DNA of 64,000 bases from Pricia mediterranea (GTDB lineage Bacteria > Bacteroidota > Bacteroidia > Flavobacteriales > Flavobacteriaceae), in NCBI RefSeq assembly GCF_032248455.1, contig NZ_JAVTTP010000001.1, forward strand, positions 1,178,001 to 1,242,000. Reading direction: 5' to 3'. Below, piece by piece: positions 1 to 64,000 of this stretch; position 1 is the first letter of the stretch, and every line of letters starts with the position of its first letter. Under the pieces are notes generated by a model. It ran no database searches. It was not told the origin of the DNA and saw only the letters and a program-made list of their open reading frames with translations. The translations under genes and the position numbers were made by a program.

Positions 1-1976
1 CGTCAGTTTAATAAGCCCGTTCCGGTCTCCATGGTAAATTCCGACCATACGGTTAAAGAAGCTAAAGGTCTGTGCCCCCTGAGAACCGGTTAACTGTATG
101 TTCAAATCCAAATTTTTGTAGGAAAAATCATTACTTATCCCATAAATAAAATCCGGCTGGTTGTCCCCGATGAATGTTTTATCGTCGGCATTCAGCATCC
201 CGTCCCCGTTAAGGTCCACATATCTTGGGTCACCGGGAAAGTCATTGGGAAGGCTTGGGGATGCGTCCAGTTCCTCTTGGTCAAGAAAAACGCCATCATA
301 TATGTATCCGTAAAAAGTAGCGATGGGCTTGCCGATAGTGGTAATGAACGTGTTGCCGGCACTGGGCGCCCCGGCAAATATCGGCCTACCGTCCGGGCCT
401 AAAGCCAAGACCTTGTTCTTGTTGAATGAAATATTGAAATTGGTAGACCACTGGAAGTCCCCAGTTATATTTTCTGTTCTCAGCAAAAACTCCATGCCCT
501 TATTTTCGACTTCACCTATATTCTGTAATTGGGATGTGTAACCCGTTAAGGTGGGAACTGGTACGTCCAGTAATAAATCAACCGAGCGGCTTCTATAAAA
601 ATCGGCTTCCAACCGCACGCGGTTGCTGAACAATCCTAAATCGAAACCGAGGTTGTACTGTTCCGTCGTCTCCCATCCCAGCCCGGGATTGGCAAAGGTG
701 TTAGGGTTAACAGCGTTCGCCAAGTTATTGTTCAGAACGTAATAACTTGAACCTGTTAGACCTATCGAGCCGTAGTCCCCAATCTTATTATTTCCTACTA
801 GGCCCCAACTGGCCCTAATTTTCAGGTCGCTTACAGCATCTACATTGTCCATAAAGTTTTCTTGGTCGATACGCCATCCTACCGAGGCGGAAGGGAAAGT
901 GCCCCATCGGTTGTCCTTTCCGAATTTCGAGGATCCGTCGGACCTTATACTCGCCGTTAAAAGATATCTGTTGTCATAGGCATAGTTAAGTCGGCCCAAA
1001 TAGGACAACAATGAGTTTCTTGATTCGGTGCTCTCACCTCCTACGATCTGTCCAGCATTTAAGGTTCGGACCGCATCATTAGGAAAGTTTTGTGCATTCG
1101 CCCGTGCGTATTCGAAATAAAATTTTTGGGCGGTAAACCCGGCGAGTACGTTTAAGCTATGTTTTTCCGAAAACGTAGTATTGTAATTCAGGGTATGTTC
1201 GATAAGCCAGTTTTTATCGAGCCATGTCTCATTTCGGGCATCGGCGGTCTTAGGTGCCCGGGAACCATCGGTATCAACGAAGGAAGGCCTGTAATACTTT
1301 AAACGACGGTTGTCCATGGAACCGTTCAAGCTCAGTTTGTATTTTAGGTTCTCAAGTATGCCGTATTCGGCATAAAGTGAAGCGATGAAACCGTTGCTAT
1401 TGGTAAAATTGGTAATGTTTTCCGCGATGCCTATCGGACTGGCTACATCACCCGCCCATATATCACGATTTCGGACCTGCGAACCATAGGTGCCGTCCAG
1501 ATTTCGTACCGGATATATTGGGGGGGCATATATGGCATAGGCAAGTGGACTGTCCTTCCCCTCGTCCAGACTGTTCTGGTCCGAATAGTATCCACTGAAA
1601 TTTACCCCGACCCTTAATCTATCATTGATGTCCGAAGTAAGATTTGCTCTTAAGTTGTATAATCTATAATCGCTATTGATTAAAATACCGTCCTGTTTGG
1701 TATACCCTGTGGAAGCAAAATAACGGGTATTTTCGGTTCCTCCCGACAGAGACAGTTGATGACGTTGGGTGGGAGCGCTTCTAAATAGTTCTTCCTGCCA
1801 ATCGGTATCGGCAAAGTTGCTAGGGTCGTCAAAATTTTCGGGAATAATGTAAAAACTTGAGTTCGAATAGGTCTCACGTAAAGAGTTAGGATCGTTTATT
1901 GAATGGGGTGCATTCCCGGGGAGGGGCGGCCTGTCGAGCCAAGCCTGATTGTGCCCGTCCTTGAAAAATTCGAGAT
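1..1976 (-). pseudogene. SusC-like TonB-dependent receptor, 3' (barrel) part of a split gene
   Basis: Read on the minus strand in the frame that begins LEFFKDGHNQAWLD, this stretch is open to the window edge and encodes the typical SusC outer-membrane barrel (motifs such as TDWQEELFRSAP, LSLSGG, GWRIDQENF and NGDGMLNADDK). SusC proteins import oligosaccharides or other nutrients with TonB energy and a SusD partner. The N-terminal part lies at 3311-4456. The two are separated by an IS256-family element, and removing it with one target-site copy joins ...EQYLE to FFKDG in frame. The barrel half has no start of its own, so the receptor is probably not made. The 3' end and any susD lie outside the window. 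Confidence 0.9.
1969..1976. repeat. target site duplication, left copy (IS256-family element 1)
   Basis: The 8-bp sequence TTCGAGAT directly abuts the left inverted repeat and recurs at 3311-3318 beside the right one. Eight-bp duplications are typical of IS256-family transposition. Confidence 0.88.
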
Positions 1977-2029
1977 GACACTATCCCATTAACTGTGTAA
2001 GTTAAAAATAACGAGGGTTCGACTTTTAT

Positions 2030-3226
2030 CTAAAGTCTGACCCTTTTTTCATAGATCGTCAGGAACTGATTTAGGATTATGCCCCAGTTCCTTACTGGCA
2101 TCGACCACTTTTTGGTCGCCTCCCTTACTGCCAAATATACTGATTTCATTACTGCGTCGTCAGTAGGGAAGGACAATTTGTTTTTGGTATACTTTCTGAT
2201 TTTCCCGTTCAGGTTCTCTATCAGGTTGGTGGTATATATGATTTTCCTGATCTCGATGGGGAACTCGAAGAATACCGTCAGCTCGTCCCAATTGTCCCTC
2301 CAGCTTTTGATCGCATAGGAGTACTTGCCTTCCCATTTATCCGAAAAGTCCTTCAGGGCGGCTTTTGCAGCGACCTGGGTGGGCGCGTTATAGATAAGTT
2401 TCATATCGGTCGTAAAAGCTTTTTTATCCTTCCAAACGACATATCTACAGGCATTTCTTATTTGGTGCACCACGCATATCTGGGTCTTGGACTCCGGGAA
2501 CACGTTCCTGATGGTATCGGTAAAGCCGTTCAGGTTGTCGGTGGCCGTGATCAAAATATCCTCCGTGCCGCGCGCCCTCATATCGGTAAGTACGCTCATC
2601 CAGAAAGCGGCGGACTCGTTCTTGCCCAACCACAGGCCGAGGACCTCTTTCTTGCCGTCCCTCCGCAGTCCTACCGCGATATAGACGGTCTTGTTGATGA
2701 CCTTTGAGTTCTCGCGTACCTTGAATACGATCCCGTCCATCCAGACGATAAGGTATATCGGTTCCAAAGGTCTGTTCTGCCAAGCCACGATGTCCCCGGA
2801 AATCTTATCGGTTATCCTCGATATGGTCGATGTGGAGATATCGAAGTTGTAGACTTCCCGTATCTGTTCCTCGATATCGCTGTTGCTCATGCCCTTGGCA
2901 TAGAGCGAGACGATCACGTTCTCGATGCCGTCCACCATATTGCCGCGCTTGGGCACTATCATGGGGTTGAAACTGGCATCCCTGTCCCTTGGTACGGCAA
3001 TCTGCGATTCCCCGAAGGAGGTGCGCACTTTTTTGGTCGAATGGCCATTGCGCGTGTTCCGGTTCTTGGATTTCCCATGCTTGTTATAATCCAGATGGCC
3101 ATCGAGCTCGCCTTCGAGCATCTTCTCGATGCCGCGCTTTTGCAGTTCCTTTAAAAAACCGTTGAGCTCGTCACCGGTCTTGAACTGTTTTAAAAACTCG
3201 TCGTTGAATAATTCCTCTTTTTTCAT
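2030..3226 (-). CDS. IS256-family transposase
   Basis: The 398-residue protein is full length for the family (about 400 residues). Recognisable Mutator/IS256 segments are GYDFDI-like [11 protein letters not shown], the [10 protein letters not shown] block, [24 protein letters not shown], the CVVHQIRN block and [12 protein letters not shown]. The family catalyses copy-paste or cut-and-paste DNA movement with DDE acidic residues. The gene fills the element, and its start at 3226 is preceded by a perfect palindrome at 3250-3283 that could shield it from read-through. No internal stop or frameshift is seen. Confidence 0.95.
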
Positions 3227-3249
3227 AATAGTGTAAAAATTTAAAGTTA

Positions 3250-3283
3250 AAAAAATAGCGGGGGCATGCCCCCGCTATTTTTT
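3250..3283 (-). terminator. perfect 34-bp palindrome upstream of the transposase
   Basis: The sequence is fully self-complementary: an A-run and ATAGCGGGGG meet GCATGC at the centre, followed by the mirror CCCCCGCTAT and a T-run. It sits between the right end of the IS and the transposase start. As RNA from either strand it would be a GC-rich hairpin followed by U residues, the form of an intrinsic terminator. The likely role is blocking transcription that enters from the susC side. Confidence 0.7.
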
Positions 3284-3310
3284 TATTTACACACTTTATG
3301 AGATAGTCCT

Positions 3311-3318
3311 TTCGAGAT
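3311..3318. repeat. target site duplication, right copy (IS256-family element 1)
   Basis: TTCGAGAT, identical to 1969-1976. On the minus strand it supplies the ...ATCTCGAA at the end of the EQYLE codons. Confidence 0.88.
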
Positions 3319-4456
3319 ATTGTTCGGTGTTCATCATATCGAACTTTTTGGCGACCTGCTGCATACCGAAATAAGCATTATATGAAACCCTTGGTTTACC
3401 CACCTTTCCTTTTTTAGTGGTGACAATGACCACTCCATTGGATCCACGCGAACCATAGATTGCAGTGGAAGAGGCATCCTTCAATACTTGTATGCTTTCG
3501 ATATCGGAAGGATTGACCAAGGAAAATCCGCTACCTTCTACTGGGTAGCCATCGATAACATATAAAGGATCTTGACCGGCTGTGATAGATCCTGATCCCC
3601 GAACCCTAACGGCCAGACCTTCATTACCGGGAGCTGCACTGGTTTGTTGTATCTGCACCCCGGCCATTTGGCCCGCAAGTGCCTCTTGATAGGAGACCAC
3701 CGGCCTGTTTTCCAATTGTTCGGTTGGGATTGTCGCCACTGCACCTGTCAAATCTTTTTTAGTTGAAGTACCATAGCCGACGACCACCACTTCGTCCAAT
3801 CCCTGAGCACTTTCTTCCAATTGCACGTTAATGGTGGCCTGTCCGTTTACAACCACTTCCTTTTCCCCGAAACCTATATAAGAGACCACTAATGTTGCAT
3901 TTTCATCGGAAATATCGATTGAGAAATTACCGTCAAAATCGGTCTGTACACCATTTGTAGTTCCTTTTTCAACAATGCTGGCGCCGGGCAGAGGTGCACC
4001 GTCGGCATCGGTGACCGAGCCGCTTACCTGCAATTGTTGGTTCTGATTATTCTCAATTTCGGACCGGTCCTTGTCCTGATATTTTTTTTGGTCTATCGAT
4101 TTTTTTAGAAATATCTGCGTATCTATTATCCTATAGGTTGTTCCTGTATTTTGGAAAACTTTTTCCAAAATCGAGATGACCCTTTCCTTTTCTGCTTTAA
4201 CGCTGACCATACGGTCCAGATCGACTTCCTTGGTACGGTATACGAACCGGAAATCCGTCCTGCTTTCGATTTCATCCAATAGTCTTGTTACGGGCACATT
4301 TTGAAGATCAATTGTAATCTTGGTACGCTGTGCATAGGAATCATTGGCATACATGGTCAACAATGCCGTGAACGTAAACAGAACACTAAGTTTCATTCTC
4401 AAACTAAATTTATACGGTAGATGTCGCCTTCTCTTCTGGGAAAGAATTTTTTTCAT
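3311..4456 (-). pseudogene. SusC-like TonB-dependent receptor, 5' part (STN, carboxypeptidase-like and plug domains)
   Basis: The 5' part encodes an N-terminal membrane or signal segment (about residues 20-43), an STN domain (about 44-118, signalling to an anti-sigma factor), a carboxypeptidase-regulatory-like domain (about 143-215) and the TonB plug (about 250-360, with VRGSGSI, VIDGYP and IYGSRGSNGVVIVTTKKG). The STN domain marks a transducer receptor of the FecA type, matching the adjacent fecR and fecI genes. After residue L-E the frame enters the IS256-family element and stops after four foreign residues, at 3296. A soluble plug fragment could be made but cannot form a barrel. Confidence 0.92.
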
Positions 4457-4508
4457 AATTTTATAATGTTTTATTGTGGTTGTTCAAATTTTACGATCAC
4501 TTTGTTAT

Positions 4509-4536
4509 ATCGGAAAATGGTGACGCATTTTCCGAT
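4509..4536. promoter_or_regulatory. 11-bp stem hairpin between fecR and susC
   Basis: ATCGGAAAATG and CATTTTCCGAT form a perfect 11-bp stem around a 6-nt loop in the 164-bp gap between the fecR-like gene and susC. On the minus strand, the direction of both genes, no U-run follows, so it may be an mRNA-processing or expression-balancing element. On the plus strand a T-run follows. Confidence 0.45.
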
Positions 4537-4620
4537 TTTTTATTTCTCGGGGAAATAATCAAGTAATCGGTTAAATCGATTTTGTGTCGTTTTCTTATTT
4601 CATAGTTGTAGCTTTTTGTG

Positions 4621-5778
4621 TTATTCAATGGTTATCCTGTCTTGGTCCACCGTATAGTCGATACCATAGACACTTTTGAAATATTCCATAATTTGTCCTA
4701 CCGGCATATTGCCAAAACTAGCGTTGAACTCCACATTGTCCAATTTCACGTTTTTATTGATGATCGTAACATCATACCGACGTTCCAACCTTTTGAGGAT
4801 TTTCGAAAAAGCCATATTCCTAAAAACAAGTTCGCCATCGACCCATGAGGTATAGATACTGGTTATAACAGGTTCGGTGGTTATGTTCTTTCGTTCGACA
4901 TCAAAGTTTCCTTTCATCCCCGGCTTTAGGGCCGTTGTTCCGACCCTATCCTTTTTTCTATTTTTGTCATAGAGTTCGACCGAACCTTTTACCAGTACCA
5001 CTACTTTGTTCCTTTCTTCCGGATAAGCGGAAACATTAAATTTGGTTCCCAAAACCCTGACGTTCATATCACCTGAATTAACGATAAAAGGGCTTTTCTT
5101 GTTCTCTGTTACCTCAAAAAAAGCTTCCCCGTCCAAAAAGACCTCGCGTTGTCCGCCGTCTAGAAATTTCACGGGATATTTAAGGGAGGTTCCTGCATTT
5201 AAATAAACAACAGTACCGTCCGACAATTCCAGATTGAATTGTTTTCCATAGGGAACATTAAGTGTGTTATAGACCCATTTTTCTGACCGGTTCTTTTTTT
5301 TATATACTAATTTTTTGCCGACTTGGCTCCCAACGATTTCCCCTTGGGAATCCTTTACACTAGAAGAACCGTCCTCCGAAATCACTTTTACATTTCCGTT
5401 CCCCAATTCCAAAGTAATGAAGCTTTCTTTTGGAACAATAGTCTTCTTATTGTGTTCTTTATAAAGCTGTTGTTTTATAAAATAACCCATACCCAGGAAA
5501 AAAATGGCGAAAGCGGCATATTTGAAAATTTTCCTGAACTTGCGTCTAAACACAACCCTTTTGTCCATTCTAATCGTATCGAGCAGACGTTTCTTTGATT
5601 CTCCTGTATTGAACTCCTTCATGTTATAGTCAATGCGGTAATTCGTCTTTATAAAATCCCAAAACTCCTTTTCATTGATAGGCTCTTGTATTAATTTATC
5701 CAACTTCTCCAACTCTTTAGCGGAAATTGAATTGGTAATATATTTTACGATAAGTTTTTGGGTATTATCCGGTTTCAT
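4621..5778 (-). CDS. FecR-family anti-sigma factor
   Basis: This 385-residue inner-membrane protein relays occupancy of an STN-type receptor to an ECF sigma factor. Residues 1-80 are the cytoplasmic sigma-binding part (with KEFWDFIKTNYRID). A single hydrophobic span lies at about 86-101. The FecR domain follows in the periplasm (about 170-290, with LNVPYGKQF, LSDGTVVYLNAGTSLKYP and VFLDGEAFFEV), then a C-terminal DUF4974-like domain (about 315-385). It is divergent from the sigma factor gene and lies upstream of susC on the same strand, the usual arrangement for sigma/anti-sigma-controlled SusC loci. With the receptor broken, signalling through this protein is probably lost or deregulated. 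Confidence 0.93.
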   Translation of the reverse strand: MKPDNTQKLIVKYITNSISAKELEKLDKLIQEPINEKEFWDFIKTNYRIDYNMKEFNTGESKKRLLDTIRMDKRVVFRRKFRKIFKYAAFAIFFLGMGYFIKQQLYKEHNKKTIVPKESFITLELGNGNVKVISEDGSSSVKDSQGEIVGSQVGKKLVYKKKNRSEKWVYNTLNVPYGKQFNLELSDGTVVYLNAGTSLKYPVKFLDGGQREVFLDGEAFFEVTENKKSPFIVNSGDMNVRVLGTKFNVSAYPEERNKVVVLVKGSVELYDKNRKKDRVGTTALKPGMKGNFDVERKNITTEPVITSIYTSWVDGELVFRNMAFSKILKRLERRYDVTIINKNVKLDNVEFNASFGNMPVGQIMEYFKSVYGIDYTVDQDRITIE

Positions 5779-5890
5779 TCCGTAATCAAATCTATCCTAT
5801 AGACGAAGCTAAATTGAGAATCCCCTATTTTTTAGAATATTTTTTTAATATTTGTCTTGTCATCGACTATTAATTTGATTATTTGGAGAT

Positions 5891-6511
5891 ATGAAACCTA
5901 GTTATGAAAAGGAAGGTTTACTGATCAGAGGTTTAAAAAATGGTGAAGAGGGTGCATATTCGTATTTGGTGGAAAGTTATCACCATAAATTATGTGTGTA
6001 TGCAAGCAATCTTATCCATGATGATTCGGCAGCTGAGGACATTGTCCAGAATGTATTTGTATCGATTTGGAAAAATAGACAAAAATTAAAGGATGATTTT
6101 TCTATTAAAAACTTCCTCTACAAATCGGTGCACAATGAATTTATCGACCAGTACAGAAAGAACAGATCCGTTCTCACCCTTCAAAAAAAATATATCGATG
6201 CCCTTGAGTCCATAATCGATGAAAATCAGGATTTCCATTTGGAAAAAATGATGAAATCCGTTGAAGATGCCATTAAAGCATTGCCCCCTAAATGTAAAAT
6301 GATCTTTGTCCTAAGCAAAAAAGAAGGACTTTCCAATCTCGAAATATCGGAACATCTGAATATTTCTATCAAGACAGTCGAGAATCAAATCACAAAGGCC
6401 TTTAGCGATCTGAGGGGAAAGCTGGGGGAAAAATATAAAACCCTACTTTTTATTCTGTTCAGGGAAAGAGTACCGAGGGGGGAAAACAAAGAAATGGCAT
6501 TGGGCGATTAA
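5891..6511 (+). CDS. ECF-type RNA polymerase sigma factor (FecI-like)
   Basis: The 206-residue protein has region 2 (about 20-90, with DDSAAEDIVQNVFVSIWKN and FLYKSVHNEFIDQYRKN) and region 4 (about 120-180, with LPPKCKMIFVLSKKEGLSN and a helix-turn-helix around ISIKTVENQITKA). It should direct transcription of the neighbouring uptake genes when released by the FecR-like protein. The gene is divergent from fecR across a 112-bp gap. An AATATTTG at 5847-5854 is one base off the TAnnTTTG -7 consensus. The C-terminal tail after about residue 190 is longer and more basic than in most relatives. Confidence 0.93.
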   Translation: MKPSYEKEGLLIRGLKNGEEGAYSYLVESYHHKLCVYASNLIHDDSAAEDIVQNVFVSIWKNRQKLKDDFSIKNFLYKSVHNEFIDQYRKNRSVLTLQKKYIDALESIIDENQDFHLEKMMKSVEDAIKALPPKCKMIFVLSKKEGLSNLEISEHLNISIKTVENQITKAFSDLRGKLGEKYKTLLFILFRERVPRGENKEMALGD

Positions 6512-6652
6512 AAATAACTGAACTATTATTAAAAGTTCAAATAAACGGACGCTTGACCTTTGTTTAAGAAAGCATAATGGGGCTTGTAGTAGGTCCAATA
6601 TCTTAAACTGAAAGTTTTCTTGGGACTATACCTAAAATTCATTGGTATACTT

Positions 6653-6690
6653 AATCCCACCTTTATTTAGACTTATAAAGTTCATTTCCA
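6653..6690. repeat. dispersed short repeat, copy 1
   Basis: AATCCCACCTTTATTTAGAC and the next bases resemble the beginnings of the copies at 8407 and 12269 (shared pattern CCCAC-TTAATTTA-ACTTTA). It lies in the 294-bp gene-free stretch 6512-6805 after the sigma factor gene, where I see nothing else. Confidence 0.45.
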
Positions 6691-6805
6691 TATAGTCTAT
6701 TATTATTCCTTTCAAGATACCCAAAAGCGTGTCATTGTAGGACGACGCCAAACAAACAATTCCAAGTCTTAATGTGCCAATCGGCTTAAAGGAATAAATT
6801 TACCT

Positions 6806-6852
6806 AAAAACAACAATTATTTATTGTTTTACAATAAATAATTGTTGTTTTT
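6806..6852. promoter_or_regulatory. perfect 22-bp inverted repeat, candidate operator
   Basis: Two perfectly complementary 22-nt arms (6806-6827 and 6831-6852; core ACAACAATTATTTATTG) are separated by 3 nt. The repeat ends 5 bp before a TATTTTTG promoter element and 30 bp before a three-gene operon ending in an XRE-type regulator. AT-rich symmetric sites of this kind are common operators for such regulators, so autoregulation is the simplest reading. A terminator for the sigma factor gene is less likely because it lies 295 bp beyond it. Confidence 0.6.
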
Positions 6853-6857
6853 GCCTG

Positions 6858-6865
6858 TATTTTTG
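6858..6865 (+). promoter_or_regulatory. Bacteroidota -7 promoter element TATTTTTG
   Basis: Exact match to TAnnTTTG, 17 bp before the ATG at 6883. No well-spaced -33 TTG is evident, and the upstream region is occupied by the inverted repeat. Confidence 0.5.
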
Positions 6866-6882
6866 TTAAATACCTGAAAATC

Positions 6883-7068
6883 ATGGCAAAAGAAATCGGT
6901 CAAAAAATAAAGTTGGGCAGAGTGCTTTCGGTTCTAACCATACTCGTGGGAACGGCCTTATTGATTTATATGATTACGGTTGAAGACGAACCGGGTGCCT
7001 TACCGCTTATTTTGATAATGATCGGCATCGTGTGGTTTGTAATAAACCGATACCGAATTAAAAAGTGA
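6883..7068 (+). CDS. small two-helix membrane protein, unknown function
   Basis: This 61-residue protein has two predicted membrane spans (about 14-31 and 38-54) and a basic C-terminus (NRYRIKK). I do not recognise a family. It is first in a tight operon (4-bp gaps) with a DUF2975-type membrane protein and a small XRE regulator, and starts 30 bp after a perfect inverted repeat. The company suggests a regulated membrane function, but nothing in the sequence shows what it does. Confidence 0.75.
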   Translation: MAKEIGQKIKLGRVLSVLTILVGTALLIYMITVEDEPGALPLILIMIGIVWFVINRYRIKK

Positions 7069-7072
7069 TGTT

Positions 7073-7552
7073 ATGAAACGAGTTTCAGTCGTATTCCTTC
7101 AGGCGGTTCTTGTGCTTATCGGTGTGGTAACACTTTCTCTTTTGATTTGGCTCCCCTTGACGGAGGGAAGGGCCACAAACTTGGACTTGGTCGACATTTA
7201 TTCCGACAAGTTCATTTTGTATGGGTACACAACATCAATTCCTTTCTTTGTTGCATTGTTCATGGCGTTCAGACTGGTTGGTTACATTGGGCAAAACAAA
7301 GTATTCTCACCGACCGCGGTAGAAGCCTTAAAGCACATTAAATATTGTGCGATCATACTAAGTGCATTAGTCGTGTTAGCAGGAGCTTTCATAAGGTTTA
7401 CCCATAATAAAGAGGACGACCCTACGGGCTTTCTTGCCATTTGTATTGTAACTACGTTTGCTTCTATTGTGGTCGCGACCGCTGCGGCAATATTTGAAAA
7501 GCTCCTACAGACTGTCGTAGATATGAAATCTGAAAACGACTTAACCATTTAA
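7073..7552 (+). CDS. DUF2975-type membrane protein
   Basis: The 159-residue protein has four predicted membrane helices (about 5-27, 44-66, 91-112 and 122-145), with the FSPTAVEALKHIKYCAIIL segment typical of DUF2975 proteins just before helix 3. The function of the family is not established. Its genes are often followed by a small Cro/CI-type regulator, as here (3-bp gap), so the pair is probably co-regulated. Confidence 0.8.
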   Translation: MKRVSVVFLQAVLVLIGVVTLSLLIWLPLTEGRATNLDLVDIYSDKFILYGYTTSIPFFVALFMAFRLVGYIGQNKVFSPTAVEALKHIKYCAIILSALVVLAGAFIRFTHNKEDDPTGFLAICIVTTFASIVVATAAAIFEKLLQTVVDMKSENDLTI

Positions 7553-7555
7553 GCT

Positions 7556-7768
7556 ATGCCAATTATAGTAAACTTGGACGTGGTGATGGCAAAGAGAAAA
7601 ATGTCATTGAACGAGCTTTCCGAAAAAGTAGGTCTAACGCTGTCCAACCTTTCTATCTTGAAAACAGGGAAAGCAAAAGCAATCCGCTTTAGCACATTGG
7701 AAGCTCTCTGTGAAGTGTTAAACTGCCAACCTGCCGACATTTTGGAATATGTATATGACGAAAAATGA
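7556..7768 (+). CDS. small XRE/Cro-CI family transcriptional regulator (YozG-like)
   Basis: This 70-residue protein is essentially only a helix-turn-helix domain: MAKRKMSLNELSEKVGLTLS followed by the recognition segment NLSILKTGKAKAIRFSTLEALCEVLNCQPADIL. The family usually pairs with DUF2975 genes. It probably binds the inverted repeat at 6806-6852 and regulates its own operon; this is inferred from position only. The downstream reading frame overlaps its last codons. Confidence 0.9.
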   Translation: MPIIVNLDVVMAKRKMSLNELSEKVGLTLSNLSILKTGKAKAIRFSTLEALCEVLNCQPADILEYVYDEK

Positions 7769-8165
7769 ACAACGATACACTAACAGTTTAAGGACAATGA
7801 CGGCTTATCGGTATAATCTAATAGAGAAAGATATCACAACATTAAAAACGATTATCCAAAATTCATTTCTATTAATGTTTATTTTTCTGACTGTTCCTTG
7901 TTCTGCTAGAGATATAAAGCCTAAAATTATTTTGATTGGAAGCACACATTGAGATGAGTCTATCAAAACAATGCTAACAATTCCCGCTGAAACTGAAGTC
8001 GATTTTATACGATGGAATTTAATATTGGACGACAAAAATGTTTTCTTTCTGGATATTGCCTATAGTGAGTCGAAACCTAATACATTAGACTTTAAAAGTG
8101 ATGGTAAACAAACCATCAAAGGAACATATTTGATCGTAAAAAATCAGGAAGAAAATCGCTTTTAG
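7749..8165 (+). pseudogene. broken conserved secreted protein gene (in-frame TGA at 7950)
   Basis: A single frame reads a hydrophobic leader (SFLLMFIFLTVPCSA), then KPKIILIGSTH, a TGA at 7950-7952, and continues DESIKTMLTIPAETEVDFIRW to QTIKGTYLIV before stopping at 8165. The pieces belong together: relatives in Bacteroidota show GSTxGDxxIKxLLTI without a break, so TGA probably replaced a glycine codon. I recognise the family only as a conserved secreted protein of unknown role. The protein also looks cut short at the C-terminus. It overlaps the end of the XRE gene. Confidence 0.65.
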
Positions 8166-8406
8166 GAGATTTATCAACTCAGGAGCAATGATTGCCTGAA
8201 ATAATTTCAATGTTCAAAATAAATGAAAACCTCTTTCATGTTTTGACGTCTTAATACAAAGCAAATTGATGATAGGAAACGGAGTAAAAGGCATCATAGT
8301 ACTCAACTTGTTTTTAAGATTCTAAATATAATCAAAATTGTATTGATGCCTTCAATTACAATTTAGCTTTAAATGCTATTCACTACTACAATGATTAATT
8401 GAAAAA

Positions 8407-8540
8407 AACCCACCTTAATTTAGACTTTATAGAATTGTGTTTCGTTTATCATCAAGGGCCCTTAAATTGGATTTTGAAAAGTTTTGTAAAAGGGTACTTT
8501 GCGGCAGTAGCAAAAAACCACGCCCAAAGGGGCTCAGACA
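8407..8540. repeat. dispersed repeat, copy 2
   Basis: It starts AACCCACCTTAATTTAGACT and shares with copy 3 (12269-12370) the blocks CCCAC-TTAATTTA-ACTTTA, CAAGGGCC and TTGCGG-AGT-GCAAAAAAC in the same order and similar spacing over roughly 110 bp. It lies in the gene-free stretch 8166-8682; a short frame from a TTG at 8399 lies inside the repeat and I do not call it a gene. Confidence 0.6.
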
Positions 8541-8682
8541 ACGTTATAGAGGCCGAAACAATCTTACTAAGTTTACGGGTATAGAGATGTCCGTGCTACC
8601 GAGACCGTAAAAAGTTCCTTAACGCTATGTATTGAACTGTTGATTCTTTATATTTCCGATTCACTAATAAATAAAATCCAAA

Positions 8683-9009
8683 ATGATGAAAAAAGCCTGT
8701 TTTACAACAATTATCGCAGTATTCGGATTGGTACTTATGCAATCCTGCGGGGAAAACAAGGATACCGATGTAGTGCCTTCGGGCACATATACCGGAGTGG
8801 CCGAGACCGTTGAGCCCGGGGAAAAGGAAATCTATGTACGAACTTCCGACGACAAGCTGCTCGAACTTTATTTTACCGATAATACGAAATTGACCAAAAA
8901 CGGCGAAACGGTGGAGTTCAACGCATTGTCCGAAGGGGTCTCCGTAGAGGTCCAAGTGGAAAAGAAAGGGCAAAAACTGGATCCGATCGCTGTTAAAATA
9001 ATGGAATAG
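8683..9009 (+). CDS. small lipoprotein, unknown function
   Basis: The 108-residue protein has a lipoprotein signal ending in the lipobox LMQSC (Cys at about 22) and a small soluble domain rich in beta-type residues (SGTYTGVAETV, EIYVRTSDDKLLELYF, EGVSVEVQVEKKGQKLDPIAVKI), consistent with a compact beta-barrel fold. It should sit in the periplasm or outer membrane. The next gene starts 1 bp after its stop, and a cation efflux gene follows, so a metal- or envelope-related role is plausible but unproven. Confidence 0.8.
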   Translation: MMKKACFTTIIAVFGLVLMQSCGENKDTDVVPSGTYTGVAETVEPGEKEIYVRTSDDKLLELYFTDNTKLTKNGETVEFNALSEGVSVEVQVEKKGQKLDPIAVKIME

Positions 9010-9010
9010 C

Positions 9011-9508
9011 ATGGAGGAAATACCCTCTATTTGGCGTACGGAGGTCTGGCATGCACTGTCGATTCATTTACCGATCGTCTTGTTGAGCTTGGCTTCCATC
9101 GCCTATTGTTCCGGCCTTTTCGTTACAAAAAATGGGTGGCCGCAATTTATAGCCCGGTTTACCTTTTTAGCACTGGTTCTTGGTGTTTTAAGCGCATGGG
9201 TGTCCATCTATCTGGGCGAGGAAGCCTATAACGTAGTCGTTCGGACCTTATGTGACCCCAATGTACTTCAGGAACATCAATGGTGGGCCTATTTTTCGGT
9301 CTATGTCTATTCCGCTGCTACCCTCCTTTTTATGTTGTTCCAGTACGATGTTATTGCACGTAGCAGGCCACTGAGTATATTTTTGGCGGTCTTGCTCTTG
9401 ACCGGTTTTGGGGGTCTGGTATATTCCGGCCATATGGGCGCTTCGGTGGTATATCAACAAGCGGGCGGTACTTACGTACCTTCGGAAAACTGTGTGGAAT
9501 TTGAATGA
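9011..9508 (+). CDS. DUF2231-type four-helix membrane protein
   Basis: The 165-residue protein has four predicted membrane spans (about 15-35, 46-66, 90-110 and 118-138). Conserved histidines occur in helix 1 (EVWHALSIHLPIVL) and near the end (SGHMGASVVYQQAGG), the pattern of DUF2231 proteins, which often occur with cytochromes or metal proteins. The histidines could bind haem or metal; this is inference. It lies between a lipoprotein gene and a cation-efflux gene in one operon. Confidence 0.8.
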   Translation: MEEIPSIWRTEVWHALSIHLPIVLLSLASIAYCSGLFVTKNGWPQFIARFTFLALVLGVLSAWVSIYLGEEAYNVVVRTLCDPNVLQEHQWWAYFSVYVYSAATLLFMLFQYDVIARSRPLSIFLAVLLLTGFGGLVYSGHMGASVVYQQAGGTYVPSENCVEFE

Positions 9509-9515
9509 GGGACTG

Positions 9516-10406
9516 GTGGATAGGAACCCTAACGAATTGTCCAAAAAGGGATTAAGGACCACGCTTATAGGGATCGTGGCAAGCGGCCTTCTGGCATTGG
9601 TAAAGGGTCTGGGCGGCGTGTTCGGCCATTCCTACGCCCTGATAGCGGATGCCATCGAGTCGGCCTCGGATGTCCTGACCTCCGCTATGCTCTGGGCGGG
9701 GCTCAAATGGTCTTCCAGACCGCCGGACGAAAACCATCCCTACGGCCACGGCAAGATTGAGGCCCTGGTAGCCGTGGGAATCGGTATCGCCCTCACGATC
9801 GCGGCGGGAATCATCGTCCATGACAGTATCCTCCATATCCTGGAGCCCCACAAAAGCCCTGCGCCCTTTACGCTGATCGTTCTGGTCGTGGTCGTCCTGA
9901 CCAAGGAGCTACTGTACCGGTTTGTCCTTAAAACAGGCGAGGAAATCGACAGTTCGGCCGTAAAGGCGGACGCTTTCCACCATAGAAGCGATGCGATTAC
10001 TTCCGTTGCCGCTTTCATAGGCATTTCCATTGCCCTTATTGGTGGCAAAGGCTTTGAGATAGCCGACGATTTTGCGGCCCTGATCGCCGCAGGGTTCATC
10101 CTGTATAACGCTTATGGAATAAGTAGGCCCGCCATAGGTGAGCTGTTGGACGAAGCCGTGGATCCTGAGCTTTGCATAAAAGTTGTTGAAATTGCCGAAA
10201 AAATCCCTGATGTCATTAAAGTGGAACGCTGCCGTTCCCGTAAGATGGGTACCGCTTTCCACATCGATATGCATATTTGGGTCGATGGTGATCAGACCGT
10301 CACAAGGGGGCACAACATCGCCCACAAAGTAAAGGACGAACTGTTCGGGAACTTCCCACAGCTGATCGATGTGCATATCCACGTTGAACCATCAGAATAT
10401 CCATAG
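9516..10406 (+). CDS. cation diffusion facilitator (metal efflux) protein
   Basis: The roughly 296-residue inner-membrane transporter exports divalent metal ions (Zn, Fe, Cd, Co or Mn) in exchange for protons. It has six helices; helix 2 carries the Asp-rich site YALIADAIESASDV and helix 5 the KADAFHHRSDAITS site. The cytoplasmic C-terminal domain has the expected ferredoxin-like metal-sensing part (VERCRSRKMG, FHIDMHIWVDG, LIDVHIHVEP). There is no ATG start: GTG at 9516 gives the normal length, and TTG at 9501 would overlap the stop of the DUF2231 gene. The frame is open further upstream only as a shadow of that gene. Confidence 0.9.
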   Translation: MDRNPNELSKKGLRTTLIGIVASGLLALVKGLGGVFGHSYALIADAIESASDVLTSAMLWAGLKWSSRPPDENHPYGHGKIEALVAVGIGIALTIAAGIIVHDSILHILEPHKSPAPFTLIVLVVVVLTKELLYRFVLKTGEEIDSSAVKADAFHHRSDAITSVAAFIGISIALIGGKGFEIADDFAALIAAGFILYNAYGISRPAIGELLDEAVDPELCIKVVEIAEKIPDVIKVERCRSRKMGTAFHIDMHIWVDGDQTVTRGHNIAHKVKDELFGNFPQLIDVHIHVEPSEYP

Positions 10407-10487
10407 GTACCGTTCTGCGGTAGGGTTCTTTATATATCCGGTCAGGTACAATAAAATGGCAAAATCGATCCAGACCAAAAAATCCTT

Positions 10488-11762
10488 TTACCGCTCTGCG
10501 CTAATTCGCCAGATCGTATAGGCCACATCGTCGGTAACAAGTAGTGAGCCATCAAATGTTACTACGGCACCAACAGGTCGTCCATATACTTCATCCCTAT
10601 TTGGATCGACGATAAAACCGGTAAGAAAATCTTCGGCCTTTCCATAGGGTTTCCCGTTTTCAAAAGGAACATGGACCACTTTGTATCCCGAGAGCCTATC
10701 ACGGTTCCAAGAACCATGCTGCACGACGAATGCCCCATGATGGTACTTTTCGGGAAACGATTTGCCGGTATAGAATACCAGGCCCAACGAGGCGGTATGC
10801 GAACCCAATGCTAGGTCGGGAACGATGGTTTCCCCGACCTTTTCCGGTCTTTTGTACTTGACCCTTGGGTCTTCATTTTGCCCTAAATAGACATAGGGCC
10901 AACCGTAAAATCCGTTTTCCCTTACTTGGGTAAGATAATCGGGTACCAAGTTATTCCCTAGGCCATCGCGTTCGTTTACTACGGTCCATAGGCTTCCCGT
11001 GTCCGGTTCCCAATCCATTCCAACGGGATTTCTTAGTCCGGAGGCAAAGACCTTCAGTCCCGTACCGTCCGGATTTATTTCCAAAATAATCGCTTTCATA
11101 AATTCCTTTCCGATTCCGTCTTCGGCGATATTGGAACCGCTGCCCACGGCAACATAAATCTTAGACCCTTCTTCATTGGCAATAATATTGGCGTCCAATG
11201 CTGGTTGTTCTTACCGGCCGGTAAAACAGCTATTTTTTCACCGTTACCGCTAATTTGCGTCTGCCCTTTTATATAAGGGTAGCGCATTAGGGCATCGTAT
11301 TCGCGACGTACAGCCAGCCGTCCAGTACTAACATTCCAAAAGGTTGGTTAGCCCTTTTTCAAGAAAGGTCTCTCTTAGCTCGGCTATGCCGTCGCCGTTC
11401 GTATCCCGAAGGAGTGTGTTGACATCGGCGCTGTGTTTCAGACTTTTGGATTTTCCCGCTCCGATTATCCATGCGCCGATCTTTTTGAAAAATCCATAGT
11501 TCGAATTGCTCTGGGCGACCAGAACATCTCCATCTGGCGTCACGTACATCCACCGCGGATTCTCGAGACCGTCTGCATACTTGGTAACGGTAAAGCCTTG
11601 TGGGGCCTTAGGGGTCCTGCCATTTTTCCAGCCTATCACGTTGCAAAAATTCGAAACTGATTTTGACGCGGATATAGGCGGTAGCGAGTCTACGGTCCGT
11701 CTTTGTGCCGTAGCGGATAGAAGGAATAAAATGGATATGGCTATTGAAATCCGTGTTCCCAT
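10488..11762 (-). pseudogene. decayed PQQ-type sugar (sorbosone) dehydrogenase
   Basis: This is a second copy of the six-bladed propeller dehydrogenase that is intact at 54047-55318. It is broken by at least three frameshifts: after GLTN near 11342, where the frame must change to reach FGMLVLDGWLYVAN; again at ANT near 11295; and at HWT near 11198 before NIIANEEGSKIYVAVGS. The C-terminal half from 11198 to 10488 is still open (with LRNPVGMDW, GHTASLGLVFYTG-like and QHGSWNRDRLSGYKV motifs). The start is taken at the ATG at 11762, which gives a signal-peptide-like N-terminus. Sequencing error could explain one shift but hardly all of them. Confidence 0.85.
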
Positions 11763-12268
11763 AACAATTTTAAATTTAATCCTGCCGTTGTACTCCTTTT
11801 TTAGGAGCCTGCCAAAATTGATATATTCGGAATCCCGCAATATTCGCCCCGACGTCATAAATTTTTACATTTACGGATATTCCGTCTGAACAATTCTTTT
11901 GACCTAAGCACTTTGTTAAGAGTGCTGTCCTTAATCTATGGTAAATTTAACCATAAAATATGTAGTACAGATTCAAGGGTCTCCCAAATTTCGAGTTCGG
12001 CAAGCGTTTTCACAATGTGGAGAGCTGCCTATGGTGCCGTTCGGGTTTTCAAGGGGGAGAACGGATACGGGCCGGAGGGCGGAACATCGGACTGGTCTTC
12101 GGTGTTATAGTCATTGTGCTTATTCTGGGCACAAGCGGATTGCCCGTGATGTGGTTGTGGCCTTATTAACTATTTTAAATGCGGTTAGATCGCAGAAAGT
12201 GAAGTGGGAAGTTGTAGTCATAATTCGAACGCTTTTTGGGACACCGCTGAATTCGACATGGTGTAATT
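11763..12268. other. gene-poor degraded stretch
   Basis: No intact gene is supported. At 12086-12169 a 27-codon plus-strand frame encodes a hydrophobic segment (IGLVFGVIVIVLILG ... VMWLWPY) ending in TAA. It looks like the remnant of a small membrane protein gene. The rest shows no recognisable coding or RNA signal. Confidence 0.4.
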
Positions 12269-12370
12269 AATCCCACGTTAATTTAAACTTTACTGAATCT
12301 TCATTTAGTATAGGTTCAAGGGCCAATTTAAGATACCAATGGCCATCGCCTTGCGGAAGTCGCAAAAAAC
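12269..12370. repeat. dispersed repeat, copy 3
   Basis: It starts AATCCCACGTTAATTTAAAC and matches copy 2 in three ordered blocks, ending TTGCGGAAGTCGCAAAAAAC. It is followed to about 12550 by GC-rich sequence (GGACCGGCAAGAG, CGCCCGTTCCCC) unlike its neighbours, which may belong to the same unit; no gene is supported there. Confidence 0.6.
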
Positions 12371-12707
12371 TCCGCCGTCCGGAAAAAGACCGGCCCACTC
12401 CATTTTTTGCGACCCCCTCGGGACCGGCAAGAGCAAAAATTTTCTCCACGCTTCTTTCCCGCACGCCCGTTCCCCATCGCGCCATCCACCGCCGAAAGGG
12501 ACGTGCACGGGAAGCACTCCGAAATTTTTGCACTCGCCCTGCCTTTGCGCTCATTTACGTAGCATATTCAAGCCCATATTTTCTGAATTAATCTAGGGCT
12601 GTGGAAATGGAATTAAGTATATTTTATATAACTTTCGATAAATACTTGTTTGTCCAATACCTTTTTCTGTTCATAATCGAATATTTGGACTTCGTACAGC
12701 CCGTTCA

Positions 12708-12929
12708 GATTATCGAAAAGGATTCGCCTTACCATTGGGACTTCATATCGCATGGAATTTTGCCCAATGGTCAGTCGGGTTTAAGGGCAAACCCGGCATA
12801 TGGGAAGCAATTGTCGAAAAAGGATTTGAAGCGAACGTTCAAAATATTCGTATTGCTGCTTATCTATTTGTAATGGGTCTCGCTATTGCAGGAGTTTGTA
12901 TTTTCTATAGAAAGGAGAAGATATTTTAA
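12708..12929 (+). pseudogene. C-terminal fragment of a CPBP-family intramembrane protease
   Basis: The frame reads YRKGFALPLGLHIAWNFAQW, then a final hydrophobic helix (AAYLFVMGLAIAGVCIF) and YRKEKIF before the stop. The GLHIAWNF block is the last His/Asn motif of CPBP (CAAX-like) proteases. The N-terminal two thirds, including the EExxxR motif, are absent upstream, so this is a gene relic. Confidence 0.6.
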
Positions 12930-13115
12930 AAGCAGTACTATCCATAAGATGCAATAGACACAAGGTCAAAATTCTAAATGTACCATAAAACAATCGTGGC
13001 TGTTGCAGGACTCCGATAAACCTCAATCCCATATTACAATACTAAAGAGAATGCTTAGAAAAATTTTTTGAATGTTTGAGTGATTGGTTAGATGGATGTT
13101 AATTTATAAACCCAT

Positions 13116-13163
13116 ATAATCATATGACGCTATGGTCATATTACCATAGCGTCATATGATTAT
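13116..13163. repeat. perfect 21-bp inverted repeat with 6-nt loop
   Basis: Arms at 13116-13136 and 13143-13163 (core ATCATATGACGCTATGGT) are fully complementary. Just after them, GCAATAT repeats directly at about 13167 and 13174. The site is in a 557-bp gene-free stretch (12930-13486) before the mobilizable element. It could be a terminator-like hairpin, an operator or an element-end structure. Confidence 0.55.
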
Positions 13164-13374
13164 TGCAATATGGCAATATAGCGTTGACTATAGCTGGAAC
13201 GCTCTGTATGTCCAATAGATAGAATATAGCTAGGTGAATGTATAAAATTGTAGGACCGAATGTCCATAAAGATCTAGTTTTAGGATAACCTCTATCGTTA
13301 AGGTCAACCCTTTTTAAACCTAACGGCCTTCTTTTCCCCTCTCCGCAACTTTAAAAATCAATGTTCAAAAGAAG

Positions 13375-13395
13375 GCCCGAAGCGCAGCTTCGGGC
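13375..13395. terminator. 8-bp GC-rich hairpin
   Basis: GCCCGAAG and CTTCGGGC flank a 5-nt loop. Only a weak T-rich tail follows, so termination is possible but not certain. The stretch around it, 13164-13486, shows nothing else. Confidence 0.4.
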
Positions 13396-13486
13396 ATTTG
13401 TGGTTAGGGGAAGAAAGAAACGGTGGATAACCGACATTGATATGTTACTTTTGATAAAGTAAATCCCATTAACTTTGAATCAAAAA

Positions 13487-13882
13487 ATGAACGGGACCCT
13501 TTTATTGACCAGAGCAGTTGTCGAATTCCGAAACTCCTATCCCGAGTTAACTGCCCAATGGGAAAGGCAAATAAATTCCGGGAATTCCCGTCCCGACCTT
13601 CATTTTTGCATGACCTTGTTGGATGATTATCCGTATCTCGACTCTTATCTGCGTTCTATTGAGTATCGAATCGGTTTTGCCATTAACGCCTATATTATAC
13701 ATTCCGATTGGCAGCGGGAGTTTATCGGATCCGGATATGATTATAATCTGGCCTTGGAACTGGCCAATCGTGAAATTCAATTGACCTATAAAGCTCTGAA
13801 CGATTCGGAGATTGTTACAGAAGACCCAAAGGCCAAGGTCTATCATGATATTTTGGCAAATGCCCGCTCCGGTACTTTTTGA
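13487..13882 (+). CDS. hypothetical protein of the mobilizable element
   Basis: This protein of about 131 residues is soluble and mostly helical (WERQINSGNSRPDLHF, YLRSIEYRIGFAINAYI, LALELANREIQLTYKAL), without a motif I recognise. The ATG at 13487 is preferred over an in-frame TTG at 13475. It comes before the presumed oriT region and mobC, so a role in DNA processing or its control is possible, from position alone. Confidence 0.6.
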   Translation: MNGTLLLTRAVVEFRNSYPELTAQWERQINSGNSRPDLHFCMTLLDDYPYLDSYLRSIEYRIGFAINAYIIHSDWQREFIGSGYDYNLALELANREIQLTYKALNDSEIVTEDPKAKVYHDILANARSGTF

Positions 13883-14156
13883 GGCATGGAGTGCAATGTG
13901 GATTTGGAACCCCAAAGTTATTTTCCGATTCCCTGGGCCGCATCTTCCCTCGAAATCCTGTTCGAGGACGTAAAACTCTGCTGAATCAATTTACCGTACA
14001 ACACTCCGTGTACGGCAAAGCCCCTATTGACTTGCGTTATGTTTTAGGTTTGGCCTATGTTAATCGGAGGTCACGAAGCAAGTTGTGTTTTTGCTAACAA
14101 AAACCCTTACGCACTTCGTTTGTAGGTTGCCTTGTGATGCTCACAAATACATTGAA
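13883..14156. other. gap upstream of mobC, candidate oriT region
   Basis: Three small inverted repeats are clustered here. CCTCGAA and TTCGAGG flank ATCCTG (13948-13967), the hexamer found at the nick site of RP4-type MOBP relaxases. CCGTACA pairs with TGTACGG around 13993-14014. GTTTTTG pairs with CAAAAAC (about 14087-14104), enclosed by ACGAAG and CTTCGT. Such structures just upstream of mobC and the relaxase are usual for oriT. Confidence 0.45.
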
Positions 14157-14504
14157 ATGGGAAGGCCAAAAAAGGAACTATCGTCGTTGAAAATAATACA
14201 GGTCAATGTCAGGATGACCGTAAACGATTATATGAAAGTATCTGCCGATGCGGAAACCATCGGACTGTCCGTTGCCGAATATATCCGAAGAAAAATTACG
14301 GAAAAGTCCCTGCCGAAGAAAAGGGTAAGTCCGTCCGACCGCAAAATTTTTGTTGAATTGAGTCGAGTTGGAAACAACCTGAACCAAATCACTAAGGTTG
14401 TTAACTCGGGTATTCGGGACCCGTTCATTATCAATAGACAATTAGAGGAAGTAAAAATGCTATTGCAATATCTCAAATCAAATATCGCCAACAATGATAG
14501 GTAA
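14157..14504 (+). CDS. mobC: MobC-type plasmid mobilization relaxosome protein
   Basis: This 115-residue DNA-binding accessory factor helps the relaxase act at oriT. It begins MGRPKKE, then has a ribbon-helix-helix-like segment (IIQVNVRMTVNDYMKVSADA, GLSVAEYIRRKITE) and the conserved ELSRVGNNLNQITKVVN motif of the MobC family. The ATG at 14157 fits the family; an upstream in-frame ATG at 14085 would add unrelated residues. The end overlaps the relaxase start by 11 bp, indicating coupled translation. Confidence 0.88.
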   Translation: MGRPKKELSSLKIIQVNVRMTVNDYMKVSADAETIGLSVAEYIRRKITEKSLPKKRVSPSDRKIFVELSRVGNNLNQITKVVNSGIRDPFIINRQLEEVKMLLQYLKSNIANNDR

Positions 14505-15546
14505 GATAGTTATAGGAAAAGACTTCTATGGGGTACTGGCCTACAATCAAAAAAAGGTACGTGAAGGGGTCGGATACGTAATCGATTCCAATATCGAGCT
14601 TTCCACCTCAGTTGAAATGACCCGAGAATTCAATCTTATCAGGGAGTTTCGTCCAAGCCTTGGTAAAGCGGTACTCCATGTTTCCCTGAACCTGCCGCAC
14701 TCGGACCATTTAGATGATAAGGAATTCGCATCGTTCGGGTGTGACTACCTAATGGGCTTGGGATTCGATAACAATCAGTTCATTATGTACCGGCATACCG
14801 ATACCGAACATGAGCATATCCATATTATAGCCAATAGGGTCAGGTATTCCGGCAGAACGGTAAACGACAGCAATATTAAAAGAAGAAGTCGGGAAATACT
14901 CAACGGTCTGGAAAAGAAATACGGACTGACCCAAATCGTAGGTATCACGAGTACCAAAAAATCGCTTACACAAAAAGAAATAGAGAAGACGCTGAGAACG
15001 GGCAATGTTCCGATCAGACTTGTTCTTCAGGACAAAATCGGTTCAGCGATTTCAGAATCAACCGATACAACGGAATTTATCACGTTACTGGAGGGGCAAC
15101 ATATATCGCCCAGATTCAACCTTAGCAAAACCACGGGTAGGGTTTCTGGAATATCATTTAGATATCAAGATATAGTATATAAGGGCAGTACGCTCGGTAA
15201 AAAATTTTCATGGAACAGTATCCTAAAACACATCTCTTATGAGCAAACAAGAGACCGTCCGGTTATACTATCGGCTAATGAAAAAGAACGAGGAACTCAT
15301 CATACTGGCAAAAGAAGCCATGGAACGTCAATCCGGCCTGAACCAAGAATTGACAGAAGTGCGAAAGGCCCTGAAAATCCTTCTGGGCAATCAAAAAATG
15401 ATCTGGGAAAAATTGAAGGAGATGGAGTAATCGGGCCTTTAATGGAAGAATCGGAATGGACTCCTTTCAGGCTGGAACTCATGGATGATGATATCAGGAA
15501 AAAGTCCAAAAGAAAGAAGAAAAAAAGGAAAGGATCGAATCTTTAA
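14494..15546 (+). CDS. relaxase / mobilization nuclease (MOBP-type)
   Basis: The 350-residue protein nicks oriT and leads the transferred strand. The catalytic tyrosine is probably Y12 or Y17 (FYGVLAYNQKK), and the metal-binding motif is HTDTEHEHIHIIANRV (about residues 101-116), matching HxDxxHxHxHIxxNR. The catalytic domain ends at about residue 250. The remaining 100 residues are polar and low in complexity, with a very basic end (KKSKRKKKKRK). In that tail region a second reading frame (15239-15430) looks better coded than the relaxase frame itself. Confidence 0.9.
   Translation: MIGKIVIGKDFYGVLAYNQKKVREGVGYVIDSNIELSTSVEMTREFNLIREFRPSLGKAVLHVSLNLPHSDHLDDKEFASFGCDYLMGLGFDNNQFIMYRHTDTEHEHIHIIANRVRYSGRTVNDSNIKRRSREILNGLEKKYGLTQIVGITSTKKSLTQKEIEKTLRTGNVPIRLVLQDKIGSAISESTDTTEFITLLEGQHISPRFNLSKTTGRVSGISFRYQDIVYKGSTLGKKFSWNSILKHISYEQTRDRPVILSANEKERGTHHTGKRSHGTSIRPEPRIDRSAKGPENPSGQSKNDLGKIEGDGVIGPLMEESEWTPFRLELMDDDIRKKSKRKKKKRKGSNL
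15239..15430 (+). CDS. small coiled-coil protein encoded inside the relaxase gene
   Basis: A 63-residue frame starts at ATG 15239 and ends at TAA 15430, wholly within the relaxase tail but in another frame. It encodes a charged, regular amphipathic helix (LMKKNEELIILAKEAMERQS, LTEVRKALKILLGNQKMIWE), typical of a coiled coil. The relaxase frame over the same bases is disordered and rich in Arg, Gly, Pro and Ser. It could be a mobilization accessory protein. No independent signal such as a ribosome site confirms it. Confidence 0.55.
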   Translation: MSKQETVRLYYRLMKKNEELIILAKEAMERQSGLNQELTEVRKALKILLGNQKMIWEKLKEME

Positions 15547-15557
15547 AATTAAAACGT

Positions 15558-15848
15558 ATGAAAAACAGTAACGAACAAGGACCTTCAGGATTGTCGCTCT
15601 CCGAAATCCAAGTATTGGAGATGATACGGAACAAAAGGTTCCTATCCATTAAGTTGATCATCAAAAACGGGGAGGTCGATGTCATCGAAGGACTGGAAAG
15701 GATACATACGGGCGAACGTATCATCGATATGTTGAAACAGCATGATTTTCAAAATCTGGAAATTAAGCAAAGTAATGGTAAGATCGTTTGTGTGAACAGG
15801 ATATTCAGGAAAAAAATCCGTCCGGCCAAGAATACCAAGAGTTGTTAA
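15558..15848 (+). CDS. hypothetical protein of the mobilizable element
   Basis: The 96-residue basic protein starts 11 bp after the relaxase stop, so it is probably co-transcribed. The sequence has a helix (LSEIQVLEMIRNKR), then short strands and helices (IKLIIKNGEVDVIEG, IIDMLKQHDFQNLEIKQ) and a very basic end (RIFRKKIRPAKNTK). The layout would fit a small winged-helix DNA-binding protein, but I recognise no named family. Confidence 0.6.
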   Translation: MKNSNEQGPSGLSLSEIQVLEMIRNKRFLSIKLIIKNGEVDVIEGLERIHTGERIIDMLKQHDFQNLEIKQSNGKIVCVNRIFRKKIRPAKNTKSC

Positions 15849-15982
15849 CTGGTATTCATAAGTATAGAATAAAATACAGGTTCCGCAAAGGATCTCATAA
15901 AATAAAAAAGGCAAATTAAAGCCTGCTTTTACAAATACGGAAGTCACCTTCAAGACACAGGAGCTGCCGATATGCGCGAAAA

Positions 15983-16171
15983 ATGTTAAACTCAATAGTT
16001 GAGCAAAAGCAGAAAAACAAAATATTCAACAGTAAATGGCTCAGAACTTACGAAGGTTTTGAGGATTGTTCGGAAGAAGATGCGGAAAAGATAGTAGAAC
16101 AGCTTCTGGCACTCGCCAACATAGTTTGTGACCATGTCCAAAAAGGGAGTGGAAATGAACTTACCATATAA
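15983..16171 (+). CDS. small conserved hypothetical protein
   Basis: This 62-residue protein has the pattern NSKWLRTYEGFEDCSEEDAE followed by a helix KIVEQLLALANIVCDHV. Short proteins with a GFE-x-S-x-E-x-A-E-K motif are frequent on Bacteroidota mobile elements. The function is not known to me. It lies between the mobilization genes and the HicB/Fic pair, on the same strand. Confidence 0.6.
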   Translation: MLNSIVEQKQKNKIFNSKWLRTYEGFEDCSEEDAEKIVEQLLALANIVCDHVQKGSGNELTI

Positions 16172-16206
16172 AAATATAAAGTAACTAAATAATAGTTGCA
16201 TTTTAG

Positions 16207-16214
16207 TATCTTTG
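16207..16214 (+). promoter_or_regulatory. -7 promoter element TATCTTTG upstream of hicB
   Basis: Exact TAnnTTTG match 88 bp before the HicB start. The leader between them contains an 18-codon reading frame from ATG 16218 and a 7-bp hairpin (TGACAAA/TTTGTCA), so some leader control is possible. Confidence 0.45.
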
Positions 16215-16301
16215 GCAATGGATATAATGACAAAGCTTTTTGTCAAGTTCACGAACGACCGAAACAGTAGGTAATAGCGAGGATCAGGAAAAATCGAATC
16301 A

Positions 16302-16655
16302 ATGTCGGACAATTTGGAACATAATGGTTATTTCGGTTCCGTGGAGTATAGTTCAAGGGACGGCCTGCTGCACGGAAAGGTGATCGGAATAAGCGATCTG
16401 GTGACCTATGAGGGCGGGTCCGTGAAAGAGCTGAAGAAGGCCTTTGAAGAGTCCGTCGACGATTATCTTGACACCTGCAAGGAGCTTGGCAAAGAACCTA
16501 ACAGGTTCTACAGGGGGGTGTTCAATATCCGTACCTCCAGTGAAATCCACAGGGAGCTCTCGATAATGGCCGAAAGGAAAAAAATGAAATTGAACGAACT
16601 GGTCAACAAGGCCTTTGATTATCTGGTAAAGAACGAGGACAAAGTCTTAAAATAA
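16302..16655 (+). CDS. HicB-family antitoxin-like protein, without adjacent HicA
   Basis: The 117-residue protein has the HicB layout: an N-terminal partial RNase H-like fold (GYFGSVEYSSRDGLLHGKVI, VTYEGGSVKELKKAFEESVDDYL, GKEPNRFYRG) and a C-terminal ribbon-helix-helix domain (FNIRTSSEIHRELSIMAERK, LNELVNKAFDYLV). HicB normally blocks the mRNA-cleaving HicA toxin, a protein of about 60 residues. No HicA-like frame lies next to it. The next gene, 100 bp downstream, is a Fic protein, so it may regulate the element or that gene instead. Confidence 0.85.
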   Translation: MSDNLEHNGYFGSVEYSSRDGLLHGKVIGISDLVTYEGGSVKELKKAFEESVDDYLDTCKELGKEPNRFYRGVFNIRTSSEIHRELSIMAERKKMKLNELVNKAFDYLVKNEDKVLK

Positions 16656-16755
16656 AATAGGGTCGGACAATGAGAACAGGACCAAAAGAATGTTCTGGAA
16701 TGCCGAAAGACAGGCCCAAAAGAAAGAAGCAATCGACTTAAATATCAAATAACCC

Positions 16756-17595
16756 ATGGAAGAAAAAGATCCGTTCGTCGCCATTAGGAAAAAATACGAC
16801 TCCCTAAAGGAAAAATACGATGAAATAATCGTATCTGCATTTGATGCCGGTGATTTCAGGAAATACAATGAAATCCTGTTTTCGGCCCATAGTTGTGGTA
16901 TCGAGGGCAATAGCTTCAGCGTGGACGACACCAGGGAACTTAAGGAAAAGGGATATGCCGTTAATCTTGTCAACAAGACGCTTTTGGAAGCGTTCGAAAT
17001 AATGGATCATTTCAATGCGTACGATCATATTTTGAAAAACCAGGGTTCCGACTTCAATGAATCCTTCGTTAGAACGGTACATAGAATATTGACCAAAAAC
17101 ACGTTACCCTATAAAGGCCATAGGCCCGGGGAATATGCCAAGACCCAAATGGCGGCCGGTGATACCGTATTCCGTGACACCAAAAAGGCCATTGCGAACA
17201 TGCCTAGGCTTCTGGCCAGTTTTGACGATGCCATCAAAAATAAAAAAACGCATCCTTTGGAATTGAGTGCCATATTCCACCAAATGTTCATTTACGGCCA
17301 TCCCTTCCCGGATGGCAATGGAAGGTTGGGCCGCTTGCTGTCCAATTTTATCCTGGAGAAGTTCAAGCATCCCCATATCATAATTTTGAAGGAGGATAGG
17401 CAAGAATACATCGATGCGCTCAAAGCTTCCGAGAAGCACAACAATATGTTGTCGATAGTCAACTTTTTCTATGACACGTCGATCAAGAGGATGCAAAAGG
17501 AAATAGGTCAAAAAAAAAACCTTTCGAAGAATTTCAACTTGGGTATCGGGGACGGGAGTAAAGGAAAAAAGGGCCTAGGAGGACCAAAAAGATAG
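16756..17595 (+). CDS. Fic-domain protein (probable AMP-transferase, self-inhibited class)
   Basis: The 279-residue protein has the complete Fic motif HPFPDGNGRLGR at residues 182-193 (catalytic His182) and the flap region before it. An N-terminal inhibitory motif SxxxEGN is present (S46, E50, G51, N52), which places it in the class whose inhibitory helix is in the same chain. Such enzymes transfer AMP or similar groups to target proteins; the target is unknown. It ends 4 bp before the recombinase start. The final 25 residues are a basic, glycine-rich tail (GDGSKGKKGLGGPKR) that may be flexible. Confidence 0.9.
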   Translation: MEEKDPFVAIRKKYDSLKEKYDEIIVSAFDAGDFRKYNEILFSAHSCGIEGNSFSVDDTRELKEKGYAVNLVNKTLLEAFEIMDHFNAYDHILKNQGSDFNESFVRTVHRILTKNTLPYKGHRPGEYAKTQMAAGDTVFRDTKKAIANMPRLLASFDDAIKNKKTHPLELSAIFHQMFIYGHPFPDGNGRLGRLLSNFILEKFKHPHIIILKEDRQEYIDALKASEKHNNMLSIVNFFYDTSIKRMQKEIGQKKNLSKNFNLGIGDGSKGKKGLGGPKR

Positions 17596-17599
17596 TAGT

Positions 17600-19216
17600 A
17601 TGGACTTAGAGGTATTCGAGCAATTTGCGAAGAAAGAAAAGGGAAGGATCATAGGAAAAAGTGATACGTGCGTTATTTACACCCGTGTTTCCAGTAAAGA
17701 GCAATTCGATAACAATGCCAGTCTGACTACCCAACTCAAGTATTGCCAAGAATATGCGATCAGAAAAGAATTGGAAGTAATAGAATATTTCGGGGGCACC
17801 TATGAATCGGCAAAGAGCGATGAGCGTAGGGAATTCCAAAAGATGTTGAACTATGTCAAAAGAAGAAAGAACATCGGTTATATCATTGTCTATTCCTATG
17901 ATCGATTTTCAAGAACGGGCGCGAACGGCGCCTATATCAGCGGGCAACTGAAAAAGCAGGGGGTAGCCGTGATTTCGGCCACCCAGGAAATCGATGTGAC
18001 CACAAGTGCCGGTACGTTCCAGGAGAATCTTTTTCATATGTTTTCCCACTTCGACAACCAGATCCGCAGGGACAAATCCATCACCGGCATGCAGGAAAAG
18101 TTACGAAGAGGATACTGGACAGGAGCGTATCCCTTTGGTTACACTAATAAAAACCCAGGAAAAGGTAAGGTTCCAAACTTCGTGATTACGGAAAAAGGAA
18201 GATTACTGAAGCAAGCCTTTTTATGGAAGGCGAACGCCAATATGTCCCATGTCGAGATTGCAAAACGTCTGAAGGAAAAAGGCCTGAATATAAACGCTAA
18301 AAAACTGACCGACCTTTTTAGAAATCCTTTCTATTGTGGACTTATTGTCAATAGTTTAATTCCGGGAGAGGTAATCCAGGGAAAACACGATGCCCTTATT
18401 TCAAAAAAGGTTTTCCTGAAAATACATAATTTACTTCACTCAGGTGACACACCCAAGAAATATTCGTTCGACGATGAAAACCTACCATTGAAAAAGTTCG
18501 TCAAATCCTCGGTCTGCGGAACACCTTATACTGGATTTATCGTAAAGAAAAAAGGGCTGTATTATTACAAAAACAGGCGTAAGGGAAGCAAGGAAAACAG
18601 AAGCGCCAAAAAGCTCCATGTAGAATTTTTGAATTTACTGGGGAGGTTCAGAATAGCAGATAGAAAGTATATCGAACCGTTGACCGAGATAATTCACGAC
18701 ACCTTGATAAGTAAAAACCAAGAGGCACTTGACGACCAAAAGCGATTGACCAAGGAACTCGGCCAGCTCAAAGAACGAATTAATATTTTGGAAAGAAGAT
18801 TCGTTGTACTGAACCAGATTACAAAGTCCCAGTACGAACTTTTTATGCCGGAACTAAAAGCAAAACAAAGGGAACTGGAGATAAAACTGGAGAATGGGGG
18901 AATCAATAGTTCAAACCTCAAAAAATCCGTAAAACTGGCACTTGGTTATGCCTGTAACCTACCTTCCCTGTGGGAGTTAGGTAATCTGGAAACTAAAAGG
19001 GCCATACAATATATGGTATTCCCTGACGGGATTGAGTATGACTTCAAAAACAAGCTAGTTCAAACTTTTCGGGTCAACGAAATTTTTGGTGCAATCCGCT
19101 CATTTTCAGGTAGTTTTAAAGAAATAAAAAAGGGAATTTTCCACAATAATCATGGAAAATCCCCTTTAGTGACCGCGGCAGGATTCAAACCTGCAACCCT
19201 CAGAGCCGAAATCTGA
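17600..19216 (+). CDS. large serine recombinase (element integrase)
   Basis: This 538-residue site-specific recombinase should integrate and excise the element. The resolvase-type catalytic domain is at about residues 23-165 (VIYTRVSSKEQ with catalytic Ser31; YDRFSRTG). The recombinase domain follows (GYWTGAYPFGYT to the NPFYCGLI block), then a zinc-ribbon-like region, a coiled coil (about 370-440) and a C-terminal arm. In the ribbon the expected four cysteines are reduced to one (SSVCGTPYTG, YYYKNRRKGSKENRS). The last 30 or so codons run antisense through the terminator and 3' half of tRNA-Arg, so the C-terminus depends on the integration site. Confidence 0.93.
   Translation: MDLEVFEQFAKKEKGRIIGKSDTCVIYTRVSSKEQFDNNASLTTQLKYCQEYAIRKELEVIEYFGGTYESAKSDERREFQKMLNYVKRRKNIGYIIVYSYDRFSRTGANGAYISGQLKKQGVAVISATQEIDVTTSAGTFQENLFHMFSHFDNQIRRDKSITGMQEKLRRGYWTGAYPFGYTNKNPGKGKVPNFVITEKGRLLKQAFLWKANANMSHVEIAKRLKEKGLNINAKKLTDLFRNPFYCGLIVNSLIPGEVIQGKHDALISKKVFLKIHNLLHSGDTPKKYSFDDENLPLKKFVKSSVCGTPYTGFIVKKKGLYYYKNRRKGSKENRSAKKLHVEFLNLLGRFRIADRKYIEPLTEIIHDTLISKNQEALDDQKRLTKELGQLKERINILERRFVVLNQITKSQYELFMPELKAKQRELEIKLENGGINSSNLKKSVKLALGYACNLPSLWELGNLETKRAIQYMVFPDGIEYDFKNKLVQTFRVNEIFGAIRSFSGSFKEIKKGIFHNNHGKSPLVTAAGFKPATLRAEI
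19121..19167 (-). terminator. intrinsic terminator of tRNA-Arg
   Basis: On the minus strand AAAGGGGATTTTCCA pairs with TGGAAAATTCCCTTT (one G-T pair) around a 9-nt loop and is followed by TTTATTTC. It directly follows the tRNA gene. On the plus strand it is part of the serine recombinase coding sequence. Confidence 0.75.
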
Positions 19217-19243
19217 TGCGCTATTCAGTTGCGCCACGCGGCC
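19170..19243 (-). tRNA. tRNA-Arg (anticodon TCG)
   Basis: The minus strand folds into a standard cloverleaf. The acceptor is GGCCGCG with CGCGGTC (one G-T pair), the D-arm is GCGC/GCGC, the anticodon stem TCAGA/TCTGA encloses the loop TTTCGGC with anticodon TCG, and the T-arm is GCAGG-TTTGAAT-CCTGC. The discriminator base is A at 19170. It is the apparent insertion site of the mobilizable element, whose recombinase gene ends inside it at 19216 on the opposite strand. Confidence 0.95.
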
Positions 19244-19288
19244 GTATTCCGAGCAAAGCGACGGAATCTGTGTACCATTTTCAAAAAA

Positions 19289-19741
19289 TCATTTCGAAAG
19301 CCTTGCTTTAACTATCGTCGAAATCGTCTTGCCATCGGCCTGACCGGCCAATTTTTTTGAGACGAGACCCATTACCTTGCCCATATCTTTCATTCCCGTT
19401 GCTCCGGTGGCTTCAATACTGCTATCGACTACTTTTTCAATTTCCTCCTCCGACAATTGTTCGGGCAGGAACTGTTCGATAACGGCAACTTGCGCCAGTT
19501 CGGGATCGGCCAGGTCGTCCCTGCCCTGCTCCTTATAAATAGTGGCACTGTCCTTTCGCTGCTTAACCAGCTTCTGTACGAGTTTCACTTCTTCTTCCTC
19601 CGTCATTCCCTCGCTCGAACCTGTTTCGGTGCGGGCCAACAACAAAGCGGACTTAACCGCACGCAATGCTTCCAAGGCAACCTTATCCTTGGTTTTCATA
19701 GCGACCTTCATCTGTTCCGACACCTGTTCTTGCAAACTCAT
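19289..19741 (-). CDS. GatB/YqeY-domain protein
   Basis: The 150-residue soluble helical protein matches the YqeY family throughout: MKTKDKVALEALRAVKSALL, KLVKQRKDSATIYKEQGRDD, EQFLPEQLSEEEI, MKDMGKVMGLVSKKLAGQADG and STIVKARLSK. The family shares a domain with the GatB subunit that handles misacylated tRNA, but its own role is unsettled. The start is set at ATG 19741; an upstream in-frame ATG at 19783 would extend into the ftsZ terminator region. It follows ftsZ, as in other Flavobacteriia, but is separated from it by a strong terminator. Confidence 0.9.
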   Translation of the reverse strand: MSLQEQVSEQMKVAMKTKDKVALEALRAVKSALLLARTETGSSEGMTEEEEVKLVQKLVKQRKDSATIYKEQGRDDLADPELAQVAVIEQFLPEQLSEEEIEKVVDSSIEATGATGMKDMGKVMGLVSKKLAGQADGKTISTIVKARLSK

Positions 19742-19794
19742 GACCCACTCGTTTTCGGACTGCGAATATAAAAAATATCCCATGATATAGAACG

Positions 19795-19828
19795 AAAAAA
19801 CCCCGAAAAAAGTGTTTTTTCGGGGTTT
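19795..19828 (-). terminator. intrinsic terminator after ftsZ
   Basis: AAACCCCGAAAAAA (19798-19811) pairs perfectly with TTTTTTCGGGGTTT (19815-19828) around a 3-nt loop, and on the minus strand is followed by a run of T. It ends the division gene cluster and is placed between ftsZ and yqeY. Confidence 0.85.
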
Positions 19829-19860
19829 GGGTTCTAGCCGTTACTACTGGGGTCGGAATA

Positions 19861-21846
19861 TCAATCAACGTTATCGTGCAGGAACGAATTGTTGGACCGC
19901 AATTGTATGTCGTCATTGCTGTCCCCGCCAAGGGTGGTGCGCGAAATCTTACCCTCTTGCCGAGGGGCAGCGCTCAAATCGACACCTTGGCGTTTGTATG
20001 CCGGTTCCCTTTCGATCTCATCGACACTGCTCACGTTATTTTGGAACTTGTAATTGAAATCTTTCAACTTTCTGCGACGTTCATCGGCGCGTTCCCTGAG
20101 CATGGCGTCGATTGGACTGTCCAACGGATCGACCGGCTTAGACGGTTCCTGGGCGGATTCACCTGATTCGGAGACCGATTGCTGTTTTGGTCTATCGGTC
20201 TCGGAAAGGGGTTTCTTTTTGATCTGCATTTCTTTCTCGACCGGGTTCGCCGGGTTCCGGGCAGCTTCCGGTTTTGCTCCGGTAAGCTTTCTTTCAAGCT
20301 CTAGATAATCATCCAGCTTGTAACGGGTCTCGCCTTTTTTATTGTATTCGAGCACCGTTATGACTTCTTCGGGATTTTCGACCTCCATGTCTTTGATATC
20401 GTCGTCGAGACTGAAGGTAATAACGTTATCCTGCTCCTCTTCTTCTCTTTGTGACGGCGTCAAGGGCATATCGAAACTCATAGCCATCTGTTCTTCCTTC
20501 AACTGATCGTAAGGCAAAACAACAGGGTCGACCACGACCATGTCGTGGAGGGCGTCTTTGGAATCTATAATCACAAAATCGTCATCGGAGACCTCATCGC
20601 TTATCTCGGCCACCCCTTCAACGACTTCTTCGTAAAACACATTGAAGTTCTTGATATAACTGGTAGTGGGCACCAAGTCCTTTTGCCCCTGCTTGTCATT
20701 ATCCTCGGTCAGCGTATGCTTGATGATCGGCGGAACGATTTCTTCTTCCTCCAGCTTATGTACAATGGGCTTTTTCTCCGTTAGATCGTGCTGGGCTTTT
20801 TGCTCGTCCTCCAAGGTATGGATTATCTTTTTGGCTTCGGTGTTTACGATTTCGTTCTGTTGGTCCGCGTTAAAACCGGTCGCGATGACCGTCACGGCAA
20901 TTGCCTCGCCCAAATCCTCATCTTCACCTACCCCCATGATAATATTCGCACCGTGGCCGGCCTCTACTTGGATAAAGTCATTGATTTCACCGATCTCATC
21001 GATGGTGATTTCCTGTCCGCCCGAAACGATCAACAATAATACGTTTTGGGCCCCGGTAATTTTGTTATCGTTCAGAAGCGGGGAGTCCAAGGCCTTGTTA
21101 ATGGCTTCACTGGCCCGCATTGAGCCGGTTGCCGTAGCCGACCCCATAATGGCGGTGCCGCTATTCGACAGTACGGTCTTGGCATCGCGAAGGTCAATGT
21201 TTTGAGTATAGTGGTGCGTAATCACTTCGGCGATACCCCTTGCCGCCGTTGACAAAACCTCGTCGGCCTTGGAGAACCCGGCCTTAAAACCAAGGTTTCC
21301 GTACACTTCGCGCAACTTGTTGTTGTTGATCACGATAAGGGAATCTACGTTCGCCCGCAGTTTCTCAATGCCGATACGGGCCTGTTCGCAGCGCATCTTG
21401 CCCTCGAACTCAAAGGGCATGGTAACGATGCCCACGGTAAGCACGTCGAGCTCCTTGGCCTGTTTTGCGATCACAGGGGCTGCTCCGGTTCCGGTTCCAC
21501 CACCCATTCCAGCGGTTATAAATATCATTTTGGTCGTTCGGGCAAGCATCTCCTTGATTTCTTCCATACTTTCCAAGGCGGCCTGCTCCCCGATTTCAGG
21601 ATTAGCGCCGGCACCTAGTCCCTCGGTCAGGGAAACCCCCAATTGAATTTTGTTGGGTACCGAGCTATTGTGCAGCGCTTGCGAGTCGGTGTTGCAGATT
21701 ACAAAATCCACCCCGTTGATACCCGACTGAAACATATGGTTGATGGCGTTGCTGCCACCGCCGCCGACGCCGATTACTTTTATTACGTTGCTCTGATTCT
21801 TGGGAAGATCAAAAGCGATTCCGTCAAATTCCGTGTTGTTGCTCAT
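19861..21846 (-). CDS. ftsZ: cell division GTPase FtsZ
   Basis: FtsZ polymerises into the cytokinetic ring. The 661-residue protein has the GTPase core in residues 1-330: GVGGGGSNAINHM, the tubulin signature GGGTGTGAAPVIAK, and the NxDxxDL-equivalent region QNIDLRDAKTVL. A long, charged, probably disordered C-terminal half follows (about 330-640), much longer than in E. coli but normal for Bacteroidota, with a short end DIQLRSNNSFLHDNVD as the likely partner-binding tail. It lies 156 bp after ftsA and before a terminator. Confidence 0.97.
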   Translation of the reverse strand: MSNNTEFDGIAFDLPKNQSNVIKVIGVGGGGSNAINHMFQSGINGVDFVICNTDSQALHNSSVPNKIQLGVSLTEGLGAGANPEIGEQAALESMEEIKEMLARTTKMIFITAGMGGGTGTGAAPVIAKQAKELDVLTVGIVTMPFEFEGKMRCEQARIGIEKLRANVDSLIVINNNKLREVYGNLGFKAGFSKADEVLSTAARGIAEVITHHYTQNIDLRDAKTVLSNSGTAIMGSATATGSMRASEAINKALDSPLLNDNKITGAQNVLLLIVSGGQEITIDEIGEINDFIQVEAGHGANIIMGVGEDEDLGEAIAVTVIATGFNADQQNEIVNTEAKKIIHTLEDEQKAQHDLTEKKPIVHKLEEEEIVPPIIKHTLTEDNDKQGQKDLVPTTSYIKNFNVFYEEVVEGVAEISDEVSDDDFVIIDSKDALHDMVVVDPVVLPYDQLKEEQMAMSFDMPLTPSQREEEEQDNVITFSLDDDIKDMEVENPEEVITVLEYNKKGETRYKLDDYLELERKLTGAKPEAARNPANPVEKEMQIKKKPLSETDRPKQQSVSESGESAQEPSKPVDPLDSPIDAMLRERADERRRKLKDFNYKFQNNVSSVDEIEREPAYKRQGVDLSAAPRQEGKISRTTLGGDSNDDIQLRSNNSFLHDNVD

Positions 21847-22002
21847 ACTATATTTTTTTACTGGTTATCGTTCTTTATTTTGGATTTAGGACTTCTCAGA
21901 TTCATAGGAATGGTGCTCTGCGCTCCTGCTACCCTATTTTTCGCTATCCTAAACTGTCTTATTCTTCGTTCTCTTTGGTCTCAATGGTCTTCTTCTCCCC
22001 GT

Positions 22003-23334
22003 TCATTCGGCATTGTCTAAAAAGTCCTTCAATTTTTCCGACCATTTGTCGAAAACGGACTGGCGTTCTTTTTTCGGTTTTGTTTTGGCCGCGTGTTCTT
22101 CATCCGCTTCGTGACCGGCCATAACCAATTCCCCCTCTTCCCCGTCTTTTTCTTCCCCCGCCTTGGGCTTGCGCTCATTGTTGACCGCATTCATCAAAAG
22201 TCCCACTGCGGTGGCGTAGAGGGGACTGGCAATACTGGCGTCGGAATCGCCGGCCAGGTGTTCATTGGGGTAGCCGATTCGGGTGTCCATTCCCGTGATA
22301 TACTCCACCAATTGCTTTAGGTGTTTTAGCTGACTTCCCCCACCGGTGAGTACGATGCCTGCAATCAATTTCTTTTTTTGCTCCTCATGCCCGTAGGTCT
22401 TGATTTCGGTGTAGACCTGCTCCACGATCTCCACCACGCGGGCATGGATGATCTTCGATAAGTTTTTGAGGGTGATTTCCTTGGGCTCCCTGCCCCGTAG
22501 CCCGGGAATGGAAACGATTTCGTTATCCTTGTTTTCGCCCGGCCATGCCGATCCGAATTTTATTTTGAGCAGTTCGGCCTGTTTTTCGATGATGGAGCAT
22601 CCTTCCTTGATATCCTCTGTGATAACGCCGCCACCAAAGGGAATGACTGCGGTATGGCGGATAATGCCATCCTTGAAAATGGCCAGGTCGGTCGTTCCAC
22701 CGCCGATATCCAACAAGACGACCCCCGCCTCCTTTTCTTCCTTGCTCAAGACCGCATCCGAAGAAGCCAGTGGCTCCAAGGTGATATTACCGAGTTCAAG
22801 GCCGGCGCTCTTGATGCATCTACCGACATTTTTGATGGAGGACACCTGCCCCACGACCACGTGAAAATTGGCTTCCAAACGCCCGCCGTACATCCCGATG
22901 GGCTCCTTGATCTCCGCCTGTCCGTCCACCTTGTATTCCTGGGGTAGCACGTGAATGATCTCCTCCCCGGGCAACATCACCAACTTATAGACCTGGTTAC
23001 AGAGCTTATCGAGGTCTTCTTCGTGGATTACCTCCTCCGAATCGGCCCTAGTGATGTAATCGCTATGGTGCAGACTGCGGATATGTTGTCCCGCAATGCC
23101 TACCACCACGGTACCGATCTTGAGCCCGGCACTGGTCTCTGCCTGTTCGACGGCCTGTTGGATCGATTTGATGGTCTGGGTGATGTTGTTCACCACTCCC
23201 CGGTGCACCCCAAGACTTTTGGATTGCCCGATACCTAGCACCTCAATTTTTCCGTATTCGTTTTCCCTACCGATTATGGCGACGATCTTGGTCGTTCCTA
23301 TATCTAATCCTACCGAATAATTCTCTACTTGCAT
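22003..23334 (-). CDS. ftsA: cell division protein FtsA
   Basis: FtsA is an actin-like ATPase that tethers FtsZ to the membrane. In this 443-residue protein the first phosphate loop is YSVGLDIGTTKIVAIIGREN, the 1C (SHS2-type) insert covers about residues 85-165, the second phosphate loop is VVLLDIGGGTTDLAIF, and the adenosine motif is IVLTGGGSQLKHL. The C-terminus carries a linker and an amphipathic helix (SVFDKWSEKLKDFLDN) suited to membrane binding. It follows ftsQ with a 3-bp gap. Confidence 0.96.
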   Translation of the reverse strand: MQVENYSVGLDIGTTKIVAIIGRENEYGKIEVLGIGQSKSLGVHRGVVNNITQTIKSIQQAVEQAETSAGLKIGTVVVGIAGQHIRSLHHSDYITRADSEEVIHEEDLDKLCNQVYKLVMLPGEEIIHVLPQEYKVDGQAEIKEPIGMYGGRLEANFHVVVGQVSSIKNVGRCIKSAGLELGNITLEPLASSDAVLSKEEKEAGVVLLDIGGGTTDLAIFKDGIIRHTAVIPFGGGVITEDIKEGCSIIEKQAELLKIKFGSAWPGENKDNEIVSIPGLRGREPKEITLKNLSKIIHARVVEIVEQVYTEIKTYGHEEQKKKLIAGIVLTGGGSQLKHLKQLVEYITGMDTRIGYPNEHLAGDSDASIASPLYATAVGLLMNAVNNERKPKAGEEKDGEEGELVMAGHEADEEHAAKTKPKKERQSVFDKWSEKLKDFLDNAE

Positions 23335-23337
23335 AAC

Positions 23338-24057
23338 TTATATTTTGGTGCACACTACTTGTTTGTTGAATTCCAGGCTTACGACGTCATAGTTCCCCAA
23401 GGTGTCATCTAGGTTCGCTTTGGTGTAAAATGCCTTGAACTTACTGAATTTTTCATCGAGATTTTTGATATCGCCCAGGTTCACGGTGAACTGTTCCGTA
23501 CGAAAACGCAATTGATAGCTGTCTTCCGCCTCGATATGGATACCTATAACATTTTTACGGAGAAAATCATCGGCGTTGATGTAATTCAATAATTTATAGG
23601 CATCTTCAAGGCTCTGGCCGGTTATCTTACCGGTAATTATGGGTACCCGGGCGGAATGACTTGACGACAAGGGCATGCGCGAGCCATCTTCGTCGAGATA
23701 AAACTTCGAATCTGCCTCTACCCGTCCGATGGGTTTCCGCTGCTCGATTTTGGACGCAAGTTTGCCATTTACGGAAAGAAAGACTTGGGCGTTTTTCACC
23801 ATTTCATTGGCCTCAATGGTTTTTTCGATAGTATTCAAAGCTAATTTTTCTTTAGGGAAATTATCAAGGCTACCAAATTTTTGTATTAACAATTTATTAA
23901 CCGCGCCCTGGGTGATATACAAATTCTGATCTCCCACAAATTCGATGGCGATTCCGCTCAGCTTTTTATGTTCGCTTCTTTCATTCGAAAAAGAGTATAG
24001 CCCTACAATGACGGCCAATAAGACCGTAAGCTTTATGTAATTAGTGTTCATCTTCAT
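23338..24057 (-). CDS. ftsQ: cell division protein FtsQ/DivIB
   Basis: The 239-residue bitopic protein has an N-terminal membrane span (about 9-23, LTVLLAVIVGLYSF) and a periplasmic POTRA plus beta domain (AIEFVGDQNLYITQGAVNKL, NTIEKTIEANEMVKNAQVFL). It scaffolds the division complex with FtsL and FtsI. It is less conserved than its neighbours and is identified mainly by its place between murC and ftsA. It overlaps the end of murC by 17 bp. Confidence 0.9.
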   Translation of the reverse strand: MKMNTNYIKLTVLLAVIVGLYSFSNERSEHKKLSGIAIEFVGDQNLYITQGAVNKLLIQKFGSLDNFPKEKLALNTIEKTIEANEMVKNAQVFLSVNGKLASKIEQRKPIGRVEADSKFYLDEDGSRMPLSSSHSARVPIITGKITGQSLEDAYKLLNYINADDFLRKNVIGIHIEAEDSYQLRFRTEQFTVNLGDIKNLDEKFSKFKAFYTKANLDDTLGNYDVVSLEFNKQVVCTKI

Positions 24058-25399
24058 GTTCCAGCTCCTGTTTTAATTTTCGTACTTCCAATCCGATGTC
24101 CCCTGCGCCCATAGTGACCAGGATATCGGGATTTTGTTTTATTATTTCTTGCTTTAGTTTATTCTTTTGGATGGCTTTTTTCTTGGGATGATCTATTCTT
24201 TTCAACAGCCATTCCGCCGTGATTCCCGCTATTGGTTCTTCCCGGGCGGGATAGATGTCCAACATTAAAATACTATCAAATCGGGATAAGCTTTTGGCAA
24301 ATTCATCGGCAAAATCCTTGGTTCTTGAGAACAGATGCGGCTGAAAGACCGCTAAAGTGCGCTTTCCGGGATGCATTTCGGATATCGCCTGATGTACCGC
24401 GTCGATTTCTGCGGGATGGTGCGCATAGTCATCGATAAAGATGAAACCATCGCGTTTGATCTCGTATGAAAACCGGCGTTTCACCCCTTTAAAACTTGCC
24501 ATTGCCCCCGCCAGTTTTTCGACCGGTCTGCCAGTTTCCACCGCCATGGCTAAGGCGACCAATGCGTTGAGCAGATTGTGCCTCCCGGGCTTGTTGAACC
24601 TTACATCCATCAATTTTGTTTCCGGCGTTACCACATCAAAAATATAGGTGCCGCCTTCTATTCGTATGTTTTCGATGCAATAGTCCGACGCATCTTCGAT
24701 GCCGTACGTAATTCCGTCCAAGGGAAGTCCCTTTCGCACGAACAGCTTGCCGTCAGGATTTATCCGTTGGGTAAATTCCAGAAAGGAATTTTTTAGTTCG
24801 GCTTCATCGCCATAGATATCCAAATGATCGGCATCCATAGACGTCACGCAGGCCACATCGGGGAACAGCCGTAAAAAAGACCGGTCGAACTCATCGGCCT
24901 CGACCACGGAATACTCCGTACCCTCCATGACGAAATTGGTATTGAAATCTTCTGAAACCCCGCCCAAAAATGCCATAAAGGGTACTGCCGTTTCTTTAAG
25001 CAAATGGGCCAAAATACAGGTCGTGGTCGTTTTGCCGTGGGTACCCGCCACCGCAAAGCAATAGGAATCTTTCGTAATGAGCCCGAGGACTTCCGAGCGT
25101 TTCTTCAGGTTGAAACCCCGGTTCAAAAAATACTGATACTCCGAATGCTCCGGGGGCACAGCGGGCGTGTAAACGACCAAGGTGACGGTCACATCGTAAA
25201 ACGCCTCGGACACCAAGTTGATATCGTCCTCAAAATGAACGTCGATACCCAATTTCTCTAGCTCTCGAATCAGCGGCGTTTCTGTCTTATCGTACCCGGC
25301 CACATTTTTCCCCTGGGACTTAAAATAACGTGCCAAGGCGGACATACCAATGCCTCCGATGCCAATAAAATACACGTTATTTAAAGTTTTTAAGTTCAA
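24041..25399 (-). CDS. murC: UDP-N-acetylmuramate--L-alanine ligase MurC
   Basis: The 452-residue cytoplasmic Mur ligase adds L-Ala, the first residue of the peptide stem. The N-terminal nucleotide-binding part has GIGGIGMSALARYFKSQG, the ATP loop is VAGTHGKTTTTCILAHLL, and the central motif is DEFDRSFLRL with DADHLDIYG. The C-terminal domain has FIDDYAHHPAEIDAV and FQPHLFSRTKDFADEF. Length is normal. It lies 32 bp after murG. Confidence 0.97.
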   Translation of the reverse strand: MNLKTLNNVYFIGIGGIGMSALARYFKSQGKNVAGYDKTETPLIRELEKLGIDVHFEDDINLVSEAFYDVTVTLVVYTPAVPPEHSEYQYFLNRGFNLKKRSEVLGLITKDSYCFAVAGTHGKTTTTCILAHLLKETAVPFMAFLGGVSEDFNTNFVMEGTEYSVVEADEFDRSFLRLFPDVACVTSMDADHLDIYGDEAELKNSFLEFTQRINPDGKLFVRKGLPLDGITYGIEDASDYCIENIRIEGGTYIFDVVTPETKLMDVRFNKPGRHNLLNALVALAMAVETGRPVEKLAGAMASFKGVKRRFSYEIKRDGFIFIDDYAHHPAEIDAVHQAISEMHPGKRTLAVFQPHLFSRTKDFADEFAKSLSRFDSILMLDIYPAREEPIAGITAEWLLKRIDHPKKKAIQKNKLKQEIIKQNPDILVTMGAGDIGLEVRKLKQELEHEDEH

Positions 25400-25431
25400 T
25401 GTTGAGTGTATGAGTTTATGGGTTTATTAGT

Positions 25432-26532
25432 TTATGGGTTTTCATTATTCACTAGTTTCATTATCTCGTCAACGATATCGCTCGTAGCGTTCGGCAGGGC
25501 CAAATTCTTGATATTGTCACTCAGTTCCTTTTGTTTCCATTTGTTCTTTTGCAACTCCGAGAATACATTTTGGAACTGTTCGTCCAAACTGGGCTCTCGA
25601 ATCATTACAGCGGCGTTTTTTGCTACCAGGGCCTGTGCATTTTTGGTCTGATGATCTTCGGCCACATTCGGGGACGGAATGAACAGCACCGGCTTGCCCA
25701 CAATACAAAGTTCGGAGACCGAGCCCGCACCCGCCCTGGAAATGATGGTGTCGGCGGCGCTGTACGCGTAATCCATCCTGTTTACAAATTCCACCACCTT
25801 TACCGAATCGGAAGTGTATTTCTTGTATTCCTCGATGTATAGCTTGCCACATTGCCAAACTAATTGAATGTCGAGCTCCTCAAAGAATTGGAGGTTCTCG
25901 GCAACCAACTGGTTGATGCGCCTTGCGCCGAGGCTGCCACCTAAAATCAACAGCGTCGATTTATCGGCATCCAATCCGAAGTGGGAGCGGGCTTCGGACC
26001 TATCCTTAAAACTTTCTACCAGATCGCCGCGAACGGGGTTTCCGGTCTTAACTATTTTATCCGAAGGAAAAAATCGGTCCATATGATCATAGGCTACACA
26101 GATTTTGGCGACCTTATCCTTCAGCAGCTTGTTGGTCATCCCCGCATAGGAATTCTGTTCCTGCAGTACACAGGGAATCCCCTTACCGGCAGCCACCCTC
26201 AAGGTAGGTCCACTGGCAAAGCCTCCCGTGCCGATAACGGCATGGGGACGAAATTTCTTTATTACCTTGCCCGCTTTCATCAAACTACTCATCAGTTTAA
26301 AGGGAAACATCAGGTTTTTAAAGCTCAGTTTCCGTTGCAGTCCGGTAATCCATAGGCCTTCGATTTCGTAGCCCGCTTGAGGCACTTTCTCCATTTCCAT
26401 GCGGTCTTTCGCGCCCACGAACAGGATCTCCGCATCGGGGTGCCTTCTTTTCAGTTCGTCGGCAATGGCGATGGCGGGATAAATATGACCTCCCGTTCCT
26501 CCTCCGGATAATATGAATCTATAACTGCCCAC
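25432..26532 (-). CDS. murG: MurG glycosyltransferase (lipid II synthesis)
   Basis: The 366-residue membrane-associated GT-B enzyme adds GlcNAc to lipid I. It has the N-terminal glycine loop [19 protein letters not shown], the acceptor-side [14 protein letters not shown] and [13 protein letters not shown], and the donor-binding [12 protein letters not shown] and [20 protein letters not shown] with [14 protein letters not shown]. The start overlaps ftsW by 14 bp. Confidence 0.97.
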
Positions 26533-27730
26533 TCAATATTTCTAAAGGGTTATTGGATTCGTCCAATTTAGACGATGCATCCTTTTTCTTTTTGCGTTCT
26601 CCGCTCTTGACACTGACACTTAAAATAATGCCGATGGCCAGACAGGTCATCCAGCTGCTGGTGCCCCCGCTGCTGATCAAAGGCAGGTTCTGTCCCGTGA
26701 CGGGAAACAATTCTACGGCAACGGCCATGTTCAACAGCGCCTGAAAAATAATGGGCAATCCCACGCCCAAGGCCACCAGTTTCCCAAATATGGAGTCACT
26801 GCCATGGGCGACCACCACGATTCGGAACAGCAAAAGCAAGTAAAAAAACATGAGGGCAAATCCTCCTACGAGTCCATATTCCTCCACAATGATCGCATAG
26901 ATAAAGTCAGACGAACTCTGCGGAAGAAAATTTTTCTGAATGCTTTTTCCCGCGCCCTTACCCACTACCCCGCCCGTGGCAATGGCAATTTTTGCCCTTT
27001 CGATCTGGTAATCGGCTTCGGTATCGCGACCATCCGAAAAATTTTCAATACGGCTCATCCAAGTGTCCACCCGGTTGGGAAACATGCCCGGAAAAGCTTT
27101 AGCCGAGAGTACGAACAAGGTCAGGCACACCAAGCCCGTACCAATGACTCCCAACAAATATTTTGCAGGATACCCCCCTAGGAAACAGAGCAGGAGTACC
27201 ATGCAAAAGAGAATGCCCGCCGTAGAAAAATTCGCGGGCAATATCAGCACAAGCACTAAGAAAACAGGCGCCCACAGCGGCAGGATACTTTCCGAAAAAG
27301 TAACCGACTTCTCCCGAATTTTGGTGAGGTATCGTGCTACATAGATCATCAACACCACGGCCGCCAAATTGGAGGTCTGAAACGAAATACCCACTAAGGG
27401 CACACTGATCCAGCGGCTGGCGTTCGCCCCGTCGATGGTCACGCCCTGTGCCAAGGTAAAGGCCAAAAGCACCAGGACGATCGGCATCGCGATAATCGAA
27501 AGCCCCTTAAAAAAGCGAGTAGGAATATTATGGATGCCGTATATGATCCCAAAGCCCAAAACCAGCAGAAGCGCATGCTTGACCAAATAGCCGAAGGTCG
27601 TTCCACTACCGACCACGTAAACCAGATTGCTACTGGCACTGTACACCGGCAAGAACGAGAACAGTCCCAACAGTGCTACGACCGCCCAGATGGTTTTATC
27701 TCCCTTTATGTTTTGAAATACTCCTGTCAC
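26519..27730 (-). CDS. ftsW: SEDS peptidoglycan polymerase FtsW
   Basis: The 403-residue inner-membrane glycan polymerase of the divisome works with the FtsI transpeptidase. About ten hydrophobic spans are visible. The SEDS features include [54 protein letters not shown] and the C-terminal [16 protein letters not shown] block. A short polar tail follows the last helix. A 141-bp low-complexity spacer separates it from murD. Confidence 0.96.
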
Positions 27731-27871
27731 GGATAATTTGTTGATTACTAATTATTGATTCATTGATTATCGATTACTTGGCTCTTCGTACCTACTACTT
27801 CACGTTGCTGACTCTTCATTTTTCATTTTCCACTTTTCATTTGTCACTTTTCATTTTTTATTTTTCGGATG
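27731..27871. other. low-complexity spacer between murD and ftsW
   Basis: On the plus strand this is made of near-repeats such as TTTTTCATTTTCCACTTTTC and CATTTGTCACTTTTCATTT, that is, purine-rich in the direction of transcription. No gene or clear hairpin is present. Similar tracts occur at four other junctions of the cluster. Confidence 0.7.
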
Positions 27872-29275
27872 CTACAAATTCTTGATCGCCTCTTTAAACT
27901 GATCTCCCCGATCCTCATAATTTTTGAACAGATCAAAGCTGGCACATGCCGGCGACAATAGCACGGTATCGCCACGCTCGGCAATTTTATAGGCCACTTT
28001 TACGGCCTCGGACATGGCATAGGTCTCAACGATCGGTTCGACCACGTTTCCAAAAACGTCCTTGATCGTTTCATTGTCCATTCCCAGGCATACGATCGCC
28101 TTTACTTTTTCGCGCACCAGGCGCATCAAGGGCTTATAGTCGTTGCCTTTATCCTCACCGCCCACGATCCAAACTATTGGCGTTTTCACGCTGTCAAGGG
28201 CATACCACACCGAGTTGACATTGGTCGCCTTTGAGTCGTTGATATATTGCACGTGGTGTATTTTCAACACCTTTTCCAGGCGGTGGGGGGCGCCCTCGAA
28301 TTGTTCGATGCTCTCGCGCAGCGCCTGCTTGCGTATGCCCACCAGTTTTGCGGCGGTCATGCCGGCCATGGTGTTCTTCAAATTGTGTTTACCTTCCAGT
28401 GTCAGTGTGTCTTTTGTCATTTTCAGTGTTTCGTCTTTGGTTCGTATTCTAATATTGTTGTTTATGATATCGGCTCCCTCTTCCACGTTTCGTTCGATCG
28501 AAAAGGGGAGCAATTTCGATTTGACGGGATGCGTCTTGAGCCAATCCGTAATCACGGCATCATCGGCATCGTAAATCAGAAAATCGTCTTCCGTCTGGTT
28601 TTCGGCGATGCGGAACTTCGAGGCGATGTAGTTCTCAAGGTTATACTCGTACCGATCCAGGTGGTCCGGGGTTATGTTGGTCAAAATCGCGATATGCGGC
28701 CTGAAATCCGTAATCCCGTCCAATTGAAAACTGCTGATTTCCAAAACGTAGAAATCGTGTTGCTCTTCGGCCACCATCTTGGCAAAACTATCGCCGATAT
28801 TTCCGGCCATTCCTACGTTCAGCCCTCCGCCGACTAATAACTGCTGCGTGAGCATCGTAGTAGTGGTCTTGCCGTTACTCCCCGTGATGCCGATTAGCGT
28901 GGCATCGGTGTACCGGGAGGCAAACTCGATTTCGGAAATCACGGGAATCCCTTTTTCGCGCAATGCCTTGACCAGTGGAACGGAATCCGGGATACCGGGA
29001 CTCTTCATGACCAGGTCGGCATTCAGAATTTTTGCTTCCGTATGCTTTCCGGCTTCCCAATTCAAATCATAATGTTCAAGAACGTCTTTGTATTTCTCCT
29101 TGATCTCTCCGCGATCGGAGACAAATACCTCGTACCCTTTTTTCTTCCCTAGGATGGCCGTACCCACCCCGCTTTCCCCAGCCCCCAAAATCACGAGCCT
29201 CTCCCCTTTTGCATCGGGTCCAGCTTCCGAGGCGGAACGGCCCACTAAGTTTTTATCCTCCTTCATCCCAACCAT
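27872..29275 (-). CDS. murD: UDP-N-acetylmuramoylalanine--D-glutamate ligase MurD
   Basis: The 467-residue Mur ligase adds D-Glu to the stem peptide. The core begins ERLVILGAGESGVGTAILGK, the ATP loop is GITGSNGKTTTTMLTQQLL, and TNITPDHLDRYE and YINDSKATNVNSVWYAL are the central and C-terminal signatures. About 25 residues precede the usual start. They contain an ATG at 29275 and one at 29266; the only start closer to the family position would be a GTG at the LV of ERLVILG, so the true N-terminus is uncertain. Confidence 0.96.
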   Translation of the reverse strand: MVGMKEDKNLVGRSASEAGPDAKGERLVILGAGESGVGTAILGKKKGYEVFVSDRGEIKEKYKDVLEHYDLNWEAGKHTEAKILNADLVMKSPGIPDSVPLVKALREKGIPVISEIEFASRYTDATLIGITGSNGKTTTTMLTQQLLVGGGLNVGMAGNIGDSFAKMVAEEQHDFYVLEISSFQLDGITDFRPHIAILTNITPDHLDRYEYNLENYIASKFRIAENQTEDDFLIYDADDAVITDWLKTHPVKSKLLPFSIERNVEEGADIINNNIRIRTKDETLKMTKDTLTLEGKHNLKNTMAGMTAAKLVGIRKQALRESIEQFEGAPHRLEKVLKIHHVQYINDSKATNVNSVWYALDSVKTPIVWIVGGEDKGNDYKPLMRLVREKVKAIVCLGMDNETIKDVFGNVVEPIVETYAMSEAVKVAYKIAERGDTVLLSPACASFDLFKNYEDRGDQFKEAIKNL

Positions 29276-29455
29276 CCTCTTTGCTTCCTCTTTGCTACTT
29301 TTCTCTTTACTTCCTCATCCATCCTATTCACTTTTTGCCCTTTCATCCTCTTCATCCCAAATCACCCTCTTCGCTTACTCCTTACAGTTTCCTCTTTTCT
29401 CTTTTCGTCGTTCCTCTTTCCTCTTTTTTCGTCATTCCGCTCCGCGCTCTGTTCT
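29276..29455. other. low-complexity pyrimidine-rich spacer between mraY and murD
   Basis: The plus strand is a run of C/T-rich near-repeats (CTTTGCTTCCTCTTTGC, TTTCCTCTTTTTTCG). The apparent reading frames here are compositional artefacts. No hairpin or promoter is evident. Confidence 0.7.
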
Positions 29456-30679
29456 TCACCTCACTTTCAACGTCACCACCGTGACAATGGCCAACAGAAT
29501 CCCGATAATCCAAAACCGGGTCACGATCTTGCTTTCGTGATAGCCTTTAACCTGATAGTGGTGGTGCAGCGGCGACATCAGAAAAATGCGTTTGCCCTCC
29601 CCGAATTTTTTACGGGTGTACTTGAAGTAGCCCACCTGCAGAATCACGGAAATCGACTCGGCGAAAAAAATGCCACAGAGCACGGGAATCAACAATTCCT
29701 TTCGTACGATAATGGCAATCACGGCGATGACCCCACCAATGGTCAGACTGCCCGTATCGCCCATAAACACCTGAGCGGGATAGGCGTTGTACCAGAGAAA
29801 GCCCACTAACGCCCCGACGAAGGCCGTAATGAATACGAGGAGTTCACCGACCCGCGGGATGAACATAATGTCGAGATAATCGGAAAAGAAGATGTTACCC
29901 GAGACCAGGGCAAAAACTCCCAATGTGAAAACGATAATGGCCGAGGTACCCGCAGCAAGGCCGTCTATTCCATCGGTCAGATTCGCCCCGTTCGAGACCG
30001 CCGTTACGATCAGGATCACGATAGGGATGAAGATCAGCCACGCATATTTCTTTGCCCCTTCTCCCGCCCACCCGATAAAATCGGCGTAGTCGAGTTCGTT
30101 ATTCTTGACGAAGGGGATGGTCGTATTAGTGGACTGCACTTCAAGTCCCTCTACATTTGCAACCTCGAACTGTTCGGTAATCACGGTCGTACTGTCATTT
30201 TTTATGGTCACTTCGGGGTGAAAATAGAGGGTCGCCCCTACCGCTAAGCCAAGCACCACCTGCCCCAGAATCTTGAACCTTCCTTTGAGGCCTCCTTTAT
30301 TCTTTTTGAAAATTTTAATATAATCGTCCGCAAAACCGATAAGGCCCATCCAAACCGTGGTTATTATCAACAGGATGATGTACACGTTATCCAGCCATCT
30401 GGCAAATAGCAGCACCGGAATCAAGGTGGCCATAATAATGATCAATCCGCCCATGGTAGGGGTGCCCGCCTTCTGTTTTTGTCCATCGAGCCCTAGGTCA
30501 CGAACGGTTTCCCCGATCTGTTTGCGCTGCAGATAGAGAATGATACGCTTACCGTATGCCGTAGCTATTATCAAGGAAAACAGAATGGCCATAGCCGCCC
30601 TGAACGTTTGGAACTTGAACAGGCTCGCCCCGGGCAACTGATATTCTTTTTCCAAATATTCAAATAGGTAGTACAGCAT
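29456..30679 (-). CDS. mraY: phospho-N-acetylmuramoyl-pentapeptide-transferase MraY
   Basis: The 407-residue multi-pass membrane enzyme makes lipid I from UDP-MurNAc-pentapeptide and undecaprenyl phosphate. Signature segments are [19 protein letters not shown], the Asp-rich [32 protein letters not shown], the [12 protein letters not shown] block and [20 protein letters not shown]. An insert of about 60 residues around 155-215 is usual for Bacteroidota. Length and start are normal. Confidence 0.97.
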
Positions 30680-30847
30680 AATTTTTAGGTTTCCCGGTTG
30701 GATATCGGATCAAGCCCCCAGAGGTCCGGACCTTGGATCCTTATAACTCGACCCTTGTTCACGTTGCTTGGCTCTCGGTTCTCGACTTTTGGTTCTTGGC
30801 CCTTGGCTCTTTCCTTAGCCCATGTTTCTTGGCCCTTGTTTCTTCTT
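30680..30847. other. low-complexity spacer between murE and mraY
   Basis: Near-repeats of TTCTTGGCCCTTG and CTTGGCTCT fill this gap on the plus strand. No gene is supported. Confidence 0.65.
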
Positions 30848-32311
30848 TCATTTGTTCATGGCGTTCAGAATTTCTTTTACGATCTTAAAATCATCGAAAT
30901 CGATGCGGACTCCGTTGGTTTCTTGATAGGTCTCGTGGCCCTTACCGGCAACGAGAATGATGTCGTTGGCATCGGCCAGTTGGCACGCGGTCTTGATGGC
31001 CTGTTTCCTGTTTTCGATAGACAGCACCTTCTTCATGTTCTGGGGTTCGACCCCCGTCTCCATGGCCTCGATGATGGCGGTGGGAGATTCCGTTCTAGGG
31101 TTGTCGGAAGTGAAAATCGTCTTATCGCTCATCTCGGAAGCGATATGACCCATAACGGGGCGCTTCGATGCATCCCGATCACCCCCACAGCCAACGACCG
31201 TAATCAGATCTTCGTTTCCCGTTCTAAGACTGCCGATGGTCTCCAGTACATTTTTGAGCGCATCGGGGGTGTGCGCGTAATCGACGATTGCCGTGATCCG
31301 TTTCTGGGAGATGTGGTATTGAAACCGGCCGTCCACCGTTTTGAGCTCGCTTAAAATCCGCAATGTTTCCAACCGTTCCAATCCTAAAAGGTCGGCGGTC
31401 GCATATATGGCCAACAGGTTATAGGCGTTGAAGTGGCCGATCAATCTTGACCAAAGCTCATGCCCGTTGATTTTTAATAACTGCCCGCTAAATTGGTTCT
31501 CCAAAATCTGCCCCCTGTAATCGGCGTAGGTCCTTAACGCGTAGCTGTATTTTTTCGCCTTGGTATTCTGTACCATAACCGAACCGTTCTTGTCATCCCT
31601 ATTGGTCAGGGCGAAAGCCGTTTTGGGCAATTCGTCGAACAGTATTTTTTTTGTATCCCGGTACTCGGCGAAGGTCTTGTGATAGTCGAGATGGTCGTGG
31701 GAGAGGTTGGTAAAAATCGCTCCGGCAAAGTTCAATCCCTTGGTCCTTTTCTGATGGATGCCATGCGAGCTTACCTCCATAAAACAAAACTCCACTCCGG
31801 CCTGGTTCATTAACGAAAGATGCTGGTTGATGGTCAACGCATCGGGGGTGGTATGGGTGGTCTTATATTCGGTGTCATCGACCCGTATTTCTATGGTGGA
31901 CAGCAGGCCCGTTTTGTACCCCGCTTTTTTGCACAATTGGTACAGCAGGCTACTGACGGTGGTCTTGCCGTTGGTTCCGGTTACCCCCACCAGCTTTAGG
32001 TTTTTAGAGGGGTTGTCATAGAAATTGGATGCCATTACGGCCAGGGCGGTGTTGCCGTCCATAACCTCGACATAGGTCACCCCGTTTACGATTTGCTTAG
32101 GAAGCGTTTCGCAAACAATGGCTTTGGCCCCGGCATCGACGGCCTTCTCGATATAAAGGTGGCCATCGGTCTGGGTACCCTTTATGGCTACGAAAACATC
32201 GTCCATTTCCACTTTTCTGGAATCGAAACAAACGGCGTCAACCAGTATATCGGTGGACCCGGTTACCGCGGAAAGGCCTGCCCCATACAATATGTCCTTT
32301 AAAAGCTTCAC
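30848..32311 (-). CDS. murE: UDP-MurNAc-tripeptide synthetase MurE (meso-diaminopimelate-adding)
   Basis: The 487-residue Mur ligase adds the third residue of the stem. The N-terminal domain has DSRKVEMDDVFVAIKGTQTDG, the ATP loop is GVTGTNGKTTVSSLLYQL, and the C-terminal domain has IVDYAHTPDAL and FTSDNPRTESP. The DNPR motif is the one that selects meso-diaminopimelate, so the wall is of the usual Gram-negative type. The start overlaps the ftsI stop by 4 bp. Confidence 0.97.
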   Translation of the reverse strand: MKLLKDILYGAGLSAVTGSTDILVDAVCFDSRKVEMDDVFVAIKGTQTDGHLYIEKAVDAGAKAIVCETLPKQIVNGVTYVEVMDGNTALAVMASNFYDNPSKNLKLVGVTGTNGKTTVSSLLYQLCKKAGYKTGLLSTIEIRVDDTEYKTTHTTPDALTINQHLSLMNQAGVEFCFMEVSSHGIHQKRTKGLNFAGAIFTNLSHDHLDYHKTFAEYRDTKKILFDELPKTAFALTNRDDKNGSVMVQNTKAKKYSYALRTYADYRGQILENQFSGQLLKINGHELWSRLIGHFNAYNLLAIYATADLLGLERLETLRILSELKTVDGRFQYHISQKRITAIVDYAHTPDALKNVLETIGSLRTGNEDLITVVGCGGDRDASKRPVMGHIASEMSDKTIFTSDNPRTESPTAIIEAMETGVEPQNMKKVLSIENRKQAIKTACQLADANDIILVAGKGHETYQETNGVRIDFDDFKIVKEILNAMNK

Positions 32312-34314
32312 GATAGTTCGAGGATTATTTTTTTAACCTTTCTGATTTCGGTGCCGTGGTCGATGGATTGCCTTTTCACCTTTCCGTTGCCTTTTACTTC
32401 TACCTGCATCCCCAGGTTTTCAAGGATGGAGACGGCATCCATTCCGCTCATGCCGGTGACGTTGGGCACTTTATTGTATTTTTTTTGGGCCTCGGCATAG
32501 TATTTTTGATAGGATGTATCCAAGTCCTCATCCATTATCCTTTCCATATCGACCTCATCGATCAATGGGGATGTGGCATAGACTTTTTGCGCGATGGATT
32601 TAAAGACCGGGCCGGATACATCGGCCCCGTAATAGCCTACGCTTTTATCGGGCTCATGGATAACTACGATACAGGAGTATTTGGGGTCCTCGGCGGGGAA
32701 ATACCCCGCGAAAGTCGAGATGTACTTCAGTTTATCCGGGTCTTGTGCGGCATAGTTCTTTTGGGCCGTACCGGTTTTTCCGGCCATCGAAAAATTAGGG
32801 GAATACAGGCTATGGCCTGTACCGTGCTTGCTTTCGACCACGTTTTTCAGCAGGTCTTGCGCCATCGCAGCGGTTTCTTCCGAACAGATGGCGGAACTTA
32901 TCACTTCTTTTTCGAACTTTTCGATGGTCCGGTCCCACTCCCGCACTTCCTTGATCAGCCTAGGCTTCACCATTTCGCCGTCGTTGGCGATGGCATTGTA
33001 AAAGGTCAGGGTCTGCAAAGGGGTGAGGGACACCTCGTATCCGTAGGACATCCAGGCCAGGGAAATTCCCGACCAGCCTTTGTCCCCCGGAAAACGGATG
33101 ACCGGTTCGCCCTCCCCTTTGATGGGGAGATCGAGTTGCCGATGCAGGTTCATTTTCATCAACCGGTTGACGTATTTTGCAGGATCATCCTTATAGTTAT
33201 TGTGCACCATCTTGGCAAAAGCGGTATTGGAGGACACCTCAAAGGCCCGGGCCAGGGAAATCTTCCCGTACCCGCCCCATTTGGAATCCCGGACCGTTCG
33301 ATCGTAGAGCTTCCAGCGTCCCTTTTCGGTATCGATGACAGTGCTGGTATCGACTACCTTGTCCTCCAAAGCGGCCACGAGGGACATCAGTTTAAAGGTA
33401 GAGCCCGGCTCGTGCGATTCGCCGATGGCATAATTAAGGCGCTCGTAATATTTTCCCGCTTTGGTCCGGCCCAGGTTGGAAATGGCCTTTACCTCGCCGG
33501 TCTCCGTTTCCATAACGATGACGCATCCGTGATCGGCCTTGTACTTTTCGAGCTGGCCCAAAAGGGCGTGGTGGGCGATATCCTGTATATTGATATCGAT
33601 GGTCGATACTAGGTCATAGCCATCCTTGGGTTCGACGATATTTTCCCATCCTATCGGTTTCCACTGTCCCTTTGCGATTTTTTGCTTGAGGCGTTTTCCT
33701 TCGACACCCCTTAGATAAGGACCAAAAGCCCTTTCAAGGCCTACCCCGGAATAGTAGCCATTCTCATCCACATTCTCGTAGCCGACGCTGCGTTCCGCGA
33801 TTTTACCGAGGGGATGTTCGCGTACCGTCTTTTGCTCGATGATCAGTCCGCCTTTATAGGGACCTTTATTAAAGAGCGGAAAATTCTTGGTCGCCATATA
33901 CTCGGAGTAATCCAGGTTCCGGGCGACCAGGGCGTAACGGTTCTTGTTGGCCTTGGCCTTTCGCAGCACTTGTTGAAAGTGGGAGGATGAACGGCCCAAC
34001 ATATCGGAAAGGGCATCGGACAATGGTACGAGATGCTTCTTAAAATCCGCTTCACTGACCGTTACCGCATCGAAACGGATGGTATAGCGGGACACCGAGG
34101 TCGCCAGCAGACTGCCATCATCGGAATAGAGGTTACCGCGGTTCGGAGCGATCGTAAACATCTTTTCGGTACGTTTCATGGCCAGGGCCTTGTACTTATC
34201 GCCCTGTACCATCTGTATGTTCACCAATTTGAACAACACGGCAAAGGCGAACAAGAACATGCATGTCGTGACGACATACAGGCGGGTCATTATTTTTTTG
34301 TCATTTGTAGGCAT
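32308..34314 (-). CDS. ftsI: division transpeptidase FtsI (PBP3-type) with C-terminal PASTA domain
   Basis: The 668-residue class B penicillin-binding protein cross-links septal peptidoglycan. It has one N-terminal membrane anchor (about 12-30), a dimerisation domain, and the transpeptidase domain with S-x-x-K (GSTFKLM), S-x-N (SSNTAFA) and KTG (AGKTGTAQK). The C-terminal 60 residues form one PASTA domain (VPNVTGMSGMDAVSILENLG). The ATG at 34314 shares one base with the ftsL stop; a second Met at residue 9 is also possible. Confidence 0.96.
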   Translation of the reverse strand: MPTNDKKIMTRLYVVTTCMFLFAFAVLFKLVNIQMVQGDKYKALAMKRTEKMFTIAPNRGNLYSDDGSLLATSVSRYTIRFDAVTVSEADFKKHLVPLSDALSDMLGRSSSHFQQVLRKAKANKNRYALVARNLDYSEYMATKNFPLFNKGPYKGGLIIEQKTVREHPLGKIAERSVGYENVDENGYYSGVGLERAFGPYLRGVEGKRLKQKIAKGQWKPIGWENIVEPKDGYDLVSTIDINIQDIAHHALLGQLEKYKADHGCVIVMETETGEVKAISNLGRTKAGKYYERLNYAIGESHEPGSTFKLMSLVAALEDKVVDTSTVIDTEKGRWKLYDRTVRDSKWGGYGKISLARAFEVSSNTAFAKMVHNNYKDDPAKYVNRLMKMNLHRQLDLPIKGEGEPVIRFPGDKGWSGISLAWMSYGYEVSLTPLQTLTFYNAIANDGEMVKPRLIKEVREWDRTIEKFEKEVISSAICSEETAAMAQDLLKNVVESKHGTGHSLYSPNFSMAGKTGTAQKNYAAQDPDKLKYISTFAGYFPAEDPKYSCIVVIHEPDKSVGYYGADVSGPVFKSIAQKVYATSPLIDEVDMERIMDEDLDTSYQKYYAEAQKKYNKVPNVTGMSGMDAVSILENLGMQVEVKGNGKVKRQSIDHGTEIRKVKKIILELS

Positions 34315-34673
34315 TATTTCTTGATTTGGGGTTTTAGGTAGATTTGGGAATCTCCATTGGTTTGGGATTTGACTTTTATCTTTTTAGGGGGCACCTCAGA
34401 GGGATACAATCCGTTTTCCTCTACAATTTGCATTACGGTCGATTCCAACTTCAACTGCTGCATATCACTGCGTACATCTACAAATTCGCTGCGGAGTTCC
34501 TTTACCTCTTCGTTCAAGGCGGCGATCTGGTGCACTTTTTTGTCCGCACTGTGCGAGCTGCCGATCATCACGGTCGCCAAAAAAGAGGTGAAAATGATGA
34601 ACATCCAGTTTTTCGGTGCGTCGCCACTGATCAAAAATGTTCCTTTTAGTATGTTCAGTATGCCGGTTTTCAC
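34314..34673 (-). CDS. ftsL: FtsL-like division protein
   Basis: The 119-residue bitopic protein has one membrane span (about 24-42, MFIIFTSFLATVMIGSS) followed by a periplasmic coiled coil (KVHQIAALNEEVKELRSEFV and the next two heptads). FtsL proteins are poorly conserved in sequence; size, topology and position between rsmH and ftsI identify it. It should join FtsQ and activate FtsWI. Confidence 0.88.
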   Translation of the reverse strand: MKTGILNILKGTFLISGDAPKNWMFIIFTSFLATVMIGSSHSADKKVHQIAALNEEVKELRSEFVDVRSDMQQLKLESTVMQIVEENGLYPSEVPPKKIKVKSQTNGDSQIYLKPQIKK

Positions 34674-34950
34674 TAGAACGCGCTTTGTAATTTTACTTTT
34701 GTTTTTTGACTTCCTTGAACAGGATTTGAACAGATTCCTTCATTTCTCATCTCTCTTCCTTCCTCTTTGCCCTCTGCTCTATGCTCTCTCCCACCTCTCC
34801 GTTCTCTATTCTTTCTTGCCTCCGTCCTCGCTCCTTCCGTCTTTGTTCTTTCTTCTCTGCTCTTTTCCTTTTCCCATCCTATCTTTCATTCCATCATTCA
34901 TCCTTCCTCTTTTCGTCCTTCTTCCTTCTTCCTACCGTCCTTGCTCTTTT
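34674..34950. other. low-complexity pyrimidine-rich spacer between rsmH and ftsL
   Basis: This is the longest of the cluster's spacers (277 bp): C/T-rich near-repeats on the plus strand (CTCTTTGCCCTCTGCTC, CTTCCTTCTTCCTACC). Long frames across it on the plus strand are artefacts of composition. No RNA or protein gene is supported. Confidence 0.7.
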
Positions 34951-35859
34951 TCAAATCCGTTCCGCAATTCTCAATTTCGCACTTCGGGCCCTGTTGTTTC
35001 GGGCTATCTCTTCTCTCGACGGGGTAATGAGCTTTCCCACTTTTTTAAAGGGGACGTCGATGTTTCCGTAAAAATCCTTTTCCGCCTCCCCCTCGAACCG
35101 GCCGGCCCGGATATAGCGTTTGACCAACCGATCTTCAAGGGAGTGGTAGCTGATGAGGCTCAGCCTTCCCCCTTTCTCCAACAGCTCCGGCATCTGCAAA
35201 AGGAATTCCTTAATGACCGCAATCTCTTGGTTCACCTCGATACGGATGGCCTGATACACCTGTGCCAATATTTTATGCTCTCTTCCCTGGGGCAAAAGTG
35301 GGCGCAACACCTCTTTTAGACTTTCGGTTGTCTCTATTGGGCCCTGCTCCCTTTTACTCAGTATTATTTTGGCGATTGCATTCGCGTTACGCAAATCCCC
35401 GTACTGAAAAAACATGGTTCGCAAGGCGTCAAAATCGTAGGTATTGACCACCTCATAGGCCGATAACGTACTACGTTTGCTCATCCGCATATCGAGGGCG
35501 GACTCGAAACGGGTCGAAAAGCCGCGTTCAGCGGTATCGAACTGATGCGACGAGACCCCGAAATCGGCCAAAACACCGTCTGCCTTCCGTATGCCATAGA
35601 ACTTCAAAAACTGCCTGACGAACCTGAAATTCTCGTTGATCAAGGTGAAACGTTCATCGTCCAGCGTGTTTTCGAGGGCGTCCTCATCTTGATCGAAGGC
35701 GAACAACCGACCTTCATCGCCCAGTCTTTTCAATATCTCCCGGGAATGTCCGCCACCTCCAAAAGTGACATCCACATAGACGCCATCCTTTCTAATGTTC
35801 AGTCCGTCTATGGACTCCTCCAATAAGACCGGGTTATGATACATCGCCATCGTCTCCAT
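34951..35859 (-). CDS. rsmH: 16S rRNA m4C1402 methyltransferase RsmH
   Basis: The 302-residue S-adenosylmethionine-dependent enzyme (also MraW) methylates C1402 of 16S rRNA. Motifs are YVDVTFGGGGHSREIL (cofactor loop), ADGVLADFGVSSHQFD, RGFSTRFESALDMRM, QAIRIEVNQEI and LISYHSLEDRLVKRYI. It is the standard second gene of the cluster and overlaps mraZ by 26 bp. Confidence 0.97.
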   Translation of the reverse strand: METMAMYHNPVLLEESIDGLNIRKDGVYVDVTFGGGGHSREILKRLGDEGRLFAFDQDEDALENTLDDERFTLINENFRFVRQFLKFYGIRKADGVLADFGVSSHQFDTAERGFSTRFESALDMRMSKRSTLSAYEVVNTYDFDALRTMFFQYGDLRNANAIAKIILSKREQGPIETTESLKEVLRPLLPQGREHKILAQVYQAIRIEVNQEIAVIKEFLLQMPELLEKGGRLSLISYHSLEDRLVKRYIRAGRFEGEAEKDFYGNIDVPFKKVGKLITPSREEIARNNRARSAKLRIAERI

Positions 35860-36304
35860 CGTCTCCCATTACCTCTTCCGCCAGGGCGGCAAAATCCTCT
35901 GCCGTATCCTCTAGCACTTTTTCATAGCTATCCTTATCCCAAATTTCCACAATGTTGATCGCCGAAGTCAAGACCACCTCTTTTTTGATATTGGCAATCT
36001 CTACCAGGTTCTTCGGTATCAGCAGCCTCCCGTTCGCGTCGATCTCGACCGTCTTCACCCCCGCCGAAAAGCTTCGGATGAAGTTCGCGTTCTTGCGCTT
36101 GAACCGGTTTTTCCTTTTCATCTTCTCCATCAACTTGTTCCACTCCTCCATCGGGTACAGCTCCAAACACGGCTGGAACACCGATCTTTTGATTACAAAA
36201 CCTTTGTTCAGAATCGGGGACATCTGATTTTTTAGGGCGACTGGCAGCATTACCCTACCTTTGGCATCGGCCTTACAATCATATGTTCCGATAAAATTTA
36301 TCAC
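35834..36304 (-). CDS. mraZ: transcriptional regulator MraZ
   Basis: The 156-residue protein has two SpoVT/AbrB-like domains (IGTYDCKADAKGRVMLPVAL and SAGVKTVEIDANGRLLIPKNL), which form a ring-shaped DNA-binding oligomer that controls the cluster in other bacteria. The C-terminal tail is acidic (GDDGDDGDVS). It is the first gene of the cluster. Three direct repeats upstream (36395-36421) are the probable binding site, so autoregulation is likely. Confidence 0.95.
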   Translation of the reverse strand: MINFIGTYDCKADAKGRVMLPVALKNQMSPILNKGFVIKRSVFQPCLELYPMEEWNKLMEKMKRKNRFKRKNANFIRSFSAGVKTVEIDANGRLLIPKNLVEIANIKKEVVLTSAINIVEIWDKDSYEKVLEDTAEDFAALAEEVMGDDGDDGDVS

Positions 36305-36377
36305 GTAGGTCTAAATTTTTAAATCCCATTTACAGGCGCGAAAGCCATCCATATCAAGGATTTACAGTACAATAACT

Positions 36378-36385
36378 CAAAAATA
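36378..36385 (-). promoter_or_regulatory. -7 promoter element of the dcw cluster (TATTTTTG on the minus strand)
   Basis: Exact TAnnTTTG match, 74 bp upstream of the mraZ ATG, with the MraZ boxes beginning 10 bp further upstream. A TTTG about 25 bp upstream could be a widely spaced -33 element. Confidence 0.6.
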
Positions 36386-36394
36386 CAATTTTTA

Positions 36395-36421
36395 TTACCA
36401 CATTTTACCACAAATTACCAC
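36395..36421 (-). promoter_or_regulatory. three MraZ boxes, 10-bp phased
   Basis: On the minus strand GTGGTAA occurs three times at exactly 10-bp intervals (plus-strand TTACCAC at 36395, 36405 and 36415). MraZ is known to bind short TGG-containing direct repeats with one-turn spacing upstream of its own gene. The boxes overlap the promoter's upstream part, which fits repression. The rest of the 36305-36632 gap holds the two promoters and nothing else evident. Confidence 0.8.
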
Positions 36422-36548
36422 TTTGTTGATAAGTTGTGGCTTATGGGACCAATTTTTAGTGGCATTTAGCGGGACTCCGCTTTGTCTTCTTTAGCGATTT
36501 GCGAAGATTTCACTCAGGATAACTGTACCTGTGTAAGATTGAAATGCC

Positions 36549-36556
36549 TATATTTG
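36549..36556 (+). promoter_or_regulatory. -7 promoter element TATATTTG upstream of the alpha/beta hydrolase gene
   Basis: Exact TAnnTTTG match 76 bp before the ATG at 36633, pointing away from the dcw promoter. No clear -33 TTG at the usual distance. Confidence 0.45.
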
Positions 36557-36632
36557 ACAAGCTCGCACCAACGGCGAACAGAGCTAAAGCAATCAAAGCA
36601 GTCTCTCAGAGTAACCACCAGAAGCATTTTTA

Positions 36633-37397
36633 ATGGAAAAAAAAATCATCGAGGAAGGGAAATACCGATACATCGAAAAAGGGGAAGGAACTCCTATTAT
36701 CATCCTGCACGGTCTCATGGGAGGGCTTAGCAATTTTCACGGGGTCACGGATTTTTTTCCTAAAAAGGGGTACAAGATTTTGCTGCCGGAATTGCCGATC
36801 TACTCCATGCCCATGCTAAAAACGAATGTAAAACAGTTCGCCAAGTTCGTAGAAGGTTTTATAGAGGCCAAAGGCCTAAAGGATGTCATTCTGCTGGGCA
36901 ATTCGCTAGGCGGTCATATCGGATTGCTGCACACCAAGTTGTACCCCGAAAAGGTGAAGGCATTGGTCATCACGGGAAGCTCCGGTTTGTACGAGAGCGC
37001 CATGGGCGACGGATACCCAAGGCGCGGTGATTACGACTTTATACAGAAAAAGGCGGAAAACGTTTTTTATGACCCCGCCGTCGCCACTAAGGAAATTGTC
37101 GATGAGGTATTCGCCACGGTCAACGATCGAAACAAAATTCTGAAGACCTTGGCCATCGCCAAAAGTGCCATTCGACATAACATGGCCGACGACCTTCCGT
37201 CGATGCACACCCCTACCTGTATTATCTGGGGCAAAAACGACAACGTGACGCCCCCCGATGTAGCTGATCTTTTTCATGAACTGCTGCCCGATTCCGAGCT
37301 TTTCTGGATCGATAAATGCGGACATGCCCCCATGATGGAGCATCCGCAGGAATTCAACACGATTTTGAACACTTGGCTCGAGAAGCGAGGGTTTTAG
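36633..37397 (+). CDS. alpha/beta-fold hydrolase
   Basis: The 254-residue cytoplasmic protein has the complete catalytic set: oxyanion segment ILHGLMGG (about 24-31), nucleophile elbow GNSLGG with Ser91, acid Asp203 in WGKNDNVTPP and His231 in CGHAPMMEHP. The substrate cannot be told from the sequence; an ester or C-C bond hydrolase is likely. It lies between mraZ (divergent) and engB, 17 bp upstream of the latter, an arrangement I associate with Flavobacteriia. Confidence 0.92.
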   Translation: MEKKIIEEGKYRYIEKGEGTPIIILHGLMGGLSNFHGVTDFFPKKGYKILLPELPIYSMPMLKTNVKQFAKFVEGFIEAKGLKDVILLGNSLGGHIGLLHTKLYPEKVKALVITGSSGLYESAMGDGYPRRGDYDFIQKKAENVFYDPAVATKEIVDEVFATVNDRNKILKTLAIAKSAIRHNMADDLPSMHTPTCIIWGKNDNVTPPDVADLFHELLPDSELFWIDKCGHAPMMEHPQEFNTILNTWLEKRGF

Positions 37398-37414
37398 CTG
37401 TCAAACCTTGTCCC

Positions 37415-38029
37415 ATGATCATTAAAACCGCCAACTTTGTCATCAGCAACACCGATGTGGACAAATGTCCGAAAGAACCGCTACCGGAATATGCTTTTAT
37501 CGGCCGGTCGAATGTGGGCAAGTCTTCCCTGATCAATATGCTTACCGAGCGGAACAAGCTGGCCAAGACTTCCGGCCGGCCCGGAAAGACCCAATTGATC
37601 AACCACTTCAAGATAAACGACAATTGGTTTTTGGTCGATCTCCCGGGATACGGCTATGCCAAGGTGTCGAAGAAAAGCAAAAAGACGTTTCAAAAATATA
37701 TTACGGAATACTTTGAGAAACGCAAGCAACTGGTGTGCGCGTTCGTTCTGGTCGACATCCGCCATGAACCCCAGAAAATCGATATGGAATTCATGGAATG
37801 GCTGGGTGAAAACGCCATCCCATTTTGCATCATTTTTACCAAGGCCGATAAATTACGGCCCAAGGCGGTGGAACGCCAAGTAGAAGCATATATCTCACAG
37901 CTATTGGCAGGAGTCTGGGAAGAAGCTCCCCAATATTTCATCACCTCATCCGCGAAAAATCTTGGACGCGAGGAGATTTTGGACTATATCGAGGGGGTCA
38001 ACGAAGCATTTTTTGCATATAATAAATGA
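37415..38029 (+). CDS. engB: ribosome biogenesis GTPase EngB/YsxC
   Basis: The 204-residue TRAFAC-class GTPase is needed for assembly of the large ribosomal subunit. It has G1 GRSNVGKSS, G2 around TSGRPGKTQ, G3 DLPGYGYA, G4 TKAD and G5 SSAK. The ATG at 37415 gives the family N-terminus (MIIKTANFVISN); a longer frame from 37316 would overlap the hydrolase gene. Length is normal. Confidence 0.97.
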   Translation: MIIKTANFVISNTDVDKCPKEPLPEYAFIGRSNVGKSSLINMLTERNKLAKTSGRPGKTQLINHFKINDNWFLVDLPGYGYAKVSKKSKKTFQKYITEYFEKRKQLVCAFVLVDIRHEPQKIDMEFMEWLGENAIPFCIIFTKADKLRPKAVERQVEAYISQLLAGVWEEAPQYFITSSAKNLGREEILDYIEGVNEAFFAYNK

Positions 38030-38195
38030 ATCTTCTCCTCCGATTTTCGAAAACGGCTGATATTCCAGAAAAAATCTGTAAAGCCAATTTAAGCAAGGGC
38101 CCTTGGATTATCGCAGGGGAATCTACGAACAGTTTTTTGCGATTCAGATTTTGACCAAAAAAAAGACCGTAAAATAGGGCTTAAACCATCAAACC

Positions 38196-39032
38196 ATGAG
38201 AACACGACGCTATCCTGCACCTAAACTCAAGATTGTCAACCGATATAGGTATCTAATATCACTGGTGATGCTTCTTCCGTTAGTTTTACTTTCGTGGAAG
38301 CATTCCCCTCCCGCGCCGGGCACCCAAGAACAATGGGAATCCATATTCAATGGTGAGGACCTGAGCGGTTGGCAGATCAAGGTTACCGGACATGAGCTCG
38401 ACCAGAACTACAAAAATACCTTTCAGGCGAAAGATGGCAAACTGATCGTCTCCTATGACGAATACGACACTTTCGATGATAAATTCGGACATATCTTTTA
38501 CCATGAAAAACTGTCCCGTTACAAGTTGAGACTGGAATATCGTTTTATTGGCGATCAGGTTCCCGGCGCGCCCGATTGGGCCTACCGCAACAGCGGGGTC
38601 AAGTTCCATTCCCGGGCCCCGGAAGAGATTCCCAAAGACCAAAAATTGCTGGTCGCGGTCGAGGCACAATTGCTCGGGGGCAACGGTAAAGACGAGCGAC
38701 CGACCGCCAACGTCTGTACTGCGGGCACCCATATCGAAATGGACGGAAAACTGATTACCGAACATTGTACCCCATCCTCTTCAAAAACCTATCACGGCAA
38801 TCAATGGGTAGCCCTCGAACTTGAAGTACTGGGCAACGAGAAGGTCATTCATCGCGTCAATGGCGAGGTGGTCTTCGAATACGAAAAGCCGCAGCTGGAC
38901 GATTCCGATCCTTTCTCCAAACAATTGTTGGACAAAGGCGTTCCAAGAATGCTCAGTGATGGCTACATCGCGCTGCAGGCCGAAAGCCATCCCGTGGAAT
39001 TCCGGAATATCGAACTGATGCGGCTTCCTTGA
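38196..39032 (+). CDS. DUF1080 (3-keto-disaccharide hydrolase-type) secreted protein
   Basis: The 278-residue protein has an N-terminal membrane or signal segment (about 18-36) and a single DUF1080 domain, a concanavalin-like beta-sandwich: WESIFNGEDLSGWQIK, DGKLIVSYDEYDTFDDKFGH, YRNSGVKFHS, EAQLLGGNG, NQWVALELEVLG and DGYIALQAESHPVEFRNIEL. Members bind or cleave sugars, including 3-keto-glucosides. It is probably periplasmic. The preceding 166 bp hold no gene. No operon partner is obvious. Confidence 0.92.
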   Translation: MRTRRYPAPKLKIVNRYRYLISLVMLLPLVLLSWKHSPPAPGTQEQWESIFNGEDLSGWQIKVTGHELDQNYKNTFQAKDGKLIVSYDEYDTFDDKFGHIFYHEKLSRYKLRLEYRFIGDQVPGAPDWAYRNSGVKFHSRAPEEIPKDQKLLVAVEAQLLGGNGKDERPTANVCTAGTHIEMDGKLITEHCTPSSSKTYHGNQWVALELEVLGNEKVIHRVNGEVVFEYEKPQLDDSDPFSKQLLDKGVPRMLSDGYIALQAESHPVEFRNIELMRLP

Positions 39033-39255
39033 GCTGAAAAGGTAAGTGATTGCCCAGATGGCTCAAAAAGAAGCCCCATCGTCCCCTTAAAAGTAAGCCC
39101 CCAAAATGTCGGGAGTATTGATCACGGACCGCCCGGAAATATCGGAGGTACGTTCGATCATCGCATTTCAATGCGCTTCCGGGTCTTGAAATTCATTTCC
39201 CACGAACAAGTACCGATTCCCAGTGTCAAAAATGTTAAAATCCCATAAAAATTTT

Positions 39256-39280
39256 ATATAGTTAGCTAAACTAACTATAT
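39256..39280. promoter_or_regulatory. 10-bp inverted repeat, candidate MarR operator
   Basis: ATATAGTTAG and CTAACTATAT are separated by 5 bp, 39 bp before the thioredoxin-like gene and upstream of a MarR-type gene. MarR-family operators are usually palindromes of this size and AT content overlapping the promoter. The link to the MarR gene is inferred from position. Confidence 0.5.
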
Positions 39281-39319
39281 TTATCCTGGCAATAATGCCA
39301 TAACGTAACAATCGAAGCG

Positions 39320-39559
39320 ATGAAAAAAGCAACTTTTTATCACGCAGGCTGCCCGGTCTGCGTAAATGCGGAACAGGAACTATTGAATTTAATAGACACC
39401 TCTAAAGTCCAGGTAGAGATAGTTCATTTAGGGGAACGGACTGAAAAAATTTCCAACGCGGAAAACGAAGGGGTAAAATCCGTACCCGCCCTAGTGCTTG
39501 ACAACGGCAACGTATTACACATCAATCATGGGGCCACCCTGAAAGAGGTAAAAGGATAA
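39320..39559 (+). CDS. small thioredoxin/glutaredoxin-like protein (CPVC)
   Basis: The 79-residue protein has the active-site motif GCPVC at residues 10-14 at the end of the first strand (ATFYHAG), a helix (NAEQELLNLI), the cis-Pro loop SVPALVLDNG, and nothing more than the minimal thioredoxin core. It should be a cytoplasmic thiol-disulphide or metal-handling protein. It follows a palindromic site and precedes a MarR-type gene with four cysteines, so the pair may form a redox response. Confidence 0.88.
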   Translation: MKKATFYHAGCPVCVNAEQELLNLIDTSKVQVEIVHLGERTEKISNAENEGVKSVPALVLDNGNVLHINHGATLKEVKG

Positions 39560-39659
39560 AGAGTGGGCCTGTAAAGCTAGTAGGACTAATTTTATGGGCC
39601 TTCCAAACCAATTTCATAGGAAAATCCGCTAACAGCTAGGCAGAATTGTTGATTGGAGG

Positions 39660-39667
39660 TACTTTTG
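39660..39667 (+). promoter_or_regulatory. -7 promoter element TACTTTTG upstream of the MarR-type gene
   Basis: Exact TAnnTTTG match 44 bp before the ATG at 39712, suggesting the regulator has its own promoter besides any read-through from the thioredoxin-like gene. No well-spaced -33 TTG is seen. Confidence 0.45.
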
Positions 39668-39711
39668 TAGCCATATTGCTTCCGAATAGAAGATTATTTT
39701 TTGTCATTACA

Positions 39712-40314
39712 ATGATGCACGCTTTCAATCCAGAATATCAGAATCAACAAATCGAGGGCAAAATCGTAGTCGCCCTCGAACGTATTTCCCAAGCGTTCCG
39801 TGTGCTGCTTTGGCAAGAGGGCAAGGAAAACGCCCTTACGCCTATCCAATTGCAGATCCTGCTCTTTATAAAATTCCATGAATCCGAAAAATGCAAGGTC
39901 AATTATTTGGCTAAGGAATTCAATCTTACCAAGGCTACCATTAGCGAAACCGTTCGGCTGTTGTCAAAAAAAAAATTGATCTATAAGGAAACCGACCCGA
40001 CCGATACCCGAAGTTATTCCATTTACCTAACCGAAAAAGGCGGTGAAATCTCCACCAAATCCAGTTCGTTTGCCGGAGCATTGGAAAAACCCATCCATAC
40101 GTTCTCCGAAACCCAAAAAGAAATCCTCTATCAAAGTTTGTTGGAACTTATCGAAAAGTTGAACAGGGCAGGCATCATTACCGTACAGCGGATGTGCTTT
40201 TCATGCCGGTTCTATCAGCCCGGCAAGGAAAGTGATTACTGCAAGTTACTTAAAAAGGAACTGTATAAACCCGATTTGCGGGTCGATTGTCCCGAGCATG
40301 AGATAGCCGTTTAA
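39712..40314 (+). CDS. MarR-family regulator with C-terminal four-cysteine motif
   Basis: The 200-residue protein has a winged-helix domain (about 40-125: TPIQLQILLFIKFHES, VNYLAKEFNLTKATISETVR, wing ETDPTDTRSYSIYLTEKG) and helices for dimerisation. A C-terminal extension of about 40 residues carries C162, C165, C177 and C193 (MCFSCRFY, DYCKLL, DCPEHE). Four such cysteines could bind zinc or an iron-sulphur cluster and so sense redox state. The start is set at ATG 39712; upstream frames use a TTG. Its neighbour upstream is a CPVC thioredoxin-like protein. Confidence 0.9.
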   Translation: MMHAFNPEYQNQQIEGKIVVALERISQAFRVLLWQEGKENALTPIQLQILLFIKFHESEKCKVNYLAKEFNLTKATISETVRLLSKKKLIYKETDPTDTRSYSIYLTEKGGEISTKSSSFAGALEKPIHTFSETQKEILYQSLLELIEKLNRAGIITVQRMCFSCRFYQPGKESDYCKLLKKELYKPDLRVDCPEHEIAV

Positions 40315-40519
40315 ACCCTTGGTGGGTCACCCGTCAACGTTTCTAAGAAATTACAATGGCAAACCGTTTTGGGCTTATTGGATACGGCACAAAAGATTGA
40401 CCACGAACAATTTGTGCGACTATTTGAATCAAAAGTTCTATTTAGCAACAATAGAAAGCTTATATTTATCGTATTCCCCGCTCCGTTGAACCAAAAGTCT
40501 TATCTTAAAATTTTGAGCT

Positions 40520-41626
40520 ATGCCAATCTATATGGATTCACATATCGTTCCGGGGGTGGAGGCCAAGCATGCTGCGGAAGCGCATAAAAAAGATCTCGGT
40601 ATTCAAAATGAATTTGGTTGTAGAAATATGACGTACTGGATCGATGAGGACCGGGGAAGGGTCTTCTGCTTAATCGATGCCCCGAACGAGGAAGCGGTCA
40701 GGGAAATGCACAATCATGCCCATGGACTGGTGCCCCATGAGATTATTCCGGTAAATGGTAAGGTAGTAGAGGCATTTTTGGGAAGAAATGCAGATCCCGA
40801 ACCTTATTTTGACACTAAACCTCCAGGTCTTAAAATTTTCAACGACCCCGCTTTCCGGGTTATTCTGGTAATCAGGACAAAAGATGTCGGACTGTTGCAC
40901 TACCATTTGGGCGATGAACGTGCCAAGCAACTTTTTTCGCTGTATTACGATACAGTTAGGGAACAGGTTCAAAAGTACGAGGGTAGTGAGGTTGAAGTTA
41001 CAGGAGCAGCATTCGTAGTGTCCTTTGCCTCAGTTTCCATGGGAGTCGAATGTGCCATTGCCATTCAGAAAGCCTTGCACGTGGCCGCGGAGCTTATCGA
41101 GTTGCGAATGGGCCTGCATGCCGGTTTGCCAGTAGATCAAAGCGAGGTGCTATTTGGACAAACCTTACAACTGGCGAGTTTTCTTTGCCTTATTGGCGGA
41201 GAAAATCCTATTGTAATGTCTTCCATTGTAAGCGAATTGAACCAACCTGAGCTTCGAAAGAACAGAAATTTTCGTACGGAAATCAAAAGGCTCAATGCCA
41301 CCGAGGAGAAATTACTGAAACGAATTGTCGATATTCTGGATAGTAATTGGCAGAATCCAGAATTTGACATCACCGACTTCTGTCACAAATTGTCAATAAG
41401 CAAATCACAATTATACCGAAAATGCAAAGGTAGTACAGGCAAATCGCCCAACGCTCTATTAAGGGAATATCGATTGCTAAAATCCCTAGTGCTTCTAAGA
41501 AAAGAGGGTCGAAATGTATCTCAAACCACATTTGATTCGGGCTTCAATAGTCCGTCTTATTTTATAAAGTGCTTTCAGCAGCGGTTCGGCCTTCTTCCGT
41601 TGAGTTATTCTAAATTGATAACGTAA
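40520..41626 (+). CDS. DUF4242 / degenerate cyclase / AraC three-domain regulator
   Basis: The 368-residue protein has three parts. Residues 1-80 are a DUF4242 (SCO4226-type, nickel-binding family) domain with conserved histidines (H8, H64, H66, H68 in MHNHAHG). Residues 112-225 resemble a class III nucleotide cyclase (FRVILVIRTKDVGLLHYHLG, EVEVTGAAFVVSF, RMGLHAGLPV), but the second metal Asp of the usual GDG is replaced by alanines 163-164, so catalysis is unlikely. Residues 265-365 are an AraC-type DNA-binding domain (ISKSQLYRK, FNSPSYFIKCFQQRFG). A paralogue follows 18 bp downstream. Confidence 0.88.
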   Translation: MPIYMDSHIVPGVEAKHAAEAHKKDLGIQNEFGCRNMTYWIDEDRGRVFCLIDAPNEEAVREMHNHAHGLVPHEIIPVNGKVVEAFLGRNADPEPYFDTKPPGLKIFNDPAFRVILVIRTKDVGLLHYHLGDERAKQLFSLYYDTVREQVQKYEGSEVEVTGAAFVVSFASVSMGVECAIAIQKALHVAAELIELRMGLHAGLPVDQSEVLFGQTLQLASFLCLIGGENPIVMSSIVSELNQPELRKNRNFRTEIKRLNATEEKLLKRIVDILDSNWQNPEFDITDFCHKLSISKSQLYRKCKGSTGKSPNALLREYRLLKSLVLLRKEGRNVSQTTFDSGFNSPSYFIKCFQQRFGLLPLSYSKLIT

Positions 41627-41644
41627 AAACTTAAAACGCCCATC

Positions 41645-42724
41645 ATGCCACTTTACATGGACATACACACGGTTGATTCAGACGATTTCACGGTCGAGGA
41701 TGTAATCAAGGCCCATATGGAAGATCTGGGCGTTCAGGAAAGGTTCGGCGTAATACAACGAAAATATTGGGTAAACGAACAAGATAAAATGGTTTTTTGT
41801 TTGATGGAAGGCCCCAATAAAGAAGCCTGTCATAAAACCCACGAGGTAGCCCATGGTATGACCGCATGTAATATCATAGAGGTTTCCGATGACGAATACA
41901 ATCTGTTTATGGCCCGGGGCAGTACCAAAAGCAATGACCTTGCCTATACGCTGAATGGCGAACTGGACTCTGGTTTTCGTACCATAATGCTGATTGCAAC
42001 ATCTGATCTATGTGGAATGTACGGTCATTATACCTTTGAAATACGGCGCTTGATAGAACAGTTTAACGGAGTGGTGGTACTGCAGCCATCAGATGAGATC
42101 ATGGCTTCTTACCTATTGGCTTCCGATGCAATCTTATGTGCACTGGCCTTGGCAAAACTTTTAAAATCCATTCCCAATAATTTTGAATTTAGACTGGCCC
42201 TGGTAAGCGGAAATCCAGTGGACGAAGGCGGGACCGATTTATTCGAGGATACCAAGGGAAAAGTGAAAATATTGTGTCAGATCGGGTTGAGCAATGTCAT
42301 GTATTTGGACGCTACGACCAAGGCACTTTCCGCTAAGGAATCGAATACGCCGAAAGTAAACCATAACGATATCAAAATTGTAGGGAGCAACGATTTTTCG
42401 TTTTGTGAAAAATTATCCCGAATATTTAGTGGCGAATTGAAGAACCCAAATTTTAAGAGCGAACAACTTTGCAACCGATTAGACCTGAGCAAGGCACAGA
42501 CCTATAGAAAAATAAAGGCGTTGACGGGCATGTCGCCGAACACATTGATACGGGAACTGCGGCTTCGAAGATCGCTCAAGGCCCTGAAAAACAATCACAA
42601 AACAGTAGCCGAAATCGCCTACGATCTCGGTTTTAACAGTCCCACCTATTTTACGAGGGTTTTCAGAAAAAGATATAATGTACTGCCGACATCTTTTGCC
42701 AATCTTTACGACCATAGTTCATAG
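41645..42724 (+). CDS. DUF4242 / degenerate cyclase / AraC three-domain regulator (second copy)
   Basis: The 359-residue paralogue has the same order of domains: DUF4242 (1-80, YMDIHTVDSDD, KTHEVAHGM), a still more divergent cyclase-like domain (about 108-225, FRTIMLIATSDLCGMYGH, VVVLQPSDEIMASYLL) without recognisable metal ligands, and a canonical AraC domain (about 255-355, LDLSKAQTYRKIKALTGMSP, VAEIAYDLGFNSPTYFTRVF). It is 18 bp after the first copy and clearly in one transcript. The pair may form a heterodimer. The adjoining gene is a FAD-linked oxidoreductase. Confidence 0.88.
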   Translation: MPLYMDIHTVDSDDFTVEDVIKAHMEDLGVQERFGVIQRKYWVNEQDKMVFCLMEGPNKEACHKTHEVAHGMTACNIIEVSDDEYNLFMARGSTKSNDLAYTLNGELDSGFRTIMLIATSDLCGMYGHYTFEIRRLIEQFNGVVVLQPSDEIMASYLLASDAILCALALAKLLKSIPNNFEFRLALVSGNPVDEGGTDLFEDTKGKVKILCQIGLSNVMYLDATTKALSAKESNTPKVNHNDIKIVGSNDFSFCEKLSRIFSGELKNPNFKSEQLCNRLDLSKAQTYRKIKALTGMSPNTLIRELRLRRSLKALKNNHKTVAEIAYDLGFNSPTYFTRVFRKRYNVLPTSFANLYDHSS

Positions 42725-42769
42725 CCATTTTTCAAGATGACCCAATTGTTACATCATTTGGCCCAATAG

Positions 42770-42810
42770 GTTCAGCCGTGGTTCAATTGTTCGAACCTTT
42801 GAACCAAAAC
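42770..42810. promoter_or_regulatory. GGTTCA repeat cluster, candidate AraC-type operator
   Basis: GGTTCA occurs directly at 42770 and 42781 (11 bp apart), followed by GAACC at 42794 and TGAACCAAAA at 42801-42810. The ten bases TGAACCAAAA recur at 40487-40496, just upstream of the first regulator gene. Direct repeats one turn apart are usual for AraC-type binding. The rest of the 42725-43079 gap shows nothing else. Confidence 0.45.
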
Positions 42811-43079
42811 TTACATTTCCATATAGCTTAATACCGTAATTTTATAAGGAAATGCATGATTTATATCCGGCCAACGGACATGGCCTCGACACTTCCCCCA
42901 CCTGTCCATACAAAGCAAAATTATACCGTTGCCATTTCTTCCCCATTTGGCACACCTAGGCTGAATTTAAATTAGGACTATATGCCCTGCTAATAATCAT
43001 CAAATAGTACAGATGCAAAAATCCCTTTAGTTAGGTCTTGAAATATTTTTTAAACTCAAAACATCTTAAATGCACGATT

Positions 43080-44453
43080 ATGGAAGAAAAAATTAAGGAA
43101 TTAAAAAATAGCGCGAACGGGGAAATCATTGTACCACAAGATAAAAATTACGACGAGGCACGAAGCATTTACAATGCCATGATCGATAAACATCCGGGCG
43201 TCATCTTTAAATGTAAGGATATAGAAGACGTCGTTCAGGCCGTTAACTTTGGCAGGGAGAACGATTTGGAAGTCTCCATCCGCAGTGGCGGCCACAATGG
43301 CGCAGGTTTGGCCTTGGTGGACGATGGCTTGGTCATCGACCTTTCGGAAATGAAAGAAATCAAAATTGATCCCGATTCCAAAACTGCCAAAATACAACCG
43401 GGCCGTACCTTGGCCGAAGTAGATAAGGCTACCTATGAGCACGGTCTTGCCCTACCCAGCGGTATCATTGGAACGACAGGAATTGCGGGGCTGACCTTGG
43501 GCGGTGGAATGGGCTATTTGAGCCGAAAAGGTGGATTGACAATAGATAATCTTTTGGAAGCGGATGTGGTGCTGGCATCGGGGGAAGTCGTCACCACAAA
43601 TGCTTCTGACCATTCCGATCTATTTTGGGCCTTACGGGGCGGGGGTGGTAATTTTGGAGTGGTGGTCTCCTTCACTTTTAATCTTATCCCGGTTAAAAAT
43701 GTATATGCCGGTCCCATGTTCTGGCCCATTGAAAAAGCGGAAGAGGCCATGAAATTTTACGATACCATTATTAAAGATGCCTCTGACGATCTTTATGGCT
43801 TCTTCGCCTATTTGATTGTACCTCCTGGCGACCCGTTTCCCGAACATCTGCACATGCAAAGGGTTTGTGGTGTGGTTTGGTGCTATACCGGACCCTTGGA
43901 AAAAGCGGAAGAAGTATTCAAGCCCATTAGGGAATTCGGCCCTCCGATACTTGACTTTGTTGGCGAAATGCCAATGCCCACATTAAATGGTCTTTTTGAC
44001 GGACTCTATCCCTCAGGAATGCAATGGTACTGGAAGGCGCATTACATAAACGAACTTACCGATGAATGCATTCAAGAAAACATAAAACATGGATCGAATA
44101 CCCCTTCCGTTCGTTCGACAATGCACCTTTATCCCATCGATGGAAAAGTCCATGAAATTGCCCAGGAAGATACCGCATGGGCCAATCGGGGAGCGCGTTG
44201 GGCGCAGGTAATCGTGGGAGTCTCCCCAGAACCTGCCGATGCCGATAAGATTACCAAATGGTGTAAAGACTATTACGAAGGCATGAAACCCCATGCCGCC
44301 GGTGGAGCCTATGTCAACTTTATGATGGAAGAAGGCCAGGAACGTATAAAGGCTAGTTATAAGGACAATTATGAACGGCTGACAAAAATCAAGAAGAAAT
44401 ATGATCCCGATAATTTCTTTCATATTAATCAGAATATCGTGCCGGCCGATTAA
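43080..44453 (+). CDS. FAD-linked oxidoreductase (berberine-bridge-enzyme family)
   Basis: The 457-residue protein has a PCMH-type FAD domain (about 25-220) with RSGGHNGAGLALVDDGLVID; His72 is the expected covalent FAD attachment residue. GTTGIAGLTLGGGMGYLSRK follows, where bicovalent members have a cysteine, so attachment is probably through His only. The C-terminal BBE segment (YVNFMMEEGQERIKASYKDN, YDPDNFFHINQNI) is intact. It probably oxidises a sugar or small alcohol with oxygen. Start at ATG 43080; a TTG upstream is less likely. It lies after two AraC-type genes, its probable regulators. Confidence 0.9.
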   Translation: MEEKIKELKNSANGEIIVPQDKNYDEARSIYNAMIDKHPGVIFKCKDIEDVVQAVNFGRENDLEVSIRSGGHNGAGLALVDDGLVIDLSEMKEIKIDPDSKTAKIQPGRTLAEVDKATYEHGLALPSGIIGTTGIAGLTLGGGMGYLSRKGGLTIDNLLEADVVLASGEVVTTNASDHSDLFWALRGGGGNFGVVVSFTFNLIPVKNVYAGPMFWPIEKAEEAMKFYDTIIKDASDDLYGFFAYLIVPPGDPFPEHLHMQRVCGVVWCYTGPLEKAEEVFKPIREFGPPILDFVGEMPMPTLNGLFDGLYPSGMQWYWKAHYINELTDECIQENIKHGSNTPSVRSTMHLYPIDGKVHEIAQEDTAWANRGARWAQVIVGVSPEPADADKITKWCKDYYEGMKPHAAGGAYVNFMMEEGQERIKASYKDNYERLTKIKKKYDPDNFFHINQNIVPAD

Positions 44454-44500
44454 AACTCAAGCAGAGTCTAAAGCCAAAATGTATTTATCGAAATAATATT

Positions 44501-45256
44501 ATGCCAACAGCATTAAATTGGTTTTCATTCCTCTGTATTCTGTTTTTCCACCTGTCGATATTGGGTCAGGAATCCAGAGATGTAAATTCAAACGGGTTCA
44601 GGTTTTCAGGCACCATTGGCCTGAACACCAATGGTATCTCTCCCGTCCCTGCATTTTCACTGGGACAGCCGGCAATCATGGGATTCTTTTCATTGCGAAA
44701 GAACAGATTTAGTTTTGACCCCGAGATTGCCTACTCCACAAACGGTACTCCTTGGTTTTTCAGTAGTTGTTTTCGGTATCGAATTTTCGGTAAGAGGAAT
44801 TTTGGTATAAAGGTAGCCGCCAACTGGAGTATTTCGCATAGTTATCCAGAAGTTATAGAGAACGGCATTTCAAAAACAATTACTAAAGGACAGCGGTATC
44901 TCGTCCTTGAGTTTGCACCTACTTATAAATTTACGGAAAAGTTCAGCTTAGGATCTGCCGTTTTCGTAGGTCGTGGCTTAGATAAAGGCTCGGTAAAACA
45001 AATGCACTTTATTTCGGTGGTCGCTAACATTACCAAATTGCGGCTATCGGGCAAATTGTATTACAGCCTCTATCCACAGGTATTTTATTTGAATTTGGAT
45101 GGTGATGAGGATAGCTTTTTTGTTTCCGGGGTTGCGGGAATTGGCCATAAAAAAATTCCGTTGTTTTTATCCACACAAATGAACCAATCTTTGGTCACCT
45201 CTATTTCGCCCGATCCCGGGTTTTCATGGAACGTAGGATTGTCCTATAGTTTTTAA
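44501..45256 (+). CDS. outer-membrane beta-barrel-like protein, unknown function
   Basis: The 251-residue protein has a signal peptide (about 1-22, ending LSILGQ) and alternating hydrophobic strands throughout (GFRFSGTIGLNTNG, FSFDPEIAYSTNG, YLVLEFAPTYKFTEKFSLGS, LSGKLYYSLYPQVFYLNL), ending in the aromatic WNVGLSYSF that is typical of barrels inserted by BamA. I do not recognise a named family. It starts 47 bp after the FAD oxidoreductase gene and may be part of the same operon, possibly as a pore or surface protein. Confidence 0.75.
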   Translation: MPTALNWFSFLCILFFHLSILGQESRDVNSNGFRFSGTIGLNTNGISPVPAFSLGQPAIMGFFSLRKNRFSFDPEIAYSTNGTPWFFSSCFRYRIFGKRNFGIKVAANWSISHSYPEVIENGISKTITKGQRYLVLEFAPTYKFTEKFSLGSAVFVGRGLDKGSVKQMHFISVVANITKLRLSGKLYYSLYPQVFYLNLDGDEDSFFVSGVAGIGHKKIPLFLSTQMNQSLVTSISPDPGFSWNVGLSYSF

Positions 45257-45301
45257 CATGTGAAATTTCATGTTATCTTCGATAGAACAAATAAAAACGT
45301 T

Positions 45302-45820
45302 ATGGTTGAGATAATTCTAAGGACACTCAAACCCTCCGACAAAACCCAAATCGCCCTACTCGCCAACAATAAAAAAATCTGGGACAATGTACGGGATGCT
45401 TTTGGCCACCCCTATACCGAAAAAAATGCTGAAGAATTCATCCAACGGCAGGCCAAGAGCGATACGGAAGATGTCTTTGCCATTGACTGCCAAGGTGAAC
45501 TCTGTGGCCTGATCGGACTGATTCTTCAAAATGACATATATCGGAAATCCGCCGAAATTGGCTATTGGATCGGCGAACCCTTTTGGGGTAAAGGCATTGT
45601 CACAAAGGCAATCGAATTGATTACCATATATGCTTTTGATAAATTGATACTTATCCGAATCTTTGCTGGGGTCTTTGAGTACAATGTGGCCTCCATGAGA
45701 GTGCTGGAAAAAAATGGCTTTCAAAAAGAGGGCATCGCCAAAAAGGCGGTTTTTAAGAACGGTGAATTTTGGGACGAGCATAGATATGGATTACTGAGTC
45801 CACAAACTGCAACCCGATAG
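45302..45820 (+). CDS. GNAT-family N-acetyltransferase (RimJ/RimL-like)
   Basis: The 172-residue protein has the GNAT fold of the RimJ/RimL type: ILRTLKPSDKTQIALLANNK, FAIDCQGELCGLIGLI, EIGYWIGEPFWGKGIVTKAI (acetyl-CoA loop), IFAGVFEYNVASMRVLEKNG and the last strand with FWDEHRYGLL. It transfers acetyl groups to a protein N-terminus or small amine; the target is not evident. ATG 45302 is chosen over an in-frame GTG at 45260. It is convergent with gldC. Confidence 0.9.
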   Translation: MVEIILRTLKPSDKTQIALLANNKKIWDNVRDAFGHPYTEKNAEEFIQRQAKSDTEDVFAIDCQGELCGLIGLILQNDIYRKSAEIGYWIGEPFWGKGIVTKAIELITIYAFDKLILIRIFAGVFEYNVASMRVLEKNGFQKEGIAKKAVFKNGEFWDEHRYGLLSPQTATR

Positions 45821-45851
45821 CAGGGGGCTTTCGTCAACAAGCGTACCTAGC

Positions 45852-46187
45852 CTATTTCTTCAACTCCAACTTCTCCGCAAAATAGGCGCAGAAATCCTTC
45901 ATGGTGGCGGTCATTTTTTCGTCTTGGGTCGCCTTCATAAAAGTATCGGATAAAGAAACCAAGGTCTGGTGGAAGAAAATCTTCATCTCGTCGACCGGCA
46001 TATCCTTAGTCCACAAATCGATTTTTAGGGATTCTTGGTTCTTGCTGTCCCAGACCGAGAGCAACATGGCCTTGGCCTCTTCGTTGTCGATGCCGCCATC
46101 TTGTGCCGACCAGGTCAGCTCTTCGGGAACCCGGTTCTCGTCCAATCCTACTTTAAGGGTGATTTCGGAGGTGTGTAATTTTGCCAT
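45852..46187 (-). CDS. gldC: gliding motility protein GldC
   Basis: The 111-residue soluble protein matches GldC along its length (LHTSEITLKVGLDENRVPEE, LTWSAQDGGID, DLWTKDMPVDEMKIFFHQTL, MKDFCAYFAEKLELKK). It supports the gliding machinery of Bacteroidota. It follows gldB on the same strand after a 1-bp gap, and nadE is divergent from gldB; this is the normal order in Flavobacteriia. Confidence 0.93.
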   Translation of the reverse strand: MAKLHTSEITLKVGLDENRVPEELTWSAQDGGIDNEEAKAMLLSVWDSKNQESLKIDLWTKDMPVDEMKIFFHQTLVSLSDTFMKATQDEKMTATMKDFCAYFAEKLELKK

Positions 46188-46188
46188 C

Positions 46189-47172
46189 TTATTTTTCAGG
46201 TTTATAGTTCGATTTTTTAAAAATTTCTTCTGCCGGGAGCGATAGCATCTGTTGCAAGGTCACCTCGTTTTTCTCCATAAAGGCCCTAACGATTTGCCAA
46301 CCTAGGAAACGGCCGATGCGCCCGGGGGATTCGTTGTCGAGTTCCAGTCCGAATTTAGAAAACGGGGCTTGGTCCAAAAAACGTCGCACCAATTTGTTGT
46401 CGGTACTGTATAAATATTCGTTCTCGATAAAATTGCGCCAAATCTGTTCTTCATTGGCTTTGGCCCAAGCCAATTGTGCCTCGGAATAATTGATTTTTTG
46501 ACCATCGGAGATAAAAGGTGCCAGTTTATCCTTTGTTGCCAATTCTTTCCCGTAGTATATCATTTGCCCTAAAAAAGTACGGTCTTTCGGCTTTGGAACT
46601 ACCTGCTTTGCAAAGGCGTTGGCCACATCGCTGACCAGATACTGCTTGTCAAGTCCCGCTGCAATATAGTTCGGAAAGCTCTGATAGAACTTGTGATCGG
46701 GTCCCAAATAATTGTCGAGACCTATTAACAGCAGGCTATCCGTCATAATAATCCGGCTATCGTAACTCACATCTGAGGTCACCGTAACCACCTTGGGCAG
46801 TTGGTAGTTGGGAAAATAATACTTGATATGTTTAAAGAGGAGGATAAGGTCGTCCTTTTCTTCCGAGAAATCGCTGAATTCATTATCGACTTCCGACAGG
46901 AGCTCGATCTGAAGGCTATCCTGTAGTTTGGCGACCCAAACGCTATCGGTATATTGCGCCGGAAATAAATAGGGATACGCCTTTTTAAGGACGGGGATAT
47001 CCAAGGGTTCAGCCTCTGCGAACTCACGGTCAAAACGGGCAATTTCCAGATTTACATCCAATTTTGCGATGTCGTCTTCGACCTTATCGTTATCCTTACA
47101 TCCTAAGAAAACAACCAAAATCAATAATTGAATGCAAACCTTTCCAGAAGTGTAAAGTAATTCCCTATACAT
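46189..47172 (-). CDS. gldB: gliding motility lipoprotein GldB
   Basis: The 327-residue lipoprotein has a signal peptide ending in the lipobox LVVFLGC (Cys at about 25) and the GldB domain (LEIARFDREFAEAEP, LKKAYPYLFPAQYTDSVWV, YYFPNYQLPKVVTVTSDVSY, AGLDKQYLV, NFIENEYLYSTDNKLVRRF, SPGRIGRFLGWQIVRAFMEK). GldB is needed for gliding and for stability of the gliding machinery. The ATG at 47172 begins the signal peptide; an upstream frame to 47376 overlaps nadE and is a shadow. Confidence 0.93.
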   Translation of the reverse strand: MYRELLYTSGKVCIQLLILVVFLGCKDNDKVEDDIAKLDVNLEIARFDREFAEAEPLDIPVLKKAYPYLFPAQYTDSVWVAKLQDSLQIELLSEVDNEFSDFSEEKDDLILLFKHIKYYFPNYQLPKVVTVTSDVSYDSRIIMTDSLLLIGLDNYLGPDHKFYQSFPNYIAAGLDKQYLVSDVANAFAKQVVPKPKDRTFLGQMIYYGKELATKDKLAPFISDGQKINYSEAQLAWAKANEEQIWRNFIENEYLYSTDNKLVRRFLDQAPFSKFGLELDNESPGRIGRFLGWQIVRAFMEKNEVTLQQMLSLPAEEIFKKSNYKPEK

Positions 47173-47208
47173 TTTATTATTTACGGTCAAGGCGTTATTT
47201 TTAGCGTA

Positions 47209-47216
47209 CAAAGTTA
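47209..47216 (-). promoter_or_regulatory. -7 promoter element TAACTTTG (minus strand) of gldB
   Basis: Exact TAnnTTTG match 36 bp upstream of the gldB ATG in the 70-bp gap to the divergent nadE gene. Confidence 0.45.
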
Positions 47217-47242
47217 ATCGATCTATACAGAAGGAAAAGCCC

Positions 47243-48031
47243 ATGCAAACAGAAAAGGTAGCGGCATATATTACAACTTGGCTTAGGGAATATGCCGAAA
47301 AGGCACATATAAAAGGATTTACCATAGGCATTTCAGGGGGTGTCGATTCCGCCGTCACCTCAACGCTCTGTGCCAAAACCGGCCTCGATCTGCTTGTATT
47401 GGAAATGCCGATACATCAAGACGAACGACAGGTAACCCGCGCGACGGAGCATATAGCTTGGCTTCAGAAAAAATTCGCCAATGTCAAACGAATGAAGGTG
47501 GACCTCACCCCGGTCTTCGATAGCCTTGTCGATGCTTTGCCTCCAGTAGAGAAGGAAGAGGACCGTTTTATGGCCTTGGCGAATACCCGGGCACGGCTAC
47601 GTATGACCACATTGTATTATTTTGCGGGACTGTACTCCCTTCTAGTCGCCGGAACCGGGAACAAGGTGGAGGACTTCGGAGTAGGGTTTTTTACCAAATA
47701 CGGCGATGGCGGGGTGGATGTGAGTCCGATCGCAGATCTGATGAAATCCGAGGTTTATGAAATTGCCAAGTTTCTTGAAATTAACGACGACATTATAGAG
47801 GCAGCGCCCACAGACGGCCTTTGGGGAGACGACAGAACCGATGAGGCCCAGATCGGGGCGACCTATCCGGAACTGGAGTGGGCCATGCGGATGGATGAAC
47901 AAGAAAAGAGTCGAGATTCCTTTTCAGAACGGAAAAAAGAAGTCTTCGACATCTATAAAAAACTGAATTCGCGCAACCAGCATAAGATGAGTCCCATTCC
48001 GATTTGTGAAATTCCTGAGGACTTAAATTAG
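47243..48031 (+). CDS. nadE: NAD+ synthetase (ammonia-dependent type)
   Basis: The 262-residue cytoplasmic enzyme amidates nicotinate adenine dinucleotide to NAD+. It has the PP-loop IGISGGVDSAVTSTL at about residues 29-43, NTRARLRMTTLYYFAG, and the substrate loop VAGTGNKVEDFGVGFFTKYGDGG with DGLWGDDRTDEAQIG. There is no glutaminase domain. It is divergent from gldB, the usual flavobacterial arrangement. Confidence 0.96.
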   Translation: MQTEKVAAYITTWLREYAEKAHIKGFTIGISGGVDSAVTSTLCAKTGLDLLVLEMPIHQDERQVTRATEHIAWLQKKFANVKRMKVDLTPVFDSLVDALPPVEKEEDRFMALANTRARLRMTTLYYFAGLYSLLVAGTGNKVEDFGVGFFTKYGDGGVDVSPIADLMKSEVYEIAKFLEINDDIIEAAPTDGLWGDDRTDEAQIGATYPELEWAMRMDEQEKSRDSFSERKKEVFDIYKKLNSRNQHKMSPIPICEIPEDLN

Positions 48032-48201
48032 CGATTAATCGCATAAATTTGCTATCTAAACGAAAAAACGTCAGAAAATGCGTCTGATTAGGAAAAAAAA
48101 GCCAAATTTGGATAACGAATTAGATTTTAAAGCCTTACATTGCATGTCAGTATTTTTATACGTGCTAGAAGTGTTTTTTTATCTGGATAAAAACTAGAAA
48201 G

Positions 48202-48831
48202 ATGATTAAAGTGTTAATTGCCGACAACCATCCGATCATTCGCATGGGCGTTACGAAAGTATTGAAAGATGCGAAAGGATTCGAGGTCATCGAAGATGCT
48301 TCAACGACCTCTGAACTTTTTGAGAAACTGGAAAAAGTCACGCCGGACGTAGTGATGTTAGAAATGGACATCCCAGAAATCAACGGCATTGCCACATTGC
48401 GAAAAATCAAAAAGGATTATCCTGAGGTAAAAGTTTTAATGTACAGCGGACAATCTGAAGACGTCTATGCCCTAAGTACGATCAGGGCCGGGGCATCCGG
48501 ATATCTATCCAAAGCATCTGACATCGATTACATCATTTCAGCATTGAAAAAGGTAAGCGAGGGCAGCATGTTCATCACGAATGAGCTTGCACAGCGCTTG
48601 GCCTTCGACGAAGGCACACAAAAACCAAGAAGATTCTTTAGAAAGCTTTCTACCCGTGAGGTGGAGGTACTCAAATTATTGGCCAGCGGCAAACGCAACA
48701 AGGATGTTGCCATCGGGCTGAACCTCAACGAAAAGACGGTCAGCACGTATAAAGCGCGCCTCATGAAAAAATTGAACGTTGATAATATGGTCGACCTCTT
48801 GCAACAGGCAAAAGCCTTGGAGCTGTATTAA
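48202..48831 (+). CDS. NarL/FixJ-type response regulator with Glu in place of the phospho-acceptor Asp
   Basis: The 209-residue protein has a receiver domain (1-120) and a LuxR-type DNA-binding domain (about 145-209: LSTREVEVLKLLASGKRNKD, LNLNEKTVSTYKARLMKKLN). In the receiver, the residue where phosphorylation normally occurs is Glu54 (VVMLEMDIPEING), and only one acidic residue, D8, remains at the usual acidic pair. It may therefore act without phosphorylation, in an always-on-like state. The gene lies between nadE and dnaG in Flavobacteriia; here an IS1182-type element has entered the gap to dnaG. Confidence 0.92.
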   Translation: MIKVLIADNHPIIRMGVTKVLKDAKGFEVIEDASTTSELFEKLEKVTPDVVMLEMDIPEINGIATLRKIKKDYPEVKVLMYSGQSEDVYALSTIRAGASGYLSKASDIDYIISALKKVSEGSMFITNELAQRLAFDEGTQKPRRFFRKLSTREVEVLKLLASGKRNKDVAIGLNLNEKTVSTYKARLMKKLNVDNMVDLLQQAKALELY

Positions 48832-48860
48832 ACTACGCACATTGTATTATTTACGTTTTT

Positions 48861-48890
48861 AAACCTCGAAGCCTTTCGCTCTCGAGGTTT
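48861..48890 (+). terminator. intrinsic terminator after the response regulator gene
   Basis: AAACCTCGA and TCGAGGTTT pair around a 12-nt loop, and TTCTTTTT follows. It lies 30 bp after the stop codon. The next 278 bp (48891-49168) hold no gene I can support; they may include the left end of the IS1182-type element. Confidence 0.75.
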
Positions 48891-49508
48891 TTCTTTTTAC
48901 CGCATCGATACTGAGCAGTCTCTGCACCCAGCCTTGACGGTCACGGTCCCACTTGACCGGATCCATTGTATATGCCCGAGGGATATTCAGGAGTAAGCCC
49001 TTTTTTCGGTAAAATTTAAAGTCGGTGCCGTTCGACCGTAGAGGTCGGGCGGCATTTTCGATTTCCGGTGTCGCCTTTGAGGTCTTTTCGGTTCGGGAGG
49101 ACGGATTTCGGGCCCTTCCGGTCCCGTCGGGACATAGGTCTCCCTCGGGCCTCCTGGCTGCTGGAGGCTCAGGCTGCTTTTGCCAGGCGGGCCGAGGCCA
49201 TGCGCCTGCCGATCTCAAGGGCGTTGGCGGTGTGGATGCCGAAAAATATCCAGAGGATCTCCGTAGCCTTGGTGCGGGCCCTTATTCTTTTGAGGCCGTA
49301 GTGTTCCTTGTCGTTGCCGAAGCTGCCCTCCAGGCGGGCGGCCCTTTCCTTGGTGATGGCCGCCGCCAGTTTCTTACGGTGCCCCTCGTGTTTGCCGGCC
49401 CTTCCCTTGCGCTTGAAGTCGGTACGGATACCGTTCCCGGTGGCGAACTTCCGATTTTTGTTGGTCGCGTAGATGGCATCGGCCCCTACGATCTTGACCT
49501 TGGTACGG

Positions 49509-49511
49509 GTC
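49509..49511. repeat. target site duplication GTC, left copy (IS3-family element 1)
   Basis: GTC directly precedes the left end TGGAATTGC and recurs at 50784-50786 after the right end. Three-bp duplications are common for IS3-family elements. Confidence 0.8.
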
Positions 49512-49578
49512 TGGAATTGCTACATTTGATTGGACATAAAGTTGAGGGACGTCACTAACGTTTTAACTTTACCCTATA

Positions 49579-49893
49579 ATGAGAAGAAAAGCAAGACATT
49601 ACACTGATGAGTTCAAGCAAAAGGCCGTGGAACTGACCTATGCACGCGGTAGCATCGTTGAGATCTGCCGTGAACTTGACATCCCCAGATCTGTACTGGG
49701 CAGATGGAGAAAGGAGATGGGCGAACTCGGCCCCAACAGTTTTCCGGGCCGTGGCAACGCGAAAATGACCGATGAACAAAAAGAGATAGGCCGGTTGGAG
49801 AAACGCCTGAGGGACGCGGAACTTGAACGCGACATCCTAAAAAAGGCCATTGGCATCTTCTCCGCGAGCGACAGGAAATCTACCGGTTCATAA
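49579..49893 (+). CDS. IS3-family OrfA (helix-turn-helix, leucine zipper)
   Basis: The 104-residue protein has an N-terminal helix-turn-helix (YTDEFKQKAVELTYARGS, CRELDIPRSVLGRWRKE) and a coiled coil (EQKEIGRLEKRLRDAELERD) that binds the element ends. Near the end, AAAAAAG at 49839-49845 is a typical -1 slippery heptamer. Shifting there leads into the orfB frame without a stop (HWHLLRERQEIYRFIKDHKK), so the active enzyme is probably an OrfAB fusion. Confidence 0.9.
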   Translation: MRRKARHYTDEFKQKAVELTYARGSIVEICRELDIPRSVLGRWRKEMGELGPNSFPGRGNAKMTDEQKEIGRLEKRLRDAELERDILKKAIGIFSASDRKSTGS

Positions 49894-49925
49894 AGGACCA
49901 CAAAAAGGAATTCCCTGTCGGGAAG

Positions 49926-50753
49926 ATGTGCAAAGTCTTCAAGGTAAGCAGAAGCGGATTTTATGCATGGCAGAACCATATGCCCTCGAAGCGCGACAAC
50001 GAGAACCGGATGTTGCTTTGCGAAATAATGCGTGTGCACGAACGGAGCAAGGCCAGTTACGGGAGCCCCCGTATGACCGATGAGCTCAGGGCCCGTGGGT
50101 TCGATGTGTCCAGGCCACGGGTGGCCAGGTTGATGAGGAAAAACGGGATACGGGCGGTCCACGCCAAAAAGTTTGTGGTAACGACCGATTCCAAACACAG
50201 GTATCCGGTGGTGGAAAACAAACTGGACAGGGACTTCTCCGCCGGGGAAAGCGGCCGGGCATGGGTATCGGACATCACCTATGTAAAAACGGCCAAGGGG
50301 TGGCTTTACCTGACCGTTGTCCTGGACCTTTTTGACCGTAAAGTACTGGGCTGGTCGCAAAGCGACGATCTGTGCGCGGAGAAAACCACGGTGGCAGCAT
50401 GGAAAATGGCAGTTGTCAACCGTCCGCCCTCAAAGAAACTGATCTTTCATTCGGACAGGGGCATACAATATGCCTGCCATGATTTTGTCAATTTACTGGA
50501 CAGCTACAAATGTGTTGAAAGGAGCATGAGCAGAAAAGGAAATTGTTGGGACAATGCCGTGGCCGAGAGCTTCTTTAAGACCATAAAGGTCGAACTCATC
50601 TATAGAAACGGCTACCGGGAGAAAAAGGAAGCTGCGCTATCGATATTCGAATGGATCGAAACATGGTACAACAGGAACAGGAGACACTCCGCTCTTGGTA
50701 ATATGACAATCAATGAATTTGAGAAATCAATGCAACTTAAAAATGTAGCTTAA
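49926..50753 (+). CDS. IS3-family OrfB transposase (DDE integrase core)
   Basis: The 275-residue protein has the rve integrase core: WVSDITYVKTAKGWLYLTVV (first Asp), FHSDRGIQYACHDFVNLL (second Asp) and GNCWDNAVAESFFKTIKVEL (Glu), and ends RRHSALGNMTINEFEKS. The frame is open upstream to the slippery site in orfA. It is intact and complete for the family. Confidence 0.93.
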   Translation: MCKVFKVSRSGFYAWQNHMPSKRDNENRMLLCEIMRVHERSKASYGSPRMTDELRARGFDVSRPRVARLMRKNGIRAVHAKKFVVTTDSKHRYPVVENKLDRDFSAGESGRAWVSDITYVKTAKGWLYLTVVLDLFDRKVLGWSQSDDLCAEKTTVAAWKMAVVNRPPSKKLIFHSDRGIQYACHDFVNLLDSYKCVERSMSRKGNCWDNAVAESFFKTIKVELIYRNGYREKKEAALSIFEWIETWYNRNRRHSALGNMTINEFEKSMQLKNVA

Positions 50754-50783
50754 CTAAATGTCCGTTTTTTTGTTGCAAGTCCA

Positions 50784-50786
50784 GTC
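50784..50786. repeat. target site duplication GTC, right copy (IS3-family element 1)
   Basis: Matches 49509-49511. On the minus strand it provides the bases that complete the codons of DAQGLT in the interrupted IS1182 transposase. Confidence 0.8.
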
Positions 50787-51815
50787 AGGCCCTGCGCGTC
50801 CAGGACGGTCTTGCGGAAGCGTATCCCCTCGTGGAAGGCGTCGAAGGATAGGTGCTCGATAAAGCCGATGCCGCCCACCTGGAACTTGTGCACCTTGGCA
50901 CCGAACTCCACCGGCTTTTTCTCCTTGCCCCTGACGATCGGCCTGACATAGGGCCTGTCAAGGCTGACGATGCGGCCCTCGGGCCGCACGCCGTGGTGGA
51001 ACAGGGCGTACTGTTGTTCCCGTACCTTCCTGGCCGCGGCCCTGCGCACGTACTGGTCCACGGTGAACGCCAGGCCGTGCTCCCCTTCCATACGGTCCAG
51101 TTCCGCCGAGAACTTTTCGGTCAGCAGGAGCAGGGCCCTGGTCAGCGCATCCCGCTTCTTCTTGGTCTTCCTCTTCATCTTGCTGTAGGACACGTACCGC
51201 TTTTTCCATTTCAGGTACTTGCTGCGCGGCATGGCGACCTTTTTTTCCCCGCATACCTTTTTGAGCAGCCGGTGCAGCCAGTCGGTACATTCCCAGAGCA
51301 GTTTTACATTTGTAGGGTACCGCATGTTGCTCTCGTAGCAGGTGGCGTCCATCGTGACGGAGCCCTTGTCCCCCATGTGCGGGGACCAGTGTCCGTAGAG
51401 GGCCTTCTGCAGGGCGTCGATGTCGAGCTTTCCCCCCAGTTCCGACCGTATCTCGCTCACGATCTTGAAGTTTTCCAGACGATCGGCACCGATATAGATG
51501 CCGCAGAAGAACTGCCAGTCCAGGTTGCCGTTGAGCCCTTCGACAAGTTTTCTGTCGGAGCAATCCGCATAGTGCTTGAGGAACATCAGGGCGACCTTGC
51601 CCCGGGGGGAGAAGATCGCCTTCGGGCCTTTTTTCGCCTCCTTCACACCGAGGGCCGCCACCATGTCGTCCCAGGGCACCGCCCGGTAGATCTTGCCCAG
51701 ATCGGATTCCAAAAAACGGTCAAAGAAAACTCCCAACTGTTCCTGTTGGGAGGAAAATGAAAAAGTGTGCTGGAAATCGCGGATTCTTCGTATCTTGGAC
51801 ATAACATCTTAGATA

Positions 51816-51857
51816 AAAACCCCGTTTTTCGAGCTAACGACTCATTCTCGGGGTTTT
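51816..51857 (-). terminator. hairpin upstream of the IS1182-family transposase start
   Basis: AAAACCCCG and CGGGGTTTT pair across 24 nt, with further complementary flanks (ATCTTAGA and TCTAAGAT). It lies 14 bp before the transposase ATG, on the side from which dnaG transcription arrives, and could block read-through. The rest of 51858-51987 shows nothing. Confidence 0.5.
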
Positions 51858-51987
51858 GTTTACTCTAAGATACGGATTATTACGCTGATAATCAATAGGT
51901 TATTTAACTTCTGAATGTCCCTGCCCGATACTTATTTACAAAAACAGAGCTCCTCGACAGACTAAGTGCATTCCCTGTCAATACCTT

Positions 51988-53970
51988 CTACGACAAGACC
52001 CTATTCAGTTTTTTGTTCAGAAGTTTGTTCAGGTTCAGGTAGTTCATAATTTCCTCAAGAGTTTCATGGTGGTCGTCATTACTTTCTTGGGTGTCGTTTT
52101 GCAAGGCCGACATTCTTTTCTTGATCAAAAAACAGCGTAGGGTCAAAATTGTTTCACTGACCAATTGTGCCACCCCAGCTTCCTTCTCTTTGGGGTAGAT
52201 ATCCTTTCGCTCCCAATTGTGTAGTACGTACTTTTCTTCCTCCATTAAGATCGAGGAAATTTCCGTTACCATTTCTTGATCAAGGTCGGACAAAAAGGTA
52301 TTGATGGAAAATTCATCGCTCTCATTGAGCGTTTCGATCAATTTGTAATAGATATCCCTAAAGTGCTCGTTGGCGAGTTCGATTTCATCTTCTTGAAGAT
52401 CTAGATATATCTTTTCATACACTTTGGCCTCAAGGGACATCGGTTCCAAAATGAGTTCGCCGGCTTCACTTTCCTTTAAGATCAAGTCTTCAAACTGCTC
52501 CTGCTCATTACCGTAAAGCAAGAGCAATTCTATAATTTTCCTTTCGAGTTCATATTGCACGTCGACCTTTTCGACGGCAGTCTCGTTTTTGACCACATCG
52601 AAGGCCTTCTGCTGTTCTTGTCTTGCTCTTTTGGCTGTCTCTGCCTGGTCTTTTTTACTGATTTGCGCCAACGTACTGAACAGAACGCCCTCGGACACTT
52701 TCATGATCTGCGCACATTCTTGGATATAGATTTCACGTTTTATCGCATCGGGAATTTTGGCGATGCTGTGGACTATATCCCGTACGGTTTCCGCTCGTTT
52801 GATAGGGTCGTCGGCGGCTTCGTTGGCCAGCACGTTTGCTTTGAACCGAATAAAGTCCTTGGCGTTTTCGGTAAGGTACTGTTGAACTTCTTCAAGTTCG
52901 TTGTTCTTGGCGAAACTATCGGGATCTTCCCCTTCCGGGAAGGTACATACCTTTACGTTCATGCCCTGTTCGAGAATCAGGTCGATACCCCGGACGGAGG
53001 CGCGAAGCCCCGCGGCATCACCATCAAAGAGCACGGTAATGTTATTGGTAAGCCGGTTGATCAAGCGGATCTGTTCAGGGGTCAGGGCCGTGCCGCTGGA
53101 AGATACAACATTCTCAATACCCCGCTGATACAACTGGATAACATCGGTATACCCCTCGACCAGATAGCAATTGTCTTCTTTGGCAATGGCCTGTTTCGCG
53201 AAAAAGATACCATACAGCACCTTACTTTTATGATAGATATCGCTTTCGGGGGAATTCAGGTATTTAGCGGCTTTCTTATCGTTTTTGAGGATGCGTCCCC
53301 CAAAGCCTAAGACCCGACCGCTCATGGAATGGATGGGGAACATCACCCGCCCCTTGAACCGATCGAACGTTCTATCGTTATTAGGATTTTGGACGTCTTG
53401 CTTCACTATGGTCAACCCGGTTTTTTCAAGGTACTTTAGCTGGTAGCCCTTGTCTAGCGCAGCCTTCGTAAAACCGTCCCACTGATCTAAGCAGTAGCCG
53501 AGTCCGAATTTTTTAATGGTATCTTCGGTAAAACCGCGCTCCTTGAAGTAGCTCAGACCGATGGCCTTCCCCAGTTCGGTATCCCAAAGCATTTCCGAAA
53601 AATGGTTGCGGGCGAATTCCGACACCAAGTACATACTTTCGCGTTCGTTGGCTTCCTGTTTCTGTTCGTCGGTGCGCTCGGTTTCCTCGACCTCGATATT
53701 GTATTTTTTGGCAAGGTATTTAATGGCCTCCGGATAGGTGAAATGTTCGTGCTCCATCAAAAAGGCGATTACATTGCCACCTTTACCGCTGCTGAAATCC
53801 TTCCAGATCTGTTTGACAGGGGATACCATAAAGCTAGGGGTGCGCTCATCGGTAAAGGGACTCAATCCCTTAAAGTTGGCACCCGATTTTTTTAGCTGCA
53901 CGAAATCGCCGATGACCTCCTCCAAACGGGCGGTCTCATATACTTGGTCGATGGTAGTTTTTGCAATCAC
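51988..53970 (-). CDS. dnaG: DNA primase DnaG lacking the zinc ligands
   Basis: The 660-residue primase makes RNA primers at the replication fork. The N-terminal CHC2-type domain (1-100) keeps its shape (FKGLSPFTDERTPSFMVSP, IWKDFSSGKGGNVIAF), but the four usual zinc ligands C, H, C, C are S37, T40, D58 and S61. The catalytic core is intact: FPIHSMSGRVLGFGGR, TOPRIM with LVEGYTDVIQLYQRG and VLFDGDAAGLRA. The C-terminal helicase-binding domain is present (about 480-660). It is complete at the 3' end despite the nearby IS1182-type element. Confidence 0.95.
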   Translation of the reverse strand: MIAKTTIDQVYETARLEEVIGDFVQLKKSGANFKGLSPFTDERTPSFMVSPVKQIWKDFSSGKGGNVIAFLMEHEHFTYPEAIKYLAKKYNIEVEETERTDEQKQEANERESMYLVSEFARNHFSEMLWDTELGKAIGLSYFKERGFTEDTIKKFGLGYCLDQWDGFTKAALDKGYQLKYLEKTGLTIVKQDVQNPNNDRTFDRFKGRVMFPIHSMSGRVLGFGGRILKNDKKAAKYLNSPESDIYHKSKVLYGIFFAKQAIAKEDNCYLVEGYTDVIQLYQRGIENVVSSSGTALTPEQIRLINRLTNNITVLFDGDAAGLRASVRGIDLILEQGMNVKVCTFPEGEDPDSFAKNNELEEVQQYLTENAKDFIRFKANVLANEAADDPIKRAETVRDIVHSIAKIPDAIKREIYIQECAQIMKVSEGVLFSTLAQISKKDQAETAKRARQEQQKAFDVVKNETAVEKVDVQYELERKIIELLLLYGNEQEQFEDLILKESEAGELILEPMSLEAKVYEKIYLDLQEDEIELANEHFRDIYYKLIETLNESDEFSINTFLSDLDQEMVTEISSILMEEEKYVLHNWERKDIYPKEKEAGVAQLVSETILTLRCFLIKKRMSALQNDTQESNDDHHETLEEIMNYLNLNKLLNKKLNRVLS

Positions 53971-54046
53971 AGCTAATGGGTCGAAACTGAAATAGAGCCT
54001 AAATATAAGGCTCTATTATATTATTATATGAATAAAGTTCCGTGTA

Positions 54047-55318
54047 TTATTGCGCAGAGACCCTCCAAATTACGCCGCCATCGTCGTCATTGACCAGCAG
54101 GGAGCCGTCAGGCGCAATAGTCACTCCGACGGGTCTGCCATAGACCTCACTCGCATCTTCATCAGCAATAAAACCGGTCAGGAAATCCTCGGGTTGTTGG
54201 GGATCACCATTTTCAAAAGGAACGAACATGACTTTATAACCCGCAAAGTTCGCGCGGTTCCATGAACCGTGCTGCCCTACAAAAGCACCGTTCTTAAATT
54301 TTTCAGGAAACTGATCTGCCGTATAGAAGACCAACCCCAATGAGGCGGTATGGTTCCCCATGGGCACATCGGGTACAATGGCCTTATCGACCAGGTCTTG
54401 GTGCGGATCGTCTTCCCATCTAGGGTCATTGATATTGCCATAATAACTATAGGGCCACCCGTACCAGCCGTCTTTTTCAACGCTAATAATGTAATCGGGC
54501 ACCAGCTCGTTACCCAGCTTGTCCCGTTCGTTGACAGCCGTCCACAGTGCACCGGTAACCGGATTCCAGTCCATCCCAACGGGATTCCTAAGTCCATCCG
54601 CATACACGATTTCCCCGCTGCCATCGGGATTCACCTCCAGGATATTGGCACGGCGTTCCTCCTTTTCCATGCCCTGCTCGCCGACATTACTGGCCGATCC
54701 GACCGAAATATAAATTTTGGAGCCGTCTTCGTTGCTAATGATGTTCCGGGTCCAATGGTTATTGTACCCGCTGGCCGAAAGCTCGACAATTTTTTCGCCC
54801 TCGCCTTCGAGTTTGTTCTGTCCCTCTTTATAAGGAAATCGGTAGAGTCCGTCGGTATTGGCAACGTAAAAATACCCGTTCAACACCAACATCCCGAAGT
54901 TTTGGTTCAGGCCCTCCTTGAAAATATGCCGCTCGTCAACTTCGCCGTCGTTATCCGTATCCCGGAGCAAGGTAATGCGGTCGGCGCTGTTTTTAGTGTC
55001 CGACTCCGCCACAAAAATATCATTATTAGGTGCAACATACGTCCACCTTGGATGTTCGAGCCCGTCCGCAAATCGGGAAACGGAAAAGCCCTCGGGCGCC
55101 GTTGGGGTCTTATCATCGGGCCATCCGATTACTTCGCTATTTTTAGTCACCGATTCCGAGGAAAAAGGCGAAACCAATTCTAGGGGACCTATGGCGGTTT
55201 GGACGATGGTAACATCATTGTCCGCCAAATCTTCCTTGGTATCTTCGGACACTTTTCTTTCGTTCTTACATCCGAAGGCCAGCCCCGTACATAGCAGTAT
55301 ATAGAGTATTTTTTTCAT
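54047..55318 (-). CDS. PQQ-type sugar (sorbosone) dehydrogenase, lipoprotein
   Basis: The 423-residue protein has a lipoprotein signal with the lipobox LAFGC (Cys17) and a six-bladed beta-propeller of the soluble glucose/sorbosone dehydrogenase type: FADGLEHPRWTYVAPNNDI, VANTDGLYRFPYKEG, YNNHWTRNIISNEDGSKIYI, LRNPVGMDWNPVTGALWTAV, GNHTASLGLVFYTADQFPEK, VGQHGSWNRANFAGY and VYGRPVGVTIAPDGSLLVND. Such enzymes oxidise sugars with PQQ in the periplasm. A decayed relative lies at 10488-11762. It stands alone between dnaG and a gene-free gap. Confidence 0.92.
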   Translation of the reverse strand: MKKILYILLCTGLAFGCKNERKVSEDTKEDLADNDVTIVQTAIGPLELVSPFSSESVTKNSEVIGWPDDKTPTAPEGFSVSRFADGLEHPRWTYVAPNNDIFVAESDTKNSADRITLLRDTDNDGEVDERHIFKEGLNQNFGMLVLNGYFYVANTDGLYRFPYKEGQNKLEGEGEKIVELSASGYNNHWTRNIISNEDGSKIYISVGSASNVGEQGMEKEERRANILEVNPDGSGEIVYADGLRNPVGMDWNPVTGALWTAVNERDKLGNELVPDYIISVEKDGWYGWPYSYYGNINDPRWEDDPHQDLVDKAIVPDVPMGNHTASLGLVFYTADQFPEKFKNGAFVGQHGSWNRANFAGYKVMFVPFENGDPQQPEDFLTGFIADEDASEVYGRPVGVTIAPDGSLLVNDDDGGVIWRVSAQ

Positions 55319-55737
55319 TGTTTTGGGTTTTACCCTAAAATAGTGAGAAGACGTGCATTTTTAAAGCCAATGATTCGGTTTGGGATTAGTTTAACAGGCC
55401 ATTGCACTGATACCATCTTCTTTGCCCTTATGATCTACCTCGGGTTTCCTGAATATCATCGCCGGATGAATGGCATTTTTGATATTCTAAGCCTTGCCCA
55501 ACGAAGTGACCATGGGGCACGGGTCGGAAAGGGAAAATTGACAATAGTATGTAGACTATGCGCACTTGAACGATTGCATTACATCGAATAGGGGCAAATG
55601 GTTAAAATAATCGAAGTTGATCCCCGTTGTCAATAACACGTTTAAACTGATCCTTAATTTTGTAAAATGCCCAACAATGTAATTTTTTAACTCGAGTGCT
55701 ATGTTTCTTGTAAATCCATATCTACTTATCCCCCATA
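55319..55737. other. gene-free stretch with a candidate promoter
   Basis: TAATTTTG at 55655-55662 matches the -7 consensus and points to the gene at 55738, 75 bp downstream. An 82-codon plus-strand frame at 55343-55591 has no recognisable features and I do not call it. Nothing else is seen. Confidence 0.5.
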
Positions 55738-56241
55738 ATGAAGTACTTGATAATTCCTCTATTTTTGGTGCTTAGTCCCCTACCCTTAAGTGCCCAAAGT
55801 GTAACACTCGTTAACACCTCCTTAAGCAATGTTATAAATACTTCAGGCGGAGATGGTTCTGGCAAGGGGGGATATATTTCCTACTCGATAGGCCAATCGT
55901 ACTACACATCCATAAACACCTCTGAAAACACTGTTTTTCAAGGTGTGCAAATACCGGTTTCAAAAAACAAAAGAGCGGAAATCACTAATAGCATGCCCAG
56001 TGTAATAACTATTAAATCTTACCCAAATCCAGCCACAGATTATTTTATTATCAATGTGGACAATTATGATGAAGGTTTGAGATATGAGTTTTACAATCTT
56101 CAAGGTAAACTTATTGCAAAAGACAAAATCGATAAACTAAAAACTAGAGTAAATTCCAGCAATCTGCAACCTGCGGTTTATATGCTTGGAATATTTTACA
56201 AAAACACCCCCATTAATAAACTTAAGATCATAAAACGATAA
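55738..56241 (+). CDS. small surface protein with T9SS type A sorting domain
   Basis: The 167-residue protein has a signal peptide (about 1-19, LPLSAQ), a short middle (GGDGSGKGGYISYSIGQSYY, ENTVFQGVQIP) and a C-terminal T9SS sorting domain (about 90-167: SYPNPATDYFIINVDN, YEFYNLQGKLI, NLQPAVYMLGIFYKN, KLKIIKR). The sorting domain sends the protein through the Type IX secretion system to the cell surface. It is followed after 3 bp by the repeat protein gene; the small middle part suggests an anchor or partner for it. Confidence 0.9.
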   Translation: MKYLIIPLFLVLSPLPLSAQSVTLVNTSLSNVINTSGGDGSGKGGYISYSIGQSYYTSINTSENTVFQGVQIPVSKNKRAEITNSMPSVITIKSYPNPATDYFIINVDNYDEGLRYEFYNLQGKLIAKDKIDKLKTRVNSSNLQPAVYMLGIFYKNTPINKLKIIKR

Positions 56242-56244
56242 AAA

Positions 56245-58197
56245 ATGAAATGGATAATTCCTTTTACTCTATTAGTCTTACTTACATGTAACACATTTGC
56301 GCAGACCCCTGAAAAAGTGAGCTATCAGGCAGTTATCCGTGACAATAACAATAAACTCCTAACCAATTCTAAGGTTAACCTTAATATTATCTTGAGGCAG
56401 GGTTCGCCTGATGGGTATATAGCCTATCAAGAAAACCACCAGGCCAGGACCAACGTAAATGGTTTAGTAAGTCTTCAAATTGGTGAAGGAAACAAAGAGG
56501 TTGGTGAGTTTTCAGGCATTGACTGGTCTCAAGGGCCCTATTTTATTGAAACCCAATTAGACGTTAAAAACACACAGGATTTCTCTGTAACTGGTGTTAG
56601 CGAGATGCTAAGCGTTCCTTACGCGCTCCATGCAAAATCGGCCGATAGTTTTACCGGAGATGGCAACGAACTAGCATTCGATAAATGGGATAAAGATATA
56701 ACTGACGATTTCTCCGGAAGTTTTAACGATTTATCCGAAGTGCCCGATTTATATACTAAAAACCAAGTGGATAGCCTCGTAATAAATCTTGATGGCGGTG
56801 ATGGTATCGTACAGTCTTTGAATTTGGAGGATGAAAAGCTATCCATTTCCGGTGGGAACTCCATTTCTTTTAATAATTGGGACACCAATGCTGCCGATGA
56901 TTTTTCTGGAAGCTTTAAAGACTTATCTGAAGTACCCAATTTGTACACCAAGAGCCAAGTTGACAGCCTCTTTGTAAATATTGCTGGTGGTGATGGTATA
57001 GTGCAGTCTTTGAATTTAGAAGGCAAAAATCTCTCCATTTCGGGAGGAAACGTCATTTCCTTTGACAATTGGGACACTAATGCTACCGATGATTTTGACG
57101 GTGTATATTCAAAACTTATAGGAACCCCTGATGTTTATACGAAAACTGAACTTTATACTAAGAATGAAATCGATAATCTCGTTTCCGGCATAGAAGGAAG
57201 GGCAGGAAGTACATCACAAAATTTGAGTCTGGATGCTACTGAACTTTCCATTTCGGGAGGAAACACCATCTTCTTTGATAACTGGGATACCGATGTTTCC
57301 GATGATTTCTCAGGAAATTATAATGACTTGCAGAACCAACCTTCACTTTTCAGCGGAAATTATTCTGACCTAAAAAATGCTCCTGCCTTATTTAGCGGAA
57401 AATTTAACGATTTAGCCGGAGTGCCTAATATATACACCAAAAACCAGGTGGACAGCCTTGTGTTAAATCTTGATGATGGGGATGGCATAATGCAATCATT
57501 GAATTTGGAAGGAGAGGAACTTTCTATTTCAGGTGGAAATTCCATTTATTTTGACAACTGGGATACCGATGCTTCGGATGATTTCGACGGTGCATATTCA
57601 AACCTTACAGGAACACCTGATATTTATACGAAAACTGAACTTTATACTAAGACTGAAGTTGATAATCTCGTTTCCGGCATAGAAGGAGGGGGAGGAAGTA
57701 CATCACAAAATTTGAGTCTGGATGCTAATGAACTTTCCATTTCGGGAGGAAACACTATTTCTTTTAATAACTGGGATACCGATGCCTCAAATGATTTTGA
57801 TGGAGAATACACCAGTTTAAATGGCGCACCTAAAGTTTATACTCAGGATGAGGTAAATGCCATTAAAGCTGAAATATTACTTTACGTAAAAGATAACTAT
57901 TCTCCAAAGGCAAGTATAGTTTCATTTTCTTCTTCCAGGAATGTATTATCTAATGATGTTGGTAATACTCTCGCCTGCACAACTTCAGCAACACTAACTA
58001 TTAATACCGAATTTACAGGAATGAAGGTTGGTGATATTATTAATTTAGAGGTTCACGGTACCACGTTAACAGTAAATGGAGCAACAGGAGTAATTATAAA
58101 CGGTAACTCTGGCGGTATCATCAGTATTGGAAACAATTCAGCTTATACCGGTGGGTTAATAAGGAAATTAGATAACAATTCATATATTGTATTATAA
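56245..58197 (+). CDS. secreted repeat protein, tail-fibre-like
   Basis: The 650-residue protein has a signal peptide (about 1-19), a conserved N-terminal domain (about 20-130: EKVSYQAVIRDNNNKLLTNS, EMLSVPYALHAKSAD) and about six degenerate repeats of some 60-70 residues from 135 to 545. Each repeat combines FDNWDTDASDDFSG, a Y-x-K-x-E/Q-VDSLV block, QSLNLE and LSISGGN (five copies of LSISGGN). The YTKTEVDNLV motif is shared with phage tail fibres. A final domain (about 550-650, glycine-rich beta) completes it. The role is unknown; adhesion is plausible. It lies between a T9SS protein and a polysaccharide lyase. Confidence 0.8.
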   Translation: MKWIIPFTLLVLLTCNTFAQTPEKVSYQAVIRDNNNKLLTNSKVNLNIILRQGSPDGYIAYQENHQARTNVNGLVSLQIGEGNKEVGEFSGIDWSQGPYFIETQLDVKNTQDFSVTGVSEMLSVPYALHAKSADSFTGDGNELAFDKWDKDITDDFSGSFNDLSEVPDLYTKNQVDSLVINLDGGDGIVQSLNLEDEKLSISGGNSISFNNWDTNAADDFSGSFKDLSEVPNLYTKSQVDSLFVNIAGGDGIVQSLNLEGKNLSISGGNVISFDNWDTNATDDFDGVYSKLIGTPDVYTKTELYTKNEIDNLVSGIEGRAGSTSQNLSLDATELSISGGNTIFFDNWDTDVSDDFSGNYNDLQNQPSLFSGNYSDLKNAPALFSGKFNDLAGVPNIYTKNQVDSLVLNLDDGDGIMQSLNLEGEELSISGGNSIYFDNWDTDASDDFDGAYSNLTGTPDIYTKTELYTKTEVDNLVSGIEGGGGSTSQNLSLDANELSISGGNTISFNNWDTDASNDFDGEYTSLNGAPKVYTQDEVNAIKAEILLYVKDNYSPKASIVSFSSSRNVLSNDVGNTLACTTSATLTINTEFTGMKVGDIINLEVHGTTLTVNGATGVIINGNSGGIISIGNNSAYTGGLIRKLDNNSYIVL

Positions 58198-59045
58198 TGA
58201 AATATTTCTTTTTTCTATTACTTTTTTCAACAAGTGTATATTCCCAAAACTATCATTATACACTGCGATTGAAACGGTCTATACCCACTCCTAAACCAAC
58301 ATATCAGCGAGACGAAACTAATATATTTCTAAAGGAATTATTCGAAAATAGTAATCTTGACCTTGATTTCGATCTCAGCGATTTTAATCCTGAATTAATA
58401 GGTAATCATTCTTTTTCTTTTGATAATAATATTAAAGATGCAGGAATTGCAAGTGGTCGATTTGAAATAAATGAAAGTGACCCCCTATTGTGGGGTGGCC
58501 ACAGAGCTGAATTTGCTCAACCTACAAATTCAACATTGAATGAGGGTTGGTATGGTTTTTCACAATATTTTCCTGAAACCTACATAACAGATACCACAGA
58601 AGAAGTTGTTGGTCAATGGCATGACATACCCGATGATGGAGAAACAGCTGCTCGAAGTCCTTCTAATGCAATTTCTACTGGGAATAATCATCTTAAATGG
58701 ACAACAAGATGGGATTCAAGGTCTATACAAACCAATAATATCACACAAGGTTATTTTGAAATGGATTTAGGAGTAATCCCTAAGAATAAATGGATAGACT
58801 GGGTTGTTCATATCAAGTTTTCTCATACCAATACAGGGATTTTGGAAGTTTGGATGGATGGAGTCAAAGTTATTGATAGGCAGAATATGCCTAATTGCTT
58901 TAATGATGTAAAATATCCATATTTTAAACTTGGTGTTTACAGATGGGAATGGGGCTCCGCTGTAACTCAAAGGGTAATTTATTATGATGAAGTTAGAGTT
59001 GGCAATAAAAATAGTAGTTATAATGAGGTTAGGCCGGGCAACTAG
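58197..59045 (+). CDS. heparin lyase I-type polysaccharide lyase
   Basis: The 282-residue secreted protein has a signal peptide (about 1-16, STSVYSQ) and a jelly-roll lyase domain of the PF14099 (heparin lyase I-like) kind: GGHRAEFAQPTNSTLNEGWY, GFSQYFPETYI, VVGQWHDIPDDGE, GYFEMDLGVIPKNKWIDWVV and GILEVWMDGVKVIDRQNMP. It probably cleaves an acidic polysaccharide outside the cell or in the periplasm. The start overlaps the previous stop by one base (TAATG), so the two are translationally coupled. The substrate cannot be told. Confidence 0.87.
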   Translation: MKYFFFLLLFSTSVYSQNYHYTLRLKRSIPTPKPTYQRDETNIFLKELFENSNLDLDFDLSDFNPELIGNHSFSFDNNIKDAGIASGRFEINESDPLLWGGHRAEFAQPTNSTLNEGWYGFSQYFPETYITDTTEEVVGQWHDIPDDGETAARSPSNAISTGNNHLKWTTRWDSRSIQTNNITQGYFEMDLGVIPKNKWIDWVVHIKFSHTNTGILEVWMDGVKVIDRQNMPNCFNDVKYPYFKLGVYRWEWGSAVTQRVIYYDEVRVGNKNSSYNEVRPGN

Positions 59046-59081
59046 GTACTAATTCATGTTTAAAAAAGTAGTGAAAAAATA

Positions 59082-59089
59082 TTAGCCAT
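59082..59089. repeat. target site duplication TTAGCCAT, left copy (IS256-family element 2)
   Basis: It directly precedes the left end GGGTGTGTAA and is identical to 61821-61828 after the right end. Confidence 0.88.
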
Positions 59090-59116
59090 GGGTGTGTAAT
59101 TTAAACTCTGTCCGGT

Positions 59117-60187
59117 TCACTTTTCATCCATTTCAAAACATGTCGGATCTTTTATCCGACGGGTTTTGGAGTGCGCCCCCGCGGCAGCGGCGTTCTCTTT
59201 GGGCCCTGTTCTCAGGTCGAACTGTATTCGGTCCCCAAATTTAATATAAAGTTGTTGAACGGTCAGGCTCCAATTATGCAATGGGCTGGTCCACTTCTTT
59301 TCAATGTTCTTTGTGGCCAGGTATATCAGTTTCATAAGGGCCATGTCGTTCGTGAACGCGCCCTTGGTCTTGGTCACCTTTCGGACCTGTCGGTGGAAGC
59401 CTTCCACCGCATTTGTGGTATAGATGATCTTCCTTATAGGTTCGGTATACTGGAAATACTGCGATAGCTGTTCCCAGTTGCGTTGCCAGCTCTCGATGAC
59501 CACGGGATATTTGCTTCCCCATTTCACTTCGAGGTTCAGGAGTTCGTCTTCCGCGACCTCTTTGCTCGACGCCCGGTACACAAGTTTCAGGTCGCGCATA
59601 AATTCCTTTTGGTCCTTGGAGGCGATATATTTGAGCGAGTTCCTTATCTGGTGCACGATGCAGAGCTGTACCTGCGCTTTGGGGAATACGCCCAATATCG
59701 CATCGGTAAATCCCCGGAGGTTGTCCGTACAGGCGATCAGGATATCCTTCAGGCCGCGGTTGTTCAGGTCGGTAAGCACCTGCAGCCAAAAGTTGGCCCC
59801 TTCGCTCTCGGAGATGTACATGCCCAATATTTCCTTTCGGCCTTCCTTGTTGATGCCCAAGATGTTATAAAGTGCCTTGTGGGCTATCTTCCCGTCCACC
59901 TTCACCTTGTAGTGCATGGCATCGAGCCATACTATACAATAGAGCGGTTCCAAGGGGCGGTTCTGCCATGCCTTGACGTCGGGTATGATCCTGTCGGTTA
60001 TCTGGCTCAGCACGGTGTGCGAGATATCGGTGTCGTACATTTCCTTTATATGCGAGGAGATGTCGCGATAGCTCATGCCCAGGCCATAAAGCCCGATGAT
60101 CTTATCGGACAGGTTGTCCGCCAGGATGGTCTGTCGCTTTTTTACCAGTTCCGGCTCGAAACTGCTCTGCCTGTCCTGGGGCGTTAT
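59117..60187 (-). pseudogene. IS256-family transposase, C-terminal part
   Basis: The part reads from ITPQDRQSSFEPELVKKRQT through the family core: [72 protein letters not shown] and [20 protein letters not shown]. The C-terminus is some 30 residues longer than usual (GPKENAAAAGAHSKTRR). It lost its N-terminus to the nested IS3-family element; the remaining N-terminal codons are at 61519-61758. A frame through IS3 sequence up to 60274 is not natural. Confidence 0.9.
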
Positions 60188-60319
60188 ATACTTACCCCCA
60201 TCCTTAGGACAATAATTCTTTAAAAATAAGTTTGATGATGGTGTTGAAAGAGGGGGGTCCGGGGGGAGACTCATAACTCGCCCTTTTTGTTGATAACCCT
60301 GTTTTGCCCTTTCGTGCCA

Positions 60320-61183
60320 TCATGCCGCTTTGCTCTTTCTTTGTTCATAAACTGTTGACGGGGCCTCGTCCCCCAGGCTTTGGTGCCTCCGCTCGTTGTT
60401 GTAATATTCGAAATATTCCTCGAGCCCCCTGTAACATTCCAGCCCGTCGTCGGCCGGGAACAGGTAGACGTGCTCGTATTTGACGCTGCGCCAGAGCCGT
60501 TCGACGAATATGTTGTCCAGGCACCTGCCCTTCCCGTCCATACTCAGGCGGATCTCTTTTTCCTTTGTCACGTAGTCCGTGAACCCGATCGAGGTGAACT
60601 GGCTCCCCTGGTCGGTGTTGAGTATCTCCGGCGCGCCGTGTTCCCCGATGGCCGTGTCCAGTGTCTTGCGGCACCATTCCGATGTCATCGTGTTCGAGAG
60701 CGACCAGCCGACCACGTAGCGGCTGTACAGGTCGATTATCGCGCACAGGTAAAGGTAGCCGCCCCGTACGGGGATATAGGTGATGTCCGTCGCCCACACC
60801 TGCCCGCAACGCTCGATATCGAGGTTCTTCAAAAGATATTTGTATATCCTGTGCAGCTCCCCCTTGCCGCGCTTCGAGGTGTTCGGGTTCGGCCCCGTGG
60901 CCGATAGGCCCATCAGGCGGAACAGCCTCTCGATGCGCTTTTTGTTGACCTTGTATCCCATGTCCTTTCGCAGCCATGTGGTTATCCTGGGTACGCCCAG
61001 CCAAGGGTGCAATAGGTTCTTTTCGTCGATGATCCGCATCAGTTCAAGGTTCAGGGCGGTCTCGCCCTTCGGCTCGTAATAGACCCCGCTGCGGTGGATA
61101 TCCAATAGTTCGCACTGGCGCACCACGCTCAGCCTGGAATCCCTTTTGACCAATGCCTTCCGTTCTTTTTTGGACTTACTCAT
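60320..61183 (-). CDS. IS3-family OrfB transposase
   Basis: The 287-residue protein has the HTH_21 segment (LHPWLGVPRITTWLRKDMGY, VNKKRIERLFRLMGL) and the integrase core: VWATDITYIPVRGGYLYLCA (Asp), LNTDQGSQFTSIGFTDYV (Asp) and GRCLDNIFVERLWRSVKYEH (Glu). It is complete and differs clearly from the IS3-family transposase at 49926. The ATG overlaps the orfA stop (ATGA). Confidence 0.93.
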   Translation of the reverse strand: MSKSKKERKALVKRDSRLSVVRQCELLDIHRSGVYYEPKGETALNLELMRIIDEKNLLHPWLGVPRITTWLRKDMGYKVNKKRIERLFRLMGLSATGPNPNTSKRGKGELHRIYKYLLKNLDIERCGQVWATDITYIPVRGGYLYLCAIIDLYSRYVVGWSLSNTMTSEWCRKTLDTAIGEHGAPEILNTDQGSQFTSIGFTDYVTKEKEIRLSMDGKGRCLDNIFVERLWRSVKYEHVYLFPADDGLECYRGLEEYFEYYNNERRHQSLGDEAPSTVYEQRKSKAA

Positions 61184-61455
61184 GACGAGGCCGTCTTTAA
61201 AAAATCGTTCTCGACCTTGAGCTGCCCGATGGTCTTGAGCAACCGTTCCTCCTTCTCCTCGGCCTCGGTCTTGGCGCTCTTGGCCTTCTTGGAGAAGACC
61301 TCCTCGCCGTTCTTGAGGAACTGCGTCTTCCAGTTGGTGATCTGGGCGGGGTGGAGCTTGTGCTTCCTGCCCAGTTCCTGGATCGTTTGACGTTCCGATA
61401 GTGCCTCCAGAACGACCTTGAACTTGAACTTCGATGTGTGTTTCCTTCTACTCAT
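61180..61455 (-). CDS. IS3-family OrfA
   Basis: The 91-residue DNA-binding protein has a helix-turn-helix (KFKVVLEALSERQTIQELGR, HPAQITNWKTQFLKNG) and a coiled coil (EAEEKEERLLKTIGQLKVEN). It overlaps orfB by 4 bp and is intact. Confidence 0.9.
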   Translation of the reverse strand: MSRRKHTSKFKFKVVLEALSERQTIQELGRKHKLHPAQITNWKTQFLKNGEEVFSKKAKSAKTEAEEKEERLLKTIGQLKVENDFLKTASS

Positions 61456-61518
61456 GGTACAGTAAATTTAAGGTTAAAAATTAAACTTAACTTACTGTCC
61501 TAAAAGCGGGGGGAAGTA

Positions 61519-61758
61519 TATTTCGATATCGAAGGTGCCGTAGCCGCTCTTGATGGTCTTTTTGCCCTTGCCGTTGCGTTTGTTCCCAACGTTACGCTGG
61601 GCCTCGCCGAGATGGCCTTCCATCTCCGCTTCGAGCGCTTTCTCGATGACGTTCTTCAGCATGGGGGCGAACGCGCCGCCCTTGCCGAAAAGGTTCTTGC
61701 CCGACATGAACTGGTCAAGTACCTTTTTCTCGAATTCCGTTTGTTCTCCTTTTCTCAT
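61519..61758 (-). pseudogene. IS256-family transposase, N-terminal part
   Basis: The first 80 codons are GEQTEFEKKVLDQFMSGKNL, FAPMLKNVIEKALEAEMEGH, LGEAQRNVGNKRNGKGKKTI and KSGYGTFDIE, the usual IS256 N-terminus. The frame then enters the nested IS3-family element and stops at 61492. The rest of the gene is at 59117-60187. Confidence 0.9.
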
Positions 61759-61820
61759 GATTCTGTCTGAATAAAATTAATGATTAAATTTATTTCAGAC
61801 AGAGTTCAGTTTACACTCTC

Positions 61821-61828
61821 TTAGCCAT
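61821..61828. repeat. target site duplication TTAGCCAT, right copy, containing the wecB stop codon
   Basis: Identical to 59082-59089. The first three bases are the reverse complement of the TAA stop of wecB, so this copy keeps the wecB reading frame whole. Confidence 0.88.
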
Positions 61829-62912
61829 AGATATCAACCAAGTTATTTATTATCCTAGTGGCAGTTTTACCATCCCACATTTTTGGAATATTTCCTTTTT
61901 TCCATTTACCACTGTTTAGTTTCTTAATATAGGGAGGTATATTGTTAGGGTCAATTCCTACAAGTTCGTTTGTTCCAATAGTTATGGTTTCAGGTCGTTC
62001 GGTAGAATCACGCAGAGTAATACATGGTATTCCCAAGGCTGTGGTTTCTTCTGTAATACCTCCTGAATCCGTTATCACGCATCGTGCATTGTTAACCAGA
62101 TAAATAAATTCCAAATAACCTAAAGGATCCATTTGCACTAAATTCATATCTTCATAAGTTATTTCTTCAAGAACTTTTTTTGTCCTGGGATGCACAGGGA
62201 ACAAAACGGGATATGGGGCTGAACTTCGTAATATTACATCTAGTAAATTTTTTAAATTCCGGGAATTATCCACGTTCGCGGGACGATGCAGGGTAACTAA
62301 AAAAAATTCGTTTTGTTTTAGATTATTCTTCTGCCATATGGGAGGTTGAATCAAATTTTCAATATTCTGATACAAGGTATCAATCATTGTATTTCCCACT
62401 AAATGAATTCTCTCTTCAGAAATTCCGTTTTTAATTAAATTAGCATTCGCTAATTCTGTAGTAGTAAAAAAATAGTCACAAATAGAATCAGTTACCATTC
62501 TATTAATTTCTTCCGGCATTCTCATGTCTCCCGAACGGATACCAGCCTCGACGTGTACTACATCAATACATTCTTTTTTGGCGGTAATAGTGCAAGCCAT
62601 CGTAGAGGTAACATCTCCTACAACTAAAACAACGTCAGGACGATGGAAATCAATCTCTTTTTCAAAACCTATCATAATTGCAGCTGTTTGATGGGCTTGG
62701 GTCCCTCCACCAGCACCCAGGTTTACATTAGGCTCGGGGATACCTAATTGCTTAAAGAAATCACCGCTCATCTTATCGTCATAGTGCTGACCTGTATGCA
62801 CCAGTCGATACTTAATTTTTTTATTTTTTTCGTTGAATACATGAATTGCTTTAATGATTGGGGCAATCTTCATGAAGTTTGGCCGGGCTCCGGCAACAAT
62901 CGTCATCCGCAT
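61821..62912 (-). CDS. wecB: UDP-N-acetylglucosamine 2-epimerase (non-hydrolysing)
   Basis: The 363-residue GT-B-like cytoplasmic enzyme makes UDP-ManNAc for surface polysaccharides. Motifs are VAGARPNFMKIAPIIKAI, LVHTGQHYDDKMSGDFF, VLVVGDVTSTMACTITA, VVHVEAGIRSGDMRMPEEIN, RMVTDSICDYFFTT, LVTLHRPANVDN, ITDSGGITEETTALGIPCIT and RDSTERPETITIGTN. The last codons and stop fall in the target duplication of the adjacent IS256-family element and are unchanged. The base composition is more AT-rich than the core genes, as is common for surface polysaccharide genes. Confidence 0.95.
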   Translation of the reverse strand: MRMTIVAGARPNFMKIAPIIKAIHVFNEKNKKIKYRLVHTGQHYDDKMSGDFFKQLGIPEPNVNLGAGGGTQAHQTAAIMIGFEKEIDFHRPDVVLVVGDVTSTMACTITAKKECIDVVHVEAGIRSGDMRMPEEINRMVTDSICDYFFTTTELANANLIKNGISEERIHLVGNTMIDTLYQNIENLIQPPIWQKNNLKQNEFFLVTLHRPANVDNSRNLKNLLDVILRSSAPYPVLFPVHPRTKKVLEEITYEDMNLVQMDPLGYLEFIYLVNNARCVITDSGGITEETTALGIPCITLRDSTERPETITIGTNELVGIDPNNIPPYIKKLNSGKWKKGNIPKMWDGKTATRIINNLVDIYG

Positions 62913-63224
62913 AGATCAGTTTAAAATTGAAGATGAAAAATTATTTATTTAATTTACTTCAGCACTTGATTATACACCGCTAAAACTACTATATACCACT
63001 TATTTAAACACAATTGAAACACCTTTTCTTCATTGTCCCAAAATTTAAAGTTACTCAATTTTCCTATTTTAGAGTACTCCGGATTCTGGGGTAGCTTTCA
63101 AACCTACCTATGAAACTATACAAGTGAAAATGGCGTTGTTTGATGTATAAAATAAAGAGAAGTAAAAAACTATCTCCGTCAGGCATTTTTAATCTCTGTT
63201 GGAATGATAATATAAAAAATCATT
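62913..63224. other. gene-free stretch between wecB and a glycosyltransferase gene
   Basis: AT-rich sequence with no reading frame, hairpin or promoter I can support. It ends at a solitary IS256-type end (63225-63249) and may contain further remains of a deleted element. Confidence 0.5.
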
Positions 63225-63249
63225 CAGACAGAGTTTAATTTACACCCTC
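63225..63249. repeat. solitary IS256-type inverted-repeat end
   Basis: CAGACAGAGTTTAATTTACA and the next five bases match the right end of IS256-family element 2 (61796-61820) at 22 of 25 positions. No matching left end or transposase lies nearby, so it is a remnant. It supplies the last four codons and stop of the next gene. Confidence 0.75.
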
Positions 63250-64000
63250 TTTGAATCTCAAACGTTCATTTAGAACCATTAATATAAACTTTGTATTTCC
63301 AACAAGATATCGTTTCCACATTCTTTTAGGTTCTTGTAAAAAACGATAGAACCATTCTAATCCAGCATTTTGCATCCAAACAGGAGCTCTTTTTACTCTG
63401 CCAGAAACGACATCAAAGCTTCCCCCTACTCCCATAATGAAATTAACTCTATGAAGTATTCCCTTATTTCTGTACAAAAAAAGTTCTTTTGTGGGCGAGC
63501 TTATTGCTACTAATAGTATGTTTGCTCCACTGTTAGAGATGCGTTCTGCAATTTTACTTTCTTCCATTAAAGTAAAATACCCATTGCGATACCCGGCAAT
63601 AATATCTGGAGAATATTCCTCTGAATATCTGTCCACTACAGATTTTACCACCTCTTCTTTTGCTCCTAAAAAGAATATTTTATATTTCTTTATATGAGAT
63701 AATTTTATAAGATGTTCCATTAAATCGATTCCCGCTACTCTTTCTTTTAGCGGTTTTCCCAAGAATCTAGAAGCCCACACCACAGACTGCCCATCTGCAT
63801 TAATTAAATCACTGCTATTAACACTTTTTTGTAATTCTAAATCTGTACGCATGGCTACTATTTTGCCCGCATTTACAACCACATGATGGATTTGTTCATT
63901 ATCTCGAATCGCCATTTCTATTTTGTCAAGAGTCTCCTGAAAGCTTAGATTATGGATTTTGGTATTGAGAATATGAATTTGATCTGTAGTTTTGTAGATT
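63235..64000 (-). CDS. WecG/TagA/CpsF-family glycosyltransferase, partial (runs off the window)
   Basis: The family transfers N-acetylmannosamine-type or similar sugars to a lipid-linked acceptor. Visible motifs are INADGQSVVWASRFLGKPLK, ERVAGIDLMEHLI, FFLGAKEEVVKSVVDRYSEE, GYRNGYF, LLVAISSPTKELFL and GVGGSFDVVSGRVKRAP, then GLEWFYRFLQEPKRMWKRYL. The coding frame is open to the window edge (TDQIHILNTKIHNLSFQETL before the first Met), so the start lies outside. The last residues, EGVN and the stop, come from an IS256-type end. A role with wecB in capsule, exopolysaccharide or O-antigen synthesis is likely. Confidence 0.9.
   Translation of the reverse strand, partial: IYKTTDQIHILNTKIHNLSFQETLDKIEMAIRDNEQIHHVVVNAGKIVAMRTDLELQKSVNSSDLINADGQSVVWASRFLGKPLKERVAGIDLMEHLIKLSHIKKYKIFFLGAKEEVVKSVVDRYSEEYSPDIIAGYRNGYFTLMEESKIAERISNSGANILLVAISSPTKELFLYRNKGILHRVNFIMGVGGSFDVVSGRVKRAPVWMQNAGLEWFYRFLQEPKRMWKRYLVGNTKFILMVLNERLRFKEGVN

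Follow-up and report, generated by a model that had tools for sequence, protein, structure and literature searches.

What do two adjacent genes do that each join a DUF4242 domain, a cyclase-like domain and an AraC-type DNA-binding domain, and how are they linked to the FAD oxidase gene that follows them? The window, the whole stretch of 64,000 nt of Pricia mediterranea DNA analysed here, contains both genes, called A and B. Our preferred answer, to which we give a probability of about 0.7, is that both are AraC-type one-component regulators. DUF4242 would sense a ligand, the middle domain, probably descended from a cyclase enzyme and by now catalytically dead, would serve as dimer scaffold and relay, and a predicted operator would place the regulators' own promoter and that of the oxidase under their control. 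The features are as follows, all on the + strand.

40403..40422, +, predicted operator box 1, upstream half of the 21-bp repeat before A, aligned in related A promoters
40424..40443, +, predicted operator box 2, TTGAATCAAAAGTTCTATTT, 0 mismatches to the consensus
40486..40505, +, predicted operator box 3, beside the start codon of A, 1 mismatch
40520..41626, +, gene A, DUF4242 - pseudo-cyclase - AraC regulator, 368 aa
40529..40753, +, DUF4242/SCO4226-like domain of A, residues 4-78, PF14026 E 3.7e-20
40841..41269, +, class III cyclase fold of A, about residues 108-250, catalytic residues gone
41381..41611, +, AraC-type DNA-binding domain of A, residues 288-364
41645..42724, +, gene B, DUF4242 - pseudo-cyclase - AraC regulator, 359 aa, 18 bp after A
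41654..41884, +, DUF4242/SCO4226-like domain of B, residues 4-80, PF14026 E 7.6e-17
41966..42409, +, class III cyclase fold of B, shortened, about residues 108-255, three of four catalytic residues lost
42467..42700, +, AraC-type DNA-binding domain of B, residues 275-352
42778..42818, +, predicted operator before the oxidase, weak half 42778-42797 and perfect half 42799-42818
43080..44453, +, FAD oxidase gene (VAO/berberine-bridge type), presumed start (TTG 43038 according to the ORF tool)

Computation confirms the three-part composition that the first-pass annotation had proposed for both genes: a DUF4242/SCO4226-like domain first, the class III cyclase fold in the middle and the AraC domain last. 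The N-terminal domains score 72.3 (A) and 61.7 (B) bits with the PF14026 profile, above its cut-off of 28.5. Six residues (A numbering) are nearly invariant: D6, H8 and H22 are kept in 122 of 123 aligned rows, and D25, C50 and H64 in all 123. They could bind a metal or another ligand. One solved DUF4242 protein was found in the PDB searches, SCO4226 of Streptomyces coelicolor (4oi3/4oi6), a stand-alone protein of 82 residues in which the six correspond to D6, H8, H23, D26, C51 and H65; 4oi3 was matched to the domain with E 2e-6, and the fold searches bear hardly at all on this part of the proteins. The C-terminal domain of about 100 residues contains two helix-turn-helix motifs, as in the AraC/XylS family. 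AraC itself and many, not all, members of that family have a cupin-like ligand domain at the N-terminus; that of A and B is PF14026 instead.

The middle domain has the class III cyclase fold in both proteins by fold comparison of single-chain structure predictions, and so the structural basis of the earlier proposal holds. The ranges for B were taken from VIA-align, the Foldseek ranking for B being distorted by multi-domain matches. Pfam PF00211 (Guanylate_cyc) has no match in A or B up to E 0.1, and a sequence search with the middle domain of B alone returned nothing meaningful; the same profile matches all three two-domain DUF4242-cyclases scanned (L099, L068, L173). At the two metal-Asp positions A has R119 and A163, which bears out the loss of the metal site noticed in A at first pass, and B has A118 and D150. 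The transition-state Asn/Arg positions are occupied by Q217 and F221 in A and by G205 and I209 in B. All four catalytic positions are thus altered in A and three of four in B, and catalysis by either protein is unlikely as judged from the residues. Among 116 three-domain rows, A and B included and defined by a length of at least 330 residues rather than by a domain scan of each row, none keeps all four catalytic residues, 5 keep both Asp and the Arg, and 13 keep both metal Asp. Other positions of the domain are highly conserved: G155 and P204 are kept in every one of the 123 rows, R113 is kept in 121 and F212 in 120. The retention of the fold together with the loss of the catalytic residues supports the suggestion, made at first pass, of a regulator derived from a cyclase.

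Two other signals have to be weighed against a DUF4242 ligand of another kind. Nickel was the first candidate, since "nickel-binding protein" is the label of the DUF4242 family in annotated records. A and B would then bind nickel like SCO4226, a member of the same family, and the oxidase and other targets would form a nickel response. The sections of PMC4186839 drawn on here give four Ni per SCO4226 dimer with a Kd of 10 uM, and a nickel site of Asp43, Ser46 and His76 that the authors suggest to be conserved, in Streptomyces; five of the six near-invariant residues are not named as Ni ligands in those sections, the exception being His23, which aligns with H22. SCO4226 is grouped under oxidative stress in the part of PMC4991794 consulted. 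The Ni-1 ligands Asp43, Ser46 and His76 are not all kept in A and B: with an inferred numbering offset, Asp43 falls on D42 (A) and N44 (B), Ser46 falls on R45 (A) and D47 (B), and His76 lies beyond the aligned stretch. The nickel-binding equivalog NF033706 is missed as well, with 50.4 (A) and 43.9 (B) bits against a cut-off of 125 bits. Stand-alone DUF4242 aside, we know of no nickel gene among the ten recurrent neighbour types. The ligand comparison and the missed cut-off weaken nickel to an unlikely signal, and the "metal-responsive" part of the first-pass proposal gets no support from the SCO4226 nickel site, although the six near-invariant residues may form a site for a metal or another ligand. 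Alternatively, the signal could be a nucleotide (ATP, GTP or a cyclic one) that the pseudo-cyclase still binds but does not turn over. The preserved fold and the conserved G155, P204, R113 and F212 are in keeping with this, and nucleotide binding is possible in some three-domain rows because 13 retain both metal Asp. Nevertheless, the catalytic positions have changed while the DUF4242 residues have stayed nearly invariant, and the middle domains of A and B are not of equal length. A nucleotide sensor is therefore quite unlikely, and "nucleotide-responsive", as A and B had been called, is not supported, the catalytic nucleotide site being lost.

The predicted operator, a 21-bp direct repeat with two copies of about TGAAYCAWWWNTNNNATTT, precedes both A and the oxidase; a direct repeat near the own or a neighbouring promoter is also found in AraC/XylS systems. 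Box 1 lies at -117 to -98 relative to A. Across the A promoters of this clade, box 2 is found at -96, except for L036 and its duplicate L107, where it is at -94, and box 3 is kept at -34 to -31. Before the oxidase, the half at 42799-42818 is TTGAACCAAAACTTACATTT with 0 mismatches, and the weak upstream half was read by eye. Box 2 and 42799-42818 are the perfect matches in 4.57 Mb, and the three best matches in the window's own genome all fall at this locus. The four remaining matches with 2 mismatches were rejected as further targets, being within the control (7 hits in all versus 6 with the reversed pattern). A second oxidase in this genome (L172) lacks the operator in its gap (score -12.6). 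Repeats of 21 bp also precede oxidases of other clades.

A matrix was built from boxes 1 and 2 in nine A promoters and applied to related loci, with upstream stretches of at least 60 bp in the promoter survey and of at least 200 bp outside the training clade in the spacing test. In these non-training loci, spacing 21 gives the highest mean of all spacings: -4.0 for A-type regulator promoters (n=73), -5.1 for B-type (n=23) and -2.7 for oxidase promoters (n=32), compared with -10.8 for shuffles, a comparison that ignores the kinship of the loci. At this spacing 10 of 32 oxidase and 14 of 73 A-type promoters exceed the 99% level of the shuffles; spacing 30 shows a smaller excess (6/32 and 7/73), and observed means are slightly above shuffles at most spacings. 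The oxidase stretches of 330 bp in this test can include the end of the upstream gene, and an intergenic test was confined to gaps. It covered stretches of at least 110 bp (30 gene bases included) outside the training clade, with unlabelled ORFs counted from 100 aa. Scores of at least 5 precede stand-alone DUF4242 genes in 23 of 34 cases, globin in 8/12, oxidase in 7/18, SnoaL in 6/14, c21 in 4/7, nitrilase in 3/4 and NnrU in 2/3, compared with 5 of 342 other genes. Cupin neighbours rarely have the operator (1/4 and 0/2), so not every neighbour is a target. Autoregulation is not general either, because only 11 of 77 regulators outside the training clade have an operator before their own gene. 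In a later set, the first gap after the regulator has a mean of +3.8 (18 gaps), against -11.3 for shuffles, and a score of 5 or above is reached in 5 of these 18 and in 2 of 18 oxidase gaps; when L193 and L202, repeats of L028 and L029, are removed, 4 of 16 first gaps remain and the mean is about 3.0. The operator is found before 1 of 9 unlinked oxidases in family-positive genomes (L185) and before 0 of 5 oxidases in family-negative genomes (mean -12.4), the five being all of the six matches there except a broken piece in G164.

The oxidase matches FAD_binding_4 (PF01565, E 1.3e-31) and BBE (PF08031, E 1.3e-14), and its nearest solved relative is the FAD-dependent oxygenase EncM (E 3e-89), a biosynthetic enzyme of a Streptomyces pathway. 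A second covalent link through Cys belongs to bicovalent members of the VAO/PCMH-berberine bridge group only; here a GGH is followed by 0 Cys in the 72 residues after the His, and FAD is probably bound via this one His. The 85 genomes with a family match contain 49 counted oxidase homologues, of which 40 are no more than 4 kb away from a regulator match, 39 of them downstream on the same strand. The figure of 40 is a lower bound, because a homologue scored as unlinked (G775:C7) has a B-type regulator beside it; the oxidase of G003 (contig C140) is outside the 49. Homologues occur in 43 of the 85 family-positive genomes against 6 of 46 Flavobacteriaceae without a DUF4242-cyclase, controls that were taken from lists and of which two (G008 and G011) carry a relative without DUF4242. 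Control of the oxidoreductase, as had been proposed from the sequence, is supported by this adjacency and by the repeat match at 42799-42818, which overlaps the 42770-42810 singled out at that time. The other 42 family genomes have no oxidase homologue, and the nearest A-type relatives of the window have an array followed by cytochrome c/DsrE or other genes and no oxidase; the oxidase is therefore one cargo of several.

The regulator family is widespread, with matches in 85 of 397 Flavobacteriaceae genomes. There, 90 of 99 arrays are single genes and 9 are tandem arrays of 2 to 4 genes, two matches within one double-DUF4242 gene of G175 being outside this count; tandem arrays also occur separately in family f38. 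The pair is thus not required. The first-pass expectation of a conserved pair beside the oxidase stands for a regulator beside the oxidase, which is widespread, and holds only in part for the pair, which is followed by an oxidase in 6 of 14 contiguous tandem arrays compared (the window, L158 and four of family f38). The neighbour survey, in which ten neighbour types recur, did not admit three further genes to the unit: the outer-membrane-like "barrel" gene has 0 relatives in other loci, the GNAT gene a relative in just 1 other locus, and the upstream MarR gene a relative preceding A in 1 other locus (L105). The barrel gene, listed beside the others at first pass, is probably outside the A/B system. 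Duplicate loci (L091, L144, L107) were left out of the survey and the alignment and are doubled in the raw neighbour table.

It could be argued that A and B function only as a heterodimer, like heterodimeric class III cyclases, each being half of a composite sensor. The gap of 18 bp with a common promoter and the tandem arrays, present in Flavobacteriaceae and separately in f38, would suit such a pair. However, single genes prevail, and in G014 (L087) a lone B-type gene with the operator in front precedes an oxidase, which makes an obligate heterodimer very unlikely. That an AraC regulator stands beside an oxidase by accident, with repeats due to chance, would draw on the commonness of AraC-type domains in these genomes; it is extremely improbable in view of the adjacency in 40 of 49 homologues, the single spacing at which the operator is strongest in non-training loci and in the later set, and the lack of an operator in the five family-negative promoters.

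In the regulator reading that we prefer, DUF4242 would bind a ligand at a site including D6, H8, H22, D25, C50 and H64. The catalysis-dead cyclase domain would hold the dimer together and relay the signal, and the paired AraC domains would read two 20-bp half-sites 21 bp apart. A and B would bind and act on two promoters, presumably as activators rather than repressors: their own, through boxes 1 and 2 upstream and through box 3, whose place at the start codon may allow negative feedback, and that of the FAD oxidase next to them. In relatives the same operator precedes other small redox/detoxification genes, among them stand-alone DUF4242 genes whose product is probably exported; an operator at this position suggests a common ligand for sensor and target.

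With the AraC/XylS family, whose solved relatives of A and B are AraC, Rns and ToxT, the two share the C-terminal double helix-turn-helix fold, a computed direct-repeat operator and likely control of a neighbouring enzyme gene, but in their sensor part a DUF4242 domain and a pseudo-cyclase take the place of the cupin-like pocket. The class III cyclases Rv1900c (LipJ) and Ma1120 have a fold like that of the middle domain and differ in the catalytic residues that A and B have lost. Mycobacterial Rv1358 and Rv2488c also combine a cyclase homology domain, in some cases thought inactive, with a DNA-binding domain; unlike A and B, they have a LuxR-type output and no DUF4242. Two-domain DUF4242-cyclases of Agrobacterium (L099), Ensifer (L100) and Azospirillum (L101), all three annotated as "nickel-binding protein", and of Bacteroidota (L068, L150, L173) have the first two domains in the same order. 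No description of the A/B layout was found among the open-licence PMC papers listed, the consulted part of PMC4886424 treating DUF2652, another cyclase-like family. The 21-bp direct-repeat operator is new here.

Apart from the Azospirillum row, in which D6, H8 and H22 are missing, the two-domain proteins have the near-invariant residues of DUF4242; they differ from A and B in having three or four catalytic residues and no AraC domain. L068 and L150 have all four, and the four rhizobial/Azospirillum rows keep D, D and R. In the tree of 123 rows a 100/99 branch sets the two-domain rows apart from all others. L173 adjoins a gene for a cNMP-binding protein. Of the two-domain loci, the neighbour survey covers L068 and L150, and neither is accompanied by any of the ten recurrent neighbour types. 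The family may have come from DUF4242-cyclase enzymes, the change running from enzyme to regulator: an enzyme would have been silenced and an output domain fused on, uniting signal, enzyme, second messenger and receptor in a single protein.

A wider view, which we offer tentatively, is that an enzyme once engaged in cyclic-nucleotide signalling has become a switch acting directly on transcription, equipped with a new operator and exchangeable cargo genes, and that DUF4242 is a general sensor for one small ligand other than nickel as such, handled also by stand-alone DUF4242, globin and FAD oxidase, which the switch would control. The family offers a case of an enzyme apparently becoming a sensor in which forms with all catalytic residues, with both metal Asp or with none are extant. 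It also provides a testable regulon logic for the DUF4242 family, and the operator makes the signal findable.

Two tandem regulator genes and the oxidase gene downstream of them form the locus considered here.

40520..41626, plus strand: gene A, encoding a DUF4242 domain, a class III cyclase fold and an AraC domain
41645..42724, plus strand: gene B, with the same three domains
43080..44453, plus strand: FAD oxidase gene of the VAO/berberine-bridge type

In an alignment of 123 rows, 116 of them three-domain as judged by length (at least 330 residues), none of the 116 has all four catalytic residues of the cyclase. Taken singly, the first metal Asp is kept in 15/116, the second in 43/116, the Asn in 15/116 and the Arg in 27/116, and both metal Asp are retained in 13/116. 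The catalytic positions are R, A, Q and F in protein A and A, D, G and I in protein B. The first-pass annotation correctly placed TGAA at residues 161–164 of A; in B one metal Asp, the second, is still present. Two-domain proteins of Bacteroidota that lack AraC, L068 (275 residues) and L150 (270 residues), possess all four catalytic residues, and four alphaproteobacterial two-domain proteins read D, D, Q and R. The Pfam cyclase model matches all three two-domain proteins scanned and has no match in A or B in the profile scan. In the tree of the 123 rows, whose root is not known and in which some long branches meet, a branch with 100/99 support separates the six two-domain proteins from all other rows. 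From the catalytic residues in the two kinds of row, the Pfam matches and this branch, we infer that the three-domain form was derived from the two-domain form. Another two-domain gene, L173, adjoins a gene for a cNMP-binding protein.

Within the DUF4242 domain, residues D6, H8 and H22 are conserved in 122 of the 123 rows, and D25, C50 and H64 in all of them. SCO4226, on its assumed numbering, also has all six of these near-invariant residues. In the passages of PMC4186839 consulted, only the counterpart of H22 is named among the six as a nickel ligand, and the ligands of the Ni-1 site described there are not all retained here, Ser46 corresponding to R45 in A. The "nickel" label is therefore doubtful for these regulators.

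When the A promoters of close relatives are aligned, conserved blocks lie at about −117, −96 and −34. The block TTGAAYCAAAASTYNNATTT occurs in the window with 0 mismatches only at 40424, before A, and at 42799, before the oxidase, and with one mismatch at 40486; with up to 3 mismatches there are 4 matches versus 1.2 expected. Across the whole 4.57-Mb genome, the top three matches are sites 40424, 42799 and 40486. A matrix trained on the first two boxes (40403 and 40424 in the window) of nine A promoters was used to score half-site pairs at spacings of 15 to 35 in loci other than the training ones. The mean score is highest at spacing 21 in all three promoter groups: −4.0 for A-type regulators (n = 73), −5.1 for B-type regulators (n = 23) and −2.7 for oxidases (n = 32), each versus −10.8 in shuffles. 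Means at other spacings range from −6.8 to −11.5, with a smaller surplus of high-scoring pairs at spacing 30.

Intergenic pairs scoring at least 5 were found before 23/34 stand-alone DUF4242 genes, 8/12 globin, 7/18 oxidase, 6/14 SnoaL, 4/7 c21 (a lipoprotein-like family without a name), 3/4 nitrilase, 2/3 NnrU and 1/1 cytochrome c genes, before 1/4 and 0/2 genes of two cupin families and 0/1 of family c14, and before 11/77 regulators and 5/342 other genes, one of these five (L149) being an A-type promoter almost identical to a training promoter. The case for control of its neighbours by the regulator is made most strongly by this recurrence of one sequence before functionally unrelated genes, which only the adjoining regulator links. 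The pattern was seen again in a later set: in 18 first gaps 3′ of the regulator, 16 of them new, the mean was +3.8 versus −11.3 in shuffles (at least 5 in 5/18); gaps before oxidases, often the second gene after the regulator, averaged −7.9 versus −14.3 (at least 5 in 2/18). Oxidases of family-negative genomes reached 5 in 0/5 cases (mean −12.4), and those distant from the regulator in family-positive genomes in 1/9. The oxidase of L185 (G656:C1), in a family-positive genome with no regulator in the stretch examined, carries a 21-bp operator with a good score, 19.6, which suggests control in trans.

The first 254 residues of A match 85 of 397 sampled Flavobacteriaceae genomes. The 113 matches counted, which include a few two-domain or broken genes (L150, L173, L175), form 99 arrays, made up of 90 lone genes, 6 pairs, 1 triple and 2 quadruple arrays. 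PF14026 of whatever architecture occurs in 44/395 genomes of a Bacteroidota sample. Family f38 of Bacteroidota also has tandem pairs, and since in the tree neither copy belongs to the window's A clade or its B clade, pairing probably arose more than once. At L175 the three-domain gene of genome G527 is broken into two ORFs (714–1325 and 1442–1834) with an oxidase gene downstream.

The 85 matching genomes hold 49 oxidase homologues, 40 of them less than 4 kb from a match and 39 of these 40 downstream on the same strand; a homologue is present in 43/85 matching genomes versus 6/46 others, the latter a hand-picked rather than random list. The tandem arrays tell against a straightforward link of the A–B pair with the oxidase: an oxidase lies within the next two genes in 6 of 14 contiguous tandem arrays compared (the window, L158, L066, L067, L069 and L070), but not after those of the window's nearest A-type relatives (L024, L025, L036, L092, L104, L105 and L106), where cytochrome c/DsrE or other genes follow. 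In 88/97 loci, one or more of ten recurrent types of gene occur on the same strand no more than four genes away, a descriptive figure since the types were chosen for recurrence: stand-alone DUF4242 (37 loci), oxidase (32), truncated globin (14), SnoaL-like (12), SoxA/TsdA-like cytochrome c (8), nitrilase (7), c21 (6), two cupin-like families (5 and 5, the second named by eye) and NnrU-like (3). The nine remaining loci include the two-domain L068 and L150, and L074, which runs to a contig edge. By a crude test that looks for sufficient length and a hydrophobic N-terminal stretch, 35/44 of the ORFs for stand-alone DUF4242 probably encode exported proteins.

L097 (5624–6376) and L098 (5736–6518) encode a dead-cyclase-AraC protein without DUF4242, between the genes that flank the three-domain gene and its variable neighbours in relatives; none of the ten types is present at either locus, and domain and neighbours may have been lost together. 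L094 is a cluster of three stand-alone DUF4242 genes, and L095 and L096 have ORFs with two DUF4242 domains each; none of these three stretches showed a three-domain regulator. Regulators with variable neighbours recur at two places, one between the housekeeping SDR/peptidase and pyruvate dehydrogenase genes (L027, L072, L086, L122, L123 and others), the other beside genes identified by eye as ruvB-like and queG-like (L080, L088, L089, L118 and others). Upstream of A, at 39646–40314, lies a gene for a MarR-family regulator, a relative of which also precedes A in G540 (L105); its Cys-rich C-terminal tail could bind metal or sense thiols. An IS3-like transposase gene pair, judged from ORF translations alone, lies downstream of the locus (49579–50753).

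AraC proteins recognise direct repeats spaced two helical turns apart. A and B resemble AraC one-component regulators in probable mode of action, DNA-binding domain and predicted operator, and by the latter two are members of the AraC family. Judged as a working cyclase or as an equivalog of the nickel protein SCO4226, A and B did not qualify, and no description of the DUF4242–pseudo-cyclase–AraC layout was found in the open-licence PMC literature. The findings set out above are all results of computation. In the most likely mechanism, every physical step of which we infer, the DUF4242 domain would take up a ligand, and the dimer, partly held by the pseudo-cyclase, would alter its shape, so that both AraC domains settle on the repeats and activate the oxidase as well as the operon to which A and B belong. 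The third box (40486), adjoining the start codon of A, may restrain A–B expression. The oxidase, whose closest relative among solved proteins is EncM (E 3e-89), probably binds FAD via a single histidine. Their presumed evolution from an enzyme into a switch is the most interesting aspect of the three-domain regulators.
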